From NCBI RefSeq assembly GCF_016748675.1, contig NZ_CP051534.1:806001-870000 (forward strand): a DNA stretch of 64,000 nucleotides, read 5' to 3'. Both the position numbers and the translations under genes were made by a program. Of the stretch, positions 1 to 64,000 are shown piece after piece (positions within the stretch are counted from its first letter, which is position 1; each line of letters begins with the position of its first letter). The notes beneath the pieces were generated by a model. It saw only the letters and a list, made by a program, of their open reading frames with translations. It did no database searches and was not told where the DNA came from. Source of the stretch: Helicobacter pylori. Its GTDB lineage: Bacteria > Campylobacterota > Campylobacteria > Campylobacterales > Helicobacteraceae.

Positions 1-2
1 TA

Positions 3-164
3 GAAATTATAGAAAATAAAACGCTCGCTAGAGAGCTTTATAGAGACGTGAAATTAAACGCTGCCATACCAGAAGAATTGTTTGAAGCGGTAGCGATTGT
101 CTTCGCTCAAGTGGCCAAATTAGAACAAGAACGCCAAAAACAAAAGATCATCAAACCTCTTTAA
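3..164 (+). CDS. flhB: FlhB, flagellar export apparatus protein (3' end only)
   Basis: The open frame entering from the left edge encodes the last 53 residues of FlhB, the inner-membrane switch component of the flagellar type III export gate. Visible are the end of the cytoplasmic domain (ENKTLARELY, then IPEELFEAVAIVFAQV) and a short basic tail. The NPTH autocleavage site lies off the window, upstream. This matches the C-terminal part of FlhB/YscU proteins, and the following amiA neighbourhood agrees with flhB of H. pylori. Only the 3' end can be judged; it looks intact and stops with TAA. Confidence 0.9.
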   Translation, partial: EIIENKTLARELYRDVKLNAAIPEELFEAVAIVFAQVAKLEQERQKQKIIKPL

Positions 165-262
165 GATTTTTGTAAACCCGCTTTTAAGCCCCAAAAAGAC
201 ACTCAATCAAGGACACTCAATCAAAAGACTTTAGCTATCCCTATTGAATGAGAACTAATCCT

Positions 263-943
263 TTAAATCTTATGCTCCAAGCGCCTTAAAGTGTTATGCA
301 CATATTCTAAAAGCCACCCCAACAAGCCTAAAAAGTAAAAACCCAACCGCATGCCATAGTATTCTTTAGTTTGAATGAACATGCTAGAACACAGCACCAC
401 CACGCTAAGCCCCACAATCAAAATAAGCATGTTAGCGTATTCATACAACCCAAAAAGGCGTTTGCAATAGATTAAAACCAGTATCAATAAAATAAGAGCG
501 AGTATAAAAAGGGAAAAATCCACGCAATCAGACACGCTTAAAAATCTAAAACTCTGTAAAGAAGAAGCAAAAACCCACACGATGCAAATATTCATAGAGG
601 GCAAGAAAGATTGCTTCATGCTAGCCCCTAAAAAACGCCACAATAAAGTCGCTAACAGCGCAAAATAGAAAAGATAAAGCACGATTAAAGAATGTTTAAC
701 AGGAAAATTCCAAGCGTAGAAAGAAAGGCATAATATCCCTACGCAAGCGCATTTTTGGCGCGTGAGGGTGAAAGGCTTTAGAATAAGCACAAGCAGATAA
801 ATTAAAGAAACGCCTATTAACCCCAAGTAATCTAATTTGACAATGAAATCATAAACATGGTTTTCAAACAAAAAAAACAATTGCGAAAAATCATTGCTAA
901 AATGCGAAAACAACAAAGTTTCCACATTGAACAAAAACAACAA
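263..943 (-). CDS. Multi-pass inner-membrane protein, function unknown (HP0771 type)
   Basis: A 226-residue, very hydrophobic protein with about six predicted membrane segments, for example around residues 38-56, 66-110, 140-160 and 170-190, and a basic C-terminus. No catalytic motif is visible. It lies tail to tail with flhB and upstream of amiA on the same strand, but with a 74-base gap from amiA. The same gene sits in this place in other H. pylori genomes. I do not recognise a function; the annotated start is the first ATG and could lie a little downstream. Confidence 0.7.
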   Translation of the reverse strand: MLFLFNVETLLFSHFSNDFSQLFFLFENHVYDFIVKLDYLGLIGVSLIYLLVLILKPFTLTRQKCACVGILCLSFYAWNFPVKHSLIVLYLFYFALLATLLWRFLGASMKQSFLPSMNICIVWVFASSLQSFRFLSVSDCVDFSLFILALILLILVLIYCKRLFGLYEYANMLILIVGLSVVVLCSSMFIQTKEYYGMRLGFYFLGLLGWLLEYVHNTLRRLEHKI

Positions 944-1017
944 AAAAATAATGAAGAAAAAACGACTTTATGCGTGTATATTTTTTGATAAAAATTCATC
1001 TACAACCTAATCATTGC

Positions 1018-2379
1018 CTAATCATTCTTGCTGAAGAAACTATCAATGCCATCAGCAATGCCCTTAGCCAAGATTTTTTGATACGGTTTGCTTTGGATGC
1101 GTTTAGATTCTATCGCATGGGAATTATAACCAATTTCTATTAAAATTGAAGGCATTAAAGCCCCGGCTAACACCCAAAAAGGCCCCTCCCTAACACCCCC
1201 ATCCACCACATCAGGGTAATTTTTGCGGACACTTTGGAGCATGCCGTATTGCACATCAATCGCCAGTTTGTTAGAGACAATCAATCGCTGCGTGTTCAAT
1301 GAATTTAAAAATAAACTTTTAGAAAAATAATCCATCAAATTCACATCGTCTTTATTTTCTTGCTCAGCCACTTTCCTAGCCCTTTCACTCCTTGCGGTGG
1401 ATAAAAAATAAGTCTCTATGCCATGAGCGTTAGAGGTGGAGCGTTTAGGGATGGAATTGGCATGCACTGAGATGAATAAATCCGCCCCTTTTTTATTGGC
1501 TAATTCCGTGCGAACCACTAAATCAATGTAAATATCCTTATCCCTTGTCAATAAAACGCTATAGCCTCTTTTTTTAAGCTCTTTATGCAAAAACTTCACC
1601 ACTTCTAAAACAATATCTTTTTCACACACTAAATTCGCGCTCATCGCCCCGCAATCTTTCCCCCCATGCCCGGCGTCTAAAACGATCTTTTTGTGTTTTT
1701 TGCGCTTGGTTTTGATGAAAGTATCATTTTTTTCTGCTATAAAGACTTGGTTCTTACTCTCATTTTCTGCTTCTTTTTTAGGAATTTCTTTTTTAGGAAT
1801 TTCTTTTTTAGGAATTTCTTTTTTAGGAATTTCTTTTTTAGCGTTCCTTTCGTTCAATGGAGGATGCACATGTTTTGAATGCGCATGCTTAGTTGGCGTT
1901 TTTTCTTTAGTATCTTTAGACTTTTTAGCCTCTTTTTTAATGGGTTTAGGGGTGGGTTTTGGCGTTGTGTGTTTGAGTGCATGGTGTTTGGGTGGTTTTA
2001 GTGCCATTTGATGCCTAATTAAGGGCTTTTTCTCCACGATAGAAACATAGAGTTTGTCTTTAAGGATTTTAATCTCATAAGTCATCTTAGGAGCATAGCC
2101 GATAACCACTCGCGCTAATTTAGGGCTGAATTGCGCGATCGTGATGAAAGATTGCTTGGAAAATTGGTAATGCTTTTTAGGAATGGTTAAAACGGCTTCT
2201 AATTCCAAATAACTCTTAAAATTTTTGAGCGGAACTTCTTTGAATTTTTTAATCTCTTGATTGAACAGAATTTTAACGCTGCTAGAGCCAAAAGGCACAA
2301 TGTTGGTAATTTTAAGGGTTGTAGCATAAGCAAAATGCAACCACAAAAGACATGCAACAACCCCTAACCTCACAAGCAC
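1018..2379 (-). CDS. amiA: AmiA, N-acetylmuramoyl-L-alanine amidase
   Basis: Periplasmic zinc amidase that cuts the bond between muramic acid and the stem peptide. The 453 residues show a signal peptide (1-19), an AMIN-like domain (about 22-115), a Lys/Pro/His-rich linker (120-230) and an Amidase_3 domain from about 232. Zinc and catalytic residues are seen as H238 (DAGHGG), E253, H306 (SVHANS) and E415 (IEIGYN). The linker holds four KKEIP units in tandem (residues 181-200) and a partial fifth, a 15-bp repeat likely to vary between strains. In H. pylori AmiA is known to be needed for daughter-cell separation and the coccoid transition. It is followed 7 bases upstream by the oxidoreductase gene, so the two may share a transcript. 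Confidence 0.93.
   Translation of the reverse strand: MLVRLGVVACLLWLHFAYATTLKITNIVPFGSSSVKILFNQEIKKFKEVPLKNFKSYLELEAVLTIPKKHYQFSKQSFITIAQFSPKLARVVIGYAPKMTYEIKILKDKLYVSIVEKKPLIRHQMALKPPKHHALKHTTPKPTPKPIKKEAKKSKDTKEKTPTKHAHSKHVHPPLNERNAKKEIPKKEIPKKEIPKKEIPKKEAENESKNQVFIAEKNDTFIKTKRKKHKKIVLDAGHGGKDCGAMSANLVCEKDIVLEVVKFLHKELKKRGYSVLLTRDKDIYIDLVVRTELANKKGADLFISVHANSIPKRSTSNAHGIETYFLSTARSERARKVAEQENKDDVNLMDYFSKSLFLNSLNTQRLIVSNKLAIDVQYGMLQSVRKNYPDVVDGGVREGPFWVLAGALMPSILIEIGYNSHAIESKRIQSKPYQKILAKGIADGIDSFFSKND
1780..1839 (-). repeat. Four 15-bp tandem repeats inside amiA (KKEIP units)
   Basis: Four consecutive copies of a 15-bp unit encode KKEIP four times; a fifth partial unit encodes KKEA. The unit is a multiple of three, so slippage would change linker length without shifting the frame. 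Confidence 0.93.
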
Positions 2380-2385
2380 TACAAA

Positions 2386-3477
2386 TTAACCCTCTGTAAG
2401 CTCTTTGATCAATTCATGCACGCTGATAATCTTATCCACTCTATAGCCATTAGCCCCGGTGAAATAAAGCCCCTCTTCTCTGTTCCCTAAATAACTGCGC
2501 CCCAAACCATCAGCGATACAATAGCCCACCTTTTTAGCCTCTTCACCTCTGTTACAAGGCGCTACACAATTGCTCACGCATGCGATTTTGGGCGCATTAC
2601 CCTCTTCAATACGCTTGATCACTCCCGTATTAATAGCCCTAGCCGGATAGCCTACAGGCGATTTAATGAGTAAAATATCTTCTTTTTTGAGCGTGGGCAA
2701 AAGATCGGCATACGCTTTAGCATCGCATTCTTTCGTGCCTAAAAAACGAGTCGCCATTTGCACCCCACTCGCTCCAAGACTCAACATGGTGTCTATATCC
2801 TTCCTATCCCAAATCCCCCCAGCAGCGATGATAGGGATATTCCCCCATTCTTTAGAAGCTTCCACGACTTTAGGCACTAAGTTTTCTAATCGGAATTCTT
2901 CTTTGAAACAATCTTCGTATTTAAAGCCCTGATGCCCCCCACTCAAAGGCCCTTCCACAATGAATGCGTCCGGGATTCTTTTATAGCGATCGCTCCATCT
3001 TTTACAAAGGATTTTTAAAGCCTTCGCTGAAGAAATAATAGGGATGAGCGCCACATCGCTAAAATCCTTAGCGAATTCAGGCATGTTAGTGGGCAAACCA
3101 GCCCCTGTAATAATGATGTTCGCTCCCGCTTCACAAGAGTCCCTTAAAACACGGCCATAGTCATTGATAGCGTATAAAATATTCGCTCCTAAAGGGTTGT
3201 TCCCGCAAATTTTCCTAGCGTTTGCAAAAATCTCATTCAACGCTTTTTTGGAGTAAAAATTCAAGGCTTCAAAGGGTTTTTTAGCCACAATCCTTTCTAC
3301 AAAACGCATGTTTTTATAATAACCAGTCCCTACGGCTGAAATCACTCCTAAAGCCCCTTCTTTGGCAACATTTCCAGCTAGTTCATCCCAGCTAATCCCC
3401 ACACCCATGCCCCCTTGAAAAATAGGGAATTTTATGGTGTGCTTACCGATTTTTAGCGGTTTGAGTGTTGATACCAT
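2386..3477 (-). CDS. Nitronate monooxygenase-like FMN oxidoreductase
   Basis: A 363-residue TIM-barrel flavoprotein of the 2-nitropropane dioxygenase/FabK superfamily. Typical features are FQGGMGVGIS near the N-terminus, AVGTGYY, ITGAGLP, the FMN phosphate-binding AAGGIWD and GASGVQMATRFLGT. Family members oxidise alkyl nitronates or, in FabK, reduce enoyl-ACP. H. pylori is known to use a FabI-type enzyme, and some workers have proposed a FabX role for an H. pylori member of this superfamily at another locus, so this one is better left as nitronate monooxygenase-like. A Cys cluster (CVSNCVAPCNRG, about residues 297-308) is present near the C-terminus and could hold an iron-sulfur centre. It lies between amiA and tyrS on the same strand. 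Confidence 0.75.
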   Translation of the reverse strand: MVSTLKPLKIGKHTIKFPIFQGGMGVGISWDELAGNVAKEGALGVISAVGTGYYKNMRFVERIVAKKPFEALNFYSKKALNEIFANARKICGNNPLGANILYAINDYGRVLRDSCEAGANIIITGAGLPTNMPEFAKDFSDVALIPIISSAKALKILCKRWSDRYKRIPDAFIVEGPLSGGHQGFKYEDCFKEEFRLENLVPKVVEASKEWGNIPIIAAGGIWDRKDIDTMLSLGASGVQMATRFLGTKECDAKAYADLLPTLKKEDILLIKSPVGYPARAINTGVIKRIEEGNAPKIACVSNCVAPCNRGEEAKKVGYCIADGLGRSYLGNREEGLYFTGANGYRVDKIISVHELIKELTEG

Positions 3478-3493
3478 AGCTCTTTCCTTAATA

Positions 3494-4702
3494 TTAGTTG
3501 ATATTTAATTTCATAAATCTTTTCTTACCAAGCTGTATAACATAATTTCCTTTAATAAAACGATAACTCTCATTTTTTACCACTTCTTGATTAATCTTTA
3601 CCCCTCCCCCTTGAATATCGCGCCTGGCTTGTGAAGTGGATGGGCAAAAGCCAATCTGTTTTAAAACATCTAAAATCCCCACCCCCTCATCAAAATCGCT
3701 CTCTGATAAAATTTCAGGCAAAAGGTTTGCGCCAAACACTTTAGAAAATTGCTCTTTAGCCTTGATGGCTTGATCATTGTCATAATAACGAGCCACGATT
3801 TCACCAGCGAGATCTTCTTTAACGGCTTTAGGGTGCAAGGTTTGATTTAAAATACCATGTTTTAAGTCTTCAATTTCTTCTAAAGTCTTAGCGCTCAAAA
3901 GGGTGTAATAGCGCCACATGAGATCATCGCTCACGCTCATGATCTTCCCAAACATCGCATTAGGCTCTTCAGTGATCCCCACATAATTCCCCAAGCTTTT
4001 ACTCATTTTTTGCACCCCATCAAGCCCCTCTAATAAAGGCATGGTGATGACAGACTGCTCTTTATTCAAGCCATAAGCCCGTTGCAAAAAGCGCCCCACC
4101 AGCAAATTAAACTTTTGATCATTGCCCCCAAGCTCAATATCCGCATCCATCGCCACTGAATCATAGCCTTGCAACAAAGGGTATAAAAATTCCACGATGC
4201 TAATGGGGCGATTTTCTTTATAGCGTTTGGTGAAATCGTCCCTTTCTAGCATTCTAGCGACTGAAAACTTCGCGCACAATTCTATCATGCCTTTTGCGCC
4301 TAAAGCATCAAGCCAAGTGGAATTAAAGCACACTTCGGTGTGTTTTTCATCTAAAATTTTATAGATTTGCTCTTCATAAGTCTTAGCGTTTTCTAAGACT
4401 TGCTCCCGGTTTAAGGGCTTTCTCGTTTCATTTTTCCCTGTAGGATCGCCTATCATAGCGGTAAAATCCCCAATCAAAAACTTAACCCTAGCCCCATATT
4501 GCTGCAATAAAGCCAGTTTTTGGATCAATACCGTATGCCCTAAATGCAAATCTGGAGCGGTAGGATCAAACCCGGCTTTAACGATAAAGCGTTCATTGGT
4601 TTCGTAATATTTTCTCACCAGCTTTTCAATATATTCTAATCCAATGATTTCATTAGCGCCTCTAGCGATTTCTTTTAAGGCGATACTGATTTTTTGTTCC
4701 AT
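3494..4702 (-). CDS. tyrS: TyrS, tyrosyl-tRNA synthetase
   Basis: Class I synthetase charging tRNA-Tyr. The HIGH-type motif is HLGH and the KMSKS motif is exact (residues 234-238 if counted from the upstream ATG); a C-terminal S4 RNA-binding domain ends the protein. Two ATGs lie 6 bases apart. The ribosome-binding AAGGA directly abuts the first ATG and is 6 bases from the second, so I chose the second, giving 402 residues, the usual length in H. pylori. It is 21 bases downstream of spoT and probably co-transcribed. Confidence 0.95.
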
Positions 4703-4722
4703 GTTCATTCCTTAATTAGGGC

Positions 4723-7053
4723 TTATTGTAATTCATAAGCATCATCCAGACTGGATAATTCTACAATCCTATCTTGATATTTGCGATTGATTAAGGCTCT
4801 GATCCAATCCGCCTTATCCGTAGCTATTTCAAAACTCACTTCACAATGGCTAGAATACTTGTCTTTATAGCCTAAGTAAGACACGCCCACAATATTGCAT
4901 CCATTCCTGTTTAAAAAAGTTAATAAACCCGCTAAAACCGACTTTTTTTCGCCTAAATAAAACATCATTTTATAAATCGTTCGATCCCGCTTGTGCCATT
5001 CTATATAGACCATCGGCACTTTAGCATCCACTTCCGCCATCGCTTTTTTGCAAAATTTATGGTGCGCAATCGCTTTTGGATCTTTTAAATCCGTTACAAT
5101 CGCAATGATTTCATCGCCATATTTAGGATAACAACAATCATTCAACAACACCTGCTTGATCTCTAAAGCGTTGCTTGAACAAACGCTAAAATGTTCTAAT
5201 TCCTTACACTGCCACTGCCGGTTTGGGGTTAAAAAATTCAAAACATTGGTTTTAAAACCCAAATACCTTAAACCTCGAGTCCATAAACTCATCTCTTGGT
5301 ATTCCAAAATCGCATCTTCTTTTAAAGAAAACACCTTATTTTCAATTTCTTCAGTGAGTTTGGCTAAATTTTCAAAGCTTTTCATCGCTTCTGTTAAGGT
5401 GGTTTCCACCCCACAATCTGTTAATCTTTCTTCAAAGTTTTTATAATCTTTCAAATCCACATCTTCAAAAACAGAACGCCCAAAAAAAGTCGCTAAGATA
5501 TTGATCATGCTCTTAGTGTCAATTTCTTTCAAGCGGTTTCTTCTTTGGATGCGCAAATGGTTTTTAGCCTTAGAAGTTTTAAGCTGATCCATCCAAATGA
5601 AACGAGGTATTACTTTATCGCCTTTAACGATTTTAACCACATCCCCACTCCTTAATTCTTGATTGAGTAAGGCTTTTTTACTATTGATATAAGCGTCTGT
5701 GGCTTTATCGCCTAAATCGCTATGCACCATGTAAGCAAAATCTAAAGCAATCGCTCCTACCGGTAAGGTGTAAGTGTCCCCATGGGGCGAAAAAACGACA
5801 ATGTCTTCACGATACAAATCGTTCTTAGCGAGTTCGTAAAATTCCTTAGGGTCGTTTTTCAAATCGCTGTCATGGTATTTAAAATTTTGCAACCATCTCA
5901 TACCCTCATGATGATCGTCATTATCCACGCCCCCAGCTTTATACTTCCAGTGGGCTGAATTACCATACTCCGCCCCCATATGCATATCAAAGGTGCGAAT
6001 CTGCACTTCATAAACAGAAGATTCATCAAAAATGGTTGTGTGTATCGTCTTATAGCCATTTTCTTTGGGCAAAGCGATGTAATCTTTAAAACGAGAAACA
6101 ATGGGTTTGAAATTCAAATGGATAATCCCTAAAACTTTATAGCAATCAATCGGGTTTTTCAATAAAATCCTAATGGCTAACAAGTCCAAAATTTCATCAA
6201 TATTAACCGCGCCCTTTCGTTGCATCTTAAGATAGATAGAATAGGGGCGTTTCACCCTTGTAACGAGTTTAAAATCCGAATGGCTAAACCCGCTATCAAA
6301 AAGTTTTTTTTCTAACTTGCTCGCAAAAGCGTTGAGTTTTAAGAGTAAAGACTGCTTGTTTTTGTGCAAATATTCCTTGATATTTTTATACTCTTCTGGA
6401 TAAATATAATAAAAGCTCTTGTCTTCTAATTCATTTTTGATTGAAGACATGCCCAATCGGCTCGCTATGGGGGCATACACCGCTAGAGTTTCTTTAGAAA
6501 TACGCACTTGCTTGTCATGAGGCAAGGCGTCTAAGGTGAGCATGTTGTGCAACCTGTCGCTAATCTTTACCACTAAGGCTCTTGGATCTTGTATCGCGCT
6601 AATTAGGATCTTTCTAAAAGTGAGCGCTGAAACCACCATTCTGGGATCTTGAGTGCTCACTCCTAACTCTTCTTTCCTGATTTCAGTGATTTTAGTGAGC
6701 GCATCCACTAAATTAGCCACATCTTGCCCAAATTCTCGCTCAATCGTTTCAATCTTACAGGGCGTGTCTTCTACCACATCATGCAAAAGCGCCGCGCACA
6801 CCATCGCTTCATCGCCCCCACAAAACGCTACCAAGCTTGCCACACAAATAGGATGGACAATATAAGGCTCGCCGCTTTTTCTGTATTGCCCCTTATGGCT
6901 TTTGGCCGCTAAATTTAGGGCGTTTTCAATTTTGGGCGTGAAATCAATTAAAGTCCTTAAGATTTCAATGCCACCCTTTGGGGTCGTAACTTTTTTGATA
7001 ACATCCAAAATCCGTAAGAATCCGATATCAACGGATTTATCAATTTCGTTCAT
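4723..7053 (-). CDS. spoT: SpoT, bifunctional (p)ppGpp synthetase/hydrolase
   Basis: The only Rel/Spo enzyme of the species, making and degrading the stringent-response alarmone. The 776 residues show the HD hydrolase domain (HD pair at 91-92 in ALLHDVVEDT), the synthetase domain (about 255-370, with ENGYKTIHTT), a TGS domain near 415-480 (TLPVGAIALDFAYMVHS) and a C-terminal ACT-like domain. Its start overlaps the 3' end of rpoZ by 14 bases. Linkage of spoT to the omega subunit gene is common in bacteria and fits a shared role in starvation control. Confidence 0.95.
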   Translation of the reverse strand: MNEIDKSVDIGFLRILDVIKKVTTPKGGIEILRTLIDFTPKIENALNLAAKSHKGQYRKSGEPYIVHPICVASLVAFCGGDEAMVCAALLHDVVEDTPCKIETIEREFGQDVANLVDALTKITEIRKEELGVSTQDPRMVVSALTFRKILISAIQDPRALVVKISDRLHNMLTLDALPHDKQVRISKETLAVYAPIASRLGMSSIKNELEDKSFYYIYPEEYKNIKEYLHKNKQSLLLKLNAFASKLEKKLFDSGFSHSDFKLVTRVKRPYSIYLKMQRKGAVNIDEILDLLAIRILLKNPIDCYKVLGIIHLNFKPIVSRFKDYIALPKENGYKTIHTTIFDESSVYEVQIRTFDMHMGAEYGNSAHWKYKAGGVDNDDHHEGMRWLQNFKYHDSDLKNDPKEFYELAKNDLYREDIVVFSPHGDTYTLPVGAIALDFAYMVHSDLGDKATDAYINSKKALLNQELRSGDVVKIVKGDKVIPRFIWMDQLKTSKAKNHLRIQRRNRLKEIDTKSMINILATFFGRSVFEDVDLKDYKNFEERLTDCGVETTLTEAMKSFENLAKLTEEIENKVFSLKEDAILEYQEMSLWTRGLRYLGFKTNVLNFLTPNRQWQCKELEHFSVCSSNALEIKQVLLNDCCYPKYGDEIIAIVTDLKDPKAIAHHKFCKKAMAEVDAKVPMVYIEWHKRDRTIYKMMFYLGEKKSVLAGLLTFLNRNGCNIVGVSYLGYKDKYSSHCEVSFEIATDKADWIRALINRKYQDRIVELSSLDDAYELQ

Positions 7054-7264
7054 CTATCCTGTCTATATCAATTTTCCCTTCAGCGATTTCTCTAATGGCA
7101 ATATCCACTAATTTATGGCGTTTAGGGTCCATATTCACTAAAGTTTTGGCTCCGGCGTTTAATTGCTTCACCCGAGCGAAAACTAAATTATCTAGCATGT
7201 AGCGGTCGTTCCCAATATTTTTTAAGGCTTGAGCGACTAAACTCTCTGTTCTCTCTTTTTTCAA
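7040..7264 (-). CDS. rpoZ: RpoZ, RNA polymerase omega subunit
   Basis: A 74-residue protein with the omega fold signature (ERTESLVAQALKNIGNDRYML, then VFARVKQL and a conserved IAIREIAEG helix). Omega helps assemble RNA polymerase and forms part of a ppGpp site in many bacteria. The reading frame overlaps the spoT start by 14 bases, implying translational coupling. A GGATCAATTT leader precedes the ATG. Confidence 0.92.
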   Translation of the reverse strand: MKKERTESLVAQALKNIGNDRYMLDNLVFARVKQLNAGAKTLVNMDPKRHKLVDIAIREIAEGKIDIDRIDERN

Positions 7265-7306
7265 AATTGATCCTTTTATTTTGAGCTCTATCCAATTTTA
7301 AAGGGC

Positions 7307-8038
<732 letters not shown>

Positions 8039-8138
8039 TTAATTAATTAATAAAATTTTAATAAAACTTGTGATTGTAACCTAATCTTGCTTAAAAACAC
8101 TTTCTTGGGTTTTTTAAGCCCCTGTTTTCAGCGAATCA

Positions 8139-8822
8139 CTAAAACCGCTTGGGTTTTTGGATGCGTTTGAATAACAATTCACGATAGAACGCTTTAAGGC
8201 CTGATTGTTCCTTTTTGCCTAAAGTGTAGTAAATTTTTTGCAAGTAATGCAGAATATTTTGGCGTTTTAAGTTGGTTTTTAAAGCGGCTTCTTTAAGGAT
8301 GTAGTAAGGGATTTTTGTTTTTTGATGTTTGAAAGCTAAAGACAAACGCTTGTAAAAATCCTTGTTTTGATAATAACACAAACGCCCAAAAACAAACGGC
8401 AAGCGTTTTTTTTCATACCAAAGAGCGGCTAAATCTATAAAATCTTTTTTAGGGTTGGAATAATAAAACTGCAACGCTTTATTACCGATTAAAACTTCGC
8501 CCTTTAACTCTAGAACTTGAGAGAGGGCGTTTGAAGAAGCGCTTTCTTTGTCAAAAGCGTTTTTTGTATCCACAACCAGCACGCTTAAAACTTCCTTATA
8601 AGCGACAATGCCTAGAGAATAGGAATGGAGAGCGAATGAATAGCTTGCGATAGAAGAAATAAACCCCGCATCAATACGCCTGAATAAAAAACTCTTATTG
8701 AGTTTGGAAGGGTAGGTTTTTTTAAGCCGTAAAAATTGTTTGAAATAACAAGGGGTGGGGTAGGATTTGATAAACACATCAAAAGGGAGCATGTTTAAAT
8801 AATCAATTTTACCAAAACGCAC
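8139..8822 (-). CDS. mqnA: MqnA-like protein, futalosine pathway (chorismate dehydratase family)
   Basis: A 227-residue protein starting MRFGKIDYLNMLPFDVFIK, the typical N-terminus of MqnA, which dehydrates chorismate as the first step of menaquinone synthesis by the futalosine route. H. pylori is known to make menaquinone this way. A second family-like segment is RRIDAGFISSIASY (about 48-61). It is shorter than typical MqnA (about 270-280 residues) and the C-terminal half is very basic, so some divergence from the standard enzyme is evident. Assignment rests on the family pattern rather than catalytic residues that I can point to. Confidence 0.65.
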   Translation of the reverse strand: MRFGKIDYLNMLPFDVFIKSYPTPCYFKQFLRLKKTYPSKLNKSFLFRRIDAGFISSIASYSFALHSYSLGIVAYKEVLSVLVVDTKNAFDKESASSNALSQVLELKGEVLIGNKALQFYYSNPKKDFIDLAALWYEKKRLPFVFGRLCYYQNKDFYKRLSLAFKHQKTKIPYYILKEAALKTNLKRQNILHYLQKIYYTLGKKEQSGLKAFYRELLFKRIQKPKRF

Positions 8823-8949
8823 TTAAAATCCTTTTTTGCATCGCATGGTAGCTAAAGTTTCTTACAACTTAACTAAAAGTAAAAAGAGTTTTGTTATCAT
8901 GGGGCAAATGATTAGGGCATTAGCCAATAATGCTATTTAAAAAGGAGAA

Positions 8950-11511
8950 ATGATGAAAGATTTTTTAGAAGATTACAAAAAAAGCGTTTTAGAAAGAGAG
9001 AGCGAGGGTATCCCGCCACTCCCCTTAAGCGCTAAACAAGTTCAAGCCGTCGTTGAGATTTTGATGAAAGATCCCACAAACGCCGCTTTCGCTAAAGAAT
9101 TACTCATTCATAGAGTAAGCCCTGGGGTTGATGAGGGGGCGAAAGTGAAAGCGGAATTTTTAGCCCAATTGTCTCAAAAAAAACTAGAATGCGCACACAT
9201 TAGCGCTTTAGAAGCGACCACTCTTTTAGGCACAATGCTTGGAGGCTATAATGTAGAGCCTTTGATTGTGGGCTTAGAAAGTCAAGACAAAAACATCGCT
9301 AAAGAGAGTGCGAAAGCTTTAAAAACCACTCTTTTAGTCTATGGATCGTTTGATAAAATCGCTGCAATGAGTAAAACTAACGCTCTGGCTAAAGAAGTGC
9401 TAGAGTCTTGGGCGAACGCCGAATGGTTTTTGAATAAAGAGCCTTTGAATGAATGCATTGAAGCGTGCGTGTTTAAGATTGATGGCGAAACCAATACCGA
9501 TGATTTAAGCCCAGCGAGCGATGCTTTCACGCGAAGCGATATTCCTTTACATGCCAAAGCCATGCTAAAAAACCGGATTGAAAATTACGAACAACGCATA
9601 AAAGCTATTAAAACTAAAGGCGTTCCTGTGGCGTATGTGGGCGATGTGGTTGGTACAGGAAGCTCTAGAAAAAGCGCGACAAACTCTATCATGTGGCATT
9701 TTGGTAAGGACATTCCTTTTGTGCCTAATAAAAGGAGTGGAGGCATTGTGATTGGGGGGGTGATCGCTCCGATTTTCTTTGCGACTTGTGAAGATAGCGG
9801 GGCATTACCCATTGTGGCTGATGTTAAGGATTTAAAAGAGGGCGATATCATTAAAATCTACCCTTATAAAGGCGAAATCACGCTAAACGATAAGGTGGTT
9901 AGCACTTTTAAGCTAGAGCCTGAAACTTTGTTAGATGAAGTCAGGGCTTCTGGGCGTATCCCTTTAATCATTGGTAGGGGTTTGACTAATAAAGCGCGTA
10001 AATTCTTGGGGCTAGGCGAATCTGAAGCGTTCAAAAAACCATCCGCTCCTAAAAGCGACACCAAAGGCTACACTTTAGCCCAAAAAATTGTAGGGCATGC
10101 TTGTGGGGTGAAAGGGATCTTACCTGGTGCTTATTGTGAGCCAAAGGTTACCACCGTGGGCAGTCAAGACACCACAGGGGCGATGACTAGAGATGAGGTT
10201 AAAGAATTGGCGAGCTTGAAATTTGATGCGCCTTTTGTGTTGCAGAGTTTTTGCCATACCGCTGCTTACCCAAAGCCTAGCGATGTGAGCTTGCATGCAA
10301 CCTTGCCTAGCTTTATCACTCAAAGAGGCGGTGTGGCGTTGCATCCGGGCGATGGCGTGATCCATACATGGCTGAACCGCATGGGATTGCCTGACACTTT
10401 AGGCACAGGGGGGGATAGCCACACTCGTTTCCCTTTAGGCATTAGTTTCCCGGCAGGGAGCGGGTTAGTCGCTTTTGCAGCGGTTACAGGCACGATGCCA
10501 TTGAACATGCCAGAGTCCGTGTTAGTGCGTTTTAAAGGGGAAATGAATCCTGGGATCACCTTAAGGGATTTAGTGAATGCGATCCCTTATTATGCGATTA
10601 AAAAAGGGTTACTCACGGTAGAGAAAAAGGGTAAAATCAATGTCTTTAACGGGCGTATTTTAGAAATTGAAGGCTTGCCTGATATTAAAATGGAGCAGGC
10701 CTTTGAACTAAGCGATGCGAGCGCAGAAAGGAGCGCGGCGGCTTGCGTGGTGCGTTTGAATAAAGAGCCGATGATTGAATACTTGAAATCCAATATCAAG
10801 CTGATTGATGAGATGATTGCGAGCGGTTATGAAGATAAAGAGACTTTGAAAAAACGCCGAGATGCGATGCAAGCTTGGGTGGATAATCCGGTTCTGTTAG
10901 AACCAGATAGTAACGCCCAATACGCCGCTGTCATTGAAATTGATGTGGCAGAAATCACTGAGCCTATTTTGGCATGCCCTAATGACCCTGATGATGTCGC
11001 TACTTTGAGCGAAGTTTTAGCGGATACGACCGGCAAAAGACCGCACGCTATTGATGAAGTGTTTATTGGCTCTTGCATGACGAATATTGGGCATTTTAGA
11101 GCCTTTGGCGAAATCGTTAAAAACGCACCCCCTAGTCAAGCGCGCCTTTGGGTAGTGCCACCCAGTAAAATGGACGAACAAGAGCTTATTAATGAGGGCT
11201 ATTATGCGATTTTTGGGGCTGCCGGGGCAAGGACTGAAGTCCCAGGCTGTAGCTTGTGCATGGGCAATCAAGCGAGGGTTAGAGATAATGCGGTCGTCTT
11301 TTCTACTTCCACGCGCAATTTTGATAATCGTATGGGCAGAGGGGCTAAAGTGTATTTAGGCAGCGCGGAGCTTGGGGCGGCGTGCGCTTTACTAGGGAGA
11401 ATCCCCACTAAAGAAGAATACATGAATTTAGTGAGTGAAAAGCTAGAGAGCCAAAAAGACAAGATCTATCGCTACATGAACTTTAACTTAATGGAGAATT
11501 TCAGGCTCTAG
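8950..11511 (+). CDS. acnB: AcnB, aconitate hydratase B
   Basis: TCA-cycle enzyme interconverting citrate and isocitrate through a [4Fe-4S] cluster; as apo-protein AcnB can bind mRNA. The 853-residue chain begins with the HEAT-like domain characteristic of the B form (about 1-160), followed by the swivel domain and the catalytic core. Cluster cysteines are visible in [18 protein letters not shown] and [10 protein letters not shown]. The AAGGAGAAATG start region has a strong ribosome-binding site. It stands alone on the plus strand and is followed by a clear terminator. Confidence 0.96.
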
Positions 11512-11524
11512 TTTTGTTTCCATT

Positions 11525-11544
11525 AAAAGGGAATGATCCCTTTT
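11525..11544 (+). terminator. Terminator-like hairpin after acnB
   Basis: Perfect 8-bp inverted repeat, AAAAGGGA then ATGA loop then TCCCTTTT, starting 14 bases after the acnB stop and followed by ATTTGG. Looks like an intrinsic terminator with the U-rich arm as part of the stem. Confidence 0.7.
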
Positions 11545-11589
11545 ATTTGGCTATGGCTGAGTGTTGGGAGAGGATAAAAGAGGAGAGCG

Positions 11590-11859
11590 GTGATGAAAAA
11601 AATCGTTGTGAGTTGGTGTGTAGCGTTGGCTTTTTTAAGCGCGGATCCAGCGCAAGCCGATAAAGCGATCAGTAATGCGGATTTGATTAAAGAGATAAGG
11701 GACTTAAAAAAAATCATCAGTGCGCAAAACACTGAGATCAACAATTTAAGAAAAGTGCAAGAAGTGTTGTCTGGGCAATTAGTGGATATGCGTAAGGATA
11801 TATTAAGCACTAGAGATTATTGCATTAGCTTAAGGCCTTATATCTATAATTGGCGCTAG
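11590..11859 (+). CDS. Small exported coiled-coil protein (HP0780 type)
   Basis: An 89-residue protein with a clear signal peptide (MMKKIVVSWCVALAFLSADPAQA) followed by a short helical, Lys/Asp/Asn-rich stretch with heptad character (about 30-75: DLIKEIRDLKKIISAQNTEI). One cysteine remains near the C-terminus. Likely periplasmic. No enzymatic motif is present and I do not know its role. It follows acnB after a terminator-like hairpin, so it probably has its own promoter. Confidence 0.65.
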   Translation: MMKKIVVSWCVALAFLSADPAQADKAISNADLIKEIRDLKKIISAQNTEINNLRKVQEVLSGQLVDMRKDILSTRDYCISLRPYIYNWR

Positions 11860-11907
11860 GGGATAATCAAAGCATGAGAGCATGCACCATTTGATCCTTT
11901 GATGCTC

Positions 11908-11931
11908 CTTTAATGGTTGAAGGAATTAAAG
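11908..11931 (+). terminator. Hairpin downstream of the small exported protein gene
   Basis: Inverted repeat CTTTAAT/ATTAAAG separated by 10 bases, 49 bases after the stop. Could end the upstream transcript; no long T run follows, so this is tentative. It also lies at the edge of the tnpB relic next to it. Confidence 0.35.
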
Positions 11932-11934
11932 TCA

Positions 11935-12040
11935 GGGGGTTTGTTTCTCGCTTTGTGTCCTTATAATGGGGATTTTATAGGGTTTGAGTGTCCAAGCGTA
12001 TTAATCCCACACGCCTTGAAAAAAATCCTCTTGTTGGATT
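11935..12040 (-). pseudogene. Decayed 3' end of an IS605-family tnpB
   Basis: Read on the minus strand, this intergenic stretch gives the fragment YKIPIIRTQSEKQTP, which lines up with the fragment CKIPTIGTQSENQTLP encoded at the end of the mini-element at 47.3 kb. The DNA of both also matches in patches (for example CTCGCTTTGTGTCC versus CTCACTCTGTGTCC). No intact open frame, no left end and no clear right end are visible, so this is a relic. It sits in the 264-base gap between the small exported protein gene and the next plus-strand gene; the rest of the gap shows nothing else definite. Confidence 0.55.
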
Positions 12041-12122
12041 GTAGGGGTAAAATCAGTCTCTTTGTTAGGGTTAAATATTCTATAATAAAATTTTAGGAAA
12101 TTCATTTTAAAGATATTAAAAA

Positions 12123-13412
12123 ATGCCATACGCCTTAAGAAAAAGATTTTTCAAACGCCTTTTATTGTTTTTTTTAATTGTTTGTATGATAAATTTGCAT
12201 GCCAAAAGCTATTTGTTTTCCCCACTGCCCCCAGCGCACCAGCAAATCATTAAGACAGAGCCTTGCTCTTTGGAATGCTTGAAAGACTTGATGCTGCAAA
12301 ATCAAATCTTTTCTTTTGCGTCTCAATACGATGATAACAACCAAGATGAGAGCCTTAAAACTTATTACAAGGACATCTTAAGCAAATTCAACCCCGTATC
12401 CATCGCCTCTCAAACTCCAGCTAAAGAAAGCTATGAGCCTAAGATTGAATTAGCGGTTTTATTGCCTAAAAAAGTCGTGGGGCGTTATGCCATTTCGGTG
12501 ATGAACACCCTTTTAGCGTATTTGAACACCAGAAACAACGATTTCAATATCCAAGTCTTTGACAGCGATGAAGAGAGTCCTGAAAAATTAGAGCAAACCT
12601 ATAAAGAAATTGAAAAAGAAAAATTCCCTTTTGTGATAGCCTTATTGACTAAAGAGGGCGTGGAAAATTTGCTCCAAAACACCACCATTAGCACCCCTAC
12701 TTATGTGCCTACGGTGAATAGAGCGCAATTAGAAAATCATGCCGATCGTTCTTTAAGCGAGCGTTTGTATTTTGGGGGGATTGATTATAAAGAGCAATTA
12801 GGCATGCTCACAACTTTCATTAGCCCTAATTCGCCCGTGATTGAATACGATGATGATGGCTTAATAGGCGAACGCTTGAGGCAAATCACGGAGTCTTTAA
12901 ACATTGAAGTCAAACACCAAGAAAATGTTTCTTACAAGCAAGCCACGAGTTTTTCTAAAAATTTTAGAAAAAACGATGCGTTTTTTAAAAATTCTATTTT
13001 GATTTTAAACACCCCTACCACTAAAAGCGGTCTGATTCTTTCTCAAATAGGGCTTTTAGAATATAAGCCCTTTAAAATCCTTTCCACACAAATCAATTTC
13101 AACCCCTCTTTACTCTTACTCACCCAGCCCAAAGACAGAAAAAATTTATTCATTGTCAATGCCTTGCAAAATAGCGATGAAACGCTTATAGAATACGCCT
13201 CCTTATTGGAGAGCGATTTAAGGCATGATTGGGTGAATTATTCTAGTGCAATAGGGCTAGAGGTGTTTTTAAACACGCTAGATCCGCATTTTAAAAAATC
13301 TTTTCAAGAGAGTTTAGAAGACAATCAAGTCCGTTACCACAATCAAATTTATCAGGCTTTAGGGTATTCTTTTGAGCCGATAAAAAATGGAAGCGGAACA
13401 AAAAAAGAATAA
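12123..13412 (+). CDS. Exported protein of unknown function (HP0781 type)
   Basis: A 429-residue protein with an N-terminal basic, hydrophobic signal (about 9-28, ending near HAKS), so secreted or periplasmic. The body has alternating alpha/beta character with a segment resembling a periplasmic binding protein or LppC/LpoA-like fold (ELAVLLPKKVVGRYAISVMNT, then FPFVIALLTKEG and VPTVNR), that is, a type I ABC-binding-fold ligand domain. This is only an impression from the spacing of strands. It precedes hofE with a palindrome between them. Confidence 0.65.
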   Translation: MPYALRKRFFKRLLLFFLIVCMINLHAKSYLFSPLPPAHQQIIKTEPCSLECLKDLMLQNQIFSFASQYDDNNQDESLKTYYKDILSKFNPVSIASQTPAKESYEPKIELAVLLPKKVVGRYAISVMNTLLAYLNTRNNDFNIQVFDSDEESPEKLEQTYKEIEKEKFPFVIALLTKEGVENLLQNTTISTPTYVPTVNRAQLENHADRSLSERLYFGGIDYKEQLGMLTTFISPNSPVIEYDDDGLIGERLRQITESLNIEVKHQENVSYKQATSFSKNFRKNDAFFKNSILILNTPTTKSGLILSQIGLLEYKPFKILSTQINFNPSLLLLTQPKDRKNLFIVNALQNSDETLIEYASLLESDLRHDWVNYSSAIGLEVFLNTLDPHFKKSFQESLEDNQVRYHNQIYQALGYSFEPIKNGSGTKKE

Positions 13413-13434
13413 TATTCAAATAATTATTTGAATA
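13413..13434. promoter_or_regulatory. 22-bp perfect palindrome upstream of hofE
   Basis: Immediately after the upstream stop codon is a perfect palindrome with half-site TATTCAAATAA. It is A+T-rich and includes AAATAATTATTT, which is close to Fur-type AATAAT-n-ATTATT operators of H. pylori. It lies about 37 bases upstream of a TATGAT -10-like hexamer (13471-13476) that would drive hofE. It could instead act as a terminator for the gene before it; no T run follows. Confidence 0.5.
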
Positions 13435-13505
13435 CTTTCATTTTTAATAGGTTTTTTAATAAAATTGGAATATGATGCGAGCGAAGATTAAACAAAGGTT
13501 ATTCT

Positions 13506-14873
13506 GTGTTAAAATTTCAAAAATTATCTCTATTGTTTGCTTCTATTCTTTACAATCAAAGCCCTTTGTTGGCTTTTGATTATAAGTTTAGCGGGGTAGC
13601 GGAATCCTTTTCTAAAGTGGGGTTTAACCATTCCAAACTCAATTCCAAAGAAGGCATTTTCCCTACAGCCACTTTTGTAACCGCCACGATCAAGCTTCAA
13701 GTGGATTCCAATCTGCTCCCTAAAAACATTGAAAAACACCGCTTAAAAATAGGCGTTGGCGGGATTTTAGGAGCGCTCGCTTATGATTCTACCAAAACGC
13801 TCATAGACCAAGCCACGCATCAAATCTATGGCTCAGAACTTTATTACTTCATAGGGCGTTGGTGGGGGTATTTAGGCGACGCTCCTTGGAAAGACTCTCG
13901 CATAGAATCTGACGCTCACACTCGTAATTATGTGCTGTATAATTCCTATTTGTTTTATTCTTATGGCGATAAATTCCATTTAAAACTAGGGCGCTATCTC
14001 TCTAACATGGATTTTATGAGCGGTTATACAGAGGGTTTTGAAGTAGAATATAAAATCAAACCTAAAGTGGCGTTAAAATGGTTTAGCTCTTTTGGGAGGG
14101 CTTTAGCTGCGGGGCAATGGATACGAGATTGGTATGCCCCTATTGTAACTGAAGATGGCAGAAAAGATGTTGATTATGGCATCCATGCGGTGCAACTCTA
14201 TTTTTCTAGCAAGCATGTTCAAGCCACGCCCTTTTTTTATTTTTCACCTAAAACTTACGAAGCGCCCGGGATTAAAATCCATATTGATAGCAACCCGAAA
14301 TTTATAGGTTTAGGGTTACGATCTCAAACCCTTATCAATGCGATTTTCCCCGTTTATGCTAAAGATTTATACGATGTGGTTTGGCGTAACTCTAAGATTG
14401 GCGAATGGGGTGCATCGCTTTTGATCCACCAACGCTTTGACTGCAACGAATTTAACTTTGGTTTTGGTTATTATCAAAATTTTGGCAACGCTAACGCAAG
14501 GATTGGCTGGTATGGTAACCCGATCCCTTTTGACATAAGAAGTAACAGCATTTATGGTTTGGTTTTTAGTAACGCTGTTACCGCAGACTCTGTTAGCGGG
14601 TATGTCTTTGGTGGGGGGGTGTATAGAGGGTTTTTATGGGGGATTTTAGGCAGATACACTTACGCCACTAGAGCGAGCGAAAGATCCATTAACTTGCACT
14701 TGGGTTACAAATGGGGTTCTTTTGCTAGCGTTGATGTGAATTTACAATACTATGCGGTGAGCATGCACAACGGCTATAAGGTTAATGATCTCACTAGCCC
14801 TTTTAATAAAGCCTTTAAGGCGAACACACAAGACAGGAGCAACCTCATAGTGAGTTTGAAATTCTTTTTTTAA
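13506..14873 (+). CDS. hofE: HofE-family outer-membrane protein
   Basis: A 455-residue beta-barrel protein of the Hof family of H. pylori outer-membrane proteins. It has a signal peptide ending near LLAFDYKF and many aromatic alternating strands, ending with FF, a typical C-terminal barrel signature. It shares blocks with the 499-residue paralog at 20.7 kb: AESFSKVGFN, TRNYV.YN, MSGY, FSSFGR and F.FGFG.Y..FGNAN. Translation starts at GTG 13506, preceded by AAAGG; no better ATG is available. Likely a channel or porin-like protein, substrate unknown. Confidence 0.85.
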   Translation: MLKFQKLSLLFASILYNQSPLLAFDYKFSGVAESFSKVGFNHSKLNSKEGIFPTATFVTATIKLQVDSNLLPKNIEKHRLKIGVGGILGALAYDSTKTLIDQATHQIYGSELYYFIGRWWGYLGDAPWKDSRIESDAHTRNYVLYNSYLFYSYGDKFHLKLGRYLSNMDFMSGYTEGFEVEYKIKPKVALKWFSSFGRALAAGQWIRDWYAPIVTEDGRKDVDYGIHAVQLYFSSKHVQATPFFYFSPKTYEAPGIKIHIDSNPKFIGLGLRSQTLINAIFPVYAKDLYDVVWRNSKIGEWGASLLIHQRFDCNEFNFGFGYYQNFGNANARIGWYGNPIPFDIRSNSIYGLVFSNAVTADSVSGYVFGGGVYRGFLWGILGRYTYATRASERSINLHLGYKWGSFASVDVNLQYYAVSMHNGYKVNDLTSPFNKAFKANTQDRSNLIVSLKFFF

Positions 14874-14879
14874 ACCCTA

Positions 14880-15407
14880 TCAATTAGGTTTGGTAGAATT
14901 GAGCCATTGTTTTTGGAAATTAATGGCTTTTCTCAATTCGGCTTCTAGTTGGGCTAAAACATCTTTTAAGGGTTTAACATCAATCAAATTGTCTTGCTTG
15001 AAGGAATCCATCTGTTTGTCAATTTGCAAAGCGGCGTCTAGCGCGTCTTGGGGGAATACCGGCTCGCCTAAAGCCTTCTTAACCGCTTCGCCGATTTCAA
15101 TCGTTTCAGAGCCTTGATGATCTTTTAAGTTAGGATTATTTTCTTTGTCCTTAGGCTTAGGCTCTAAAATCAAGCGCAAATGTTTGATTTTTTCATGCAA
15201 ATCGCTAAGATCTTTTAAGTGATCGGTGTTTCGCCCCCTATCCACCGCTTTTTCTAAAAGCTTATCGCTCAGGCTCACTAACTGATCGCTTAATTTCACG
15301 CTGTTAGCTTGAGCTTCTGTCACTTCATCAATATCAATCGCTGCTAAAGCGCTCACAAAATAAAAGGGCAACGCCCACCTTCTAAAACGAGAGAAAAACT
15401 TCTGCAT
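14880..15407 (-). CDS. Exported coiled-coil protein, function unknown (HP0784 type)
   Basis: A 175-residue protein with a signal peptide (MQKFFSRFRRWALPFYFVSALAA) and a highly charged, Leu-rich helical body with heptad-like spacing (about 40-90 and 130-170) interrupted by a Lys/Asn-rich linker. It probably lies in the periplasm. It converges on hofE with only 6 bases between the stops. No known domain is recognised. Confidence 0.65.
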   Translation of the reverse strand: MQKFFSRFRRWALPFYFVSALAAIDIDEVTEAQANSVKLSDQLVSLSDKLLEKAVDRGRNTDHLKDLSDLHEKIKHLRLILEPKPKDKENNPNLKDHQGSETIEIGEAVKKALGEPVFPQDALDAALQIDKQMDSFKQDNLIDVKPLKDVLAQLEAELRKAINFQKQWLNSTKPN

Positions 15408-15450
15408 TTACCTTCCTTAAATACGCTATAAAAATGATACTTTTTTAATA

Positions 15451-15836
15451 TGGTGGAGCTGTGGGGAATCGAACCCCAGTCCAAAAATCTTGCCCTAAAC
15501 ACAAACTTCTACAATGCTTAGAAAATTGGTTAGTTTTTTAGCCTTAAAACTAGCTTTGGTCCAACTTTCTAAAACCTTAAGATAGTTTCAAGAGTTCTTT
15601 TTCTTAGTTTAAAAGGCGAACCACCTTTTAAAAGCGTCTAGCTTAAGGTTATGGAGCGATTAAAACGCTAGAAATTCTAATCAGTCCAGCTCCAAAAGGA
15701 GATTAACTCACGCAGCTTTAGCGTAAGCTGGAGCGTAATCTGTGTTGTTTACAGTTATTTTTGTTGCTGTTTTACAAGTAGCACTTGGCATGCCATCTGT
15801 GCGACAAGAAATCTGTCGAAATCCAAGTCAGCCCCA
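15451..15836 (-). ncRNA. ssrA: tmRNA (SsrA)
   Basis: Transfer-messenger RNA for ribosome rescue and tagging. Read on the minus strand it begins GGGGCTGACTTGGATTTCG and ends with a T-arm GTTCGATTCC and the acceptor GCTCCACCA, pairing with the 5' GGGGCTG end. The tag frame is at 15708-15752: resume codon GTA, peptide VNNTDYAPAYAKAA, then TGA, as known for H. pylori tmRNA. The 386-base length also matches. A TAAAAT/TATAAA -10-like segment lies about 15-25 bases upstream of the mature 5' end (15851-15861). SsrA is essential for trans-translation in this species. Confidence 0.97.
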
Positions 15837-15900
15837 TGATTTCTAAAGGCTTTATATTTTAGCTCATTTTTACTAACAAAATGCAATAAATCATTAAAAA

Positions 15901-16455
15901 TCATTGGCGCACAATATCAATATTTTCATCTTTAGGCTTAAAAACAAAGATTTCATCAGCAATGGTGGGGTTAATTTCTGCTTGAGAAAAAGTGATCGTT
16001 ACAAGATTGTTCATTTCATCTTTAAATTCCAGCGAAAAAGGCTTGCCGTCTTTAAAAACCAAACGATAAGCGGTCTTGTTGATAGTCGTTTGAAACGATC
16101 CGTCATCTTGCTTTTTTAAGCGCTTGAGAATGGTGAAAAAATCCGTCTTGTCTTTTAAAGGCGTGATAGTCGCTTGGAATAAATTAGGCTCATAAATCAC
16201 CACTTCCTTATCGTTCATGTAAATTTCTTTTTTTAAGGGTTTTTCATAAACCCATAAAGCCCAATTAGGGGCTTTAGCCTTTAAAACCCCATAATAAACT
16301 AAGGGTTTTTCATTTTTTAAAACCTGCTTGAAATGCGCGCTAAAACTTTGCAAATGCTGCAAAACCTCTTCTTCTTTAGAAAGCGTTGGAGGATTTTTAG
16401 CACAAGCAACGCCCATAAAAATCAAAACCATTACAATTTTTAAAAAAGCTTTCAT
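15901..16455 (-). CDS. lolA: LolA, periplasmic lipoprotein carrier
   Basis: A 184-residue protein with a signal peptide (MKAFLKIVMVLIFMGVACA) and the LolA pattern: LQSFSAHFKQVL near 35-46, LKAKAPNWALWVYEKP (the lipid-binding beta region), EVVIYEPNLFQATITPL and a C-terminal ITFSQAEINPTIADEIFVFKP. LolA shuttles lipoproteins from the inner-membrane Lol transporter to the outer membrane. It lies divergently beside secA, which is itself followed by a LolC/E-type permease gene. Confidence 0.85.
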   Translation of the reverse strand: MKAFLKIVMVLIFMGVACAKNPPTLSKEEEVLQHLQSFSAHFKQVLKNEKPLVYYGVLKAKAPNWALWVYEKPLKKEIYMNDKEVVIYEPNLFQATITPLKDKTDFFTILKRLKKQDDGSFQTTINKTAYRLVFKDGKPFSLEFKDEMNNLVTITFSQAEINPTIADEIFVFKPKDENIDIVRQ

Positions 16456-16601
16456 TATTCAAACCTTAAAACAATCTCTCATCTTTAATAAAACCCTTTA
16501 TTTTACAAGACTTTTATTTTATCCATGCTAAAATGGGATTAAAAACTGACGCTTTAATAAAATAAATGAGATTAAAGCACTCTTAAAAGGTTACTACTAC
16601 C

Positions 16602-19199
16602 ATGATAAAAGCAATCATTGGAAAAATCATTGGCACCAGAAACGATCGCTGGATCAAACAATACAAAAAACAAGTCCTAACTATCAACGCCTTAGAGCCT
16701 ACTTATGAAAAAATGAGCGATGTTGAGCTGCAAAACGCTTTTGAAGAATTAAAAAAACGAGTGCGATCCACAGAAAAAGATTTGCAAGAAAAAACCCTTT
16801 TAGAAGTTTTACCGGAAAGCTTTGCTATCACCAGAGAAGCGAGCAAAAGGATCTTAAAGATGCGCCATTTTGATGTGCAACTCATTGGGGGCATGGTCTT
16901 AAACGATGGCAAAATCGCTGAAATGAAAACCGGAGAGGGTAAAACTTTAGTCGCTACTTTAGCGGTGGCTTTGAACGCTTTAAAGGGCGAGAGCGTGTAT
17001 GTGGTAACCGTTAATGATTACCTAGCCCATAGGGACTCTAAAGAAATGGAGCCGTTGTATCAATTCTTAGGTTATAGCGTAGGCACGATCACTGCGAGCG
17101 TGCGAGATGATGATGAGCGTTTAGAAATTTATTCTAAAGACATTGTTTATGGCACTAATAATGAATTTGGCTTTGATTATCTAAGGGATAACATGAAATA
17201 TTCTTTAGAGCATAAGGTGCAAAAATCGCATGCGTTCGCTATTGTTGATGAGGTGGATTCCATTTTAATTGATGAAGCGAGAACCCCTTTAATCATTTCA
17301 GGGCCTGTGGATAGGCGCATGGAAAATTATAACAAGGCTGATGAAGTCGCTAAAAGCATGCAAGTGGAAACCGATTTCACCATAGACGAAAAAAACCGCG
17401 CGATTTTAATCACTGAAGAGGGGATTAAAAAAGCCGAAAACCTCTTTGGCGTGGATAATTTATACAAGATTGAAAACGCCGCCTTATCGCACCATTTAGA
17501 TCAAGCTTTGAAAGCGAATTACCTCTTTTTTATTGATAAAGATTATATTGTAGCCAATAATGAAGTGGTGATTGTAGATGAATTTACCGGCCGTTTGTCT
17601 GAGGGGAGGCGCTTTAGTGAGGGCTTACACCAGGCATTAGAGGCTAAAGAGGGCGTGAGCATTAAAGAAGAGAGCCAAACCTTAGCCGATATCACTTTCC
17701 AAAATTATTTTAGGATGTTTTCTAAACTTTCAGGCATGACGGGCACGGCTCAAACCGAAGCCACAGAATTTTTAGAAATCTATAATTTAGAAGTGGTGTC
17801 TATCCCTACTAATTTAGCGATCAAGCGAAAAGATTTGAACGATCTCATCTATAAGAGTGAAAAAGAAAAATTTGACGCTGTGATCCTTAAAATTAAAGAA
17901 TTGCACGATAAGGGTCAGCCCGTTTTAGTCGGCACAGCTAGCATTGAAAAGAGTGAAACCCTGCACGCTTTACTCAAAAAAGAGCGCATCCCTCACACCG
18001 TTTTAAACGCCAAGCAGCACACCAAAGAAGCTGAAATCATCAAAGACGCCGGGCTTAAAGGGGCGGTTACGATTGCGACTAACATGGCAGGCAGGGGCGT
18101 TGATATTAAACTCACTGATGAAATTAAAGAGCTTGGGGGGCTGTATATCATTGGCACCGAAAGGCATGAGAGTCGCAGGATTGACAACCAATTAAGGGGG
18201 CGAAGCGGGCGCCAAGGCGATCCGGGAACAAGCCAATTTTATTTGAGTTTAGAAGACAATCTGTTACGCATTTTTGGGAGCGATAGGATTAAGGGGGTGA
18301 TGGAAAAATTAGGGCTTAAAGACGGCGAACACATTGAATCCAAGCTCGTAACAAGAGCGGTGGAAAACGCGCAAAAAAAAGTGGAGAACTTGCATTTTGA
18401 AAGCCGTAAGCATTTGTTAGAATACGATGATGTCGCTAATGAGCAACGAAAAAGCGTGTATAAATTTAGAGATGAATTATTAGATGTCAATTACGATATT
18501 AGCGCTAAAATCGCTGAAAATAGAGAATACGCACTCAATCAAATCTTTTCTAAACTCAAAGCCTTTGACCATCAAAACCTGTCTGAAGAGGAACTTTTAG
18601 GGCTTAAAAACATCTTAAAAGAAGATTTTAACGCCCATGTTGGATTAGAAGATTTAAAAAAAGCCTCCCCTATTGAAAGCTTTGTCGCTGAAAAATTAAA
18701 AAGCGATTATGAAAACAAAATGAAAGTTTTGGATAGCGAACAAAGAAGCCGGATTGAACGCATTGTGTATTTGCAGATTTTAGACAACGCATGGCGAGAG
18801 CACCTTTACACGATGGATAATCTCAAAACCGGTATTAATTTAAGAGGCTATAACCAAAAAGACCCTCTTGTAGAATACAAAAAAGAGAGTTACAACCTTT
18901 TCTTAGAACTCATTGAAGACATTAAAATGGAAGCGATCAAAACCTTTTCTAAAATCCAGTTTGAAGATGAACAAGATTCTAGCGATGCGGAGCGTTATTT
19001 GGATAACTTTAGCGAAGAAAGAGAGCATGAGAGCGTAACTTACCGCCATGAAGAAGCCTTAGATGAAGATTTGAATGTGGCCATGAAAGCTTTCGCTAAA
19101 ACCCCTAAAAGGAACGAGCCTTGCCCTTGTCAAAGCGGCAAAAAATACAAAGATTGTTGCGCTAAAAGCGGGCCTAAAAAGGGCTTATTTGCCAAATAG
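16602..19199 (+). CDS. secA: SecA, preprotein translocase ATPase
   Basis: Motor of the Sec export pathway. The 865 residues contain Walker A (MKTGEGKT, near residue 110), DEAD-type box [19 protein letters not shown], the helicase-like motif [25 protein letters not shown] and, at the C-terminus, the zinc-binding [13 protein letters not shown] that contacts SecB or lipids. A promoter with TAAAAT at about 16529 could drive it. The 3' end overlaps the start of the next permease gene by 11 bases, so the two are translationally coupled. Confidence 0.97.
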
Positions 19200-20421
19200 A
19201 TCCTTAATCTTTTTCCTTATCAAGCGTTATTTGCGTTTTGATAAAAGCCAGCCATTTATTAGCATCACCGCTTTGTTGGCTTTCTTTGGCGTGGCGGTTG
19301 GCGTGATGGTTTTGATTGTGGCTATGGCGATCATGAACGGCATGAGTAAGGAATTTGAAAAAAAGCTTTTTGTGATGAACTACCCCTTAACGCTCTATAC
19401 CACAAGCCCTTATGGGATCAGCGAAGAAGTGGTGCAAGCTTTAGAAAAAAAGTTCCCCAATTTGCTTTTTAGCCCCTATTTGCAAACTCAAAGCCTGATT
19501 AAAAGCGCGCATTCCATGAATGGTGGCGTGGTGTTTGGGGTTGATTTTTCTAAAGAAAGGCGCATCAATGAAGTTTTAAACGACGCCTTAAAAAACACCA
19601 ATACAAACGATCTTTTTAAAAACCCTTTTAATTTGATCGTGGGGAAAAGCTTGAGATACAGCTTGAATTTAGATCTCAATCAAAAAGCCGATTTGTTTTT
19701 CACCGAGTTAGAGCCAACCGGTCTCACGCTCTCCCCTATCATGAAGCGTTTTACCATCAAAGGCGATTTTGATTCAGGGCTAAAATCTTATGACATGAGC
19801 TACATGTATGCTAGCCTTCAAGCCATAAGCGCGATCAGGAGATTGCCTTTAGGGCTTTATGATGGGGTGCATGTCTATTCTAAAGCGCCCATGAAGGATA
19901 TTGAAAATTTACGCAACGCTTTAAAAACCATCAACCACCATGGCATAGGCATTGAAGGGTGGTGGCAACAAAACGGGAATTTTTTCTCGGCGATGGAATT
20001 AGAAAAAAGAGCGTTATTCATTGTGCTCATGCTCATTATTTTAATGGCGTCTTTGAATATCATCAGCTCGCTTTTAATGGTGGTGATGAACAGGCGTAAA
20101 GAAATCGCCCTACTCTTTAGCATGGGGAGCAGCCAAAAAGAAATCCAAAAAACCTTTTTTTATTTGGGCAATATCATTGGTTTGGGCGGTGTGATCCTTG
20201 GGGTGGTTTTAGCGTTTATAAGCATGTATCTTTTAAGCGTGTTCCCTATCATCTCGCTCCCAGCGGATGTTTATGGCATTAACACCTTGCCTTTAGATTT
20301 GTCTTTAATGGATTTTACGCTCACTCTAATAGGCTCTGTGATCATCGTAGGGCTTTCTTCTTATTACCCGTCTAAAAAAGCTTCTACTATTGACGCTTTA
20401 AGCGTGTTAAGGAATGAATAA
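19189..20421 (+). CDS. LolC/LolE-type lipoprotein-releasing permease
   Basis: A 410-residue membrane protein of the MacB/LolCE (FtsX-like) family: one N-terminal membrane helix ([30 protein letters not shown]), a periplasmic domain of about 200 residues and three C-terminal helices with the FtsX core ([28 protein letters not shown]). Such proteins extract lipoproteins from the inner membrane for LolA. The start is a TTG inside the end of secA. Only one permease of this kind is present here, as expected for species using a homodimeric LolF-like protein. Confidence 0.8.
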
Positions 20422-20541
20422 ATTAAAAAAATAAATAATATTGAGATGAAATAAGGCTTTGAGTGTCTGTATTTGACTAACAAAGAAAAATTTTATTCTC
20501 AAAATTAAAAAAACCATAATATTATGCTAGTATTAACGCAC

Positions 20542-20570
20542 GACTTAGTTAAGAATTAACTTTGCAAGTC
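20542..20570 (+). promoter_or_regulatory. Stem-loop in the hofF upstream region
   Basis: GACTT-AGTTAA, loop GAA, TTAACT-(TTGC bulge)-AAGTC forms a compact stem-loop. An A+T-rich block with a -10-like TATGCTAGTATT lies directly before it, so the stem would sit at the 5' end of a transcript. Function unknown. Confidence 0.5.
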
Positions 20571-20596
20571 GGACTTCGTAGAAAAAAGGACGGAAG

Positions 20597-20647
20597 ATGA
20601 ACAGACTGATTAGATGTTTAAGATCTGTAAGAAAAAATTTTCTTTGA
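20597..20647 (+). CDS. Possible 16-residue leader peptide upstream of hofF
   Basis: A short frame encodes MNRLIRCLRSVRKNFL, ATG to TGA, with a well-placed AAGGA 6 bases upstream of the ATG. Four of 16 residues are Arg. It ends in an A/T inverted repeat (AAGAAAA/TTTTCTT). It may be a leader peptide, a small cationic peptide or chance. Only the good ribosome-binding site supports it. Confidence 0.3.
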   Translation: MNRLIRCLRSVRKNFL

Positions 20648-20699
20648 ATGGTGTTGGCTTACTCTATTTAGAATTTTTGGTTTATACTAAGGGTTAAAC

Positions 20700-22199
20700 A
20701 TGAACTACAAAGTTGCATCTGCTAAAAATATCGCAACGCTTCTTTTTTTATTCTCTTCTCAAAGTGAAGCTCTTGATTTGGGTAAAATCGCTAAAATCAA
20801 AGCGGGTGCTGAAAGTTTCTCTAAAGTCGGTTTCAATAACAAACCTATCAACACTAATAAAGGGCTTTACCCTACCGAAACCTTTATGACGATCATGGCT
20901 TACATGCAAGTGGATTTTACGGAGCTCTTGCCCAAAAGCGCTACGGCTAACGGGCATCATTTAGACGGGAGTCTTGGGGGTTGGGGGGGTGCTGTAATTT
21001 ATGATAGCACTAAGGATTTTATTAACGAAGTTACAGGGAAAACCTATGGGGCTATGACTTGGAACTATGTGGGCTATTGGGGCGGTCTTGTGGGGCAAAA
21101 ACCATGGGCTAGTTGTGGGTTAGCCACAGGGAATTTGACTCAAGGCCAATACGATAAGATGACTCAAGCTGAAATGACGCAGTTGTCTAATCAAGAAGCT
21201 TTAGAGGCTTCCACTTGCGCAAAAGGTTATGCCGCTCACACCAGAAACTATGTGATTTATAACGCTTACTTGCGCTACAACTACAAAGATATTTTTGAAA
21301 TTAGGGGTGGGAGATACGAATCCCCAGCGGATTACATGAGTGGTTACAACCAAGGCTTGGATATGACCTTAAACTTAGGGAATTTCAAATTCTGGTGGTT
21401 TAGCTCTTTTGGCCGTGGCTTTGCCTATAACGAGTGGCTTTACAATTTCTATTCGCCTAAAACCTACACTCTTAAAAACGGGCAAACCATAAACCCTGGG
21501 GTGCATGCCTTTTATATCATTTGGAATTACAAGGGTTTTAGCATTCAGCCTTTTGTCTATTTTTCACCCTTTAACGAATACGACCCCAACTTTACGATCA
21601 CTTATGATAGTAACCCCACTTTTACCGGATTAGGGTTTCGCTCTCAAACCGATGTTACCGTGCTTAATCCCTTTTATGCTAAAAGATTTTGGGGCACCTA
21701 TCAATTTGGCATGCCAGCCGGTAAGAACGCGCACAGCTTGATGATCAAACAAAAGTTTGAATGGAATGAATACAATTTTGGTTTTGGGATTTATAAATCC
21801 TTTGGGAACGCTAACTGGATGATAGGCTACCATGGTAACCGCTTGGGCTTTGACTTTTGGACGAACACCGTTTATGCAAACACCCTTAACTCTTTGTCTT
21901 ACATGATGGACGCGAACGCTTTTACCGTGTTTGCCTTTGGCGGTGGGGTGCATAGGAAATTCCTTTGGGGTTTATTGGGGCGTTTGACTTATGGGCCTAG
22001 GGCGAACGAACAAGTCCTATCGCTCAACTTGGGCTATAAATTCACTAAAAATTTCTCAGCCGACATTAAATTTGAATATTATAATGTGTTGATGCATCAA
22101 GGCTATAAAATGGGGTGGAACGGGCCAAAATTGGACAGCCAGCCTGCAACCGATCAAGACAGGAGCCATATTTTCACCGAGATAGTGTGGAAGCTTTAA
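20700..22199 (+). CDS. hofF: HofF-family outer-membrane protein
   Basis: A 499-residue beta-barrel protein with a signal peptide (cleaved near SQSEA-LDLGK) and Hof-family blocks: GAESFSKVGFN, YPTETFMTIMAYMQVD, AHTRNYVIYNAYLRY, ESPADYMSGYNQG, FSSFGRGFAYNEW and FGFGIYKSFGNANW. It ends ...EIVWKL. Compared with hofE it has a roughly 40-residue Gln/Thr/Cys-containing insert (about 138-178) likely to be an extracellular loop with two cysteines. Paralog of the gene at 13.5 kb; substrate unknown. Confidence 0.87.
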   Translation: MNYKVASAKNIATLLFLFSSQSEALDLGKIAKIKAGAESFSKVGFNNKPINTNKGLYPTETFMTIMAYMQVDFTELLPKSATANGHHLDGSLGGWGGAVIYDSTKDFINEVTGKTYGAMTWNYVGYWGGLVGQKPWASCGLATGNLTQGQYDKMTQAEMTQLSNQEALEASTCAKGYAAHTRNYVIYNAYLRYNYKDIFEIRGGRYESPADYMSGYNQGLDMTLNLGNFKFWWFSSFGRGFAYNEWLYNFYSPKTYTLKNGQTINPGVHAFYIIWNYKGFSIQPFVYFSPFNEYDPNFTITYDSNPTFTGLGFRSQTDVTVLNPFYAKRFWGTYQFGMPAGKNAHSLMIKQKFEWNEYNFGFGIYKSFGNANWMIGYHGNRLGFDFWTNTVYANTLNSLSYMMDANAFTVFAFGGGVHRKFLWGLLGRLTYGPRANEQVLSLNLGYKFTKNFSADIKFEYYNVLMHQGYKMGWNGPKLDSQPATDQDRSHIFTEIVWKL

Positions 22200-22212
22200 A
22201 CCCTCTTTAAAT

Positions 22213-22237
22213 AACAACCCTTTTTAAAGGGGTTGTT
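22213..22237 (+). terminator. Terminator-like hairpin after hofF
   Basis: AACAACCC pairs with GGGTTGTT across a TTTTTAAAG loop, 13 bases after the hofF stop. No T run follows. The rest of the 434-base gap to hsdS holds A+T-rich sequence and a copy of a dispersed G/C-rich repeat. Confidence 0.55.
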
Positions 22238-22465
22238 AAAACGCCTAGCCATAAAACAGCCATTAAACAACCATTAAAAAAACCGCTTTAGTGCCTGTTT
22301 TAGGGCTTGTTTTTAAAAAGCGTTAGGATTTTAAACTTTTTTCATTACGCTATGGGCATTTTTGGCTCTGTGATACTAAAACTTTTATTTTTAAAAACGG
22401 GCTTTTATTTGCTTTGTTTTGTCATTTTAAAACTCATTTTAAAGTTTTATTTAAAACTCACTTTA

Positions 22466-22535
22466 TAAGGGGATAGGGGGGTATTTTGAAATAACTCTCC
22501 CCCTACAACCCCCCTTAAGATCCCCCTAAAAGACC
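22466..22535 (-). repeat. Dispersed intergenic repeat, copy 1
   Basis: Read on the minus strand it contains GGGGGGTTGTAGGGGGAGAG followed by TTATTTCAAAATACCCCCC, that is G-run, A/T spacer, C-run. The same arrangement recurs at about 57471-57540 and, in part, at 59108-59148. It lies between the converging hofF and hsdS genes and could form a hairpin through the G and C runs. Confidence 0.65.
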
Positions 22536-22633
22536 GCTTTTTTTAGAAAATATCACTTGCTGCGCAAGCTCTTTTATTATTGATTGTAAAAATTCTTTTT
22601 AGCCTTTTTTAGGTTTTATTTTAGTTGTAAAAC

Positions 22634-23755
22634 TTATTTTTTTAAAACCCTGATTTTAGCGCTCATTAAATCGTGGTTTAAAGCTTTTTTGATGTTTTCA
22701 AATTGGCGTTTTTTGTTTTTAAGGCTTGCGATCTCATTATCCAAAGCGCTTAAAATGTTAGCGATAGCGATTTGTTCGTTTAGAGGGGGTAAAAAAATAG
22801 TCTTTTCTTTATAATCTTTAAAATAAATATGCGGTATTATGCTACCGCTTGTGAAATTTTTAAAATCAAAATTAGATAACAAATAAAATAAAAACTCTGT
22901 TGTTGTTCTATGATTAGCAATTAACGCTCCCATAGTAGATAAAATATTTGTTTTAGGTGGCAAAATCCTTACTCTGCCTACACTTCCATCTTTGACAATA
23001 GAAATATAAGGCTTATCACTAATGAAAGTTGTATCTGTATAGCCTATGAAATTATTCACATCATAGACTTTAATTTTTCCTTGTTGCGTGATTTGTTCTG
23101 CACTTAAATTTGATGTTAAATAGTTGGCAATATCCCCAAGCCTCACTCTTTGCCAATTTTGATTGAAGCCTTTCAAGCGTTTTCTTTGGCTCAATAATTC
23201 AAAGCTTAAAGCTTTTTTAACGCTTTCTTTTTTAAGAATGAGGGCGTCTAAAGAATAAAGATAACGATCCACATCGCTTAAAACGTTAGCGATAGCGATT
23301 TGTTCGTTTAGGGGAGGTAGGGGGATTAAAGTATTTCTAAAATTATCATTATAAAGTCTTAAGATAGTTGTATGTTCTGTATTCCATTTAATATTAGAAT
23401 AAGCATAAAATAAAAAATCATTTTTTACTAATGTTTCATCGTTGTCAATCCAAACAATATTTGAGTCTTGAAAATAAGCGGGTTTTCCGTCATAAATGAC
23501 TGCCCTACCAATAGTTCCGGAAGCAGAAATTAAAATATCGCCTTTTTTTGGAAAAGAATATTTCGTTTTGTATTCTAAAAATAGCTTTTTTGAAATAAAG
23601 GCATCAGCGGTGTTGCCAAATGTGCCTATTTTATAGAATGGAATTTCACCATATCGTGTTGTTTGGTGCTTCATAACTCTTTTACACATGCATGGTTTGC
23701 CAACATCCCCAAGCCTCACTCTTTGCCAATTTAAGGGCAGCATTAATGCGTCCAT
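22634..23755 (-). CDS. hsdS: Type I restriction specificity subunit HsdS (orphan)
   Basis: A 373-residue S subunit with two target-recognition domains (about 1-140 and 200-330), each starting NWQRVRLGD and each followed by a conserved helix PPLNEQIAIAN(V/I)LS. The subunit would give DNA specificity to a type I enzyme. No hsdM or hsdR is next to it, so it is an orphan here and would have to work with subunits encoded elsewhere. The N-terminal repeat (28 bp at 23705-23732 and 23132-23159) and the helix repeat (26 bp at 23285-23310 and 22757-22782) are identical at DNA level, which allows recombination between domains. Each domain is of the short type. Confidence 0.88.
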   Translation of the reverse strand: MDALMLPLNWQRVRLGDVGKPCMCKRVMKHQTTRYGEIPFYKIGTFGNTADAFISKKLFLEYKTKYSFPKKGDILISASGTIGRAVIYDGKPAYFQDSNIVWIDNDETLVKNDFLFYAYSNIKWNTEHTTILRLYNDNFRNTLIPLPPLNEQIAIANVLSDVDRYLYSLDALILKKESVKKALSFELLSQRKRLKGFNQNWQRVRLGDIANYLTSNLSAEQITQQGKIKVYDVNNFIGYTDTTFISDKPYISIVKDGSVGRVRILPPKTNILSTMGALIANHRTTTEFLFYLLSNFDFKNFTSGSIIPHIYFKDYKEKTIFLPPLNEQIAIANILSALDNEIASLKNKKRQFENIKKALNHDLMSAKIRVLKK

Positions 23756-23853
23756 GCGTTCTTTTGAATGGTTTTAAAAAAGATAACGCGCTCTATTTTG
23801 TGCATTTTGCTCCCTTTAAATTTCTAAAACGCTAGCGATAAAAAGGCTCTTTT

Positions 23854-25914
23854 TTAAGCCCTCATCGCGCGCATGGAATTGGCTAAGGCTAAAAGCGTAA
23901 CCCCCACATCGCCAAAGACCGCTTCCCACAAGCTCGCTACCCCCATAAGCCCTAGCACGATAAAAACGGCTTTAATCCCCAAAGCGAACAAGATATTTTG
24001 CCAAATAATGCTCTTAGTTTTTTTAGCGATCGCTAAAACTTTAACTAAAGAGCTTAAGGAGTCATTAGTGATCACAATGTCCGCGCTTTGCTTGCTCAAT
24101 TCTGAGCCTTTCCCCATGCCAATCCCCACATCAGCGCTCGCTAGAGTCGGAGCGTCATTGATGCCATCGCCTACAAAAATCGCCGGGGCTTTATAGCGCT
24201 CTTTAAAGGTTTTAAACACGCTCGTTTTTTCTTCAGGCAACAAACTCGCATGGTATTCACAGCCTAGAGTTTGAGCGATGCTCTCAGTCGCGCTTTTTCT
24301 GTCCCCGCTCAAAATGCAAAAATTTTCTATCCCTTGCGCTTTTAAATCCCTTAAGCACTCTATGGCGTCATCTTTAATCTCATCGCTAATGACGATATAG
24401 CCCACATAAGTTTGGTTAAAAGCCACATGCACGATCGTGCCGTTTTCTTTGGAAGGGCTGTGCGCGATATGGAATTGATCGAGCATTTTTTCATTCCCTG
24501 CGATGATTAGATCCGTATGGCACTGCGCTTTAACCCCCATCCCGCTCAATTCTTCGTAATTTTTAATGTCATGCTGGTGCTTATCGTCCTTTAACATTTC
24601 TTCGCATGCTTTTTGAATGGATAAGGCGATCGGGTGCGTGGATAAGAGCTGCGAGCAAGAAGCGTAATGCAAGACTTCTTCTTTAGAATGCCCGTTTTGT
24701 GGCACAATATCCATCACTTTAAAAACGCCTTTAGTCAAAGTGCCGGTTTTATCAAAGGCGATGCTTTTAGCTTGGGTAAGCACCTCTAAAACATGCACGC
24801 CTTTCATTAAAATGCCCTTTCGGCTCGCCGCTCCCACGCCCCCAAAATACCCTAAAGGCACAGAAATCACTAACGCGCAAGGACAGCTCACCATTAAAGC
24901 CACAAGCCCCCTATAAATCCACTCATCAAAGCTCCCCATAGAAAACAAGGGCGGTAATATGGCGATCATTAAGGCGATGAATAAAACGCTTGGGGTGTAG
25001 TAGCGTGAAAATTTAGTGATAAATTTCTCCGTTTCGCTCTTTTCATTCGTGGCTTGTTGGACTAAATCCACCACTTTAGCGATAGAAGAATCTTTATAAA
25101 GTTTCTCTACTTGGATTTCAAGGACCGCTTTTAAATTCAAACTCCCCCCTAAAACTTTGGAGCGTTCGCTGACATTAACGGGCATGGACTCCCCACTCAA
25201 CGCCCTTTCATCTAGCAAACTTTCGCCCTTAATCACCACGCCATCAACAGGCACTTTTTCGCCGACTTTCACCACCACGATGTCATTGATTCTTAAATCT
25301 TCAGGCGCGACGCTCACTAATGCATCGCCCTTTTTCAAGTAGGCTAAATTAGGAGCGACATCCACCAAAGCCTTAAGGGATTTTTTAGAGCGAGCGATAG
25401 CGAGTTTTTGCAAAAATTCGCCCGCTGAATAAAACACCATGATAGAGACGCTCTCTTCATAAGCCCCCACGCAAAAAGCCGCGATAGTTGCAATGAGCAT
25501 CAAAGCGTTTTCATCAAAAAATTGCCCTTTTCTAAGCCCACGAAACGCCCCTAAAATCACGTCTTTACCGCTTATGAGATACACTAAAGCTAATACCACG
25601 AACACCGCTTTTTCAATCAAAGGGCTAGGATTTAGGTGTAAGATTAAAATCGCGCCTAAAAAGACAGCGATCGTAGCGATGAGTGGGGTAAAACTCAAGG
25701 GCTTTTCTGCGGCCTCTTTAAAAGACAGGCTCAAATGCGGTTCATTTTGCTTAATAAAATCCTTAACTTTTTCAAAATCGCTCGTATCCAAAAACAGCTT
25801 ACTGGTGCTGAAATTGATTTGAGCCTTTTTCACATAGTCTAATTTGTTTAAATCCCTTTCTAATTTAGCCGCGCAATCAGGGCAATCCAAATTATGAATG
25901 TGGTATTCTTGCAT
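23854..25914 (-). CDS. cadA: CadA, heavy-metal P1B-type ATPase
   Basis: A 686-residue efflux ATPase. It has an N-terminal heavy-metal-associated domain with CPDC at 11-14, then membrane helices, the actuator motif LSGESMPV (239-246), the CPC metal site at 344-346 in SCPCALVIS, the phosphorylated Asp388 in DKTGTLT and the hinge [14 protein letters not shown] plus this domain order is typical of Zn/Cd/Co exporters; the H. pylori protein is known to give cadmium and zinc resistance and to influence urease. It stands between orphan hsdS and comM on the same strand. Confidence 0.94.
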
Positions 25915-25938
25915 TTTCTCTCCCTTATAAAAATCCTT

Positions 25939-27459
25939 TTAAGAAATCTTTCTAAAACTCAGCGCTTTAAGCATGTGAGATTTTTCTATATTCTCGCAAG
26001 CGTTTAAATCCGCAATCGTCCTAGCGACTTTTTTGACCTTATTGACAGAGCGCATGGACAGATTAAACCTTTCAATCGCCTGCTCTAACAACTTTTTTGC
26101 TTCAGCGTTTAAAGGGCAAAATCGTTCTATCTGCTCTTCATTAAGCTTACCATTAAAAGCGCTCTGTTTCCTTAACTTTTGCTGTTTGAAAGCTAATAAT
26201 ACCAATTCATGCATCTCTTTTGAAGTCCAAGAATGCGACGGCGTGTCTTTATAATTCCCCTCTTCCATTTGCACGAACAAATCAATCCTGTCTAAAAAAG
26301 GCTCGCTCAAGCGGTTTTTATACTGCGTGATTTCTCTGTCTTGGCAACGGCATGCTTTGGTGGCGCTGAGTAAATTCCCGCACAAGCAAGGGTTTTGAGC
26401 CCCCACAAATAAAAAAGAGGTTTCGTATTCAATCTTGCTGTGCACTCGTGAGATCACTAATTTATTGTTTTCTAAAGGCTCTCTCAAAGCTTCCAAAATA
26501 TCCTTTTTAAAATGAGGCAATTCATCAAAAAAAAGCATGCCGTTATGCGCTAGCGCGATTTCGCCAGGTTTTGGCTCTCTTAGAGAGCTTGAGCCTAAAA
26601 TGCTGGATTTTGAAGCGCTTTGGTGAGGGTTTCTAAAACTCCTTAAGGGGTAATAGGCGCTGTCTTGCTCGCTTAAAATGCGTAATTTTGTCGCTTCTAG
26701 GATTTCATTCAGGCTTAAGGGAGGCAAGATATAACGCATGCGATTAATAATCATGCTTTTCCCACACCCTGGACTTCCCTCTAAAATCAAGTTATGAAAC
26801 CCAGCGCTAGCGATCAAAGCGGCTTCTTTAGCGACAGCTTGCCCCTTAACTTCTTTAAAATCTAAGGCATAGGCGTCTGAAAAATAATACTCTTTATCGT
26901 TCAATTCTATCGTTTTAAAGGGTAGTTTTTTCGTGTGGGTGTCTGCTTTGGTTTCAGGGTTTTGCAAGATTTCTAACGCTTCTTTAAAATGATCCACAAA
27001 AAAGCATTGCAAATTAGGGATGAGCGAAAAAAGCTCTTCATTCGCCTTAGGTGCAATGACTTTAGCATGGGGGCGCTTAATAGCAATGTCTAAAAGCATG
27101 GGGAAAATGTTAGAATTGGGTTTGATCTTGCCATCAAGCCCTAACTCCCCAAAAGCAAACCACTCTTTAAAAGCCAACTCTTGTTTTTGCAAAGCGATTA
27201 AAAGAGCGATAGGCAAATCAAAATGGCTCCCGGATTTAGGCAAATCTGAAGGGGAAAGGTTGATGGTGATTTTTAAAGGCGGGAAAGTGAAATCGTTATT
27301 TTGTAAAGCCGATTGGACTCGTTGCTTGGCTTCTTGGATAGAGTTATTAGCCAAGCCTGAAATCACAAACGCCGGCAAAGCCCTTGTGAAAGTCGCTTCC
27401 ACAGCCACGATTTCTGCCACCCCCCTTTGCATGGTTGCGCAAAATATCGTGTTGATCAT
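25939..27459 (-). CDS. comM: ComM-like Mg-chelatase/AAA+ ATPase
   Basis: A 506-residue YifB/ComM family protein: N-terminal ChlI-like domain (about 1-170, with LSPSDLPKSGSHFDLPIA), Walker A GSPGCGKS near 228-235, Walker B LFFDELPHF and a C-terminal Mg-chelatase subunit domain (residues from about 400). ComM helicases widen the recombination tract during natural transformation, which fits this highly transformable species. A Cys motif (CLCGNLL...CRC) could bind zinc. It starts 6 bases past the end of def on the same strand. Confidence 0.9.
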   Translation of the reverse strand: MINTIFCATMQRGVAEIVAVEATFTRALPAFVISGLANNSIQEAKQRVQSALQNNDFTFPPLKITINLSPSDLPKSGSHFDLPIALLIALQKQELAFKEWFAFGELGLDGKIKPNSNIFPMLLDIAIKRPHAKVIAPKANEELFSLIPNLQCFFVDHFKEALEILQNPETKADTHTKKLPFKTIELNDKEYYFSDAYALDFKEVKGQAVAKEAALIASAGFHNLILEGSPGCGKSMIINRMRYILPPLSLNEILEATKLRILSEQDSAYYPLRSFRNPHQSASKSSILGSSSLREPKPGEIALAHNGMLFFDELPHFKKDILEALREPLENNKLVISRVHSKIEYETSFLFVGAQNPCLCGNLLSATKACRCQDREITQYKNRLSEPFLDRIDLFVQMEEGNYKDTPSHSWTSKEMHELVLLAFKQQKLRKQSAFNGKLNEEQIERFCPLNAEAKKLLEQAIERFNLSMRSVNKVKKVARTIADLNACENIEKSHMLKALSFRKIS

Positions 27460-27464
27460 GGTTG

Positions 27465-27989
27465 TTACTCGCGTTTTTGTTGTTTTTGCAGCTCTTTGAG
27501 TTCTTTTTCAAATTTCTTACGCTTCAAAAGGGATAATTTATCCACGAATAACACGCCATTGAGATGATCGATCTCATGCTGAATGGCTACGGCTAAAAGC
27601 TCGCTCGCTTCTAAAACTTTCATTTCAGCGAAGCGGTTTTGATACTCTATCTTAACCTTTTCAAAACGCTCCACCTCTTCATAAAACCCCGGCACAGACA
27701 AGCACCCTTCTTTATACATTATTGTTCCCCCAGTTTCTATCCATTTAGGGTTAATGATTTCTAGGCAATCCTCTTTGTGTTGCACGCCGTCTTCTTGCGG
27801 GAGGTTGATAATGAGCATTCTTAAAGGCAAGCCCACTTGAATAGCGGCCAAGCCTATCCCCTCACTAGCGATCATGGTTTCATACATATCGTCTAGTTGT
27901 TGGTGGAGTTTTGAATCAAAAGAAACGACCTCTTTAGAAATCGTTCTTAAGATTTTAGAAGGGTAATGGATAATCTCTAATAACGCCAT
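27465..27989 (-). CDS. def: Def, peptide deformylase
   Basis: Removes the formyl group from nascent proteins. All three family motifs are present in the 174 residues: GIGLAAIQ (44-51), EGCLSVP (with metal ligand C96) and QHEIDHLNG (H138, E139, H142). Size is normal. It lies 4 bases after clpP on the same strand, in a tig-clpP-def-comM run. Confidence 0.97.
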
Positions 27990-27993
27990 GCAA

Positions 27994-28584
27994 TCACTTC
28001 ACATTTTTCTGCAACACTTTATCAATCAAGCCATATTCTTTAGCTTCTTTAGCGCTCATGTAAAAATCCCTATCCGTGTCTTTAGCGATTTGTTCCAAAC
28101 TCTGCCCTGAGTTTTGAGCTAAAATAGAATTCATCAAACCCTTAAGCCTGAGAATTTCGTTAGAAATGATTTCAATATCGCTCGCTTGCCCTTGAGCCCC
28201 CCCTAAAGGCTGGTGGATCATAATCCTTGAATGGGGCAGTGAAAAGCGCTTGCCCTTAGCCCCACAGCTCAGTAAAAACGCCCCCATAGAAGCCGCTTGA
28301 CCGATGCAAATCGTGGAAACATCAGGGCGGATAAAATTCATGGTGTCATAAATGCTAAGACCGCTTGTTATCACCCCACCGGGAGAATTGATATACAAGC
28401 CAATGTCTTTTTCAGGGTCTTCGGCTTCCAAAAACAAGAGTTGGGCCACGATAGAAGACGCCACGCTGTCATTAATTTCACCGCTCAACAAAACAATGCG
28501 ATCCTTTAAAAGGCGTGAGTAAATATCATAGCTGCGCTCCCCACGATCGGTATTCTCTATTACATAAGGAATGTATCCCATCAT
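27994..28584 (-). CDS. clpP: ClpP, ATP-dependent protease proteolytic subunit
   Basis: A 196-residue serine peptidase forming the Clp chamber. Catalytic triad visible as S99 ([10 protein letters not shown]), H124 (IMIHQP) and D173, counting from the first of two Met codons; the second Met gives the usual numbering 98/123/172. INSPGG and [12 protein letters not shown] are typical. Follows tig by 17 bases, an arrangement seen in many bacteria, linking folding and proteolysis. Confidence 0.97.
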
Positions 28585-28601
28585 CTCTCCTTTTTAGCCG
28601 T

Positions 28602-29957
28602 TTAACCCGCTTGAGTTTTTTGAGCGTTGGGCCTCATTTTTTCCAAAATTTCTTGTTGCTCTTTAGGCAGGTTTTTATCCAACAAATAAGTCAGCACCCG
28701 ATCTTCAATCATCGCCATTTTCACCGCCGCTAACATGTTATTTTTGCGGTATTGTTCAATGAGATTTTCTGGGTTTTGCCCTGTCATCATCGCTTCATAA
28801 TACAAGGTTTGAAAAACTTCATTGTCATGCACGCCAATTTTTTCTTCCTTCGCTAGAGCGTCAATGATGAAAGTGATTTTCACGCTTTTTGTCGCATCAT
28901 TCCTAAAGCTCTCACGCTTTTCTTTGGCTTTTTCTTGACTTTCTTGTAAGGATTTGACTTCTTCAGCTTGCATGGAATAAAGAGCGTTCCTAAACAACAA
29001 ATCCATTTCTTGCTCTATGATCGTTTTAGGCAAATCAAAAAGGATCTTTTCATCTAAATTTTCAATCAATTTTTCTTTCAACTCTTCATTATAGAGCCTG
29101 GCTTTATTTTCTAAAAACAACTGCCCTTCAACCCTTTCTTTTAAAAGCTCTAAAGTCGCATTCTCTTCATTAGCCAACACGATTTTAGCGAGTTCGTCAT
29201 TGATTTCTAACGCTTCACGCGCTTGAATCTGGTGCAATTTCACTTTAAAAAGGGCTTCTTTGCCGGCTAAATGCTCTGCGTGGTATCCGCTAGGGAAAGT
29301 CAAAGGGAATTCTTTTTCTTCGCTAGCTTGCATGCCTAAAAGAGCCTTTTCAAAATCTTCTAGCATTTGCTTATTGCCTAAAATCAAAGTGAAATTTTCA
29401 GCCTTGCCCCCTTCAAAAGGCGCATTGTCTATAAAGCCTTCAAAATCAATCGTCAATTTATCGTCGTTTTGAGCCTTTCTTTGAGCGTCAGCATCCACAA
29501 ATTTCGCGTAATCTTTAGCGAGCTGTTTCAAACGCTCATTAATTTTTTCTTCATTGGGGATTTCCACTCCCACGCTAGGCACGCACTCTTTAATCTTGTC
29601 TAAAACAATCGTGGGTTTTAAGCCGATGTCCGCTTCTATTTCAAAATGTGCGTCTTTTTTTTCAAATTTAGTGAAATTGGGGCTACCGATGAGATCCTTA
29701 GTTTCAATCCCTAATTCTTTAAGAGCGTTTTTTAAAACCTCTTGAATCATTTCTTCTTGAGCGTCTTGTTCAATTTGGGCTTGATAACGGGTTTTCACTA
29801 AACTAAGGGGGACTTTACCTCTCCTAAAGCCATCAATCTTAACTTTTTGGGCGATTTTTTGAGCGATTTTATCATAACGCTTTTCTAAATCTTCAACAGA
29901 AGGTTTAGCGCTCAAACGGGCGTTAGCGGTGTCAATCTTTTTCACTTCAAGATTCAT
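28602..29957 (-). CDS. tig: Trigger factor
   Basis: A 451-residue ribosome-bound chaperone and peptidyl-prolyl isomerase. The ribosome-binding signature GFRRGKVPLSLV is at about 44-55 (usual GFRxGKxP), followed by the FKBP-like domain (about 150-245, with TIDFEGFIDNAPFEGGKAENF) and the C-terminal substrate-binding arms. First gene of the tig-clpP-def-comM run. Length is close to that of E. coli Tig. Confidence 0.96.
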   Translation of the reverse strand: MNLEVKKIDTANARLSAKPSVEDLEKRYDKIAQKIAQKVKIDGFRRGKVPLSLVKTRYQAQIEQDAQEEMIQEVLKNALKELGIETKDLIGSPNFTKFEKKDAHFEIEADIGLKPTIVLDKIKECVPSVGVEIPNEEKINERLKQLAKDYAKFVDADAQRKAQNDDKLTIDFEGFIDNAPFEGGKAENFTLILGNKQMLEDFEKALLGMQASEEKEFPLTFPSGYHAEHLAGKEALFKVKLHQIQAREALEINDELAKIVLANEENATLELLKERVEGQLFLENKARLYNEELKEKLIENLDEKILFDLPKTIIEQEMDLLFRNALYSMQAEEVKSLQESQEKAKEKRESFRNDATKSVKITFIIDALAKEEKIGVHDNEVFQTLYYEAMMTGQNPENLIEQYRKNNMLAAVKMAMIEDRVLTYLLDKNLPKEQQEILEKMRPNAQKTQAG

Positions 29958-30069
29958 TTCTTTCCTTAATGGTTAAAAAATTAAAGTTTTATAGTCATTA
30001 TAGCTTAATTTGTTTTAATTCCGGTTGATAAAAAGCGGTTTTAATTCTAGTTTTCAAAAATTGAAAAAA

Positions 30070-30906
30070 CTAAAAATCATAAGTTGAAGTGAGATAGACA
30101 GAAATATTGCGCTTGAAATGAAGGGTGTATAAAGGGGTTTTAAAATAATCATTGGTTAAAAAAGGGATTCGCGCGCCAAATTCTATCGCCCAATTCTTAT
30201 ACCTTGAAAAGCGGTAACGATACCCCACATTCAACATCACTTGAAACATGTAAGGGTGATAAACGCTCAAAGGATCTTTAGCCCACTTTTTAAAAATCTT
30301 TGTTTCATAAAACCAGGTTTCGCCCACGAAATTCATCCCTAAAATCAGCGTCCCAAAAGCACGTTTGTATAAAAAGTCAGCCCCCACGCCATAAAAAATA
30401 GCGTTAATAAAAGTCTCTTTTCTTTGCAATTTTTCTCTATAGCTTTTAGGGATTTGCGAACTCTCCATCAAACTATCGCCCAATACGCCTTTATTTTTAA
30501 GAAAAAACCCATAAGCATAATCCAAAGAAATATAGAAGCGGAAACCATAGCGCTCTTTTTTAGGAAAAAATTGTTTATAGCCATAAATCAAACTGACTTC
30601 AGCAAAGGGAATGTCTCGGTATTTTGAGTGGTTTTCAAATTTTTCCCTGCTCTGTAGCCATGACATTTGCACCACGCTTGTGCCATAATAATGGGAGCTT
30701 TTGTCTATGTTAAAAAGTTTTTTTTTGGGCTTTTTAGGCTCAGCAAAACATGGAGGGTGGGCCTTGCCCCTTAAACACTTCTTGGCTAAAAACCGCTGGT
30801 ATCCTAGATCTTTTTCTTTGATGATGGTGTAAGTAACCAAATCATCAGCCCTTAAATACACGCTCAAAAAGAACGCTAAAACACCCCCTTTAAGCAGTTT
30901 GTTCAA
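30070..30906 (-). CDS. Outer-membrane beta-barrel protein (HP0796 type)
   Basis: A 278-residue protein with a signal peptide (MNKLLKGGVLAFFLSVYLRA) and alternating aromatic strands (GTSVVQMSWLQSREKF, FGTLILGMNFVGETWFYET, MLNVGYRYRFSRYKNW, TLHFKRNISVYLTSTYDF). It ends YDF, a C-terminal Phe as in outer-membrane barrels. Belongs to the small Hor/Hof-type outer-membrane protein families of H. pylori. It follows hpaA by 28 bases on the same strand, so it is probably co-transcribed with this surface lipoprotein. Confidence 0.8.
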   Translation of the reverse strand: MNKLLKGGVLAFFLSVYLRADDLVTYTIIKEKDLGYQRFLAKKCLRGKAHPPCFAEPKKPKKKLFNIDKSSHYYGTSVVQMSWLQSREKFENHSKYRDIPFAEVSLIYGYKQFFPKKERYGFRFYISLDYAYGFFLKNKGVLGDSLMESSQIPKSYREKLQRKETFINAIFYGVGADFLYKRAFGTLILGMNFVGETWFYETKIFKKWAKDPLSVYHPYMFQVMLNVGYRYRFSRYKNWAIEFGARIPFLTNDYFKTPLYTLHFKRNISVYLTSTYDF

Positions 30907-30934
30907 GCGTTCTTTTCTTATGCGTTATTTGTTT

Positions 30935-31717
30935 TTATCGGTTTCTTTTGCCTTTTAATTCCTTGGCGTCTTTTTGATAAGATTCTAAATTCTTTTGAGT
31001 GAGTTTTTTGTCTATTTCTTGCATGATATTTGCAAAAATCTTGTTCAAAGCGCTCTTGATCGCGTCATTAGAATTATCCGTTCCCTTAACCATAGTGCTA
31101 ACTAACCCCCCGCTATGGCTTGAATGGGTGGTTTTTAAGAATTTTTCTTGAATGTCCAACTCGCTCAAATCCATCGTAAAAGAATCTAAAGATTCCCCAC
31201 TCATAGGCTCTAGTATGGTAACCTTAATAAACCCAGCCGGGATTAAAACCCCTTCCATTTTATCCAAACCAGTGGAGAATAACAACCCAGGTTCTGATTT
31301 TTTCTGTATGGTCCTTTTAGGATCGGGGCGTAAAACAATTTCGCCATTCATAGCAACAGCCAAATACCCTTCTTTTTTTTGCGCAAAAGAAAAATCGTCT
31401 TTATCGCTGCTATCCACATTGATAACCTTGTAGCCCTGATTTTGCAAGATCTCTTCAACCTTAAGCGTGGTTTGATTTTTGAATTTGTTTTCATACTCTT
31501 TAGCAATATTATCGCTGTATTGGAAAGCTGGCTTTAAAAGTAAAATCTTTTCATCTAACGCTTGAACTTTCTCGCTAGCTGGATGGTAATTCAATTTCAA
31601 AGCGACTTCATTGGTTTCAATAATATGCGGGCTGCATCCCACTAATAAAGCCACCACGCTCGCGCCTAAAAGGCATTTTTTCCATGCAAAATCTTTAAAA
31701 TGATTATTTGCTTTCAT
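30935..31717 (-). CDS. hpaA: HpaA, surface lipoprotein (neuraminyllactose-binding hemagglutinin)
   Basis: A 260-residue lipoprotein: signal sequence then lipobox LLVGC with acylated C28. The mature part has mixed helix and strand; the [11 protein letters not shown] segment (about 133-143) overlaps the KRTIQK motif once proposed for sialic-acid binding. H. pylori HpaA is known as an outer-membrane/flagellar-sheath lipoprotein, essential for colonisation in animals. Upstream of the start is a -10-like ATTGTAATATT. Basis for the name is overall sequence recognition. Confidence 0.93.
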
Positions 31718-31835
31718 CGTTCTATCCTTGATTGTAATATTTCAGACTTCTATAACAACAAATACGAAGCAACCAACACGCTTTTGTTGTCAAAATGTTA
31801 TTTTACCCTAACATCTTTAGATTATTAGTTTTTTT

Positions 31836-32312
31836 CTATTTTTTAGCGTTATAATCCCCGCTTTTGCCTCCACTCTTATGCTCTAACATCACACCGCTAA
31901 TTGTCATGCTCTTATCAATGGCTTTCACCATGTCATAAATGGTTAAAAGCCCTATGCTCACACTCATTAGCGCTTCCATTTCTACGCCCGTTTTAGCTTG
32001 AGTTTTGACTCTCGCATAGAGTTTAAAGCTGCAAGTCTCTTTTTCTTCTAAAATGTCAATATCCACCCCATTGAGCATGATTGGATGGCACATGGGAATG
32101 AGCTCGCTTGTCTTTTTAGCCCCCATAATCCCAGCAATAATAGCGGTTTGTAACACCGGACCCTTTTTGACGCCATGATTGATAATAGCGTCATAAGCCT
32201 CTTTATTCATGCTGATACGACCGCTCGCTAAAGCGATTCTTTCAGTAGTTTCCTTATCCCCTATATCCACCATTTTAGGCTGATTTTCTTCATTCAAATG
32301 AGTGAGCGGCAT
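31836..32312 (-). CDS. moaC: MoaC, cyclic pyranopterin monophosphate synthase
   Basis: Second step of molybdenum-cofactor synthesis. The 158 residues contain [20 protein letters not shown], the catalytic HPI (ELIPMCHPI), [11 protein letters not shown] and YDMVKAIDK, all typical. It follows the moaE-mog fusion by 8 bases, last gene of a moaD-moaE-mog-moaC run. Confidence 0.97.
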
Positions 32313-32320
32313 TTTTTACC

Positions 32321-33301
32321 TTATTGTTTGGGGCGAAACGCTTGAATGTTTTTTTCATTCACTTGCATATAATTCCCTAAAATCAAATCCACGCAATAAG
32401 GAATCGCTGGAAAAACCGCCTCTAAGCATTCTCTAATACTTTTTGGCTTACCAGGAAGATTAATGATCAAACTCTTATTCCTAATGCCAGCGCTCTGGCG
32501 CGATAGAATCGCTGTAGGCACATATTTTAAACTAGTCATTCGCATAAGCTCTCCAAAACCAGGAAGCATTTTTTGGCACACTTTTTCTGTGGCTTCTGGG
32601 GTTATGTCTCTTAAAGCAGGGCCTGTGCCTCCTGTGGTAACGACTAGATCGCATTGGTATTCATCGCACATTTTAATCAGCGATTTTTCAATCAAATCCC
32701 TTTCATCAGCGACAATTTCATAATGGAATTCTAAAGGATTGAGCAGGTATTCGCTCAACACTTCTTGTATCGCTTTCCCGCTTAAATCTTCATAAATCCC
32801 TTTTGACGCTCTATCGCTCGCGCTCAAAACGCCTATATGAATCGTTTGCATTTGAACTCCTTTTTGCGCTAAAAGCCCACTCCCTTTTAAAAGGTGGCTT
32901 CTTTCTTTAGCGTAAATGCGTTTATTATCAATCAAATCGTATTTCCAAATAGGAGCGTTACGCTTAAAATCTTCAATAAAATCTTCGTATAGTTCTAAGG
33001 CATTTTTTCTATTCTTTCCCATTAAAACGCATAAAAATGAGCTTTGTCCTATCAAAACATCGCCCAAGCTGTGCGCCATTTTTAACACCACGCCCAAATC
33101 TTTGGCTTTATGGTGCCATTTTTCAAACCAAGTCTTTAATAGCACTTCATGAATATCAAAACTCAAGCCTTGAATGTTACCCTCTTTTCTCACAATCCCC
33201 ACAAACACACAAAACGCTCCAAAGTTTTTAATGCGAGCTTCCTCTTGGTAGGCTTTCAAAAGCTCACTAGTATCCAATGCCCCTTGAACGATTTTTAACA
33301 C
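32321..33301 (-). CDS. MoaE-Mog fusion (molybdopterin synthase large subunit plus molybdopterin adenylyltransferase)
   Basis: A 326-residue frame that joins two normally separate genes. Residues 1-145 are MoaE (GAFCVFVGIVRKEG, then WKYDLIDN and the Lys-containing ERSHLLKGSGLLA). Residues 151-326 are Mog/MoaB (MQTIHIGVLSASDRASKG, LVVTTGGTGPALRDITPEAT, LSRQSAGIRN, INLPGKP). The joint is codon 146, CAA at 32864-32866, where a single base change from TAA would explain the read-through. The old ribosome-binding AAAGGAG and Met codon of mog (32849-32851) are still there, so free Mog (176 residues) may also be made. Both halves look intact. Confidence 0.9.
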   Translation of the reverse strand: MLKIVQGALDTSELLKAYQEEARIKNFGAFCVFVGIVRKEGNIQGLSFDIHEVLLKTWFEKWHHKAKDLGVVLKMAHSLGDVLIGQSSFLCVLMGKNRKNALELYEDFIEDFKRNAPIWKYDLIDNKRIYAKERSHLLKGSGLLAQKGVQMQTIHIGVLSASDRASKGIYEDLSGKAIQEVLSEYLLNPLEFHYEIVADERDLIEKSLIKMCDEYQCDLVVTTGGTGPALRDITPEATEKVCQKMLPGFGELMRMTSLKYVPTAILSRQSAGIRNKSLIINLPGKPKSIRECLEAVFPAIPYCVDLILGNYMQVNEKNIQAFRPKQ

Positions 33302-33526
33302 CTAGCCCCCACAAACCGGTGGCAACAAACTTACCACATCGCCATCTTTTAAAGGCACATCTAAATTGTCTATCAAATGATCATTAAGGGCTATCGCACA
33401 AACGCCCAACCACTCTTTTAAGCCCTCTTTTTCTTGTAAAATCGCTCTTAATTCTTTCAAATCATTCGCTTTGATGAAAAAATTTTCTTCTTTTATAGGT
33501 CCAAAGAATCGCACTTCTACCATCAT
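33302..33526 (-). CDS. moaD: MoaD, molybdopterin synthase small subunit
   Basis: A 74-residue ubiquitin-like protein that ends in the required GlyGly (PPVCGG), which is thiocarboxylated to donate sulfur to the cofactor. Starts MMVEVRFFGPIKEE. Its stop codon directly abuts the moaE start, as expected for the two subunits of one enzyme. The adenylating enzyme could be the ThiF/MoeB-like protein at 44.4 kb. Confidence 0.93.
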   Translation of the reverse strand: MMVEVRFFGPIKEENFFIKANDLKELRAILQEKEGLKEWLGVCAIALNDHLIDNLDVPLKDGDVVSLLPPVCGG

Positions 33527-33598
33527 TTACCCTTATATTCAATCTTTTAAAAGCATGATTTTAATATTTTTAAAATCTCTTTAAAGCGCTCATGGTTT

Positions 33599-34177
33599 TC
33601 ATAACAAATGCCCCATTTTGAGCTTTTTAACTTCCAAATACCCTTGATTGTGTTCGTTAGCGCACACGATCAAGCTCTCTCTTGTTACTTCAGCGTATTT
33701 TTCTAAAGCGGCGATTTTTTTAGGGTTATTCGTGAGCAAGCGCATTTTTTTAATATGGTAATATTCTAAAATCTCACCCGCAACACTATAATCCCTTTCA
33801 TCGTCTTTAAACCCTATCATTTCATTGGCTTGAATGGTATCATAGCCTTTATCTTGCAAAGCGTAGGCATTGACTTTGTTAAATAGCCCTATTCCACGCC
33901 CTTCTTGGCGCAAATAAATCACTAGCCCCCCTTCTTTAGAAATCCTTTCTAACGCCATTTGCAACGCCCCTCCGCAATCGCATTTTTGAGAGCCTAGAGC
34001 ATCACCCGTTAAGCATTCTGAATGCAAGCGCACTAAGGGGTTTTGAGGAAAATTAGGGGTGAAGATCACTAAATGATCTTTAGAGCCATTAGAACCCTTT
34101 TCTCTAAAACATTGGATATAAAACTCCCCAAATTGAGTGGGTAATTTGGCTTGGTTAGAGACTTCTAATCGTTTCAA
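33599..34177 (-). CDS. ribA: RibA, GTP cyclohydrolase II
   Basis: First step of riboflavin synthesis. The 192 residues carry the zinc site [16 protein letters not shown], the [12 protein letters not shown] motif and YDTIQANE, all characteristic of active GTP cyclohydrolase II. It stands apart from moaD (72-base gap). A second, degenerate copy of this domain is fused to RibB at 35.2 kb, so this gene likely provides the activity. Confidence 0.96.
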
Positions 34178-34265
34178 GGATACTCCTAAAATTAGTTTTA
34201 AAACGCGTCTTTTAAAAAAAGGTATTCTATCAAAACTCTTTATAATTTTCTTAAATTTTAAGCTC

Positions 34266-35105
34266 TTAAAATTTGTAAGTCAAATTCAAACCATTAGGGC
34301 TTAAATTAGAACGGATTTCATGTTTATTATAAATCCCTAAAGCTTCCCCAAGCCCTAAATCCCTAATGATAAAACCGATTGGATCCATAAGAGCGATAAC
34401 CAAACGCCCTAAAAATAAAGAGCCAAAAAGCTTGCCTTCATTGCGTTGGATATAGCGCGTGAGCTGGTAAAACCCTTCCCCTAAAATGGAGCCTAATAAA
34501 GGCGTGATCACTAGATCCTGCCAGCTAGGCACTTCCACAAACGCTTCCAAGCCATATTCCCAAAAAAGCGTGGAAGTGATAAAAGAAAAAAACGCTGATG
34601 CCATCCAGCCAAACCCAGCCATGCGCGGTTGCATATAATACATAGCCCCAAAATAAGGGTGCAAAATTTCATTGAAAATAAAACTATCATTGTCCAGTTT
34701 TGGCCCCATGCGGACATTTTCAAACCAACTTTTGATCCCAAACTTTTCTCTATCCCAATTCGTTACGCTCTCTGGCATGAGATACAACCCCACAATCCCT
34801 ATCACCAAAGACACGCCCAAAATCCCTATACTTGTGCCTAAATATTTCCAACGGCTATTTGGGGCATAAGGGATCGTGTTGCTCTTTTTAAACTTCTTTT
34901 TAAAGTGTTGCCAAATAAGATTTTTAGGGCTTCGTCTGAGCGTTTCTTCTAATTGAATGCTGTTAGCGTTTAAAAAACTACAGCCTAACCCCCAAATAAT
35001 AACGCAAACCATCCAAATCTTTTGGAAGGTTTTTAGGAATATTTTCAATAATATTTTTAGGAATGTTTTTAATGAAATCAGCATAAACTCTATTATTACT
35101 CTCAT
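34266..35105 (-). CDS. DUF3943-type exported protein, function unknown
   Basis: A 279-residue protein with basic hydrophobic N-terminus (a signal sequence; the true start may be Met8 or Met33, since the first 30 residues are an odd Phe/Leu/Lys repeat [13 protein letters not shown]). The body shows the pattern I associate with DUF3943: [18 protein letters not shown], then [30 protein letters not shown] and a C-terminal strand. Family members are predicted outer-membrane or envelope proteins. The N-terminal FLKI repeats may make its start variable. Confidence 0.65.
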
Positions 35106-35191
35106 CAGGTTGCAAACTTTATTGCTTGACTTAAAAAGAGTTTATTATATCTTAAAAATATTGCAACGCATTCAATGAAATTGAACAAGCT

Positions 35192-36226
35192 TCAAAGGCT
35201 AATCGTTTCTACAAGCTTAAGCCCAAACCCGCTCAAAGCCTTATACTGCCTGTCTTCACAAGAGCTTAAAAGCCTGAAATCCTTTATCCCCAAATTTTTT
35301 AACACTAACGCCCCGATCCCAAAATCTTTAACGATATTGTTTTCTTTAGAATGCGTGTTCATAAAGATCAAATAACCCCCTTCACGCTTTAAGTATTCTA
35401 ACGCTTTAAAAAACACTTCAAACGCACCAGTCGTCAAAAAATCAAAATCCTCTTTGATAGGGTGGAAACGCACTAAAGGGACTAAATCATGGGTTTTTGC
35501 ACCCTTAAATTTAAAAGCGTAATGGTTTTTTTGCTGGTGATCTAAAAAAGTGTAGCATTGCGTTTGGTGTTTTAAAAATTCCCTTTCTTCTTGGCAAAAC
35601 ATTTTCAGCAAACTTTCATTTTCCAAACGATAGCTAATCAAATCAGAGACATAGAGAGTTTTAAGATTATGTTTAAGGGCAAAGTCGCTCAAAAATTTAT
35701 CCCCTCTCCTCGCCATAGAGCCATCTTCTTTCATGATTTCACAAATCACGCTCACGGGCTTTAATCCAGCTAATTTGCACAAATCCACGCTCGCTTCAGT
35801 ATGACCGGTACGCGCTAACACGCCTCCATCTTTTGCAATCAAAGGGAAAATATGCCCCGGGCGCACAAAATCGCTCGGTTTGGTGGTGTCTTTACACAAT
35901 AATTCAATCGTTAGATGCCTTTCAAAAGCAGAAATCCCGGTTCTGGCTTCTTTAGCGTCAATGGAAACCGTGAAAGCGGTCTCATGGTTAGAATCATTCA
36001 CGCTAACCATAGGAGGTAATTCAAATTTTTTCGCTAAATCTTTAGTCAAAGACACGCAAATCAACCCCCTAGCATGCGTGGCCATGAAATTGATTTTCTC
36101 AGGGGTGGAAAAAATCCCAGCTAAAACCAAATCCCCCTCATTTTCTCTGTCTTCATCATCCATAACAATAAGCATTTCGCCATTTTTATACGCTTCTAAA
36201 GCTTCAGTAACTCTTCTTAAGATCAT
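35192..36226 (-). CDS. ribB: RibBA-type protein: 3,4-dihydroxy-2-butanone-4-phosphate synthase with degenerate GTP cyclohydrolase II domain
   Basis: A 344-residue protein. The N-terminal RibB domain (about 1-200) is complete: VMDDEDRENEGD, HARGLICV, FVRPGHIFPL and RTGHTEASVDL. The C-terminal RibA-like domain (about 205-344) keeps the fold pattern (GFGLKLVETISL) but lacks the Cys-rich zinc site and the RQEGRG motif, so it should not cyclise GTP. This matches the H. pylori arrangement in which the separate ribA supplies that step. Confidence 0.92.
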   Translation of the reverse strand: MILRRVTEALEAYKNGEMLIVMDDEDRENEGDLVLAGIFSTPEKINFMATHARGLICVSLTKDLAKKFELPPMVSVNDSNHETAFTVSIDAKEARTGISAFERHLTIELLCKDTTKPSDFVRPGHIFPLIAKDGGVLARTGHTEASVDLCKLAGLKPVSVICEIMKEDGSMARRGDKFLSDFALKHNLKTLYVSDLISYRLENESLLKMFCQEEREFLKHQTQCYTFLDHQQKNHYAFKFKGAKTHDLVPLVRFHPIKEDFDFLTTGAFEVFFKALEYLKREGGYLIFMNTHSKENNIVKDFGIGALVLKNLGIKDFRLLSSCEDRQYKALSGFGLKLVETISL

Positions 36227-36308
36227 TCTAACTCCCTAGTTTTATTCAATAATATTGAGTTTTATAGAAAAAAGAAATATAGCATGTTTAATAACGATTA
36301 TTACTTGA

Positions 36309-37145
36309 TTATTGATGGGGAAAAAATGATCTCAAAACATTCCATTGTTTAAGCGCGCTTTTATGCAAAAAACGGCCAATCCTAATACTTAAAGGTAATT
36401 TTTTAGGCCTTTGTTTTTCTGTGTTGGAGTTTTGAGCGTTCATCTCATCGCAAGTGATCGCAAATTCTTCTAACACATAATTTTTGACCCCATGCCAATA
36501 ATGCCTATCCATCACGCAATCTATAGGCATCACCCATTCTTTCGCGCTGTATTTCAATAATTTTTGCGCGGCTTTGGGGGCTAAAACATACCCTTGAGTG
36601 CCAATGCCATCTTTAAAATTTAAGATTTGAGAAACCCCTTTAATGGGAGTTTTTTGTTTAGCCACATTTTCTTCTAAATGCATCAAGCGGATATAGCCTA
36701 ATTCGTTGATGTGCTGGCGGCAAAATTCCAAGCTTTCTTTAAAATGTTCTTTTAGGGTTATATCGTCTTCTAAAATACAGATCGCTTCATTAAGTTCTAT
36801 GCATTTTTGCCACAACAAATAATGGCTCGCATAGCACCCAAGCTCCCCAAACCCCATCCTCTTCCCGCAATGCTTGAGCGCGTAAAAGAAATTTTTTAAC
36901 GTGCAAGGGGGGTGTTTTTTATTTTCAAAAAAAGCCAATAAATCTTCAATCACAAAAGAAGGGTGCAAATGCTCTAAAATCAAGGGGTGTAATTGAGTGG
37001 GAGAGCTTTTAGAATAGATCGCATCAAAAATTTCATAAGAGACCCCTTGAAGTTTAAGGCTCTCTAAAAGGGGGGTTATATGAGTTTCTTTTAAAGAAAA
37101 ATTGTGACAGGTTTTGGGGCTTAAATGAATAATAAAAACACGCAT
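36309..37145 (-). CDS. LPS glycosyltransferase family 25 (HP0805 type)
   Basis: A 278-residue family-25 glycosyltransferase (Lex2B/LpsA-like) likely to add a sugar to the LPS core or O-chain. Key parts: MRVFIIHLSPKTC, then GELGCYASHYLLWQKC, the metal-binding CILEDDITL (DD pair near 128-129) and GTQGYVLAPKAA. A paralog lies at 57.6 kb with the same central block. Not phase-variable here: no homopolymer run is seen in the gene. It diverges from the metallopeptidase gene. Confidence 0.85.
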   Translation of the reverse strand: MRVFIIHLSPKTCHNFSLKETHITPLLESLKLQGVSYEIFDAIYSKSSPTQLHPLILEHLHPSFVIEDLLAFFENKKHPPCTLKNFFYALKHCGKRMGFGELGCYASHYLLWQKCIELNEAICILEDDITLKEHFKESLEFCRQHINELGYIRLMHLEENVAKQKTPIKGVSQILNFKDGIGTQGYVLAPKAAQKLLKYSAKEWVMPIDCVMDRHYWHGVKNYVLEEFAITCDEMNAQNSNTEKQRPKKLPLSIRIGRFLHKSALKQWNVLRSFFPHQ

Positions 37146-37226
37146 GTTAGCCTTAATTCTTAATACAAATAAAATAAATGTTAAACAGATTTACATTCTA
37201 GCGCAAATTTTAGTAAAATACGCACC

Positions 37227-37847
37227 ATGTTAGATGATATTCCTATTACCATTCAAAAAAGTAAAAAAATCAAAACCCTAAGCTTGAATATCACGCCCTC
37301 TTTAGAAGTGATTCTAAAAATGCCTGATTCCTGCCCTCAAGCTAGAGCGAGCGCTTTTTTAAAAGAACAAGAAGCTTGGCTAAAAAAAACCTTTTTAGCG
37401 ATGCAAGAAAAACACTCGCTCTTGCACACTAACCTAGAAAAATATAAAAATAAAATCCTTGTGTTTGATGAGGTGAAAAACGCCAACGATTACACCCTAA
37501 CAGAACTTAAAAAAATCTTAAAAACTTATTTGGAGCGAAAACTCCCCTTAATCGCTCAAAAAATGCAAACTTCCTATACCGGTTTTAATATTAGAAACAA
37601 CGCCAAAGTTTTAGGGAGCTGCTCTTATCATAACCGCTTGAGTTTCGCTCTTTTATTGGTTTGCACCCAAAAAGAAGCGATTGATTATGTCATCATCCAT
37701 GAACTCGCCCACACGATCCACAAAAACCATTCCAAAAATTTCTGGCGTTGCGTAAAAATCTTTTGCCCTAATTACCGCGCTCTAAGAGATCATTTAAAAC
37801 AAAGGGTTGTCTTTTATACCCTACTGCTCAAGCCATTACAGCCATAA
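37227..37847 (+). CDS. YgjP-type zinc metallopeptidase-like protein
   Basis: A 206-residue protein of the WLM/YgjP family with a clear zinc motif HELAHTIHKNHSKNFW (H158, E159, H162 and H168). Family proteins are predicted metal-dependent hydrolases, substrate unknown. The preceding block NAKVLGSCSYHNRLSFALLLVCT resembles the usual strand before the helix (RWGSC...N-rL). Probably cytoplasmic. It converges on fecA2. Confidence 0.85.
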   Translation: MLDDIPITIQKSKKIKTLSLNITPSLEVILKMPDSCPQARASAFLKEQEAWLKKTFLAMQEKHSLLHTNLEKYKNKILVFDEVKNANDYTLTELKKILKTYLERKLPLIAQKMQTSYTGFNIRNNAKVLGSCSYHNRLSFALLLVCTQKEAIDYVIIHELAHTIHKNHSKNFWRCVKIFCPNYRALRDHLKQRVVFYTLLLKPLQP

Positions 37848-37857
37848 AGATTAAGCC

Positions 37858-40236
37858 TTAAAAATGATAGCTCACATACGCTGTGATGCTCCTAGGAGGC
37901 GCGGCTTCTTTCCCATTAGGGCTAGTGCCTATCCCGCTAAACCAATATTTCATGTTAAAAATGTTATTGATTTGCAAACTCGCATGAACGCTTTGCTTTT
38001 TGCGTTCCCACAAAGTGCTAGAAATTTGCAAATTCCATACCCAATACCATGGTGTCATGCCCGCTGTTTTGGTAACAATAGTGCCGTTTTTAATCGTGGG
38101 CGCGTATTCTGTGAAAGGCACGGTGTTTAACACATCGCTATAAGTTCGGCTATAAAAGAACGAACTCAACCCAATCGTGGTTTTAGCGTAAGTGTAGCTT
38201 GCGTCTAAAATGAATTGGTGCGGGCTGACAAAAGGGAGTTTTTTGCCAAAAATATCTTTTTTAGGCCCTTTAGGATTAGCAGGGTTAGTAACCATCGTGT
38301 GGCTTGTGATATTGGCGTCTATGAAAGTGTAAGCCGCATGGAAATTAAGCCCTCTAATAGGCGTGTAATACAATTCCAGCTCCACGCCTTGCGATCTCGC
38401 ATTGACCGGCTCTCTGTTATCCCCGTAGCGTCCGGTAAAATAATTATTCGCAAAAATCACAAAATAATTCGCGTTAAAACTCACTTGGTTGTTGAAATAA
38501 TATCTTGAGCCGCCCTCCATGACATTAAAGATTTGAAAATAATCCGTGCTTGTGCCTACAAAACTACCGATATTGCTGAATTGGGGCGGGATGTAGCTTC
38601 TTTGATAATTGAAATAAAACAACCAATCCTTAATGGGTTTATAGCCGACATTTAGCGCCGGATTCCATTGGTTATAACGATCTTTAATGGTTTTTCCTGT
38701 TTGACCTTCTTTAAAAGGGGGAGCGTCTTTTTTTTCATAATTTAAAAAAGTGTATCTCAAACCCGGCGTGATCGTTAGCATGCCGTTATTGAAATTGATT
38801 TCATCGCTGACATACACGGCGGTATAATTGTTGAAATTGTTGAGTGAAGTTCCTGCATCAAACCCACTGCTATTATTAGGCACGCTAGGGTTTTTCCTAG
38901 TGGTGGATCGGCGGTATAAATCTTCGGTTAAAAACCGCATTCCCATATTAAAAGTTTGTTTGACTTTACCGGTATTGACGATGAGATTGAGTTTTGGTTC
39001 AAAAGCATTCACCACGAAGCGGCGGATATTATCAAAAAATTGCCAACAAGGGCTATTCGTATCGCTATAAGAATACAGACCGCAATTAGGGTTAGTCGCG
39101 CTGATTTTTCCTTTGCCATTAAAAGGTAAAATCTTATTTTGACTGCTCATATACACGCTTTGGTATTGGTTGGAAAAGCCAAAATCCCTGCTCATGTCAT
39201 GCGTGAAATAAGTGAATTTAAAATCGCCCCCCACTTTCCTATCCGGATCGCCAAAATAATTTTGATACACGATCCCAAAGCGTTTGGCTCGCCCTCCATC
39301 TTGATTGTCAGGGCGCTCGTTGATGAAGCGGTTATAGGCATAATCTTGCGCGCTCAAAGTGCCTGGATGGTAAGAATTGTATTGATAATATTGGTAATAA
39401 GCTTTAAAAGTATTGGTCGCATTAATCTTATAAACCGCATCCAACAAGTAGTTTTGCACCTTTGTGGGGCTATTTTGCCTGAAACCTTGCCCATTAATCC
39501 AATTGCCTTGGGCGCTAATTCCTACATGCTTACCCAACATTCCAGCCGTTCGCCCATAAGTGTTAAACAGCATTTGGTTTCCTAAAGTTTGGGCTAAAGG
39601 CTTGCCTTTTTCCTCGGGATCGACAAAATTCCCATTAGAGGATCGCCCCCAAAAAGTGATCCTTTCAGCCGCTTGATTTTCCCACTCTTTAGGGATTTCT
39701 TTAGTGATGACATTCACCACGCCTCCAAAAGTGTTAGGGCCGTATTGGACGCTCGTTCCCCCCTTAATCACATCAATCCTATCCACTGACTGGAAAGTAA
39801 CAGGGAAAATCGCCAGTTCAATATTAGAATACGGCGCGCCATAAATGGGGATACCATTGACTAAAATCATGCCCGTATTGCTATGCCCGTTACCTCCTCC
39901 ACCAAAACCGCGCACCGAAATTTTAGGCAACACGCCTGTGCCTGTGGCGTCTCTGATTTGAATCCCTGGCACATTTTGCAAAGCGTTTTCAATATTCAAA
40001 TTACCCGTTTTTTTGAGTTCTTTGTTGGAAATCACCGTGCGAGAGCTTGTGGAATTACGCACCTCTTCGCTTTGATATGAAAGCGGCGCGCTGGAACTGA
40101 ATTTTTGCTCGGTGGTTGTAACTTTTTTTAAAAAATGGTGCTTATCTTTTGCGCCTACCAAAGAGTTGAAAGACAAAAAAATCAAGGCGTTCAACGCTAA
40201 AAAATAAGAGGTTTTTACTCTCAAATAACCATTCAT
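37858..40236 (-). CDS. fecA: FecA-type TonB-dependent outer-membrane receptor (FecA2)
   Basis: A 792-residue receptor: signal peptide (MNGYLRVKTSYFLALNALIF..VGA), plug domain with IRDATGTGVLPKISVRGFGGGG and DRIDVIKGGTSVQYGPNTFGGVVNV, and a 22-strand barrel ending AYVSYHF. Ferric citrate or related substrate is inferred from the FecA name in H. pylori; three FecA-like receptors are known. The frame extends six codons further up, but the ATG at 40236 has AAAGG 9 bases before it and opens the signal peptide, so I prefer it. A Fur-type box lies upstream. Confidence 0.9.
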   Translation of the reverse strand: MNGYLRVKTSYFLALNALIFLSFNSLVGAKDKHHFLKKVTTTEQKFSSSAPLSYQSEEVRNSTSSRTVISNKELKKTGNLNIENALQNVPGIQIRDATGTGVLPKISVRGFGGGGNGHSNTGMILVNGIPIYGAPYSNIELAIFPVTFQSVDRIDVIKGGTSVQYGPNTFGGVVNVITKEIPKEWENQAAERITFWGRSSNGNFVDPEEKGKPLAQTLGNQMLFNTYGRTAGMLGKHVGISAQGNWINGQGFRQNSPTKVQNYLLDAVYKINATNTFKAYYQYYQYNSYHPGTLSAQDYAYNRFINERPDNQDGGRAKRFGIVYQNYFGDPDRKVGGDFKFTYFTHDMSRDFGFSNQYQSVYMSSQNKILPFNGKGKISATNPNCGLYSYSDTNSPCWQFFDNIRRFVVNAFEPKLNLIVNTGKVKQTFNMGMRFLTEDLYRRSTTRKNPSVPNNSSGFDAGTSLNNFNNYTAVYVSDEINFNNGMLTITPGLRYTFLNYEKKDAPPFKEGQTGKTIKDRYNQWNPALNVGYKPIKDWLFYFNYQRSYIPPQFSNIGSFVGTSTDYFQIFNVMEGGSRYYFNNQVSFNANYFVIFANNYFTGRYGDNREPVNARSQGVELELYYTPIRGLNFHAAYTFIDANITSHTMVTNPANPKGPKKDIFGKKLPFVSPHQFILDASYTYAKTTIGLSSFFYSRTYSDVLNTVPFTEYAPTIKNGTIVTKTAGMTPWYWVWNLQISSTLWERKKQSVHASLQINNIFNMKYWFSGIGTSPNGKEAAPPRSITAYVSYHF

Positions 40237-40268
40237 TATGATAACCTTTCTCATTTAATTCAAACCGA

Positions 40269-40306
40269 TGCATATTATAAAAATAATTATTATAATTAAC
40301 TTAAAT
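40269..40306 (-). promoter_or_regulatory. Promoter with Fur-like box upstream of fecA2
   Basis: The stretch contains ATAATTATTATAATTA, close to the H. pylori Fur consensus TAATAATnATTATTA, overlapping a TATAAT -10 hexamer on the minus strand about 35 bases before the start. Iron-dependent repression by Fur is the natural reading. NikR-like sites are A/T-rich in the same way and cannot be excluded by eye. Confidence 0.6.
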
Positions 40307-40453
40307 TTTGAAGTTTGATTTTTTTATTTACAATTTGTTATCAAAACGATTTGAAAAAGGTTTTTAGTGTTTTTTATTTTTTTGCAAACAGCTGCTAAGC
40401 GTTTTTTAAAAACAGAATGTTATGGGGGTTTTAGGACGCGTTATTGATAAATT

Positions 40454-40804
40454 TTACGGAGAGATCATCACAACCGCTATCGCAAAACCAGCGTCATGGC
40501 TGATGCTCGCGCTCAAGCTTTGGATATTAAAATAATCCATTTTTTCTTTGGAAAGGGTGATTAAGGGGGCGTTTTTAGGGCTTTTAGAAATGCGTATATC
40601 CAAAAAGTTCAATTCCTTACCAATGCCCACTTGAAGGGCTTTAGAGCAAGCCTCTTTAAGCGCGAAAAACCCGGCGATACTGCTAAATTTATCCTTGCAT
40701 AAAACAATCTCACTCGGCGATAAAAAACGCTCTAAAAACTTCATTTCAAAGCGTTTCACGCACTTTTCTACCCTAGCAATAGAGACAATATCTATGCCAA
40801 TCAT
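40454..40804 (-). CDS. acpS: AcpS, holo-[acyl-carrier-protein] synthase
   Basis: Transfers 4'-phosphopantetheine from CoA to acyl carrier protein. The 116 residues begin MIGIDIVSIARVEKCV and contain AGFFALKEACSKALQVGIG, the two family signatures that bind Mg and CoA, and a C-terminal SISHDAGFAIAVV. It begins 6 bases after fliL's stop. Usual length. Confidence 0.95.
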   Translation of the reverse strand: MIGIDIVSIARVEKCVKRFEMKFLERFLSPSEIVLCKDKFSSIAGFFALKEACSKALQVGIGKELNFLDIRISKSPKNAPLITLSKEKMDYFNIQSLSASISHDAGFAIAVVMISP

Positions 40805-40810
40805 TTAAAA

Positions 40811-41362
40811 CTATTGAATAATGAAATCAGTGAAAAAGACATTTTTAATAAAGCCATCGATCAAAAACGAATTCAAATGGCTCTTAATTTCGTCTTTAAG
40901 CTTGTTTTTGCCTTTGTTAGTAACCACTTCTTCCACGCTTTTAGACGATAGAATTTCTATAATCGTGTCTTTAATCGCCGTGTCTTTAACCTTGACTTCA
41001 TTTAAAAGCTTTTCATTACTCAATTCTAACGAAATAGAAGCCTTAAGGTAGCGTCTGCCATTTTGAGAGACCAAATTCACCGCAAAAGGCGCATCAATCG
41101 CATACAAAGGCCCAAGCACCAAATATTGCTGGATATTAGAACCTTCTTTGGCCTCTTGATTTTTGTTCGCCATAGGATTAGCTTGAACTTCTTGGGTGTT
41201 TTTAGAAGCGTTTTCTTTAGATTCTTCCTTATTCCCCATAAGCAGCATGATAATCACCCCCACCAATAAAAGCATCACTAGCACGCTTCCAATGATGACA
41301 AATAAAAGGGCTTTGCTTTTTTTTTGGGGTTGTTGCGCGGTATTTTCTTGTTCTTCTGCCAT
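40811..41362 (-). CDS. fliL: FliL, flagellar basal-body-associated protein
   Basis: A 183-residue inner-membrane protein: short cytoplasmic tail, one membrane segment (about 18-42), a Glu/Asn/Lys-rich linker, then the FliL periplasmic domain (LGPLYAIDAPFAVNLVSQNGRRYLKASISLEL, LKDEIKSHLNSFLIDGFIKNVFFTDFIIQ). FliL stabilises the stator around the motor, relevant to motAB at 45-46.7 kb. It lies downstream of rsmD with 8 bases between. Confidence 0.94.
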   Translation of the reverse strand: MAEEQENTAQQPQKKSKALLFVIIGSVLVMLLLVGVIIMLLMGNKEESKENASKNTQEVQANPMANKNQEAKEGSNIQQYLVLGPLYAIDAPFAVNLVSQNGRRYLKASISLELSNEKLLNEVKVKDTAIKDTIIEILSSKSVEEVVTNKGKNKLKDEIKSHLNSFLIDGFIKNVFFTDFIIQ

Positions 41363-41370
41363 GCCTATTC

Positions 41371-41973
41371 CTATTGAAAATAAGTTAAAGTGGTTTTCCC
41401 GAATTTTTTCTGTTTGATTATAGCTAAAGTTACAAGACTTTTAGGCATCTCATGCACGCTTTCATGCTCAAAAACCACTAAAAAATTTTTTGGATTAAAG
41501 CGTTTTAATAACCTTTCTAAAGCGTGAAAACACTTTTCATAAATCCCTAAAAACCCGCTCGTTTCAAAAGGAGGATCCAAATAAAGGATATTCAAAACGC
41601 CATTTTTTAAACCCAGCGTGGGCAAAAGCTTGAAAGCGTCATCTAAAAAAGTTTGAATTTCCATTTCCTTTTTCAGGCGGTTTTTAAAAAGAGAAATATT
41701 TTCTAAAAGCGTGGCATAAGCGTCTTTATTTTGCTCAAAAAACACCGCGCTTTTAGCCCCCCTACTCAAAGCCTCTAAACCCATAGAAGCGCTGCCTGAA
41801 AACACTTCTATAAAGTGTGCTCCATTAATTTCTGCTTGCAAGGTGTTAAAAAACGACTCTCTTACGATCGCTTTGGTGGGGCGCGTGCTAGAAATGTTAG
41901 GCAAATTCAAGCCCAATCCCTTGCAAGCCCCCCCAATGATCTTAAATTTCTTTACTGACTGATGATTTGGCAT
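41371..41973 (-). CDS. rsmD: RsmD, 16S rRNA m2G966 methyltransferase
   Basis: A 200-residue class I SAM-dependent methyltransferase: N-terminal GGACKGLGLNLPN, TRPTKAIVRESFFN, SAM-binding FIEVFSGSASMGLEALSRGA and the catalytic NILYLDPPFE (DPPF, N-methyl transfer). Methylates the small-subunit rRNA. Start overlaps the upstream gene by 22 bases, so coupled translation is likely. Confidence 0.93.
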   Translation of the reverse strand: MPNHQSVKKFKIIGGACKGLGLNLPNISSTRPTKAIVRESFFNTLQAEINGAHFIEVFSGSASMGLEALSRGAKSAVFFEQNKDAYATLLENISLFKNRLKKEMEIQTFLDDAFKLLPTLGLKNGVLNILYLDPPFETSGFLGIYEKCFHALERLLKRFNPKNFLVVFEHESVHEMPKSLVTLAIIKQKKFGKTTLTYFQ

Positions 41974-42278
41974 AATTTGTGGGTGTATTCTTCTAGTAAT
42001 TGTTTAATCTTTTGCTCTTTAGAAAATTGGATTTCTTCGCAAGGTTTTTCGCTCGTCTTTAAAGCGCGATAAAAATTTTTTACATCTTCTTTCACGCTCT
42101 GTTTGGTGAAAGGCTTTCTTAAGCGCTCTTCTATAAAGCATAGGGGCTTATTAATCTCTAGCGTTTCATCATCGCTTAAAACAAAATCGCAAACTTCCAC
42201 AGAAGAGAGGCAATCGCTCAAATAAAATTCCAAACTCCTTTGAATCAACAAAGACTTGCAAGAAAGAAAAATTTTCAA
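41952..42278 (-). CDS. Small conserved protein of unknown function (HP0811 type)
   Basis: A 108-residue acidic/basic mixed protein beginning MKIFLSCKSLLIQRSLEFYLSD, with four cysteines spread over the chain but no CxxC pair and no membrane segment. The C-terminal half is helical and charged. It overlaps the start of rsmD by 22 bases. No function is known to me; gene order suggests it is expressed with rsmD, fliL and acpS. Confidence 0.65.
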   Translation of the reverse strand: MKIFLSCKSLLIQRSLEFYLSDCLSSVEVCDFVLSDDETLEINKPLCFIEERLRKPFTKQSVKEDVKNFYRALKTSEKPCEEIQFSKEQKIKQLLEEYTHKLCQIISQ

Positions 42279-42435
42279 AAAACCCCCTTTATCCCATCAA
42301 TAGGCTTAAATTGTTTTAAAATTATAGCAATTCTTTCTTTTAAACACCAATATTAAATAAATAAATAAACTTAAAAAGTGTTTCATTTTATAAAAAAGAA
42401 AAACAGAATGTTAAAAATAAAGCTCAAATAACATC

Positions 42436-42451
42436 TTTTTTTTTTTTTTTT
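42436..42451 (+). repeat. T16 homopolymer in the NikS promoter
   Basis: Sixteen T in a row two bases before a TATAAT hexamer. A run of this length is prone to slippage and lies in the -35/spacer part of the sRNA promoter. Confidence 0.95.
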
Positions 42452-42460
42452 GGTATAATG
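42452..42460 (+). promoter_or_regulatory. NikS promoter, -10 TATAAT
   Basis: Perfect TATAAT at 42454-42459 directly after the T16 run. Expected start about seven bases on (near 42466). In published work on H. pylori the T-run length sets NikS levels and NikR represses the promoter with nickel. Confidence 0.85.
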
Positions 42461-42465
42461 CCGCT

Positions 42466-42565
42466 TAAGGTAAGAGCGAAAGGCATATTATATTCCTTCC
42501 TTCTTTACTTTAGCATTTTAATCAACTTTTTCATTAAAATGTCCTGACGCTCTTACCTTTCCCCC
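42466..42565 (+). ncRNA. nikS: NikS (HPnc4160), phase-variable nickel-regulated small RNA
   Basis: No protein is encoded in this 350-base gap. Behind the T16/TATAAT promoter the transcript would carry GGTAAGAGCG (42469-42478) and the exact complement CGCTCTTACC (42548-42557), closing an approximately 90-base structure, with TTTCCCCCTTTAAAA after it. Location between the HP0811- and HP0812-type genes and the variable T-run upstream match NikS, which is known to repress cagA, vacA and several outer-membrane proteins by base pairing. The ends are estimated: the 5' end from the -10 box, the 3' end from the closing stem. Confidence 0.85.
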
Positions 42566-42627
42566 TTTAAAAAAACGCAAACTCTTTATTTTATTAATTA
42601 TTATTAGATTGTAAAAACGCTTTTAAT

Positions 42628-43662
42628 TTATATTTTATTTTTTTTCACAAACTCTAACGCTTTGAAACGCTCCCCTAAACCCCCAGGGCTAATTAGGGGC
42701 TTGATTTTAGCCGCTTCTTTTAAATACCTTTCATAACCCACGCTCTTTGAAAATGTTTCTAACAATTTTATAAGCCCCATATCCAGCAAAGCGTTAGCCT
42801 GCGATTTGAAGAATGAAAATTTTGCATGGTGTTTTTCAAACAAAAAGCGCACCAGAGAAAAATTGACATCATAGGTCAAATCGCTTTGCTGATACAAAGA
42901 AGCCAGATGGTTTAAAATATCCTTAAAATCCAGCGCTTGGTGGTTTTTAAAAGCCCTTAAGTGCATGTCCTTTCTCTCTACTTCATCGCCATAATCAAAG
43001 CTCAAAAACACCCAAGAAGAAGCCTCATTCAATTTCTCTAACAAATCCTTAATGAAAGTACTCAAAAATAACGGCACGCACCCTTGTTTTAAATTCAAAT
43101 TTTTAAGAAGTTCTTTAGTGGGTTCATCAATACCGCCCCAAACGCCCTGATGATCATGGGTAATAAAAAGCATTTGGTTATCTTTAATGATCTCGCAAGC
43201 GAACGCGTCAAACAATTCATTAGAGACAACGAACGCGCTTTCATGCCCCTTGAAATCTAGATCTCTCAGATCGCAGATCATCAAATCCAATTGCGTGGCT
43301 TGTTTGAAAATGGTTCGTTGGAGTTTTTGCAATTCCTTTAAAGGCTCACAGCTGACAAACTCGCATTTTTCCATTACGCCCACGCTCAAAGCGTTTAAAA
43401 AACTGGCTATATCGCTCAAAAAATGCCCATGATGAGAGCCAATTTCTACAATTTTTAAAGGCAAAAATAATTTTTCTTCTTCTAAAAGCTTGATGATATA
43501 AAACGCCATAGCGCCCCCAAAAAACTTGCTCAAAGACACCGAAGTGTAAAAATCCCCTTTTGGACCGATTAGCGCCTTTCGGTAATACCCCTTTTCTCCA
43601 TAAAGCCACTCTTGCATGTAATTCCCAAACGAACGCACGATTTTCCTTTTATTCAAACTCAT
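42628..43662 (-). CDS. MidA/NDUFAF7-like SAM-dependent methyltransferase
   Basis: A protein of about 344 residues of the MidA family (putative protein-arginine methyltransferase; mitochondrial relatives methylate a complex I subunit). Visible: LYGEKGYYRKALIGPKGDFYTSVSLSKFFGG, the SAM-binding KIVEIGSHHGHFLSDI, FVVSNELFDAFACEII and SPGGLGERFKALEF at the C-terminus. The open frame extends to a TTG at 43698, but the TAGAAT -10 box at 43688-43693 would place the transcription start downstream of that, so I take ATG 43662. Role in H. pylori unknown; complex I assembly is a guess from family. Confidence 0.8.
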   Translation of the reverse strand: MSLNKRKIVRSFGNYMQEWLYGEKGYYRKALIGPKGDFYTSVSLSKFFGGAMAFYIIKLLEEEKLFLPLKIVEIGSHHGHFLSDIASFLNALSVGVMEKCEFVSCEPLKELQKLQRTIFKQATQLDLMICDLRDLDFKGHESAFVVSNELFDAFACEIIKDNQMLFITHDHQGVWGGIDEPTKELLKNLNLKQGCVPLFLSTFIKDLLEKLNEASSWVFLSFDYGDEVERKDMHLRAFKNHQALDFKDILNHLASLYQQSDLTYDVNFSLVRFLFEKHHAKFSFFKSQANALLDMGLIKLLETFSKSVGYERYLKEAAKIKPLISPGGLGERFKALEFVKKNKI

Positions 43663-43770
43663 CTTAACCAACAATAATAGAAGCGCTATTCTAGTCAAAA
43701 TCGCCTTATTTTTGCGCTATGATATTCAATCATAATGACTTTTTAGGCTAGTTTGAAGGGAGTTTGGAGT

Positions 43771-44388
43771 TTGGAAATTTTAAGGCGAGAGTGCGGGGCG
43801 GTGGAAGAAAACGCTTATATTGTGAAGCTTTCTAGTGGGATAGATTTTATTATCGATCCCGGATTTTCTAGCAGCGAATGGGTGTTAGAAAACGCCAAAA
43901 ACCCTAAAGCGATTTTAATCACGCATGGGCATTATGATCATGTATGGGATAGCGCTCAATTATCAAAACTCCTTAAAAATACCCCCATTTACGCCCCCAA
44001 AGACGATGTGTTCATGCTAGAAAATGATATTTTCCATTTAGGCATGCCGGTTTTTAGCCCCAATTTTAGCGTGCCTTGCAATAAGGGTTGCACCACTTTA
44101 GAGATAGCAAACACCACCATTAAATACTGGCATTTTCCCGGACACACGCCCGGTTGCTCTATCATAGAAATTGAAGGGGTGATTTTTAGCGGGGATTTTA
44201 TTTTTTATCGCAGCATTGGCCGCTATGATTTCCCTTATTCTAATGAAAAAGACATGAAAGAGTCCCTATTAAGGTTTCAAAATTTAGATTTTTCTAAAGA
44301 CATAGAGATTTATCCAGGGCATGGGGATAAAACAAGTTTTTTTGCCGAAAGAGAGCATTCTAAGATTTGGGTTTCAAGGATGGCTTAA
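43771..44388 (+). CDS. Metallo-beta-lactamase-fold hydrolase (glyoxalase II-like)
   Basis: About 205 residues with the metal site THGHYDHVWD and further His/Asp ligands in FPGHTPGCSIIEI, VIFSGDFIF and YPGHGDKTSF. Family includes glyoxalase II and related thioester hydrolases; substrate not known. The frame opens further up at a TTG (43753), but AAGGGAG precedes the second TTG (43771) by about 11 bases with a more typical protein start (EILRRECGAVEENAY), so I prefer it. It ends immediately before the ThiF-like gene start. Confidence 0.85.
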   Translation: MEILRRECGAVEENAYIVKLSSGIDFIIDPGFSSSEWVLENAKNPKAILITHGHYDHVWDSAQLSKLLKNTPIYAPKDDVFMLENDIFHLGMPVFSPNFSVPCNKGCTTLEIANTTIKYWHFPGHTPGCSIIEIEGVIFSGDFIFYRSIGRYDFPYSNEKDMKESLLRFQNLDFSKDIEIYPGHGDKTSFFAEREHSKIWVSRMA

Positions 44389-45156
44389 TTGCTAAGCCGG
44401 CTAGACAAAGAGCGTTATTTGCGCCATATCATGCTAGAAGATGTGGGCGAAGAAGGCCAATTGAAGCTTTTAAAATCCAGCGTTTTAGTCATTGGGGCTG
44501 GGGGTCTTGGATCGGCGGTTTTGATGTATTTGTGCGCTGCTGGGGTAGGAAAAATAGGCATTGTGGATTTTGATTCAGTAGATATGAGTAATTTGCAACG
44601 ACAAATCATCCATTCACAGGATTTTTTAAACCATTCTAAAGCCTCTAGCGCGAAAGCCCGCTTGAAACAACTCAATGCTAGCATTGAAATAGAGGCTTTT
44701 GAAGAACGCTTTAAGGCTCATAACGCTCTTCCTCTCATAGAGCCTTACGATTTTATCATAGACGCCACGGACAATTTTAACGCTAAATTTTTGATCAATG
44801 ACGCTTGCGTGTTAGCCCAAAAACCCTATTCGCATGCCGGGGTTTTAAAATACAGGGGGCAAAGCATGAGCGTTTTACCTCATAGCGCATGCTTAGCGTG
44901 CGTTTTTGATAAGCCCCCTAAAAAGGGATTAAATCCTATTTCAGGGCTTTTTGGGGTCTTACCCGGAGTTTTAGGGTGCATCCAAGCGAGCGAATGCCTT
45001 AAATATTTTTTAGGGTTTGAAACTTTACTTATAAATACTTTACTTATAGCCGATATTAAAACGATGGATTTTAAAAAAATTCAAGCACCCAAAAACCCTG
45101 AATGTAGGGTTTGTGGCACGCATAAAATCACGCATTTACAGGATTATGAAATTTAG
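44389..45156 (+). CDS. ThiF/MoeB/HesA-family adenylyltransferase
   Basis: A 255-residue E1-like enzyme that activates a ubiquitin-like sulfur carrier C-terminus (ThiS or MoaD). Contains LSRLDKERYLRHIML, the ATP-binding VLVIGAGGLGSAVLMYL, the DNFNAKFLIND loop with catalytic Arg/Asp region, CxxC pairs CLAC and CRVC for zinc. Annotated ThiF in H. pylori; with MoaD encoded in this window and few thiamine genes in the species, a MoeB role is also reasonable. Start is TTG directly next to the MBL gene stop. Followed by motA. Confidence 0.88.
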   Translation: MLSRLDKERYLRHIMLEDVGEEGQLKLLKSSVLVIGAGGLGSAVLMYLCAAGVGKIGIVDFDSVDMSNLQRQIIHSQDFLNHSKASSAKARLKQLNASIEIEAFEERFKAHNALPLIEPYDFIIDATDNFNAKFLINDACVLAQKPYSHAGVLKYRGQSMSVLPHSACLACVFDKPPKKGLNPISGLFGVLPGVLGCIQASECLKYFLGFETLLINTLLIADIKTMDFKKIQAPKNPECRVCGTHKITHLQDYEI

Positions 45157-45171
45157 ATTAAGGGGTAAGTT

Positions 45172-45945
45172 TTGGATTTATCAACCATACTAGGCTTGGT
45201 ATTGGCGGTCGCTTCTATTTCGCTAGGCGATATTTTAGAAGATGGCAACCCGTTGCACATTATCCATTTGAGTTCAGTCATCATCATCGTGCCTACTTCG
45301 CTTTTTGCCGCCATGACAGGCACGCATGCACGTTATGTGAAAGCCGCTTACAAAGAGATAAAAATTGTTTTTTTAAACCCTAAAATCAATTTAAACGAAA
45401 CCATTAAAAATTTAGTGGAATTAGCCACTTTAGCTAGAAAAGATGGGGTGTTGAGTTTGGAGGGGCGAGTGGCGCAAATTGAAGACGATTTCACCCGTAA
45501 TGGTTTGTCTATGATTATAGATGGCAAGGATTTAAAATCCGTTAAGGAAAGCTTAGAAATCAGCATTGAAGAAATGGAAGAGTATTACCACGGTGCCGCT
45601 CATTATTGGGAGACGGCCGGTGAGACCGCTCCTACTATGGGGTTAGTGGGGGCGGTTATGGGGCTTATGTTGGCCTTGCAAAAACTAGACAACCCGGCTG
45701 AAATGGCAGCAGGGATCGCTGGGGCTTTTACGGCCACTGTTACAGGGATTATGTGTGCTTATGCGATTTTTGGCCCTTTTGGGCATAAGCTCAAGGCTAA
45801 GTCTAAAGACATTATCAAAGAAAAAACCGTTCTTTTAGAGGGGATTTTAGGCATCGCTAATGGGGAAAACCCAAGGGATTTAGAAAACAAACTCTTAAAC
45901 TACATCGCTCCCGGTGAACCTAAAAAATCTCAATTTGAGGGCTAA
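45172..45945 (+). CDS. motA: MotA, flagellar stator proton channel subunit
   Basis: A 257-residue membrane protein with four helices: two N-terminal (about 4-20 and 28-48), a cytoplasmic loop with the charged residues that drive the rotor (around 85-100), then GLVGAVMGLMLALQKL and AAGIAGAFTATVTGIMCAYAIFGPFG. Five MotA surround two MotB. TTG start at 45172 with AAGGGG before it. The next gene motB starts 3 bases after motA stops. Confidence 0.96.
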   Translation: MDLSTILGLVLAVASISLGDILEDGNPLHIIHLSSVIIIVPTSLFAAMTGTHARYVKAAYKEIKIVFLNPKINLNETIKNLVELATLARKDGVLSLEGRVAQIEDDFTRNGLSMIIDGKDLKSVKESLEISIEEMEEYYHGAAHYWETAGETAPTMGLVGAVMGLMLALQKLDNPAEMAAGIAGAFTATVTGIMCAYAIFGPFGHKLKAKSKDIIKEKTVLLEGILGIANGENPRDLENKLLNYIAPGEPKKSQFEG

Positions 45946-45947
45946 AC

Positions 45948-46715
45948 ATGGCTAAGAAAAACAAACCCACCGAATGCCCCGCCGGTGAAAAATGGGCGGT
46001 TCCTTATGCGGACTTTTTGTCGTTGTTGCTCGCGCTTTTTATCGCTCTTTATGCCATTTCAGCGGTCAATAAATCCAAAGTGGAAGCCTTAAAAACCGAA
46101 TTTATTAAGATTTTTAATTACGCTCCCAAGCCAGAGGCGATGCAGCCGGTTGTAGTGATCCCCCCTGATTCAGGGAAAGAAGAAGAGCAAATGGCAAGCG
46201 AAAGCTCCAAACCGGCTTCGCAAAATACCGAAACAAAAGCCACTATCGCTCGCAAAGGCGAAGGCAGTGTTTTAGAGCAAATTGATCAAGGCTCTGTTTT
46301 AAAACTCCCCTCTAGTTTGCTGTTTGAAAACGCTACATCAGATGCTATCAATCAAGACATGATGCTCTATATTGAACGGATCGCTAAAATCATTCAAAAA
46401 CTCCCTAAAAGGGTGCATATCAATGTGAGAGGTTTTACGGATAATACGCCTTTAACTAAAACCCGTTTTAAAAGCCACTATGAATTAGCCGCCAATCGCG
46501 CTTATAGGGTGATGAAAGTCCTTATACAATACGGCGTGGATCCTAACCAATTGTCTTTTTCTTCTTATGGATCTACCAACCCTATCGCGCCTAATGACTC
46601 CTTAGAAAACAGAATGAAAAACAATCGTGTGGAAATCTTTTTTTCAACCGATGCGAACGATTTGAGTAAGATCCATTCTATTTTAGATAATGAGTTCAAC
46701 CCCCACCAAGAATGA
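45948..46715 (+). CDS. motB: MotB, flagellar stator peptidoglycan-binding subunit
   Basis: A 255-residue protein: N-terminal membrane helix with the proton-carrying Asp22 (PYADFLSLLLALFIALYAIS), plug and linker, then an OmpA-like peptidoglycan-binding domain (about 120-250: SLLFENATSDAINQDM, INVRGFTDNTPL, LAANRAYRVMKVLIQYGVDPNQLSFSSYGST, NRVEIFF). Overlaps the next gene by 4 bases (ATGA), so coupled translation. Confidence 0.96.
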   Translation: MAKKNKPTECPAGEKWAVPYADFLSLLLALFIALYAISAVNKSKVEALKTEFIKIFNYAPKPEAMQPVVVIPPDSGKEEEQMASESSKPASQNTETKATIARKGEGSVLEQIDQGSVLKLPSSLLFENATSDAINQDMMLYIERIAKIIQKLPKRVHINVRGFTDNTPLTKTRFKSHYELAANRAYRVMKVLIQYGVDPNQLSFSSYGSTNPIAPNDSLENRMKNNRVEIFFSTDANDLSKIHSILDNEFNPHQE

Positions 46716-47158
46716 ATCGCATGAAACCAATTTTTTTGTTAATCTTTTTGTTGTTAGCGAGCCTTATTGCTAGAGAGAAGGACGCTTCTTCAAACCTTTT
46801 TGATTTGATTGATAAGGGGATCAACAGAGAACAAGAATTAAAAGAGCAGGAGCAAAAAACGCGCTTGAAACTGGCTCAAAGCCCTTTAGTGGCGTTAGAA
46901 ATTGTCCCCCAAGAAACGCCCTATTTAGAATGGCAAGGAGCTAGGGAGTCGTATTATTTAAAGGTGAGCGCTGTAGTGGAGAGCGTGGTTATTTTAAAGA
47001 TTGACATCAATCAGGGGCGTTCTTGCTCGCTCTACCCCACGCCTAAAAGCGTTTCTTTAGTGAGGAATCAAAGCGTAGCCTATGAAATTTTATGCGAAAA
47101 CCAGCCGCTATGGATAGAAGTGAGCACCAATTTAGGCAAACGCACCTTTCAGTTTTAA
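46712..47158 (+). CDS. Exported protein downstream of motB (HP0817 type)
   Basis: A 148-residue protein with a signal peptide (MNRMKPIFLLIFLLLASLIA) and a beta-rich C-terminal part with two cysteines (SCSLYPTP, ILCENQPLW), probably a periplasmic domain. Function unknown; coupling to motB suggests a motility link. The last about 70 bases are repeated at 49352-49422 as part of the long target duplication. Confidence 0.75.
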   Translation: MNRMKPIFLLIFLLLASLIAREKDASSNLFDLIDKGINREQELKEQEQKTRLKLAQSPLVALEIVPQETPYLEWQGARESYYLKVSAVVESVVILKIDINQGRSCSLYPTPKSVSLVRNQSVAYEILCENQPLWIEVSTNLGKRTFQF

Positions 47159-47324
47159 CCTGCAACCACATTAAAGAATGCCTTTAGCGTTTTAAAACCC
47201 CTTTATTCAAATAAGTTTGGTTATAATGCCAAGCATGGGCGTTTTTAAACAATTGATCAAAGAATTGTATGAATGGTTGCTCCATTCTATAGATGTGGCT
47301 ACGCAGCATTTAGTTGCTATGGTG

Positions 47325-47470
47325 GTGAAGTGCCCAACCGCTAAAGACGATTGGGCTTCCTAGGCTGATGTTGCCCATAGGGAGAGTTTGGTTCTCACTC
47401 TGTGTCCCTATAGTAGGGATTTTACAGAGTTTGAGCTCCAACGCATTCCCTACAGGTCTCACACATCATA
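47325..47470 (-). ncRNA. Candidate solo omega-RNA scaffold of TnpB
   Basis: In IS200/IS605 elements the tnpB 3' end together with the right end specifies the guide-RNA scaffold, and the guide is the host sequence after the right end. Exactly this segment has been kept in the mini-element. The guide would be the minus-strand sequence from 47324 downward (CACCATAGCAACTAAATGCT), i.e. the 5' part of proWX. Expression is not shown by sequence; the extent is estimated. Confidence 0.4.
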
Positions 47471-47593
47471 TCTCCAAAGGCGTAACTTTGCACACTTCCT
47501 GTGCTAGATACGAATGTATGGGGATATGATACCATGAATTAGGTAGCATTCATCCCAAACACTAAAGATATTTGGGATTTCTGCTAAGGAGTA
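47325..47593 (-). mobile_element. Mini-IS605: 269-bp internally deleted element with both ends and the tnpB 3' end
   Basis: Absent from the sister copy of the locus at 49.6 kb, so the borders are defined: the empty site reads GCTATGGCGTTAAAAATA. Read on the minus strand the left end follows TTTTTAA, the TTTAA target of IS605, and begins TACTCC with a hairpin (ATCCCAAA..TTTGGGAT). The right end is GAAGCCCAATCGTC..GGTTGGGCACTTCAC, the usual subterminal right-end hairpin of IS200/IS605. Between them, about 46 codons read VRPVGNALE..KIPTIGTQSENQTLP..., a TnpB C-terminus. There is no tnpA and no complete tnpB. Confidence 0.85.
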
Positions 47594-47855
47594 TTAAAAA
47601 TAAGCATGGTAAAATATTTGATAAAAGAATTTCATGATCGCTTCATTTACTTTATAGACTTGCTCGCGCAGCATTTTATCATCGTTGCGCTTTCTAGTCT
47701 TCTCGTGTTGGTGTTTGGGGTTTTGATTGGGGTTTTTGTGTTTTATAACTCAAAGGCTAGGGCGTTATTGCTCCCTGTGGTGAATTTCCTCTACACCATC
47801 CCATCGCTGGCGTTATTCGCGTTATTCATTCCTGTGATTGGGTGTATGAAAGCTA

Positions 47856-48428
47856 TTACTTCTCATATTTTTTCAAATATTCTATGACTTTCTCTAAAAA
47901 TTTTGGATTATCTTTAAATCTGCCAAGTCCTGTGTTACAGCTATCGCAAATCCACTCTCTGCCCCAACCTGTGTCGTGATTGTGATCGCGTACTAGATTT
48001 GCTGTAACGCCAACTATACTTCGCTTTTCACAAATAGGACAGGTAAAAACACTTCCTTTAGGTGGTGCAATTTCATCCATTTTCTTTTTCTCTGTGGAAG
48101 ATAATTTCACACCATCAATATTTTTTCGGCATTCTCTGCAACTTGGACGAGTAGTTTTTCTACCTTTGGCATCTGTTTGGTTGACTTCAAAGCCATCTAT
48201 GTTTTTTAAAATATGGCAAATATTACATATCTTTTTATCATAGCCCTTACCTGTCCTATAAATATCTATCACTTCTAGCTCACTAAAATCAACCCTTTTT
48301 AACTCATTAAGTCCGATAAATAGCACTATTGCAGTTTTTCCATTGATAGCTCTAATGACACCCACAGAATTTGGTACAATATTACCTAATTGATTTTTTG
48401 CGATTACAAAATCATCATTTTTTAGCAT
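47856..48428 (-). CDS. hpy99IR: R.Hpy99I-type restriction endonuclease (beta-beta-alpha-Me/HNH)
   Basis: A 190-residue nuclease. Its active-site region RDHNHDTGWGREWICDSCNTGLGRF gives D148, H149 and N165, the residues I recall for R.Hpy99I, whose structure is a beta-beta-alpha-Me enzyme cutting CGWCG. Four zinc-binding CxxC pairs are visible: C68/C71, C97/C100, C130/C133 and C161/C164. The N-terminal about 60 residues are beta-rich. Length agrees with Hpy99I. Its ATG overlaps the end of the M gene by 7 bases, so nuclease translation depends on prior translation of the methyltransferase. It stops 14 bases from the cassette edge. Confidence 0.85.
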   Translation of the reverse strand: MLKNDDFVIAKNQLGNIVPNSVGVIRAINGKTAIVLFIGLNELKRVDFSELEVIDIYRTGKGYDKKICNICHILKNIDGFEVNQTDAKGRKTTRPSCRECRKNIDGVKLSSTEKKKMDEIAPPKGSVFTCPICEKRSIVGVTANLVRDHNHDTGWGREWICDSCNTGLGRFKDNPKFLEKVIEYLKKYEK

Positions 48429-49240
48429 ACGAATAAGCCTTGTTGATATTGTTGTAATCTTTTTTGGGCTATTTGTATGTATTCTTTGCTTATATCTACG
48501 CCTATGAAATTTCTATTGTGCAAAAACGCCATTTTGCAAGTCGTACCCGAGCCACACATAGGATCAAAGACTATATCTCTCTCATTGCTCCAAGATAAAA
48601 TATGATCAAGTGCTAACTGCTCTGGAAATATAGCTGGGTGATTAAAGGCGATTTTGTCATTTGTGCTACCGCCTAGTCCGACTGCATAATGCCAAATGTT
48701 GTTTTTTGTTTTTTCTTTTTTGAGTTCTTTTAGGATCTTATTGTTTTTTGCATCTGCACCTTTATTAGTGACAAGCATTTCCATTCCATTTCTTGCAGTG
48801 GGTTCTTTTAATGGATTGAAAGTTTTTGGCTTTCCTTTGGATAAGACAAACATATATTCATACGCATTTGTGTAAGCATTTGAGCGCATAAAGGGCGTAT
48901 TTTTCTTTGCATAAATCATCACATCGTGCATATTAAATCCTATTTGCTGAAAATACAATGCTTGTCTAAAACTAGTAAGGCTTTTGTTACCGTTTTTTAT
49001 TTTATCACCCACAATCCAAACAACAACACCACCTCTTTTGATAACCCTAAAAATCTCATTAGCAATGTTCTCAAACGCAAAAGTATAGCCTTGATAATTT
49101 CTCAAATTATCATAAGGTGGCGAAGTGAGAATCATATCAATGCTTTCATTTTGTAATTTGTGTTGCATAAAATTCACACAATTATCTACATAAAAATTAT
49201 TTAGCAATGATTGTATGTTTGGTTTGATTTTAGCGGTCAT
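48422..49240 (-). CDS. hpy99IM: M.Hpy99I-type DNA methyltransferase
   Basis: A 272-residue amino-methyltransferase (N4-cytosine or N6-adenine) with catalytic motif IV DMILTSPPYDN (TSPPY at 39-43) before the SAM-binding motif I FDPMCGSGTT (225-234), i.e. beta-class order. TSPPY favours N4-cytosine. With the adjacent nuclease it forms a type II system protecting CGWCG if the Hpy99I call is right. First gene of the cassette; a TAGAAT -10 box is at 49269-49274, and a weak AAAGG precedes the ATG. Confidence 0.85.
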   Translation of the reverse strand: MTAKIKPNIQSLLNNFYVDNCVNFMQHKLQNESIDMILTSPPYDNLRNYQGYTFAFENIANEIFRVIKRGGVVVWIVGDKIKNGNKSLTSFRQALYFQQIGFNMHDVMIYAKKNTPFMRSNAYTNAYEYMFVLSKGKPKTFNPLKEPTARNGMEMLVTNKGADAKNNKILKELKKEKTKNNIWHYAVGLGGSTNDKIAFNHPAIFPEQLALDHILSWSNERDIVFDPMCGSGTTCKMAFLHNRNFIGVDISKEYIQIAQKRLQQYQQGLFVC

Positions 49241-49268
49241 ACTATGAGCCTTTTATCAAAATTACACC

Positions 49269-49274
49269 ATTCTA
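49269..49274 (-). promoter_or_regulatory. -10 box of the R-M cassette
   Basis: TAGAAT on the minus strand, about 29 bases before the methyltransferase start and inside the cassette, so the system brings its own promoter. Confidence 0.6.
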
Positions 49275-49351
49275 ACATATAAATATTTAAAATGTAGGAA
49301 AAATAGGTAGGATTATATTTTTGCAAATTTTTCACAAAAATTTTTGCGATT

Positions 49352-49882
49352 TTTTATGCGAAAACCAGCCGCTATGGATAGAAGTGAGCACCAATTTAGG
49401 CAAACGCACCTTTCAGTTTTAATTTGATTGGTTTTTGGCTTTGTTTTAAAAAAGTTTACGCTTATTGTTGATGGTAAAAATTTGATTTAAACCCAATTAA
49501 GAAAAACCTTTTTATATCAAATAAGTTTGGTTATAATGCCAAACATGGGCGTTTTTAAACAATTGATCAAAGAATTGTATGAATGGTTGCTCCATTCTGT
49601 AGATATGGTTATCTAGCATTTGGTTGCTATGGCGTTAAAAATAAGCGTGGTAAAATATTTGATAAAAGAATTTCATGATCGCTTCATTTATTTTATAGAT
49701 TTGATTGCGCAACATTTTATCATCGTTGCGCTTTCTAGTCTTCTCGTGTTGGTGTTTGGGGTTTTGATTGGGGTTTTTGTGTTTTATAACTCAAAGGCTA
49801 GGGCGTTTTTGCTCCCTGTGGTGAATTTTCTCTACACTATCCCATCGCTGGCGTTATTCGCGTTATTCATTCCTGTGATTGG
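49352..49882 (+). repeat. Right copy of the long target duplication
   Basis: Repeats the last about 70 bases of the motB-downstream gene (49352-49422, a non-functional fragment ending in its TAA) and, after a divergent spacer, the promoter and first about 110 codons of proWX from 49517. Nothing else definite is seen in the 380-base gap before proWX apart from the cassette promoter and an A/T-rich imperfect inverted repeat just before the junction. Confidence 0.92.
49532..49537 (+). promoter_or_regulatory. -10 box of proWX, possible leaderless start
   Basis: TATAAT ends 7 bases before ATG 49545, the start used in intact proWX genes. Initiation at the usual distance would fall on the A of the ATG. 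The same hexamer and spacing are in the left copy (47222-47227 before ATG 47235). Confidence 0.6.
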
Positions 49883-51197
49883 AGTGGGGTTAAAAAACGC
49901 GCTTTTGGTGTTGGTCTTATACGGCTTATTGCCCATTGTCCATAGCACTTATAACGCTTTAAAAGAAGTGAGAGAAGAGGTGATTAAAGCCGCTATTGGG
50001 CTAGGGTGTAACCCCAAAGAGTTGTTTTTTAGGGTGCGATTCTTGCTCGCTATCCCCCAAATTTTAGTGGGCTTAAGGATTGCAGTGGTGATGTTAGTGG
50101 CGATGGCTGGGATTGGGGCGCTCATTGGGGCTGGAGGCTTAGGGCAGGCGATTTTTAGAGGGCTAAACACACAAAATACCATGCTTTTAGTGGCGGGTAG
50201 TTTGATTATTGCTCTTTTTAGCGTTTTAGCGGATAAATTCGTGAGCGTGTTTCAGCATGAAAACGCTTTGCAACGCTTATTTTCTCAAAACGCCACCCAA
50301 AAACAAAAAAGAAGAGTTTATATTAATTTAGCGGTGTTCCTTTTTTTATTGCTAGCGAGCGCTTTATGGCTCATTCCTAGAAACGCCATAGAAGAAAAAC
50401 CCTTAGTCGTGGCGACAAAACCTAGCAGCGAGCAGTATATTTTGGGCGAGACTTTAAGCCTTTTGTTAGAAAAACACCACATTCCTATCAAGCGAGCGTT
50501 TGGCATTGGTGGGGGGACGATGAATATCCATCCGGCATTGATTAGGGGCGATTTTGATTTGTATGTGGAATATACCGGCACCGCATGGGTGAACACGCTC
50601 AAAAACCCTTTGACTCAAAAAGTGGATTTTGAAACGATTAAAAAGCGTTATGAGAAGGAATTTAATCTTTTGTGGGTGGGGCTTTTGGGCTTTAATAACA
50701 CCTATTCCTTAGCGATTTCTAAAGAAGACGCTCAAAAATACGCGATTGAAACTTTCAGCGATTTAGCTTTTCATAGCCCAAATTTTGATTTTGGAGCGGA
50801 GTTTGACTTTTTTGAAAGAGAGGACGCTTTTAAGGGCTTAGTGAAAGCTTATCGCTTTCATTTTAGAAGTTTGCATGAAATGGATATTAATTTGCGTTAT
50901 AAAAGTTTTGAATCCCATAAAATCAACGCTTTAGATGTCTTCACGACAGACGCTCAAATCAAAGAGCTGGATTTAAAGGTACTTAAGGACGATAAAGGGT
51001 TTTTCCCTAACTATCAGGCTGGTATTGTTATAAGAAAAGAAATAGTAAAAAAATATCCTGAAGCGTTAAAAATCTTAGAAAAATTGGATTCAAAAATTAG
51101 CGATGAAATGATGCAGGATTTAAACTATCAGGTGGAAGTGTTGAAAAAAAGCCCCCAAATAGTCGCTAAAGATTTTTTAGAAAGATTAGGGTTATAA
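49620..51197 (+). CDS. proWX: ProWX, glycine betaine/choline-type ABC permease fused to binding protein
   Basis: A 525-residue frame: an OpuBB/ProW-type permease with about six helices and the coupling loop (about 100-130: EVREEVIKAAIGLGCNPKELFFRVRFLLAIPQ), then a ProX/OpuBC-type binding domain (about 262-525, KPLVVATKPSSEQYILGETLSLLLE, GTMNIHPALIRGDFDLYVEYTGTAW). The normal start ATG 49545 is cut off by TAG at 49614-49616 (codon 24), where the left copy has CAG. Synthesis must restart at TTG 49620, ATG 49629 or GTG further on. The lost 25 residues precede the first helix, so a restarted protein could work. Likely an osmolyte importer with proV. Confidence 0.88.
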   Translation: MVAMALKISVVKYLIKEFHDRFIYFIDLIAQHFIIVALSSLLVLVFGVLIGVFVFYNSKARAFLLPVVNFLYTIPSLALFALFIPVIGVGLKNALLVLVLYGLLPIVHSTYNALKEVREEVIKAAIGLGCNPKELFFRVRFLLAIPQILVGLRIAVVMLVAMAGIGALIGAGGLGQAIFRGLNTQNTMLLVAGSLIIALFSVLADKFVSVFQHENALQRLFSQNATQKQKRRVYINLAVFLFLLLASALWLIPRNAIEEKPLVVATKPSSEQYILGETLSLLLEKHHIPIKRAFGIGGGTMNIHPALIRGDFDLYVEYTGTAWVNTLKNPLTQKVDFETIKKRYEKEFNLLWVGLLGFNNTYSLAISKEDAQKYAIETFSDLAFHSPNFDFGAEFDFFEREDAFKGLVKAYRFHFRSLHEMDINLRYKSFESHKINALDVFTTDAQIKELDLKVLKDDKGFFPNYQAGIVIRKEIVKKYPEALKILEKLDSKISDEMMQDLNYQVEVLKKSPQIVAKDFLERLGL

Positions 51198-51200
51198 AGC

Positions 51201-51842
51201 ATGAAAGAAATCGTCAAAATAGAGAATGTGTCTTTTAACTACCACAATCGCGCTGTTTTTAAGGATTTTAATTTAAGCATTGAAAAAGGGGATTTTTTAT
51301 GCGTTTTAGGGGAGAGCGGGAGCGGAAAAAGCACGCTTTTAGGCTTGATTTTAGGGCTTTTAAAACCCAGTCTGGGGAGCGTTAAAATCTTTAATGAGAC
51401 CCTTTCAAACAACGCTTTTTTACGCCAAAAAATAGGCTATATCGCTCAAGGCAATTCCTTATTTTCTCATTTAAACGCTCTGCAAAACATGACTTTTTGC
51501 CTTAATCTGCAAGGCATAAACAAACAAGCCGCTCAAAAAGAAGCCAAAGCCTTAGCGTTAAAAATGGGGTTAGATGAGAGTCTTATGGATAAATTCCCTA
51601 ATGAATTGAGCGGAGGGCAAGCCCAAAGAGTGGGCATTATTAGGGGGATTATCCACAAGCCAGAACTCATTTTATTAGACGAGCCTTTTAGCGCTTTAGA
51701 TAGTTTTAATCGTAAGAATTTACAGGATCTCATCAAAGAAATACACCAAAATTCTTGTGCTACTTTCATTATGGTAACGCATGATGAGGAAGAGGCGCAA
51801 AAGTTAGCCACAAAAACCCTAGAAATCAAAGCCCTTAAATAA
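51201..51842 (+). CDS. proV: ProV-type ABC transporter ATPase
   Basis: A 213-residue ATPase with Walker A GESGSGKST, signature LSGGQAQRVG, Walker B LILLDEPFSAL and switch His (VTHDEEEA). It lacks the CBS domains found at the C-terminus of many ProV/OpuBA proteins. It follows proWX by 3 bases and energises that permease. Start ATG 51201. Confidence 0.92.
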   Translation: MKEIVKIENVSFNYHNRAVFKDFNLSIEKGDFLCVLGESGSGKSTLLGLILGLLKPSLGSVKIFNETLSNNAFLRQKIGYIAQGNSLFSHLNALQNMTFCLNLQGINKQAAQKEAKALALKMGLDESLMDKFPNELSGGQAQRVGIIRGIIHKPELILLDEPFSALDSFNRKNLQDLIKEIHQNSCATFIMVTHDEEEAQKLATKTLEIKALK

Positions 51843-51852
51843 GGGCATGATT

Positions 51853-52032
51853 TTAAGGCTCGTTTAAAAATTCTGGCGTGGTGTTGTTAGTGGGCGTTTG
51901 CATAGAAGAATTAGAGCTGTTTGAAGTTTTTTTAGCGGGTTTTTCATTGAATGGGGGGGCTTTATAGCCGCAAGCTTGAATCGTTATCGCTACAAGTATT
52001 AAAAAGCATGTTAAGATCGGTTTATGGAACAA
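51853..52032 (-). CDS. Small LptM/YifL-like lipoprotein
   Basis: A 59-residue lipoprotein that a length cut-off would miss. TTG start at 52032 with AAGGAG 8 bases before it. Signal MFHKPILTCFLILVAITIQA then acylated C21, followed by GYKAPPF, which resembles CGxKGPLYFP of LptM (YifL), a small lipoprotein that assists LptD assembly in E. coli. The rest is Ser/Asn/Thr/Pro-rich. It lies on the opposite strand between proV and the next gene, and its first 9 bases overlap that gene's start. No stop in frame. Confidence 0.7.
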   Translation of the reverse strand: MFHKPILTCFLILVAITIQACGYKAPPFNEKPAKKTSNSSNSSMQTPTNNTTPEFLNEP

Positions 52033-52485
52033 AATATTTTCTCCTTACTCATTCAAAAAAAGTCTTATAAAAAGCTTGAAACTCTTTTGAAACTCAAAAA
52101 GCTTAAGGTTTTTATGCCTTTAAGTTTACAAGAAAATTTGCTTTTTATCTTCATAAAAGACTCTAAATTGCTTTTTGCGTTTAAAGATCTTTGGGCTTCT
52201 AAGGAATTTAACCAACGATTCGCTAAAGAAATCAGCCGTTTTTTAAACACGCAGGGGCATGCTTATGGGTTTGATGAGTTAGACGGGTTAGAAATTTTAG
52301 GTTATGTGCCTAAAGACGCACTAAAAAAAGCCAATTTTTATGCCCCCATTAAAAAACAAGCCCGTTTTTTTCGCCCTAGCGCTTTAGGGTTGTTCCATAA
52401 CCCCATTAAAGACGCTCGTTTGCATGAATGTTTTGAAAAAGCGCGTGCTTTGATCCACTACCAACGCAGTTTTTTTGAGGAATGA
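52024..52485 (+). CDS. Conserved protein of unknown function (HP0820 type)
   Basis: A 153-residue soluble basic protein, no signal peptide or membrane segment. N-terminal half is Leu/Lys-rich with two helices and strands (FIFIKDSKLLFAFKDLWASKEFNQRFAKEI), C-terminal half has a basic Arg/Phe patch (KKQARFFRPSALG). The pattern faintly recalls DUF721/DciA-type proteins but I cannot establish it. It ends right before uvrC (start 52486), so co-transcription is expected. Confidence 0.65.
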   Translation: MEQNIFSLLIQKKSYKKLETLLKLKKLKVFMPLSLQENLLFIFIKDSKLLFAFKDLWASKEFNQRFAKEISRFLNTQGHAYGFDELDGLEILGYVPKDALKKANFYAPIKKQARFFRPSALGLFHNPIKDARLHECFEKARALIHYQRSFFEE

Positions 52486-54270
52486 ATGGCTGATTTATTG
52501 TCCAGTTTGAAAAACCTTCCTAATAGTAGTGGCGTGTATCAATATTTTGATAAAAACCGCCAATTACTCTATATCGGTAAGGCGAAAAACTTAAAAAAGC
52601 GCATCAAAAGCTATTTTTCCATCCATAATAATGAAATCACTCCTAATCCTCGCGTAAGCTTACGCATCCAAATGATGGTCAAACAAATCGCTTTTTTAGA
52701 AACCATTTTAGTGGAAAACGAGCAAGACGCTTTGATTTTGGAAAATTCTTTGATCAAGCAGCTCAAGCCCAAATACAACATTCTTTTAAGAGACGATAAA
52801 ACTTACCCTTATATTTACATGGATTTTTCCACTGATTTCCCTATCCCTTTAATCACACGAAAAATTTTAAAACAGCCTGGCGTTAAATATTTTGGCCCTT
52901 TTACGAGTGGGGCTAAGGATATTTTGGATAGCTTGTATGAATTGCTCCCTTTGGTTCAAAAGAAAAATTGCATCAAGGATAAAAAGGCATGCATGTTTTA
53001 TCAAATAGAGCGTTGTAAAGCCCCATGCGAGGGTAAAATCACCAAAGAAGAGTATTTAAAAATCGCTAAAAAATGTTTAGAAATGATTGAAAATAAAGAC
53101 AGGCTCATCAAAGAGCTTGAATTGAAAATGGAGCGCCTTTCTAGTAACTTGCGTTTTGAAGAAGCCCTAATTTACAGGGATAGGATTGCAAAAATCCAAA
53201 AAATCGCCCCTTTCACTTGCATGGATTTAGCCAAACTCTACGATTTGGATATTTTTGCTTTTTATGGCGGGAACAATAAGGCGGTGTTAGTGAAAATGTT
53301 CATGCGCGGGGGTAAAATCATTTCTTCAGCGTTTGAAAAAATCCACTCCCTTAATGGGTTTGACACCGATGAAGCGATGAAACAAGCCATTATCAATCAT
53401 TACCAATCGCATTTGCCTTTGATACCAGAACAGATTTTATTGAACGCTTGCTCTAACGAAGCGCTTAAAGAATTGCAAGAATTTATCTCTCATCAATATT
53501 CTAAAAAAATCGCTCTTAGTATTCCTAAAAAAGGCGACAAGCTCGCTTTAATAGAAATCGCTATGAAAAACGCTCAAGAGATTTTTAGCCAAGAAAAAAC
53601 CTCTAGTGAAGATCGGATTTTAGAAGAAGCGCGATCGCTTTTCAATTTAGAGTGCGTGCCTTATAGGGTGGAAATCTTTGACACAAGCCACCATGCCAAC
53701 AGCCAATGCGTGGGAGGAATGGTCGTGTATGAAAATAACGCCTTCCAAAAAAACTCTTATCGGCGCTACCATTTAAAAGGCTCTAACGAATACGCTCAAA
53801 TGAGCGAGTTGCTCACCAGAAGAGCCTTAGACTTTGCCAAAGAGCCACCGCCTAATTTGTGGGTGATCGATGGAGGGAGAGCGCAATTAAACATCGCTTT
53901 AGAAATTTTAAAAAGCAGCGGGAGTTTTGTAGAAGTGATCGCTATTTCTAAAGAAAAAAGGGATTCTAAAGCTTATCGCTCTAAAGGGGGCGCTAAAGAC
54001 ATCATCCATACGCCTAGCGATACTTTTAAATTGCTCCCTAGCGACAAACGCTTGCAGTGGGTGCAAAAATTGCGCGATGAAAGCCACCGGTATGCGATAA
54101 ACTTCCATAGATCCACTAAACTTAAAAACATGAAACAAATCGCTCTTTTAAAAGAAAAGGGTATAGGAGAAGCCAGCGTGAAAAAATTATTGGATTATTT
54201 TGGGAGTTTTGAAGCGATAGAAAAAGCGAGCGAGCAGGAAAAAAACGCCGTGTTAAAAAAACGAATCTAA
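52486..54270 (+). CDS. uvrC: UvrC, excinuclease ABC subunit C
   Basis: Makes both incisions in nucleotide-excision repair. The 594 residues show an N-terminal GIY-YIG nuclease ([25 protein letters not shown]), a Cys region ([24 protein letters not shown]), the UVR motif near 200-235, the RNase H-like 5' nuclease ([33 protein letters not shown]) and helix-hairpin-helix [21 protein letters not shown]. All parts are complete. Confidence 0.96.
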
Positions 54271-54280
54271 AGGAAAAAAC

Positions 54281-55546
54281 ATGAAAAAAAGATTGAATAT
54301 AGGGCTTGTGGGTTTAGGGTGTGTGGGGAGTGCGGTCGCTAAAATCTTACAAGAAAATCAAGAAATCATCAAAGACAGAGCCGGCGTGGAAATTAAAATT
54401 AAAAAAGCGGTGGTGCGAGACATGAAAAAGCACAAAGGTTATGCTTTTGAAATCAGTAATGATTTAGAGAGCTTGATAGAAGATGAAGAAATTGATATTG
54501 TCGTGGAGCTTATGGGTGGGGTGGAAGCGCCTTATCTTTTAGCTAAAAAAACTTTAGCCAAACAAAAAGCCTTCGTTACGGCCAATAAAGCCATGTTAGC
54601 GTACCACCGCTATGAATTAGAACAAACCGCTAAAAACACCCCCATAGGCTTTGAAGCGAGCGTGTGTGGGGGTATCCCTATTATCAAGGCTTTAAAAGAC
54701 GGCTTGAGCGCTAATCACATCCTTTCTTTTAAAGGGATTTTAAACGGCACGAGCAATTACATTTTAAGCCAGATGTTTAAAAATCAAGCGAGCTTTAAGG
54801 ACGCTTTGAAAGACGCGCAACATTTAGGTTATGCGGAATTAAACCCTGAATTTGACATTAAAGGCATTGATGCGGCGCACAAATTATTGATTTTAGCGTC
54901 TTTAGCGTATGGCATTGACGCGAAATTAGAAGAAATTTTAATTGAAGGCATTGAAAAGATAGAGCCAGACGACATGGAATTTGCAAAAGAGTTTGGTTAT
55001 AGCATCAAACTTTTAGGCATCGCTAAAAAACACCAAGATTGCATTGAATTAAGGGTGCATCCAAGCATGATTAAAAACGAATGCATGCTCTCTAAAGTGG
55101 ATGGGGTGATGAACGCTATCAGCGTTATAGGGGATAAAGTGGGCGAAACTTTGTATTATGGGGCTGGGGCTGGAGGAGAGCCTACCGCAAGCGCGGTCAT
55201 TAGCGATATTATAGAAATCGCAAGGAAAAAAAGCTCTTTAATGCTAGGCTTTGAAACCCCTCAAAAACTCCCCCTAAAACCCAAAGAAGAAATCCAATGC
55301 GCTTATTATGCGCGTTTGTTGGTGAGCGATGAAAAAGGGGTTTTTTCTCAAATCAGCGCGATTTTAGCACAAAATGATATTTCACTCAACAATGTTTTGC
55401 AAAAAGAAATCCCGCATTCCAACAAGGCTAAAATCTTATTTTCCACGCACACCACCAACGAAAAGTCTATGCTGAACGCCCTTAAAGAGCTTGAAAATCT
55501 ACAAAGCGTGTTGGATACCCCTAAAATGATCCGTTTGGAAAATTGA
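54281..55546 (+). CDS. hom: Homoserine dehydrogenase
   Basis: Reduces aspartate semialdehyde to homoserine, the branch towards threonine and methionine. 421 residues: NAD(P)-binding [14 protein letters not shown] at the N-terminus, [10 protein letters not shown], the substrate-binding [11 protein letters not shown] and EPDFDIKG-like [15 protein letters not shown], and a C-terminal ACT domain (about 345-421) suggesting feedback regulation by threonine. Follows uvrC by 10 bases. Confidence 0.95.
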
Positions 55547-55891
55547 ATGCGTTTTTTGAACAACAAACATAGAGAAAAGGGCTTGAAGGCTGAAGAAGAG
55601 GCTTGCGGGTTTTTAAAATCGTTGGGCTTTGAAATGGTGGAGAGGAACTTCTTTTCACAATTTGGCGAAATTGATATTATCGCTTTTAAAGAAGGGGTTT
55701 TGCATTTCATTGAAGTCAAAAGTGGGGAAAATTTTGATCCCATTTATGCGATCACGCCGAGTAAATTAAAAAAGATGATTAAAACGATCCGCTGTTATTT
55801 GTCTCAAAAAGATCCCAATAGCGATTTTTGCATTGACGCTCTTATTGTGAAAAATGGTAAATTTGAGCTTTTAGAAAATATCACTTTTTAG
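55547..55891 (+). CDS. YraN family protein (UPF0102)
   Basis: A 114-residue protein with an endonuclease-like core: [24 protein letters not shown], then [21 protein letters not shown] (E/D and ExK, as in restriction-endonuclease-fold proteins). Family UPF0102/YraN is linked to natural transformation and repair in some bacteria. It begins one base after hom stops. Confidence 0.85.
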
Positions 55892-55982
55892 ATTTTTATC
55901 CAAAACCCATGCGTTTTCATTAACATTCTTAGGATAAGATAGTTATCGTTAATCAAAATCATAGAATAATTAGGAGTAACCA

Positions 55983-56303
55983 ATGAGTCACTATATTGAA
56001 TTAACTGAAGAAAATTTTGAAAGCACCATTAAAAAAGGGGTTGCGTTAGTGGATTTTTGGGCGCCATGGTGTGGTCCTTGTAAGATGCTATCCCCTGTGA
56101 TTGATGAATTAGCTAGCGAATATGAAGGTAAGGCTAAGATTTGTAAAGTCAATACCGATGAGCAAGAAGAATTGAGCGCGAAATTTGGGATTAGAAGCAT
56201 TCCTACGCTTTTATTCACAAAAGATGGCGAAGTCGTCCATCAGTTGGTGGGTGTGCAAACTAAAGTTGCTTTAAAAGAGCAATTGAACAAACTTCTAGGC
56301 TAG
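55983..56303 (+). CDS. trxA: TrxA, thioredoxin
   Basis: A 106-residue disulfide reductase with active site WAPWCGPCK (C30, C33), the cis-Pro segment RSIPTLLF and usual length. It is separated from yraN by 91 bases that include a TAAGATAG -10-like site, and followed 5 bases later by trxB. In H. pylori TrxA helps supply reduction for peroxiredoxin and arginase. Confidence 0.96.
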
Positions 56304-56308
56304 TAGCC

Positions 56309-57244
56309 ATGATAGATTGCGCGATTATTGGAGGTGGTCCTGCGGGTTTGAGTGCGGGGCTTTATGCCACTAGAGGCGGTGTTAAAAACGCCGTTTTGTT
56401 TGAAAAAGGAATGCCTGGGGGGCAAATAACCGGCAGTAGTGAGATTGAAAACTATCCGGGCGTTAAGGAAGTGGTGAGTGGGTTGGATTTCATGCAACCA
56501 TGGCAAGAGCAATGCTTTCGCTTTGGCTTAAAGCATGAAATGACCGCTATTCAAAGGGTTTCTAAAAAAGGCTCTCATTTTGTTATTTTGGCAGAAGATG
56601 GCAAGACCTTTGAAGCTAAGAGCGTGATTATCGCTACCGGTGGTAGCCCTAAACGCACAGGCATCAAGGGCGAGTCAGAATATTGGGGTAAAGGTGTTAG
56701 CACTTGTGCGACATGCGATGGCTTCTTTTACAAAAATAAGGAAGTAGCGGTGCTTGGTGGGGGCGATACCGCCGTAGAAGAGGCGATTTATCTAGCCAAT
56801 ATCTGCAAAAAAGTCTATCTCATCCACAGAAGAGATGGTTTTAGGTGTGCACCTATCACTTTAGAGCATGCTAAAAACAATGATAAGATTGAGTTTTTAA
56901 CCCCTTATGTAGTAGAAGAAATCAAGGGCGATGCTTCTGGCGTGTCTTCTTTAAGCATTAAAAACACAGCCACTAACGAAAAAAGAGAATTAGTTGTGCC
57001 GGGGTTTTTTATTTTTGTGGGTTATGATGTGAATAACGCCGTGTTGAAACAAGAAGACGGCTTCATGCTATGCAAATGCGATGAATACGGCTCTATTGTC
57101 GTGGATTTTTCCATGAAGACGGATGTTCAAGGCTTGTTTGCGGCAGGAGATATTCGCATTTTTGCCCCTAAGCAAGTGGTTTGTGCTGCAAGCGATGGCG
57201 CTACGGCGGCTTTAAGCGTGATTTCTTATTTAGAACACCATTAA
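56309..57244 (+). CDS. trxB: TrxB, thioredoxin reductase
   Basis: A 311-residue flavoprotein: FAD-binding [17 protein letters not shown] at the N-terminus, redox-active CATC (C133, C136), NADPH-binding [14 protein letters not shown] and C-terminal [25 protein letters not shown]. Reduces TrxA encoded directly upstream. Confidence 0.96.
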
Positions 57245-57253
57245 ATCAAGCTT

Positions 57254-57276
57254 ATAGCCCTAGATTTTAGGGCTAT
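57254..57276 (+). terminator. Terminator-like hairpin after trxB
   Basis: ATAGCCCTA, loop GATTT, TAGGGCTAT: a perfect 9-bp stem, 10 bases after the trxB stop. Confidence 0.65.
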
Positions 57277-57470
57277 CAGTTCTCGCTTCAAACATTCATC
57301 GGATTTTCAAAACTTGTGATGTATTTTAGTTTTTTGTTTAATTGCAATGCGATTTCGTTCTCTTGCTTTGTTTTAATTAGATATTGATCACAAAATTTAA
57401 AAACGCTCAAAACATTTTTTACAATCAATATAATAAAAGAACTTGTTTAATCAAAAAAGCGCTCCTTAGG

Positions 57471-57540
57471 GGGTTGTGGGGATTTAGTTGGGGGTTGTAG
57501 GGGGGAGAACTATTTTAATACCCCCTATTCTCTTAAGAGT
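57471..57540 (+). repeat. Dispersed intergenic repeat, copy 2
   Basis: Contains GGGGGTTGTAGGGGGGAGAA, then an A/T spacer and TACCCCCTATTCTCTT, matching the minus strand of 22466-22535. In the 357-base gap between trxB and the glycosyltransferase gene. Apart from this and the trxB terminator the gap shows only A/T-rich sequence with a likely promoter (CGATATACTC) near its end. Confidence 0.65.
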
Positions 57541-57601
57541 TTTATTGCAAAACAGAGCCTAAAAACGATATACTCTATTAAAAATTATGGGAGTTTAAGC
57601 T

Positions 57602-58423
57602 TTGCGTGTTTTTATCATTTCTTTAAATCAAAAAGTGTGCGATACATTTGGTTTGGTTTTTAGAGACACCACGACTTTACTCAATAATATTAATGCCACC
57701 CACCACCAAGCGCAAATTTTTGATGCGATTTATTCTAAAACTTTTGAAGGCGAGTTGCACCCCTTAGTTAAAAAGCATTTACACCCTTATTTCATCACGC
57801 AAAACATCAAAGACATGGGGATTACAACCAACCTAATCGGTAGGGTTTCTAAGTTTTATTACGCTTTAAAATACTATGCGAAGTTTATGAGCTTGGGGGA
57901 GCTTGGGTGCTATGCGAGCCATTATTCCTTGTGGGAAAAATGCATAGAGCTCAATGAAGCGATCTGTATTTTAGAAGACGATATAACCTTGAAAGAGGAT
58001 TTTAAAGAGGGCTTGGATTTTTTAGAAAAACACATCCAAGAGTTAGGCTATATCCGCTTGATGCATTTATTGTATGATGCCAGTGTGAAAAGTGAGCCAT
58101 TGAGCCATAAAAACCACGAGATACAAGAGCGTGTGGGGATTATTAAAGCTTATAGTCATGGGGTGGGGACGCAAGGCTATGTGATCACGCCCAAGATTGC
58201 CAAAGTTTTTTTAAAACACAGCCGAAAATGGGTTGTTCCTGTGGATACGATAATGGACGCTACTTTTATCCATGGCGTGAAAAATCTGGTGTTACAACCT
58301 TTTGTGATCGCTGATGATGAGCAAATCTCTACAATAGCGCGAAAAGAAGAACCCTACAGCCCTAAAATCGCTTTAATGAGAGAACTCCATTTCAAATATT
58401 TGAAATATTGGCAGTTTGTATAA
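57602..58423 (+). CDS. LPS glycosyltransferase family 25 (HP0826 type, beta-1,4-galactosyltransferase)
   Basis: A 273-residue paralog of the gene at 36.3 kb: MRVFIISLNQKVCDTF, GELGCYASHYSLWEKC, metal-binding CILEDDITL, ELGYIRLMHL and GTQGYVITPK. The H. pylori protein at this locus is known as a beta-1,4-galactosyltransferase that makes N-acetyllactosamine, the backbone of Lewis antigens in the LPS. TTG start at 57602, with GGGAG about 8 bases before it; the first residues align with the paralog's ATG start. Confidence 0.87.
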   Translation: MRVFIISLNQKVCDTFGLVFRDTTTLLNNINATHHQAQIFDAIYSKTFEGELHPLVKKHLHPYFITQNIKDMGITTNLIGRVSKFYYALKYYAKFMSLGELGCYASHYSLWEKCIELNEAICILEDDITLKEDFKEGLDFLEKHIQELGYIRLMHLLYDASVKSEPLSHKNHEIQERVGIIKAYSHGVGTQGYVITPKIAKVFLKHSRKWVVPVDTIMDATFIHGVKNLVLQPFVIADDEQISTIARKEEPYSPKIALMRELHFKYLKYWQFV

Positions 58424-58538
58424 TCAATAATAAAAAATACTAAAGAGCGTTTTAAAGCTTTAGTTGTCCCTATTTGATTAGAACAAAACTCGTTTTTAAC
58501 CGCTTTTAAGAATGGATTAAAATTTTAAGTGGATTTTA

Positions 58539-58559
58539 AAAAGGGTTTTAACCCCTTTT
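58539..58559. terminator. Bidirectional terminator-like hairpin
   Basis: AAAAGGG, loop TTTTAAC, CCCTTTT, between the converging glycosyltransferase and RRM-protein genes. Either strand gives A/T flanks, so it may serve both. Confidence 0.6.
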
Positions 58560-58639
58560 AGCTTCTATAAGCAATCTAAATAAGACGCATTAAGAGAATG
58601 AAGTGCATCAGAAAACTATTTTCTAATTTTCTAATGTTA

Positions 58640-58888
58640 TTAAGACTTTTTAGGATTGGCTTCGGTTACCCTAATCGTTCTGCCCATAAAATCCGTATTG
58701 TCTAATTTAGCGATCGCTTCACTAACGCCCTCTTCTTGCATTTCTACAAAGCCAAAACCTTTAGGTTTCTTCGTTTCTCTGTCATAAATCAGTTTGACAT
58801 TAAAAACTTTACCAAATTGACTGAAAAGCTCCTTGACTTGCTCACTGGTAGCGCTATAAACCAAATTCCCTACATAAATGTTTTTCAA
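58640..58888 (-). CDS. RRM-type RNA-binding protein
   Basis: An 82-residue protein that is a single RNA-recognition motif: RNP2 IYVGNL at 4-9 and RNP1 KGFGFVEM at about 43-50. Such small RRM proteins are common in epsilonproteobacteria and cyanobacteria; earlier annotations call it a single-strand nucleic-acid-binding 12RNP2 homolog. Likely binds RNA; target unknown. H. pylori lacks Hfq, so it is a candidate RNA chaperone, a guess. CCGGAG ribosome-binding site before the ATG. Confidence 0.88.
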   Translation of the reverse strand: MKNIYVGNLVYSATSEQVKELFSQFGKVFNVKLIYDRETKKPKGFGFVEMQEEGVSEAIAKLDNTDFMGRTIRVTEANPKKS

Positions 58889-59107
58889 GATAAAATTCTC
58901 CGGTAAAAAAATGACAACATACCCATAAGAATATGAAAAAGTTATAAAAAAGTAACACTTCTAAAACCCAAACACATCCAAAACAGAAGTATGGTGGATT
59001 TTATCTAATGATTGCTTAAAAAATTATAAAAGCTATTAAAATTGGGTATTGATAATAAAATAGAGCTTACACACGCAAGCGGTAATTTTAAAAAGCGTTA
59101 TTAAAGA

Positions 59108-59148
59108 ATAAGGGGGAGCATGGTTTCAAAATCACCCCCTATCCTTTT
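59108..59148 (+). repeat. Dispersed intergenic repeat, copy 3 (partial)
   Basis: AATAAGGGGGAGCATGGTTTCAAAATCACCCCCTATCC matches the right half of the other two copies (G-run with AGA/AGC, TTTCAAAAT, C-run, TATCC). Part of the 324-base gap between the RRM-protein gene and atpB, which otherwise holds the RRM promoter region and the atpB terminator. Confidence 0.55.
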
Positions 59149-59149
59149 A

Positions 59150-59176
59150 AAAACTTTACCATAAAAACAAAGTTTT
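59150..59176 (-). terminator. Terminator-like hairpin after atpB
   Basis: AAAACTTT and AAAGTTTT, 8-bp stem with an 11-base loop, about 36 bases past the atpB stop on its strand. A/T-only stem, so weak. Confidence 0.45.
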
Positions 59177-59212
59177 AAAACACCATATCAAAGCCAAACA
59201 AGAACGCTTTGT

Positions 59213-59893
59213 TTAATGCCCTTCATCGGTTAAAACAGCCCCTGCCAAATACACATAAGTGAGAATCATAAAAACAAAAGCTTGTAAAATCCCCATAAAA
59301 AACAACACCATAAAAGGCGCTACAGGAACCGCCCAAGGCACTAATAAAAGCATGATGAGCAAGAACATGTCATCGCCCTTGATATTCCCAAACAAACGAA
59401 ACGATAAAGACACGATCCTAGAAAAATGCGAGATGATCTCAATGGGGAACATGAAAGGGGCGAGCCATTTCACAGGGCCTGCAAAATGAGCGAAATACTT
59501 AAAAAAGCCCTGCACTCTAATGCCTTCAAAATGGTAATAAAAAAACACAATCAGCGCTAAAACCAGCGTAAAACTCCAGCTAGCTGTAGGGGATTCAAAA
59601 CCAGGAATGATGCCTATCATGTTAGAAAAAAAGACATACAAAGCGATCGTGCCTGCTAGGGGGAAGTATTTGCGGGCTAATTCTTCGCCTATAATATCCT
59701 TAGCCACGCTCAAAATCGCGCTAATGATGCTCTCATACACATTCTGCAAACCCATAGGCACCATCTGCATTTTGCGCGACGCGCCAAGCGAAATGAAAAA
59801 CATCAAAACCGCTGTCAAAACGACAAAAAACCCGGTGATAAAATCATGATTGGAGCTAAAAAAATTAGCAATAGTAAATACTCTGTGTTCCAT
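59213..59893 (-). CDS. atpB: AtpB, F1Fo ATP synthase subunit a
   Basis: A 226-residue membrane protein forming the proton half-channels of Fo. The essential Arg lies in [21 protein letters not shown] (helix of the conserved SLxxRLxGN motif), and the C-terminal helices end ...[15 protein letters not shown]. As usual in this group atpB stands apart from the main atp operon. Confidence 0.95.
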
Positions 59894-60014
59894 GAAAAAG
59901 TTTCTCTAAGCCTTATTGAAAATTTCCTTAATTGTAGCAATTAAGTTTTAAAAACTCATTAAACCAAGCTTTTTAACGAGTTTTTTAACGATTTGTCTTG
60001 TTTTCTTTTAAAAT

Positions 60015-61463
<1,449 letters not shown>

Positions 61464-61469
61464 CTATCC

Positions 61470-62831
61470 TTAATCTAATTTTAAATCCAATTCTTGCTCT
61501 AAAGCGTAAGAAACATCTAAAAGGCTTTGCTCATCAAAAGCCTTAGCAATGAATTGCATCCCTATGGGCAAGCCTAAAGGATCTTTAGCGACCGGCAAGG
61601 CAAGGGCTGGCAAACCGCTCAAATTCGCCCCAATCGTGTAAATATCGCTCAAATACATTTCTAAAGGGCTTGCATGGTAGTTGAATAGATGAGCGGTCGT
61701 AGGGGCTACAGGGGTGAAAATCAAATCCACTTCTTCAAAAATCTTGTTGTATTGCTCTTTAATTATCAAACGCATTTGCTGGGCTTTCAAATAATAAGCG
61801 TCATAATACCCACTGCTTAAGACAAAATTCCCTAACATGATGCGCCGTTTCACCTCATCGCCAAAACCTTCACTGCGGCTTTTGAGATACAATTCTTTCA
61901 AATCTTTAATATTTTGAGCCCTCCTCCCATAACGCACCCCATCAAATCTGGCCAGATTCGAACTCGCTTCAGCCATGCTGATAATATAATAAATAGAGAT
62001 TTGATAATGCGAATCCAACATCTTTTTTTCCACAATCTCATGCCCCATTTCTTTCAAGGCTTTAAGGGTGTTTTCATAAGCGAGTTGCACTTCATTGCTC
62101 GCGTCTTTAATGTGATCCCTTAAGACAGCGATTTTAAAGCGTTTGTCTCTGTTAAGGTTTTTAAAGGTTTGCGTTGGTTTGAGATTCGCACTCGTGGAGT
62201 CCTTACTATCATGCCCGCTAATAGCGTCAAATAAAATAGAAGCGTCTTCTACATTTTGCGTGATAGGCCCGATTTGATCAAAACTAGAGCAATACGCGAT
62301 CAAACCATAACGGCTCACCCTCCCATAAGTGGGCTTTAACCCCACGCACCCACAATAGCTCGCCGGCTGCCTGATAGATCCGCCCGTATCGCTCCCTAAA
62401 GCCGCCACTGCTAAGCCACCAGCTACCGCTGCTGCACTCCCCCCACTGCTCCCCCCAGGCACTCTGTTTTTATCTCGTGGGTTTTTGGTGATCCCATAGC
62501 AACTAGACTCTGTGGTGCTTCCCATCGCAAACTCGTCCATGTTAGAAAGCCCAAACCCTGCCATGCTGTTTTGGTGCAAGTTTTCCATCACGCTCGCATG
62601 ATAAGGAGCGATATAGCCTTTTAAAATCTTACTGGAGCAAGTGATTTCCCACCCCTTAACGCTGATATTGTCTTTAACAAGGATCGGCACCCCTTTAGCG
62701 CTAGCCCCATTAAGGCTAGGGGCTTTAATATAAGCGTTCAAATCTGAAGCTCTAACCTTAGCGTCAATTTCGTTTTTAAGGGTTTCTAATTCATCTTGAG
62801 ATAAAGAAAGGGCTTGTTTTAAAGTGATCAT
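61470..62831 (-). CDS. gatA: GatA, Asp/Glu-tRNA amidotransferase subunit A
   Basis: Amidase subunit of GatCAB, which converts Glu-tRNA-Gln and Asp-tRNA-Asn to the cognate forms; H. pylori lacks GlnRS and AsnRS. 453 residues with the amidase signature [34 protein letters not shown] that holds the two serines (about 128 and 151) and Lys53 in VKDNISVKG. Family length is normal (about 450-490). Confidence 0.96.
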
Positions 62832-62889
62832 GTGTTTAGCCTTACAAAAAATTTAATGGTAGTTTAACATGCTTAGAGACAAAACGAGC

Positions 62890-63480
62890 TTATAAGAGCG
62901 TTTTTAAAAAGCGTTCAACTTGCTTATTTAAATCTTTTAAACTGGAGCTGTTGTCTATAACATAATCGCTCATGGCGCGTTTTTGCTCTATATCCATTTG
63001 ACAAGCTAAGCGCTGCAAAATTTCAGCCTCTTTGAGTTTGTCTCGCTCTAAAAGGCGCTCAATTTGTAAAGTTCTGGGCGCATAGATTAAAACTACCTTA
63101 CTCACAGGATAGCGTTTTTTACCCCCCACTTCAAAAAACAAAGGGATGTCTAAAAAATACGCTTGATGATTCTTTTCTAATTCATAGGCTTTTTTAAGCA
63201 TGCATTCACGGATTAAGGGGTGTAAAAAATCCTCTAGCCATTTTAACTCATTAGCATTTTGAAACACGATCGCACCAAGTTTTTTCCTGTTAAGAATATC
63301 TTTTTCTAAAATCTCTGATCCAAAATGTTGGGCGATTTTAAACCGGTACTCTTGCAATAATTGGTGGGCGATCTTATCCGCATCTAAAATTTCATAGCCT
63401 TGCGATTCCAATATTTTAATGGTGGTGCTTTTACCAGTGCCTATCCCCCCTGTGAGAGCGATAGCGTTTTTTAAGATCAT
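62890..63480 (-). CDS. coaE: CoaE, dephospho-CoA kinase
   Basis: Last step of coenzyme A synthesis. 196 residues with the P-loop TGGIGTGKST at about 10-19, ILDADKIAHQL, and the lid RLLERDKLKEAEILQRLACQM, then YVIDNSSSL. Starts one base after speE stops; 58 bases from gatA. Confidence 0.95.
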   Translation of the reverse strand: MILKNAIALTGGIGTGKSTTIKILESQGYEILDADKIAHQLLQEYRFKIAQHFGSEILEKDILNRKKLGAIVFQNANELKWLEDFLHPLIRECMLKKAYELEKNHQAYFLDIPLFFEVGGKKRYPVSKVVLIYAPRTLQIERLLERDKLKEAEILQRLACQMDIEQKRAMSDYVIDNSSSLKDLNKQVERFLKTLL

Positions 63481-63481
63481 T

Positions 63482-64000
63482 TTAAGATTTGATATTGTCT
63501 TTAAAGACTTCTTGTAAATTTTTAGGCAAAGCGAATGCGGCCTTATGGATGTCTTCGTTATAGTATCTCACGCTTGTTAGCGCTTCTATTTTTGGCGTCA
63601 TTAGATCTTTTAAGGGGTGGGTTTTAAAAGAAGCGTAAATATAACCCTTATTGCTCAAAATCCTTAAGGGCGCTACAAAAGGCATGGCAACAGCAAAAAA
63701 GTCGCCCATGTTTTTAAGGGCGTTTTGCATGCTCACATGCTCTAATAACGGGTGTTTGGCTACCGAAATAAACACCCCATCTTCTTTAAGCATTCTTTTT
63801 AAACCATCCATTTTATGAATATCCGGCTCTTGCAAGCAAAGGATCAAATCGTATTTTTTAATGTCTAAATCTAAGAGTTGTTTAGCGTGCGTGAAATTCT
63901 TGTTGTTTTTCACTTCATGGAAATGGGGGAAAAAACTAATGAAGCTGTCTAAAATCTTTTCATCCGCTTGCACAAAATCTATATGCGTGTCGTATTTAAA
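63482..64000 (-). CDS. speE: SpeE, spermidine synthase-like protein (5' end outside window)
   Basis: The frame runs off the right edge; about 172 C-terminal residues are visible. It shows the Rossmann-type [16 protein letters not shown], then [23 protein letters not shown] (motif region before the catalytic loop) and [53 protein letters not shown]. This matches the spermidine synthase of H. pylori, which is an unusual, divergent member with a short N-terminal domain. An internal GTG at 63973 is not the real start because coding continues past it to the edge. Confidence 0.85.

Follow-up and report, generated by a model that had tools for sequence, protein, structure and literature searches.

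A mini-IS605 element at the proWX start of Helicobacter pylori and the probable descent of its RNA, HPnc0580, from the IS605 omega-RNA

The mini-IS605 of Helicobacter pylori is an already published element (PMC2993954, PMC2924317), which is non-autonomous and contains the ncRNA HPnc0580 (PMC6531487). This RNA goes back to Sharma et al. 2010, as cited in PMC6531487 and PMC8322730, and is listed as uncharacterised in the latter. A copy of the element lies at the start of proWX in the window, the stretch of 64,000 nucleotides of H. pylori DNA analysed here, and raises the question of what an element that holds no transposase gene, and is nevertheless found in several copies at different places, carries between its ends. 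The most economical reading is a mini-IS605 mobilised in trans, whose RNA descends from the IS605 omega-RNA, and we consider this reading probable.

Borders, ends and mobility of the element

The insertion is a discrete unit of 269 bp (47325..47593), which, like every other feature of the element given below, lies on the minus strand, with the left end at 47593 and the right end at 47325, so that element position p corresponds to window position 47594 - p. Its edges follow exactly from the comparison of occupied and empty sites: the joined flanks form an uninterrupted 229 bp at 100% in the unoccupied site of genome G047, which upholds the borders that an earlier note on this DNA had drawn from the empty copy. 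Along the minus strand, TTTTTAA is followed by the left end, the interior, the right end closing with ACTTCAC, and then the flank. Besides G047, the site is empty in 11 further genomes of the genus, and it is occupied only in the source genome (G000) and in G005, each of which also has an empty paralogous copy ~2.3 kb downstream.

The empty copy belongs to a duplication of the proWX start and the end of the upstream gene (47088-47841 and 49352-49882), composed of blocks of 71 nt at 100%, 123 nt at 91% and 248 nt at 96%, and G005 shows the same arrangement of an occupied and an empty copy as the source genome. Between the duplicates, a His-Me finger/endonuclease VII-like protein (47856-48428) and an N6/N4 DNA methylase (48422-49240) are encoded on the minus strand, and the duplicated region looks like a restriction-modification insertion with a long target duplication. 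In the right-hand proWX copy (49553-49625), which is otherwise complete, codon 24 is an in-frame TAG (MGVFKQLIKELYEWLLHSVDMVI*), whereas the frame stays open there in G047 and G005; translation of this copy may begin further downstream.

The left end is identical to the intact IS605 of G002 and to the IS605 copy of G013 over 41/41 nt, and the right end matches intact IS605 over 34 nt at 91%. Both subterminal hairpins, which the earlier note had taken to be kept, are present and covary. The left-end hairpin (47552..47578) is covarying helix 1 in 50 copies, and the right-end hairpin (47332..47356), followed by ACTTCAC at the element end and likewise common to intact IS605, is helix 12, with changes on both sides in 7/10 pairs. 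The left end adjoins TTTTTAA (47594..47600, minus strand), which contains the published IS605 target TTTAA (PMC2993954) and the expected TAM. TTTAA stands at the left end of 64/65 sampled full-length copies in many contexts and, together with the exact empty site, this bears out insertion 3' of TTTAA, without target duplication.

The source genome holds four copies of the element, which differ from one another by 6-18%, and more than 100 matches to the mini or to HPnc0580 are spread over about 24 of the 34 genomes of the genus. A chance origin of the segment can be dismissed because of these numbers and of its folding (z = -7.9 for the whole element). Copies are present on Helicobacter plasmids too, and the right flanks of the 65 sampled full-length elements include 59 different ones, which places the unit at many different sites and not at fixed positions only. 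Identical copies stand at different sites in G006, G014 and G043, all three of which hold an IS605 TnpB, and are a sign of recent movement. Contigs 1-3 of G006 have at least 18-24 mini copies, many of them identical, on the chromosome and on small contigs, alongside many TnpB genes of several types.

As the earlier note had stated, tnpA and almost all of tnpB are gone from the element. Its proposal of a MITE mobilised in trans is well supported by the TTTAA rule, the shared ends, the many sites at which some relatives hold identical copies and the lack of an internal transposase, and the identical copies in the three IS605-holding genomes suggest that TnpA of IS605 is the mobilising enzyme. 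The mini-IS605 would thus be a non-autonomous element of the IS200/IS605 family, moved in trans by the Y1 transposase of intact IS605, which would recognise the two end hairpins, transfer single-stranded DNA and insert it 3' of TTTAA.

HPnc0580 and the 3' end of tnpB

The HPnc0580 sRNA (Rfam RF02269) is matched at 47416..47519 over the whole model with 120.5 bits (E 1.3e-23), compared to an Rfam gathering cut-off of 37 bits, and other mini copies match the family likewise. The model breaks off within the central hairpin, about 90 nt short of the right end, and the annotated HPnc0580 is probably shorter than the real transcript, of which the model would represent the 5' part only. A -10-like box (47526..47531) ends 6 nt ahead of the HPnc0580 5' end; it reads TATAAT in 27/50 copies and TATAAC in 7/50, and is degenerate in the window copy (TATCAT). 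Its sequence and position suggest that it is the HPnc0580 promoter, and a generic sigma-70 scan did not report it. A search for terminator-like sites found none in the element region, and the transcript could possibly read through past the right end into the flank. HPnc0580 would be the payload of the element, expressed on the minus strand from an internal promoter and transcribed toward the right end.

When a named structure was counted on 50 distinct copies, 91% of the pair cells were kept as opposed to 36-41% with slid partners, a comparison that favours real over slid versions since one of the compared sequences had itself supplied the structure, and 27 pairs showed changes on both sides. 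This count replaced a structure obtained with RNAalifold from the gappy full alignment, which was poor. The two end hairpins and HP1, the first hairpin of HPnc0580, covary most, whereas the long central stem (47359..47480), which folds and is restructured relative to IS605, is mostly conserved with limited covariation. A segment of 50-65 nt that resembles the central hairpin and has no IS605 ends occurs at L042:529-595, and similar segments are found in G002, G003, G015, G016, G019, G022, G045 and G047; in G005 the segment is intergenic, just upstream of a long ORF (L042:722). Either an old remnant or a shared RNA motif could account for it.

IS200/IS605 elements transpose as single-stranded DNA, and stems form in DNA as they do in RNA. 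The structured interior might accordingly serve DNA transposition only, as a folded single strand that aids TnpA, but HPnc0580 is reported as a transcript, the -10 box is properly spaced from the start of the RNA, and HP1 is far from the ends recognised by TnpA, which makes a role in DNA alone very improbable.

The link to tnpB is carried by 38 nt of ungapped homology (47470..47507). In a local alignment, CTAGcGcAGGaA.....C.AAGTTACGCcTtTGGAGAT matches the 3' end of one IS605 tnpB type, where the tnpB nucleotides encode TRVGITRSYACGD, with a score reached by 0-2/1000 dinucleotide shuffles; under the same shuffle control, none of the other TnpB types tested attained this level. The homologous part comprises HP1 and the adjoining GTTACGC..GGAGAT segment. 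HP1 (47484..47509) recurs in intact IS605, at the 3' end of tnpB, and the mismatches between mini and tnpB fall largely in its stem. Across minis and tnpB genes, 7/9 of its pairs show changes on both sides, which 0/500 shuffles equal; the shuffle ignores relatedness, and slid controls agree. Furthermore, in a blind search of 52 TnpB loci (158 kb) with a covariance model built from minis only, all six genes of the matching type were among the top seven, and in each the match lay at the same position, in sense orientation. The best E value was 0.0076 and the other matches of this type lay at 0.17-0.76, so the single matches are weak and the argument rests on the joint placement of all six. The matching-type TnpB protein is 63% identical to that of the other Helicobacter IS605 type, whose tnpB has the hairpin architecture only.

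The earlier note had described the interior as the last about 46 codons of tnpB, a description that does not hold, as in nearly all minis the tnpB-homologous frame is closed by a TAA 21 codons past the SYA motif, and in only 4/50 copies does it stay open for 45 codons. An in-frame tnpB is thereby ruled out, and because the frame is broken while hairpin and motif are kept, the conserved entity is RNA and not protein. Its further claim, that this part is also the omega-RNA scaffold, is borne out, by homology, for the 38 nt and HP1, but not for the rest of the interior; neither blastn nor nhmmer aligns the interior with intact IS605 past the ends. No homology to tnpB was detected for the central stem, and the demonstrable homology is limited to ~38 nt (47470-47507), a short part of the RNA. 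The tie of HPnc0580 to the tnpB guide scaffold is thus partly supported, by sequence likeness and compensatory changes. According to the proposed descent, HPnc0580 would derive from the 3'-terminal part of IS605 tnpB, the omega-RNA (reRNA) region, and its ancestor would have lost the coding frame, gained a promoter of its own and had its middle rebuilt as a long stem.

Several other candidates were rejected. An ORF of 50-68 aa in another frame was considered as a TnpB tail, and tblastn in plasmids and phages returned other minis and chance matches; likeness to other TnpB tails (HRVGAS..EAVRPA, IS606-like and others) did not rise above shuffles. Short interior matches in two other Helicobacteraceae genera (L080, L081) are chance matches inside unrelated genes, and the HPnc0580 copies beside tnpB in G020 and G009, considered as an ancestral full element, look like abutting remnants. 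In G014, a mini-IS605 is inserted into a different tnpB gene, which it splits (L159:1316-1580).

The element could also be a decayed internal-deletion derivative of IS605, a functionless remnant whose structure is left over from the ends and the old tnpB. This explanation agrees with the description of mini-IS605 as 100-150 bp from each IS605 end (PMC2993954), with the divergence among the four copies of the source genome, and with the absence of TnpA and TnpB from the searches described below. We nonetheless regard it as unlikely, given that the interior fails to align with intact IS605 outside the ends, is found genus-wide with compensatory pair changes and matches a described sRNA.

A putative guide and the partner proteins

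In the reading of HPnc0580 as an omega-RNA descendant, a transcript that runs on beyond the right end would take up the flank as its guide. The putative guide CACCATAGCAACTAAATGCTGCGTAGCC (47297..47324, minus strand) is antisense to the proWX start and agrees in 28/28 nt with the empty sites of both G047 and G043, beside TTTTTAA, which stands on the 5' side of the proWX target. Any insertion would leave such a match, and taken alone it does not argue for guiding. At the paralogous empty site of the source genome (49607..49641, minus strand, with TTTTTAA at 49635-49641), the guide has mismatches at 2, 13, 21, 22, 23 and 26, so that two of them (2 and 13) fall in the first 20 nt, compared to 0/28 in G047 and G043. 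As for the earlier suggestion that the intact proWX copy would be targeted, the TTTTTAA, whose side had been doubted, is on the correct 5' side.

Searches of the source genome with PF07282, PF01797 and two IS605 TnpB proteins gave no match, and PF01385 gave a sub-threshold match only. The negative result for TnpB is informative because the same protein search found IS605 TnpB in 12-13 relatives. The element of G000 is at present a stranded copy, as neither TnpA nor TnpB was found, and guiding by this RNA in this strain alone is excluded. For the proposal of the earlier note that the element could provide a solo guide RNA for a TnpB encoded elsewhere, there is a described sRNA homologous to the tnpB 3' end, but no TnpB was detected in the genome. 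Across the genus, IS605 TnpB is present in 10-11/24 mini carriers and in 2 non-carriers, which yields no convincing association. About 13/24 carriers, the source genome included, have no IS605 TnpB, so that a TnpB partner is not needed for the persistence of the element.

This persistence, as well as the strong structure and the listing of HPnc0580 as an uncharacterised sRNA (PMC8322730), would fit a domesticated trans-acting or antisense regulatory sRNA, for which the element is a mere vehicle and TnpB is irrelevant; read-through at this locus would then be antisense to the proWX leader. The copy number and position of the element vary between genomes, unlike those of a domesticated regulator, and the homology to the tnpB 3' end is likewise at odds with such a role, which we hold to be quite improbable.

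For HPnc0580 as an omega-RNA descendant, the further step to TnpB binding and guide function is possible but doubtful. If an IS605 TnpB were present in the same cell, the RNA could direct it to cleave empty sites and thereby favour the element's own retention. The mini-IS605 would then parasitise both enzymes of IS605, TnpA for movement and TnpB, with HPnc0580 as a stand-alone guide, for the cutting of empty sites, into which recombination would copy the mini back. This full scheme, under which an uncharacterised H. pylori sRNA from the 2010 list would act as a guide RNA of TnpB, is rather unlikely.

Known relatives and significance

The element does not differ from the published mini-IS605 of H. 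pylori, with which it shares the ends, the TTTAA target, the size class, the several diverged copies and HPnc0580 inside; what is added here is the tie to the tnpB omega-RNA. The reRNA of ISDra2 consists of the tnpB 3' end, RE and about 16 nt of flank (PMC8612924), and the mini RNA resembles it in being structured, in its place at the 3' end of an IS200/IS605-type element and in a flank that would be the guide beside the target motif. In contrast to the ISDra2 reRNA, the mini RNA has no tnpB in cis, a different central domain and apparently its own promoter. In Halanaerobium hydrogeniformans, a PATE-like IS605 element is made of ends only, with a left hairpin, a tnpB tail (58 nt) and a right end (PMC7290912), but it is a single copy with no described RNA, whereas the Helicobacter mini is a genus-wide family with a known sRNA.

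In the literature covered, to which few subscription journals and preprints belong, no report linking mini-IS605 or HPnc0580 to a TnpB guide RNA was found. Relatives of IS605 that lack genes but have guide RNAs have come under discussion elsewhere. Both the element and the RNA are known, and the link of HPnc0580 to the TnpB guide RNA seems new.

To conclude, the view of HPnc0580 as a relative of the TnpB guide scaffold offers a concrete and cheap functional test for an uncharacterised RNA, and bears on whether TnpB, in addition to TnpA, is exploited by IS605 elements without genes. Moreover, mini-IS605 copies recombine with each other and invert large segments of the chromosome within a host (PMC6531487), and the persistence of these elements therefore bears on the plasticity of Helicobacter genomes.
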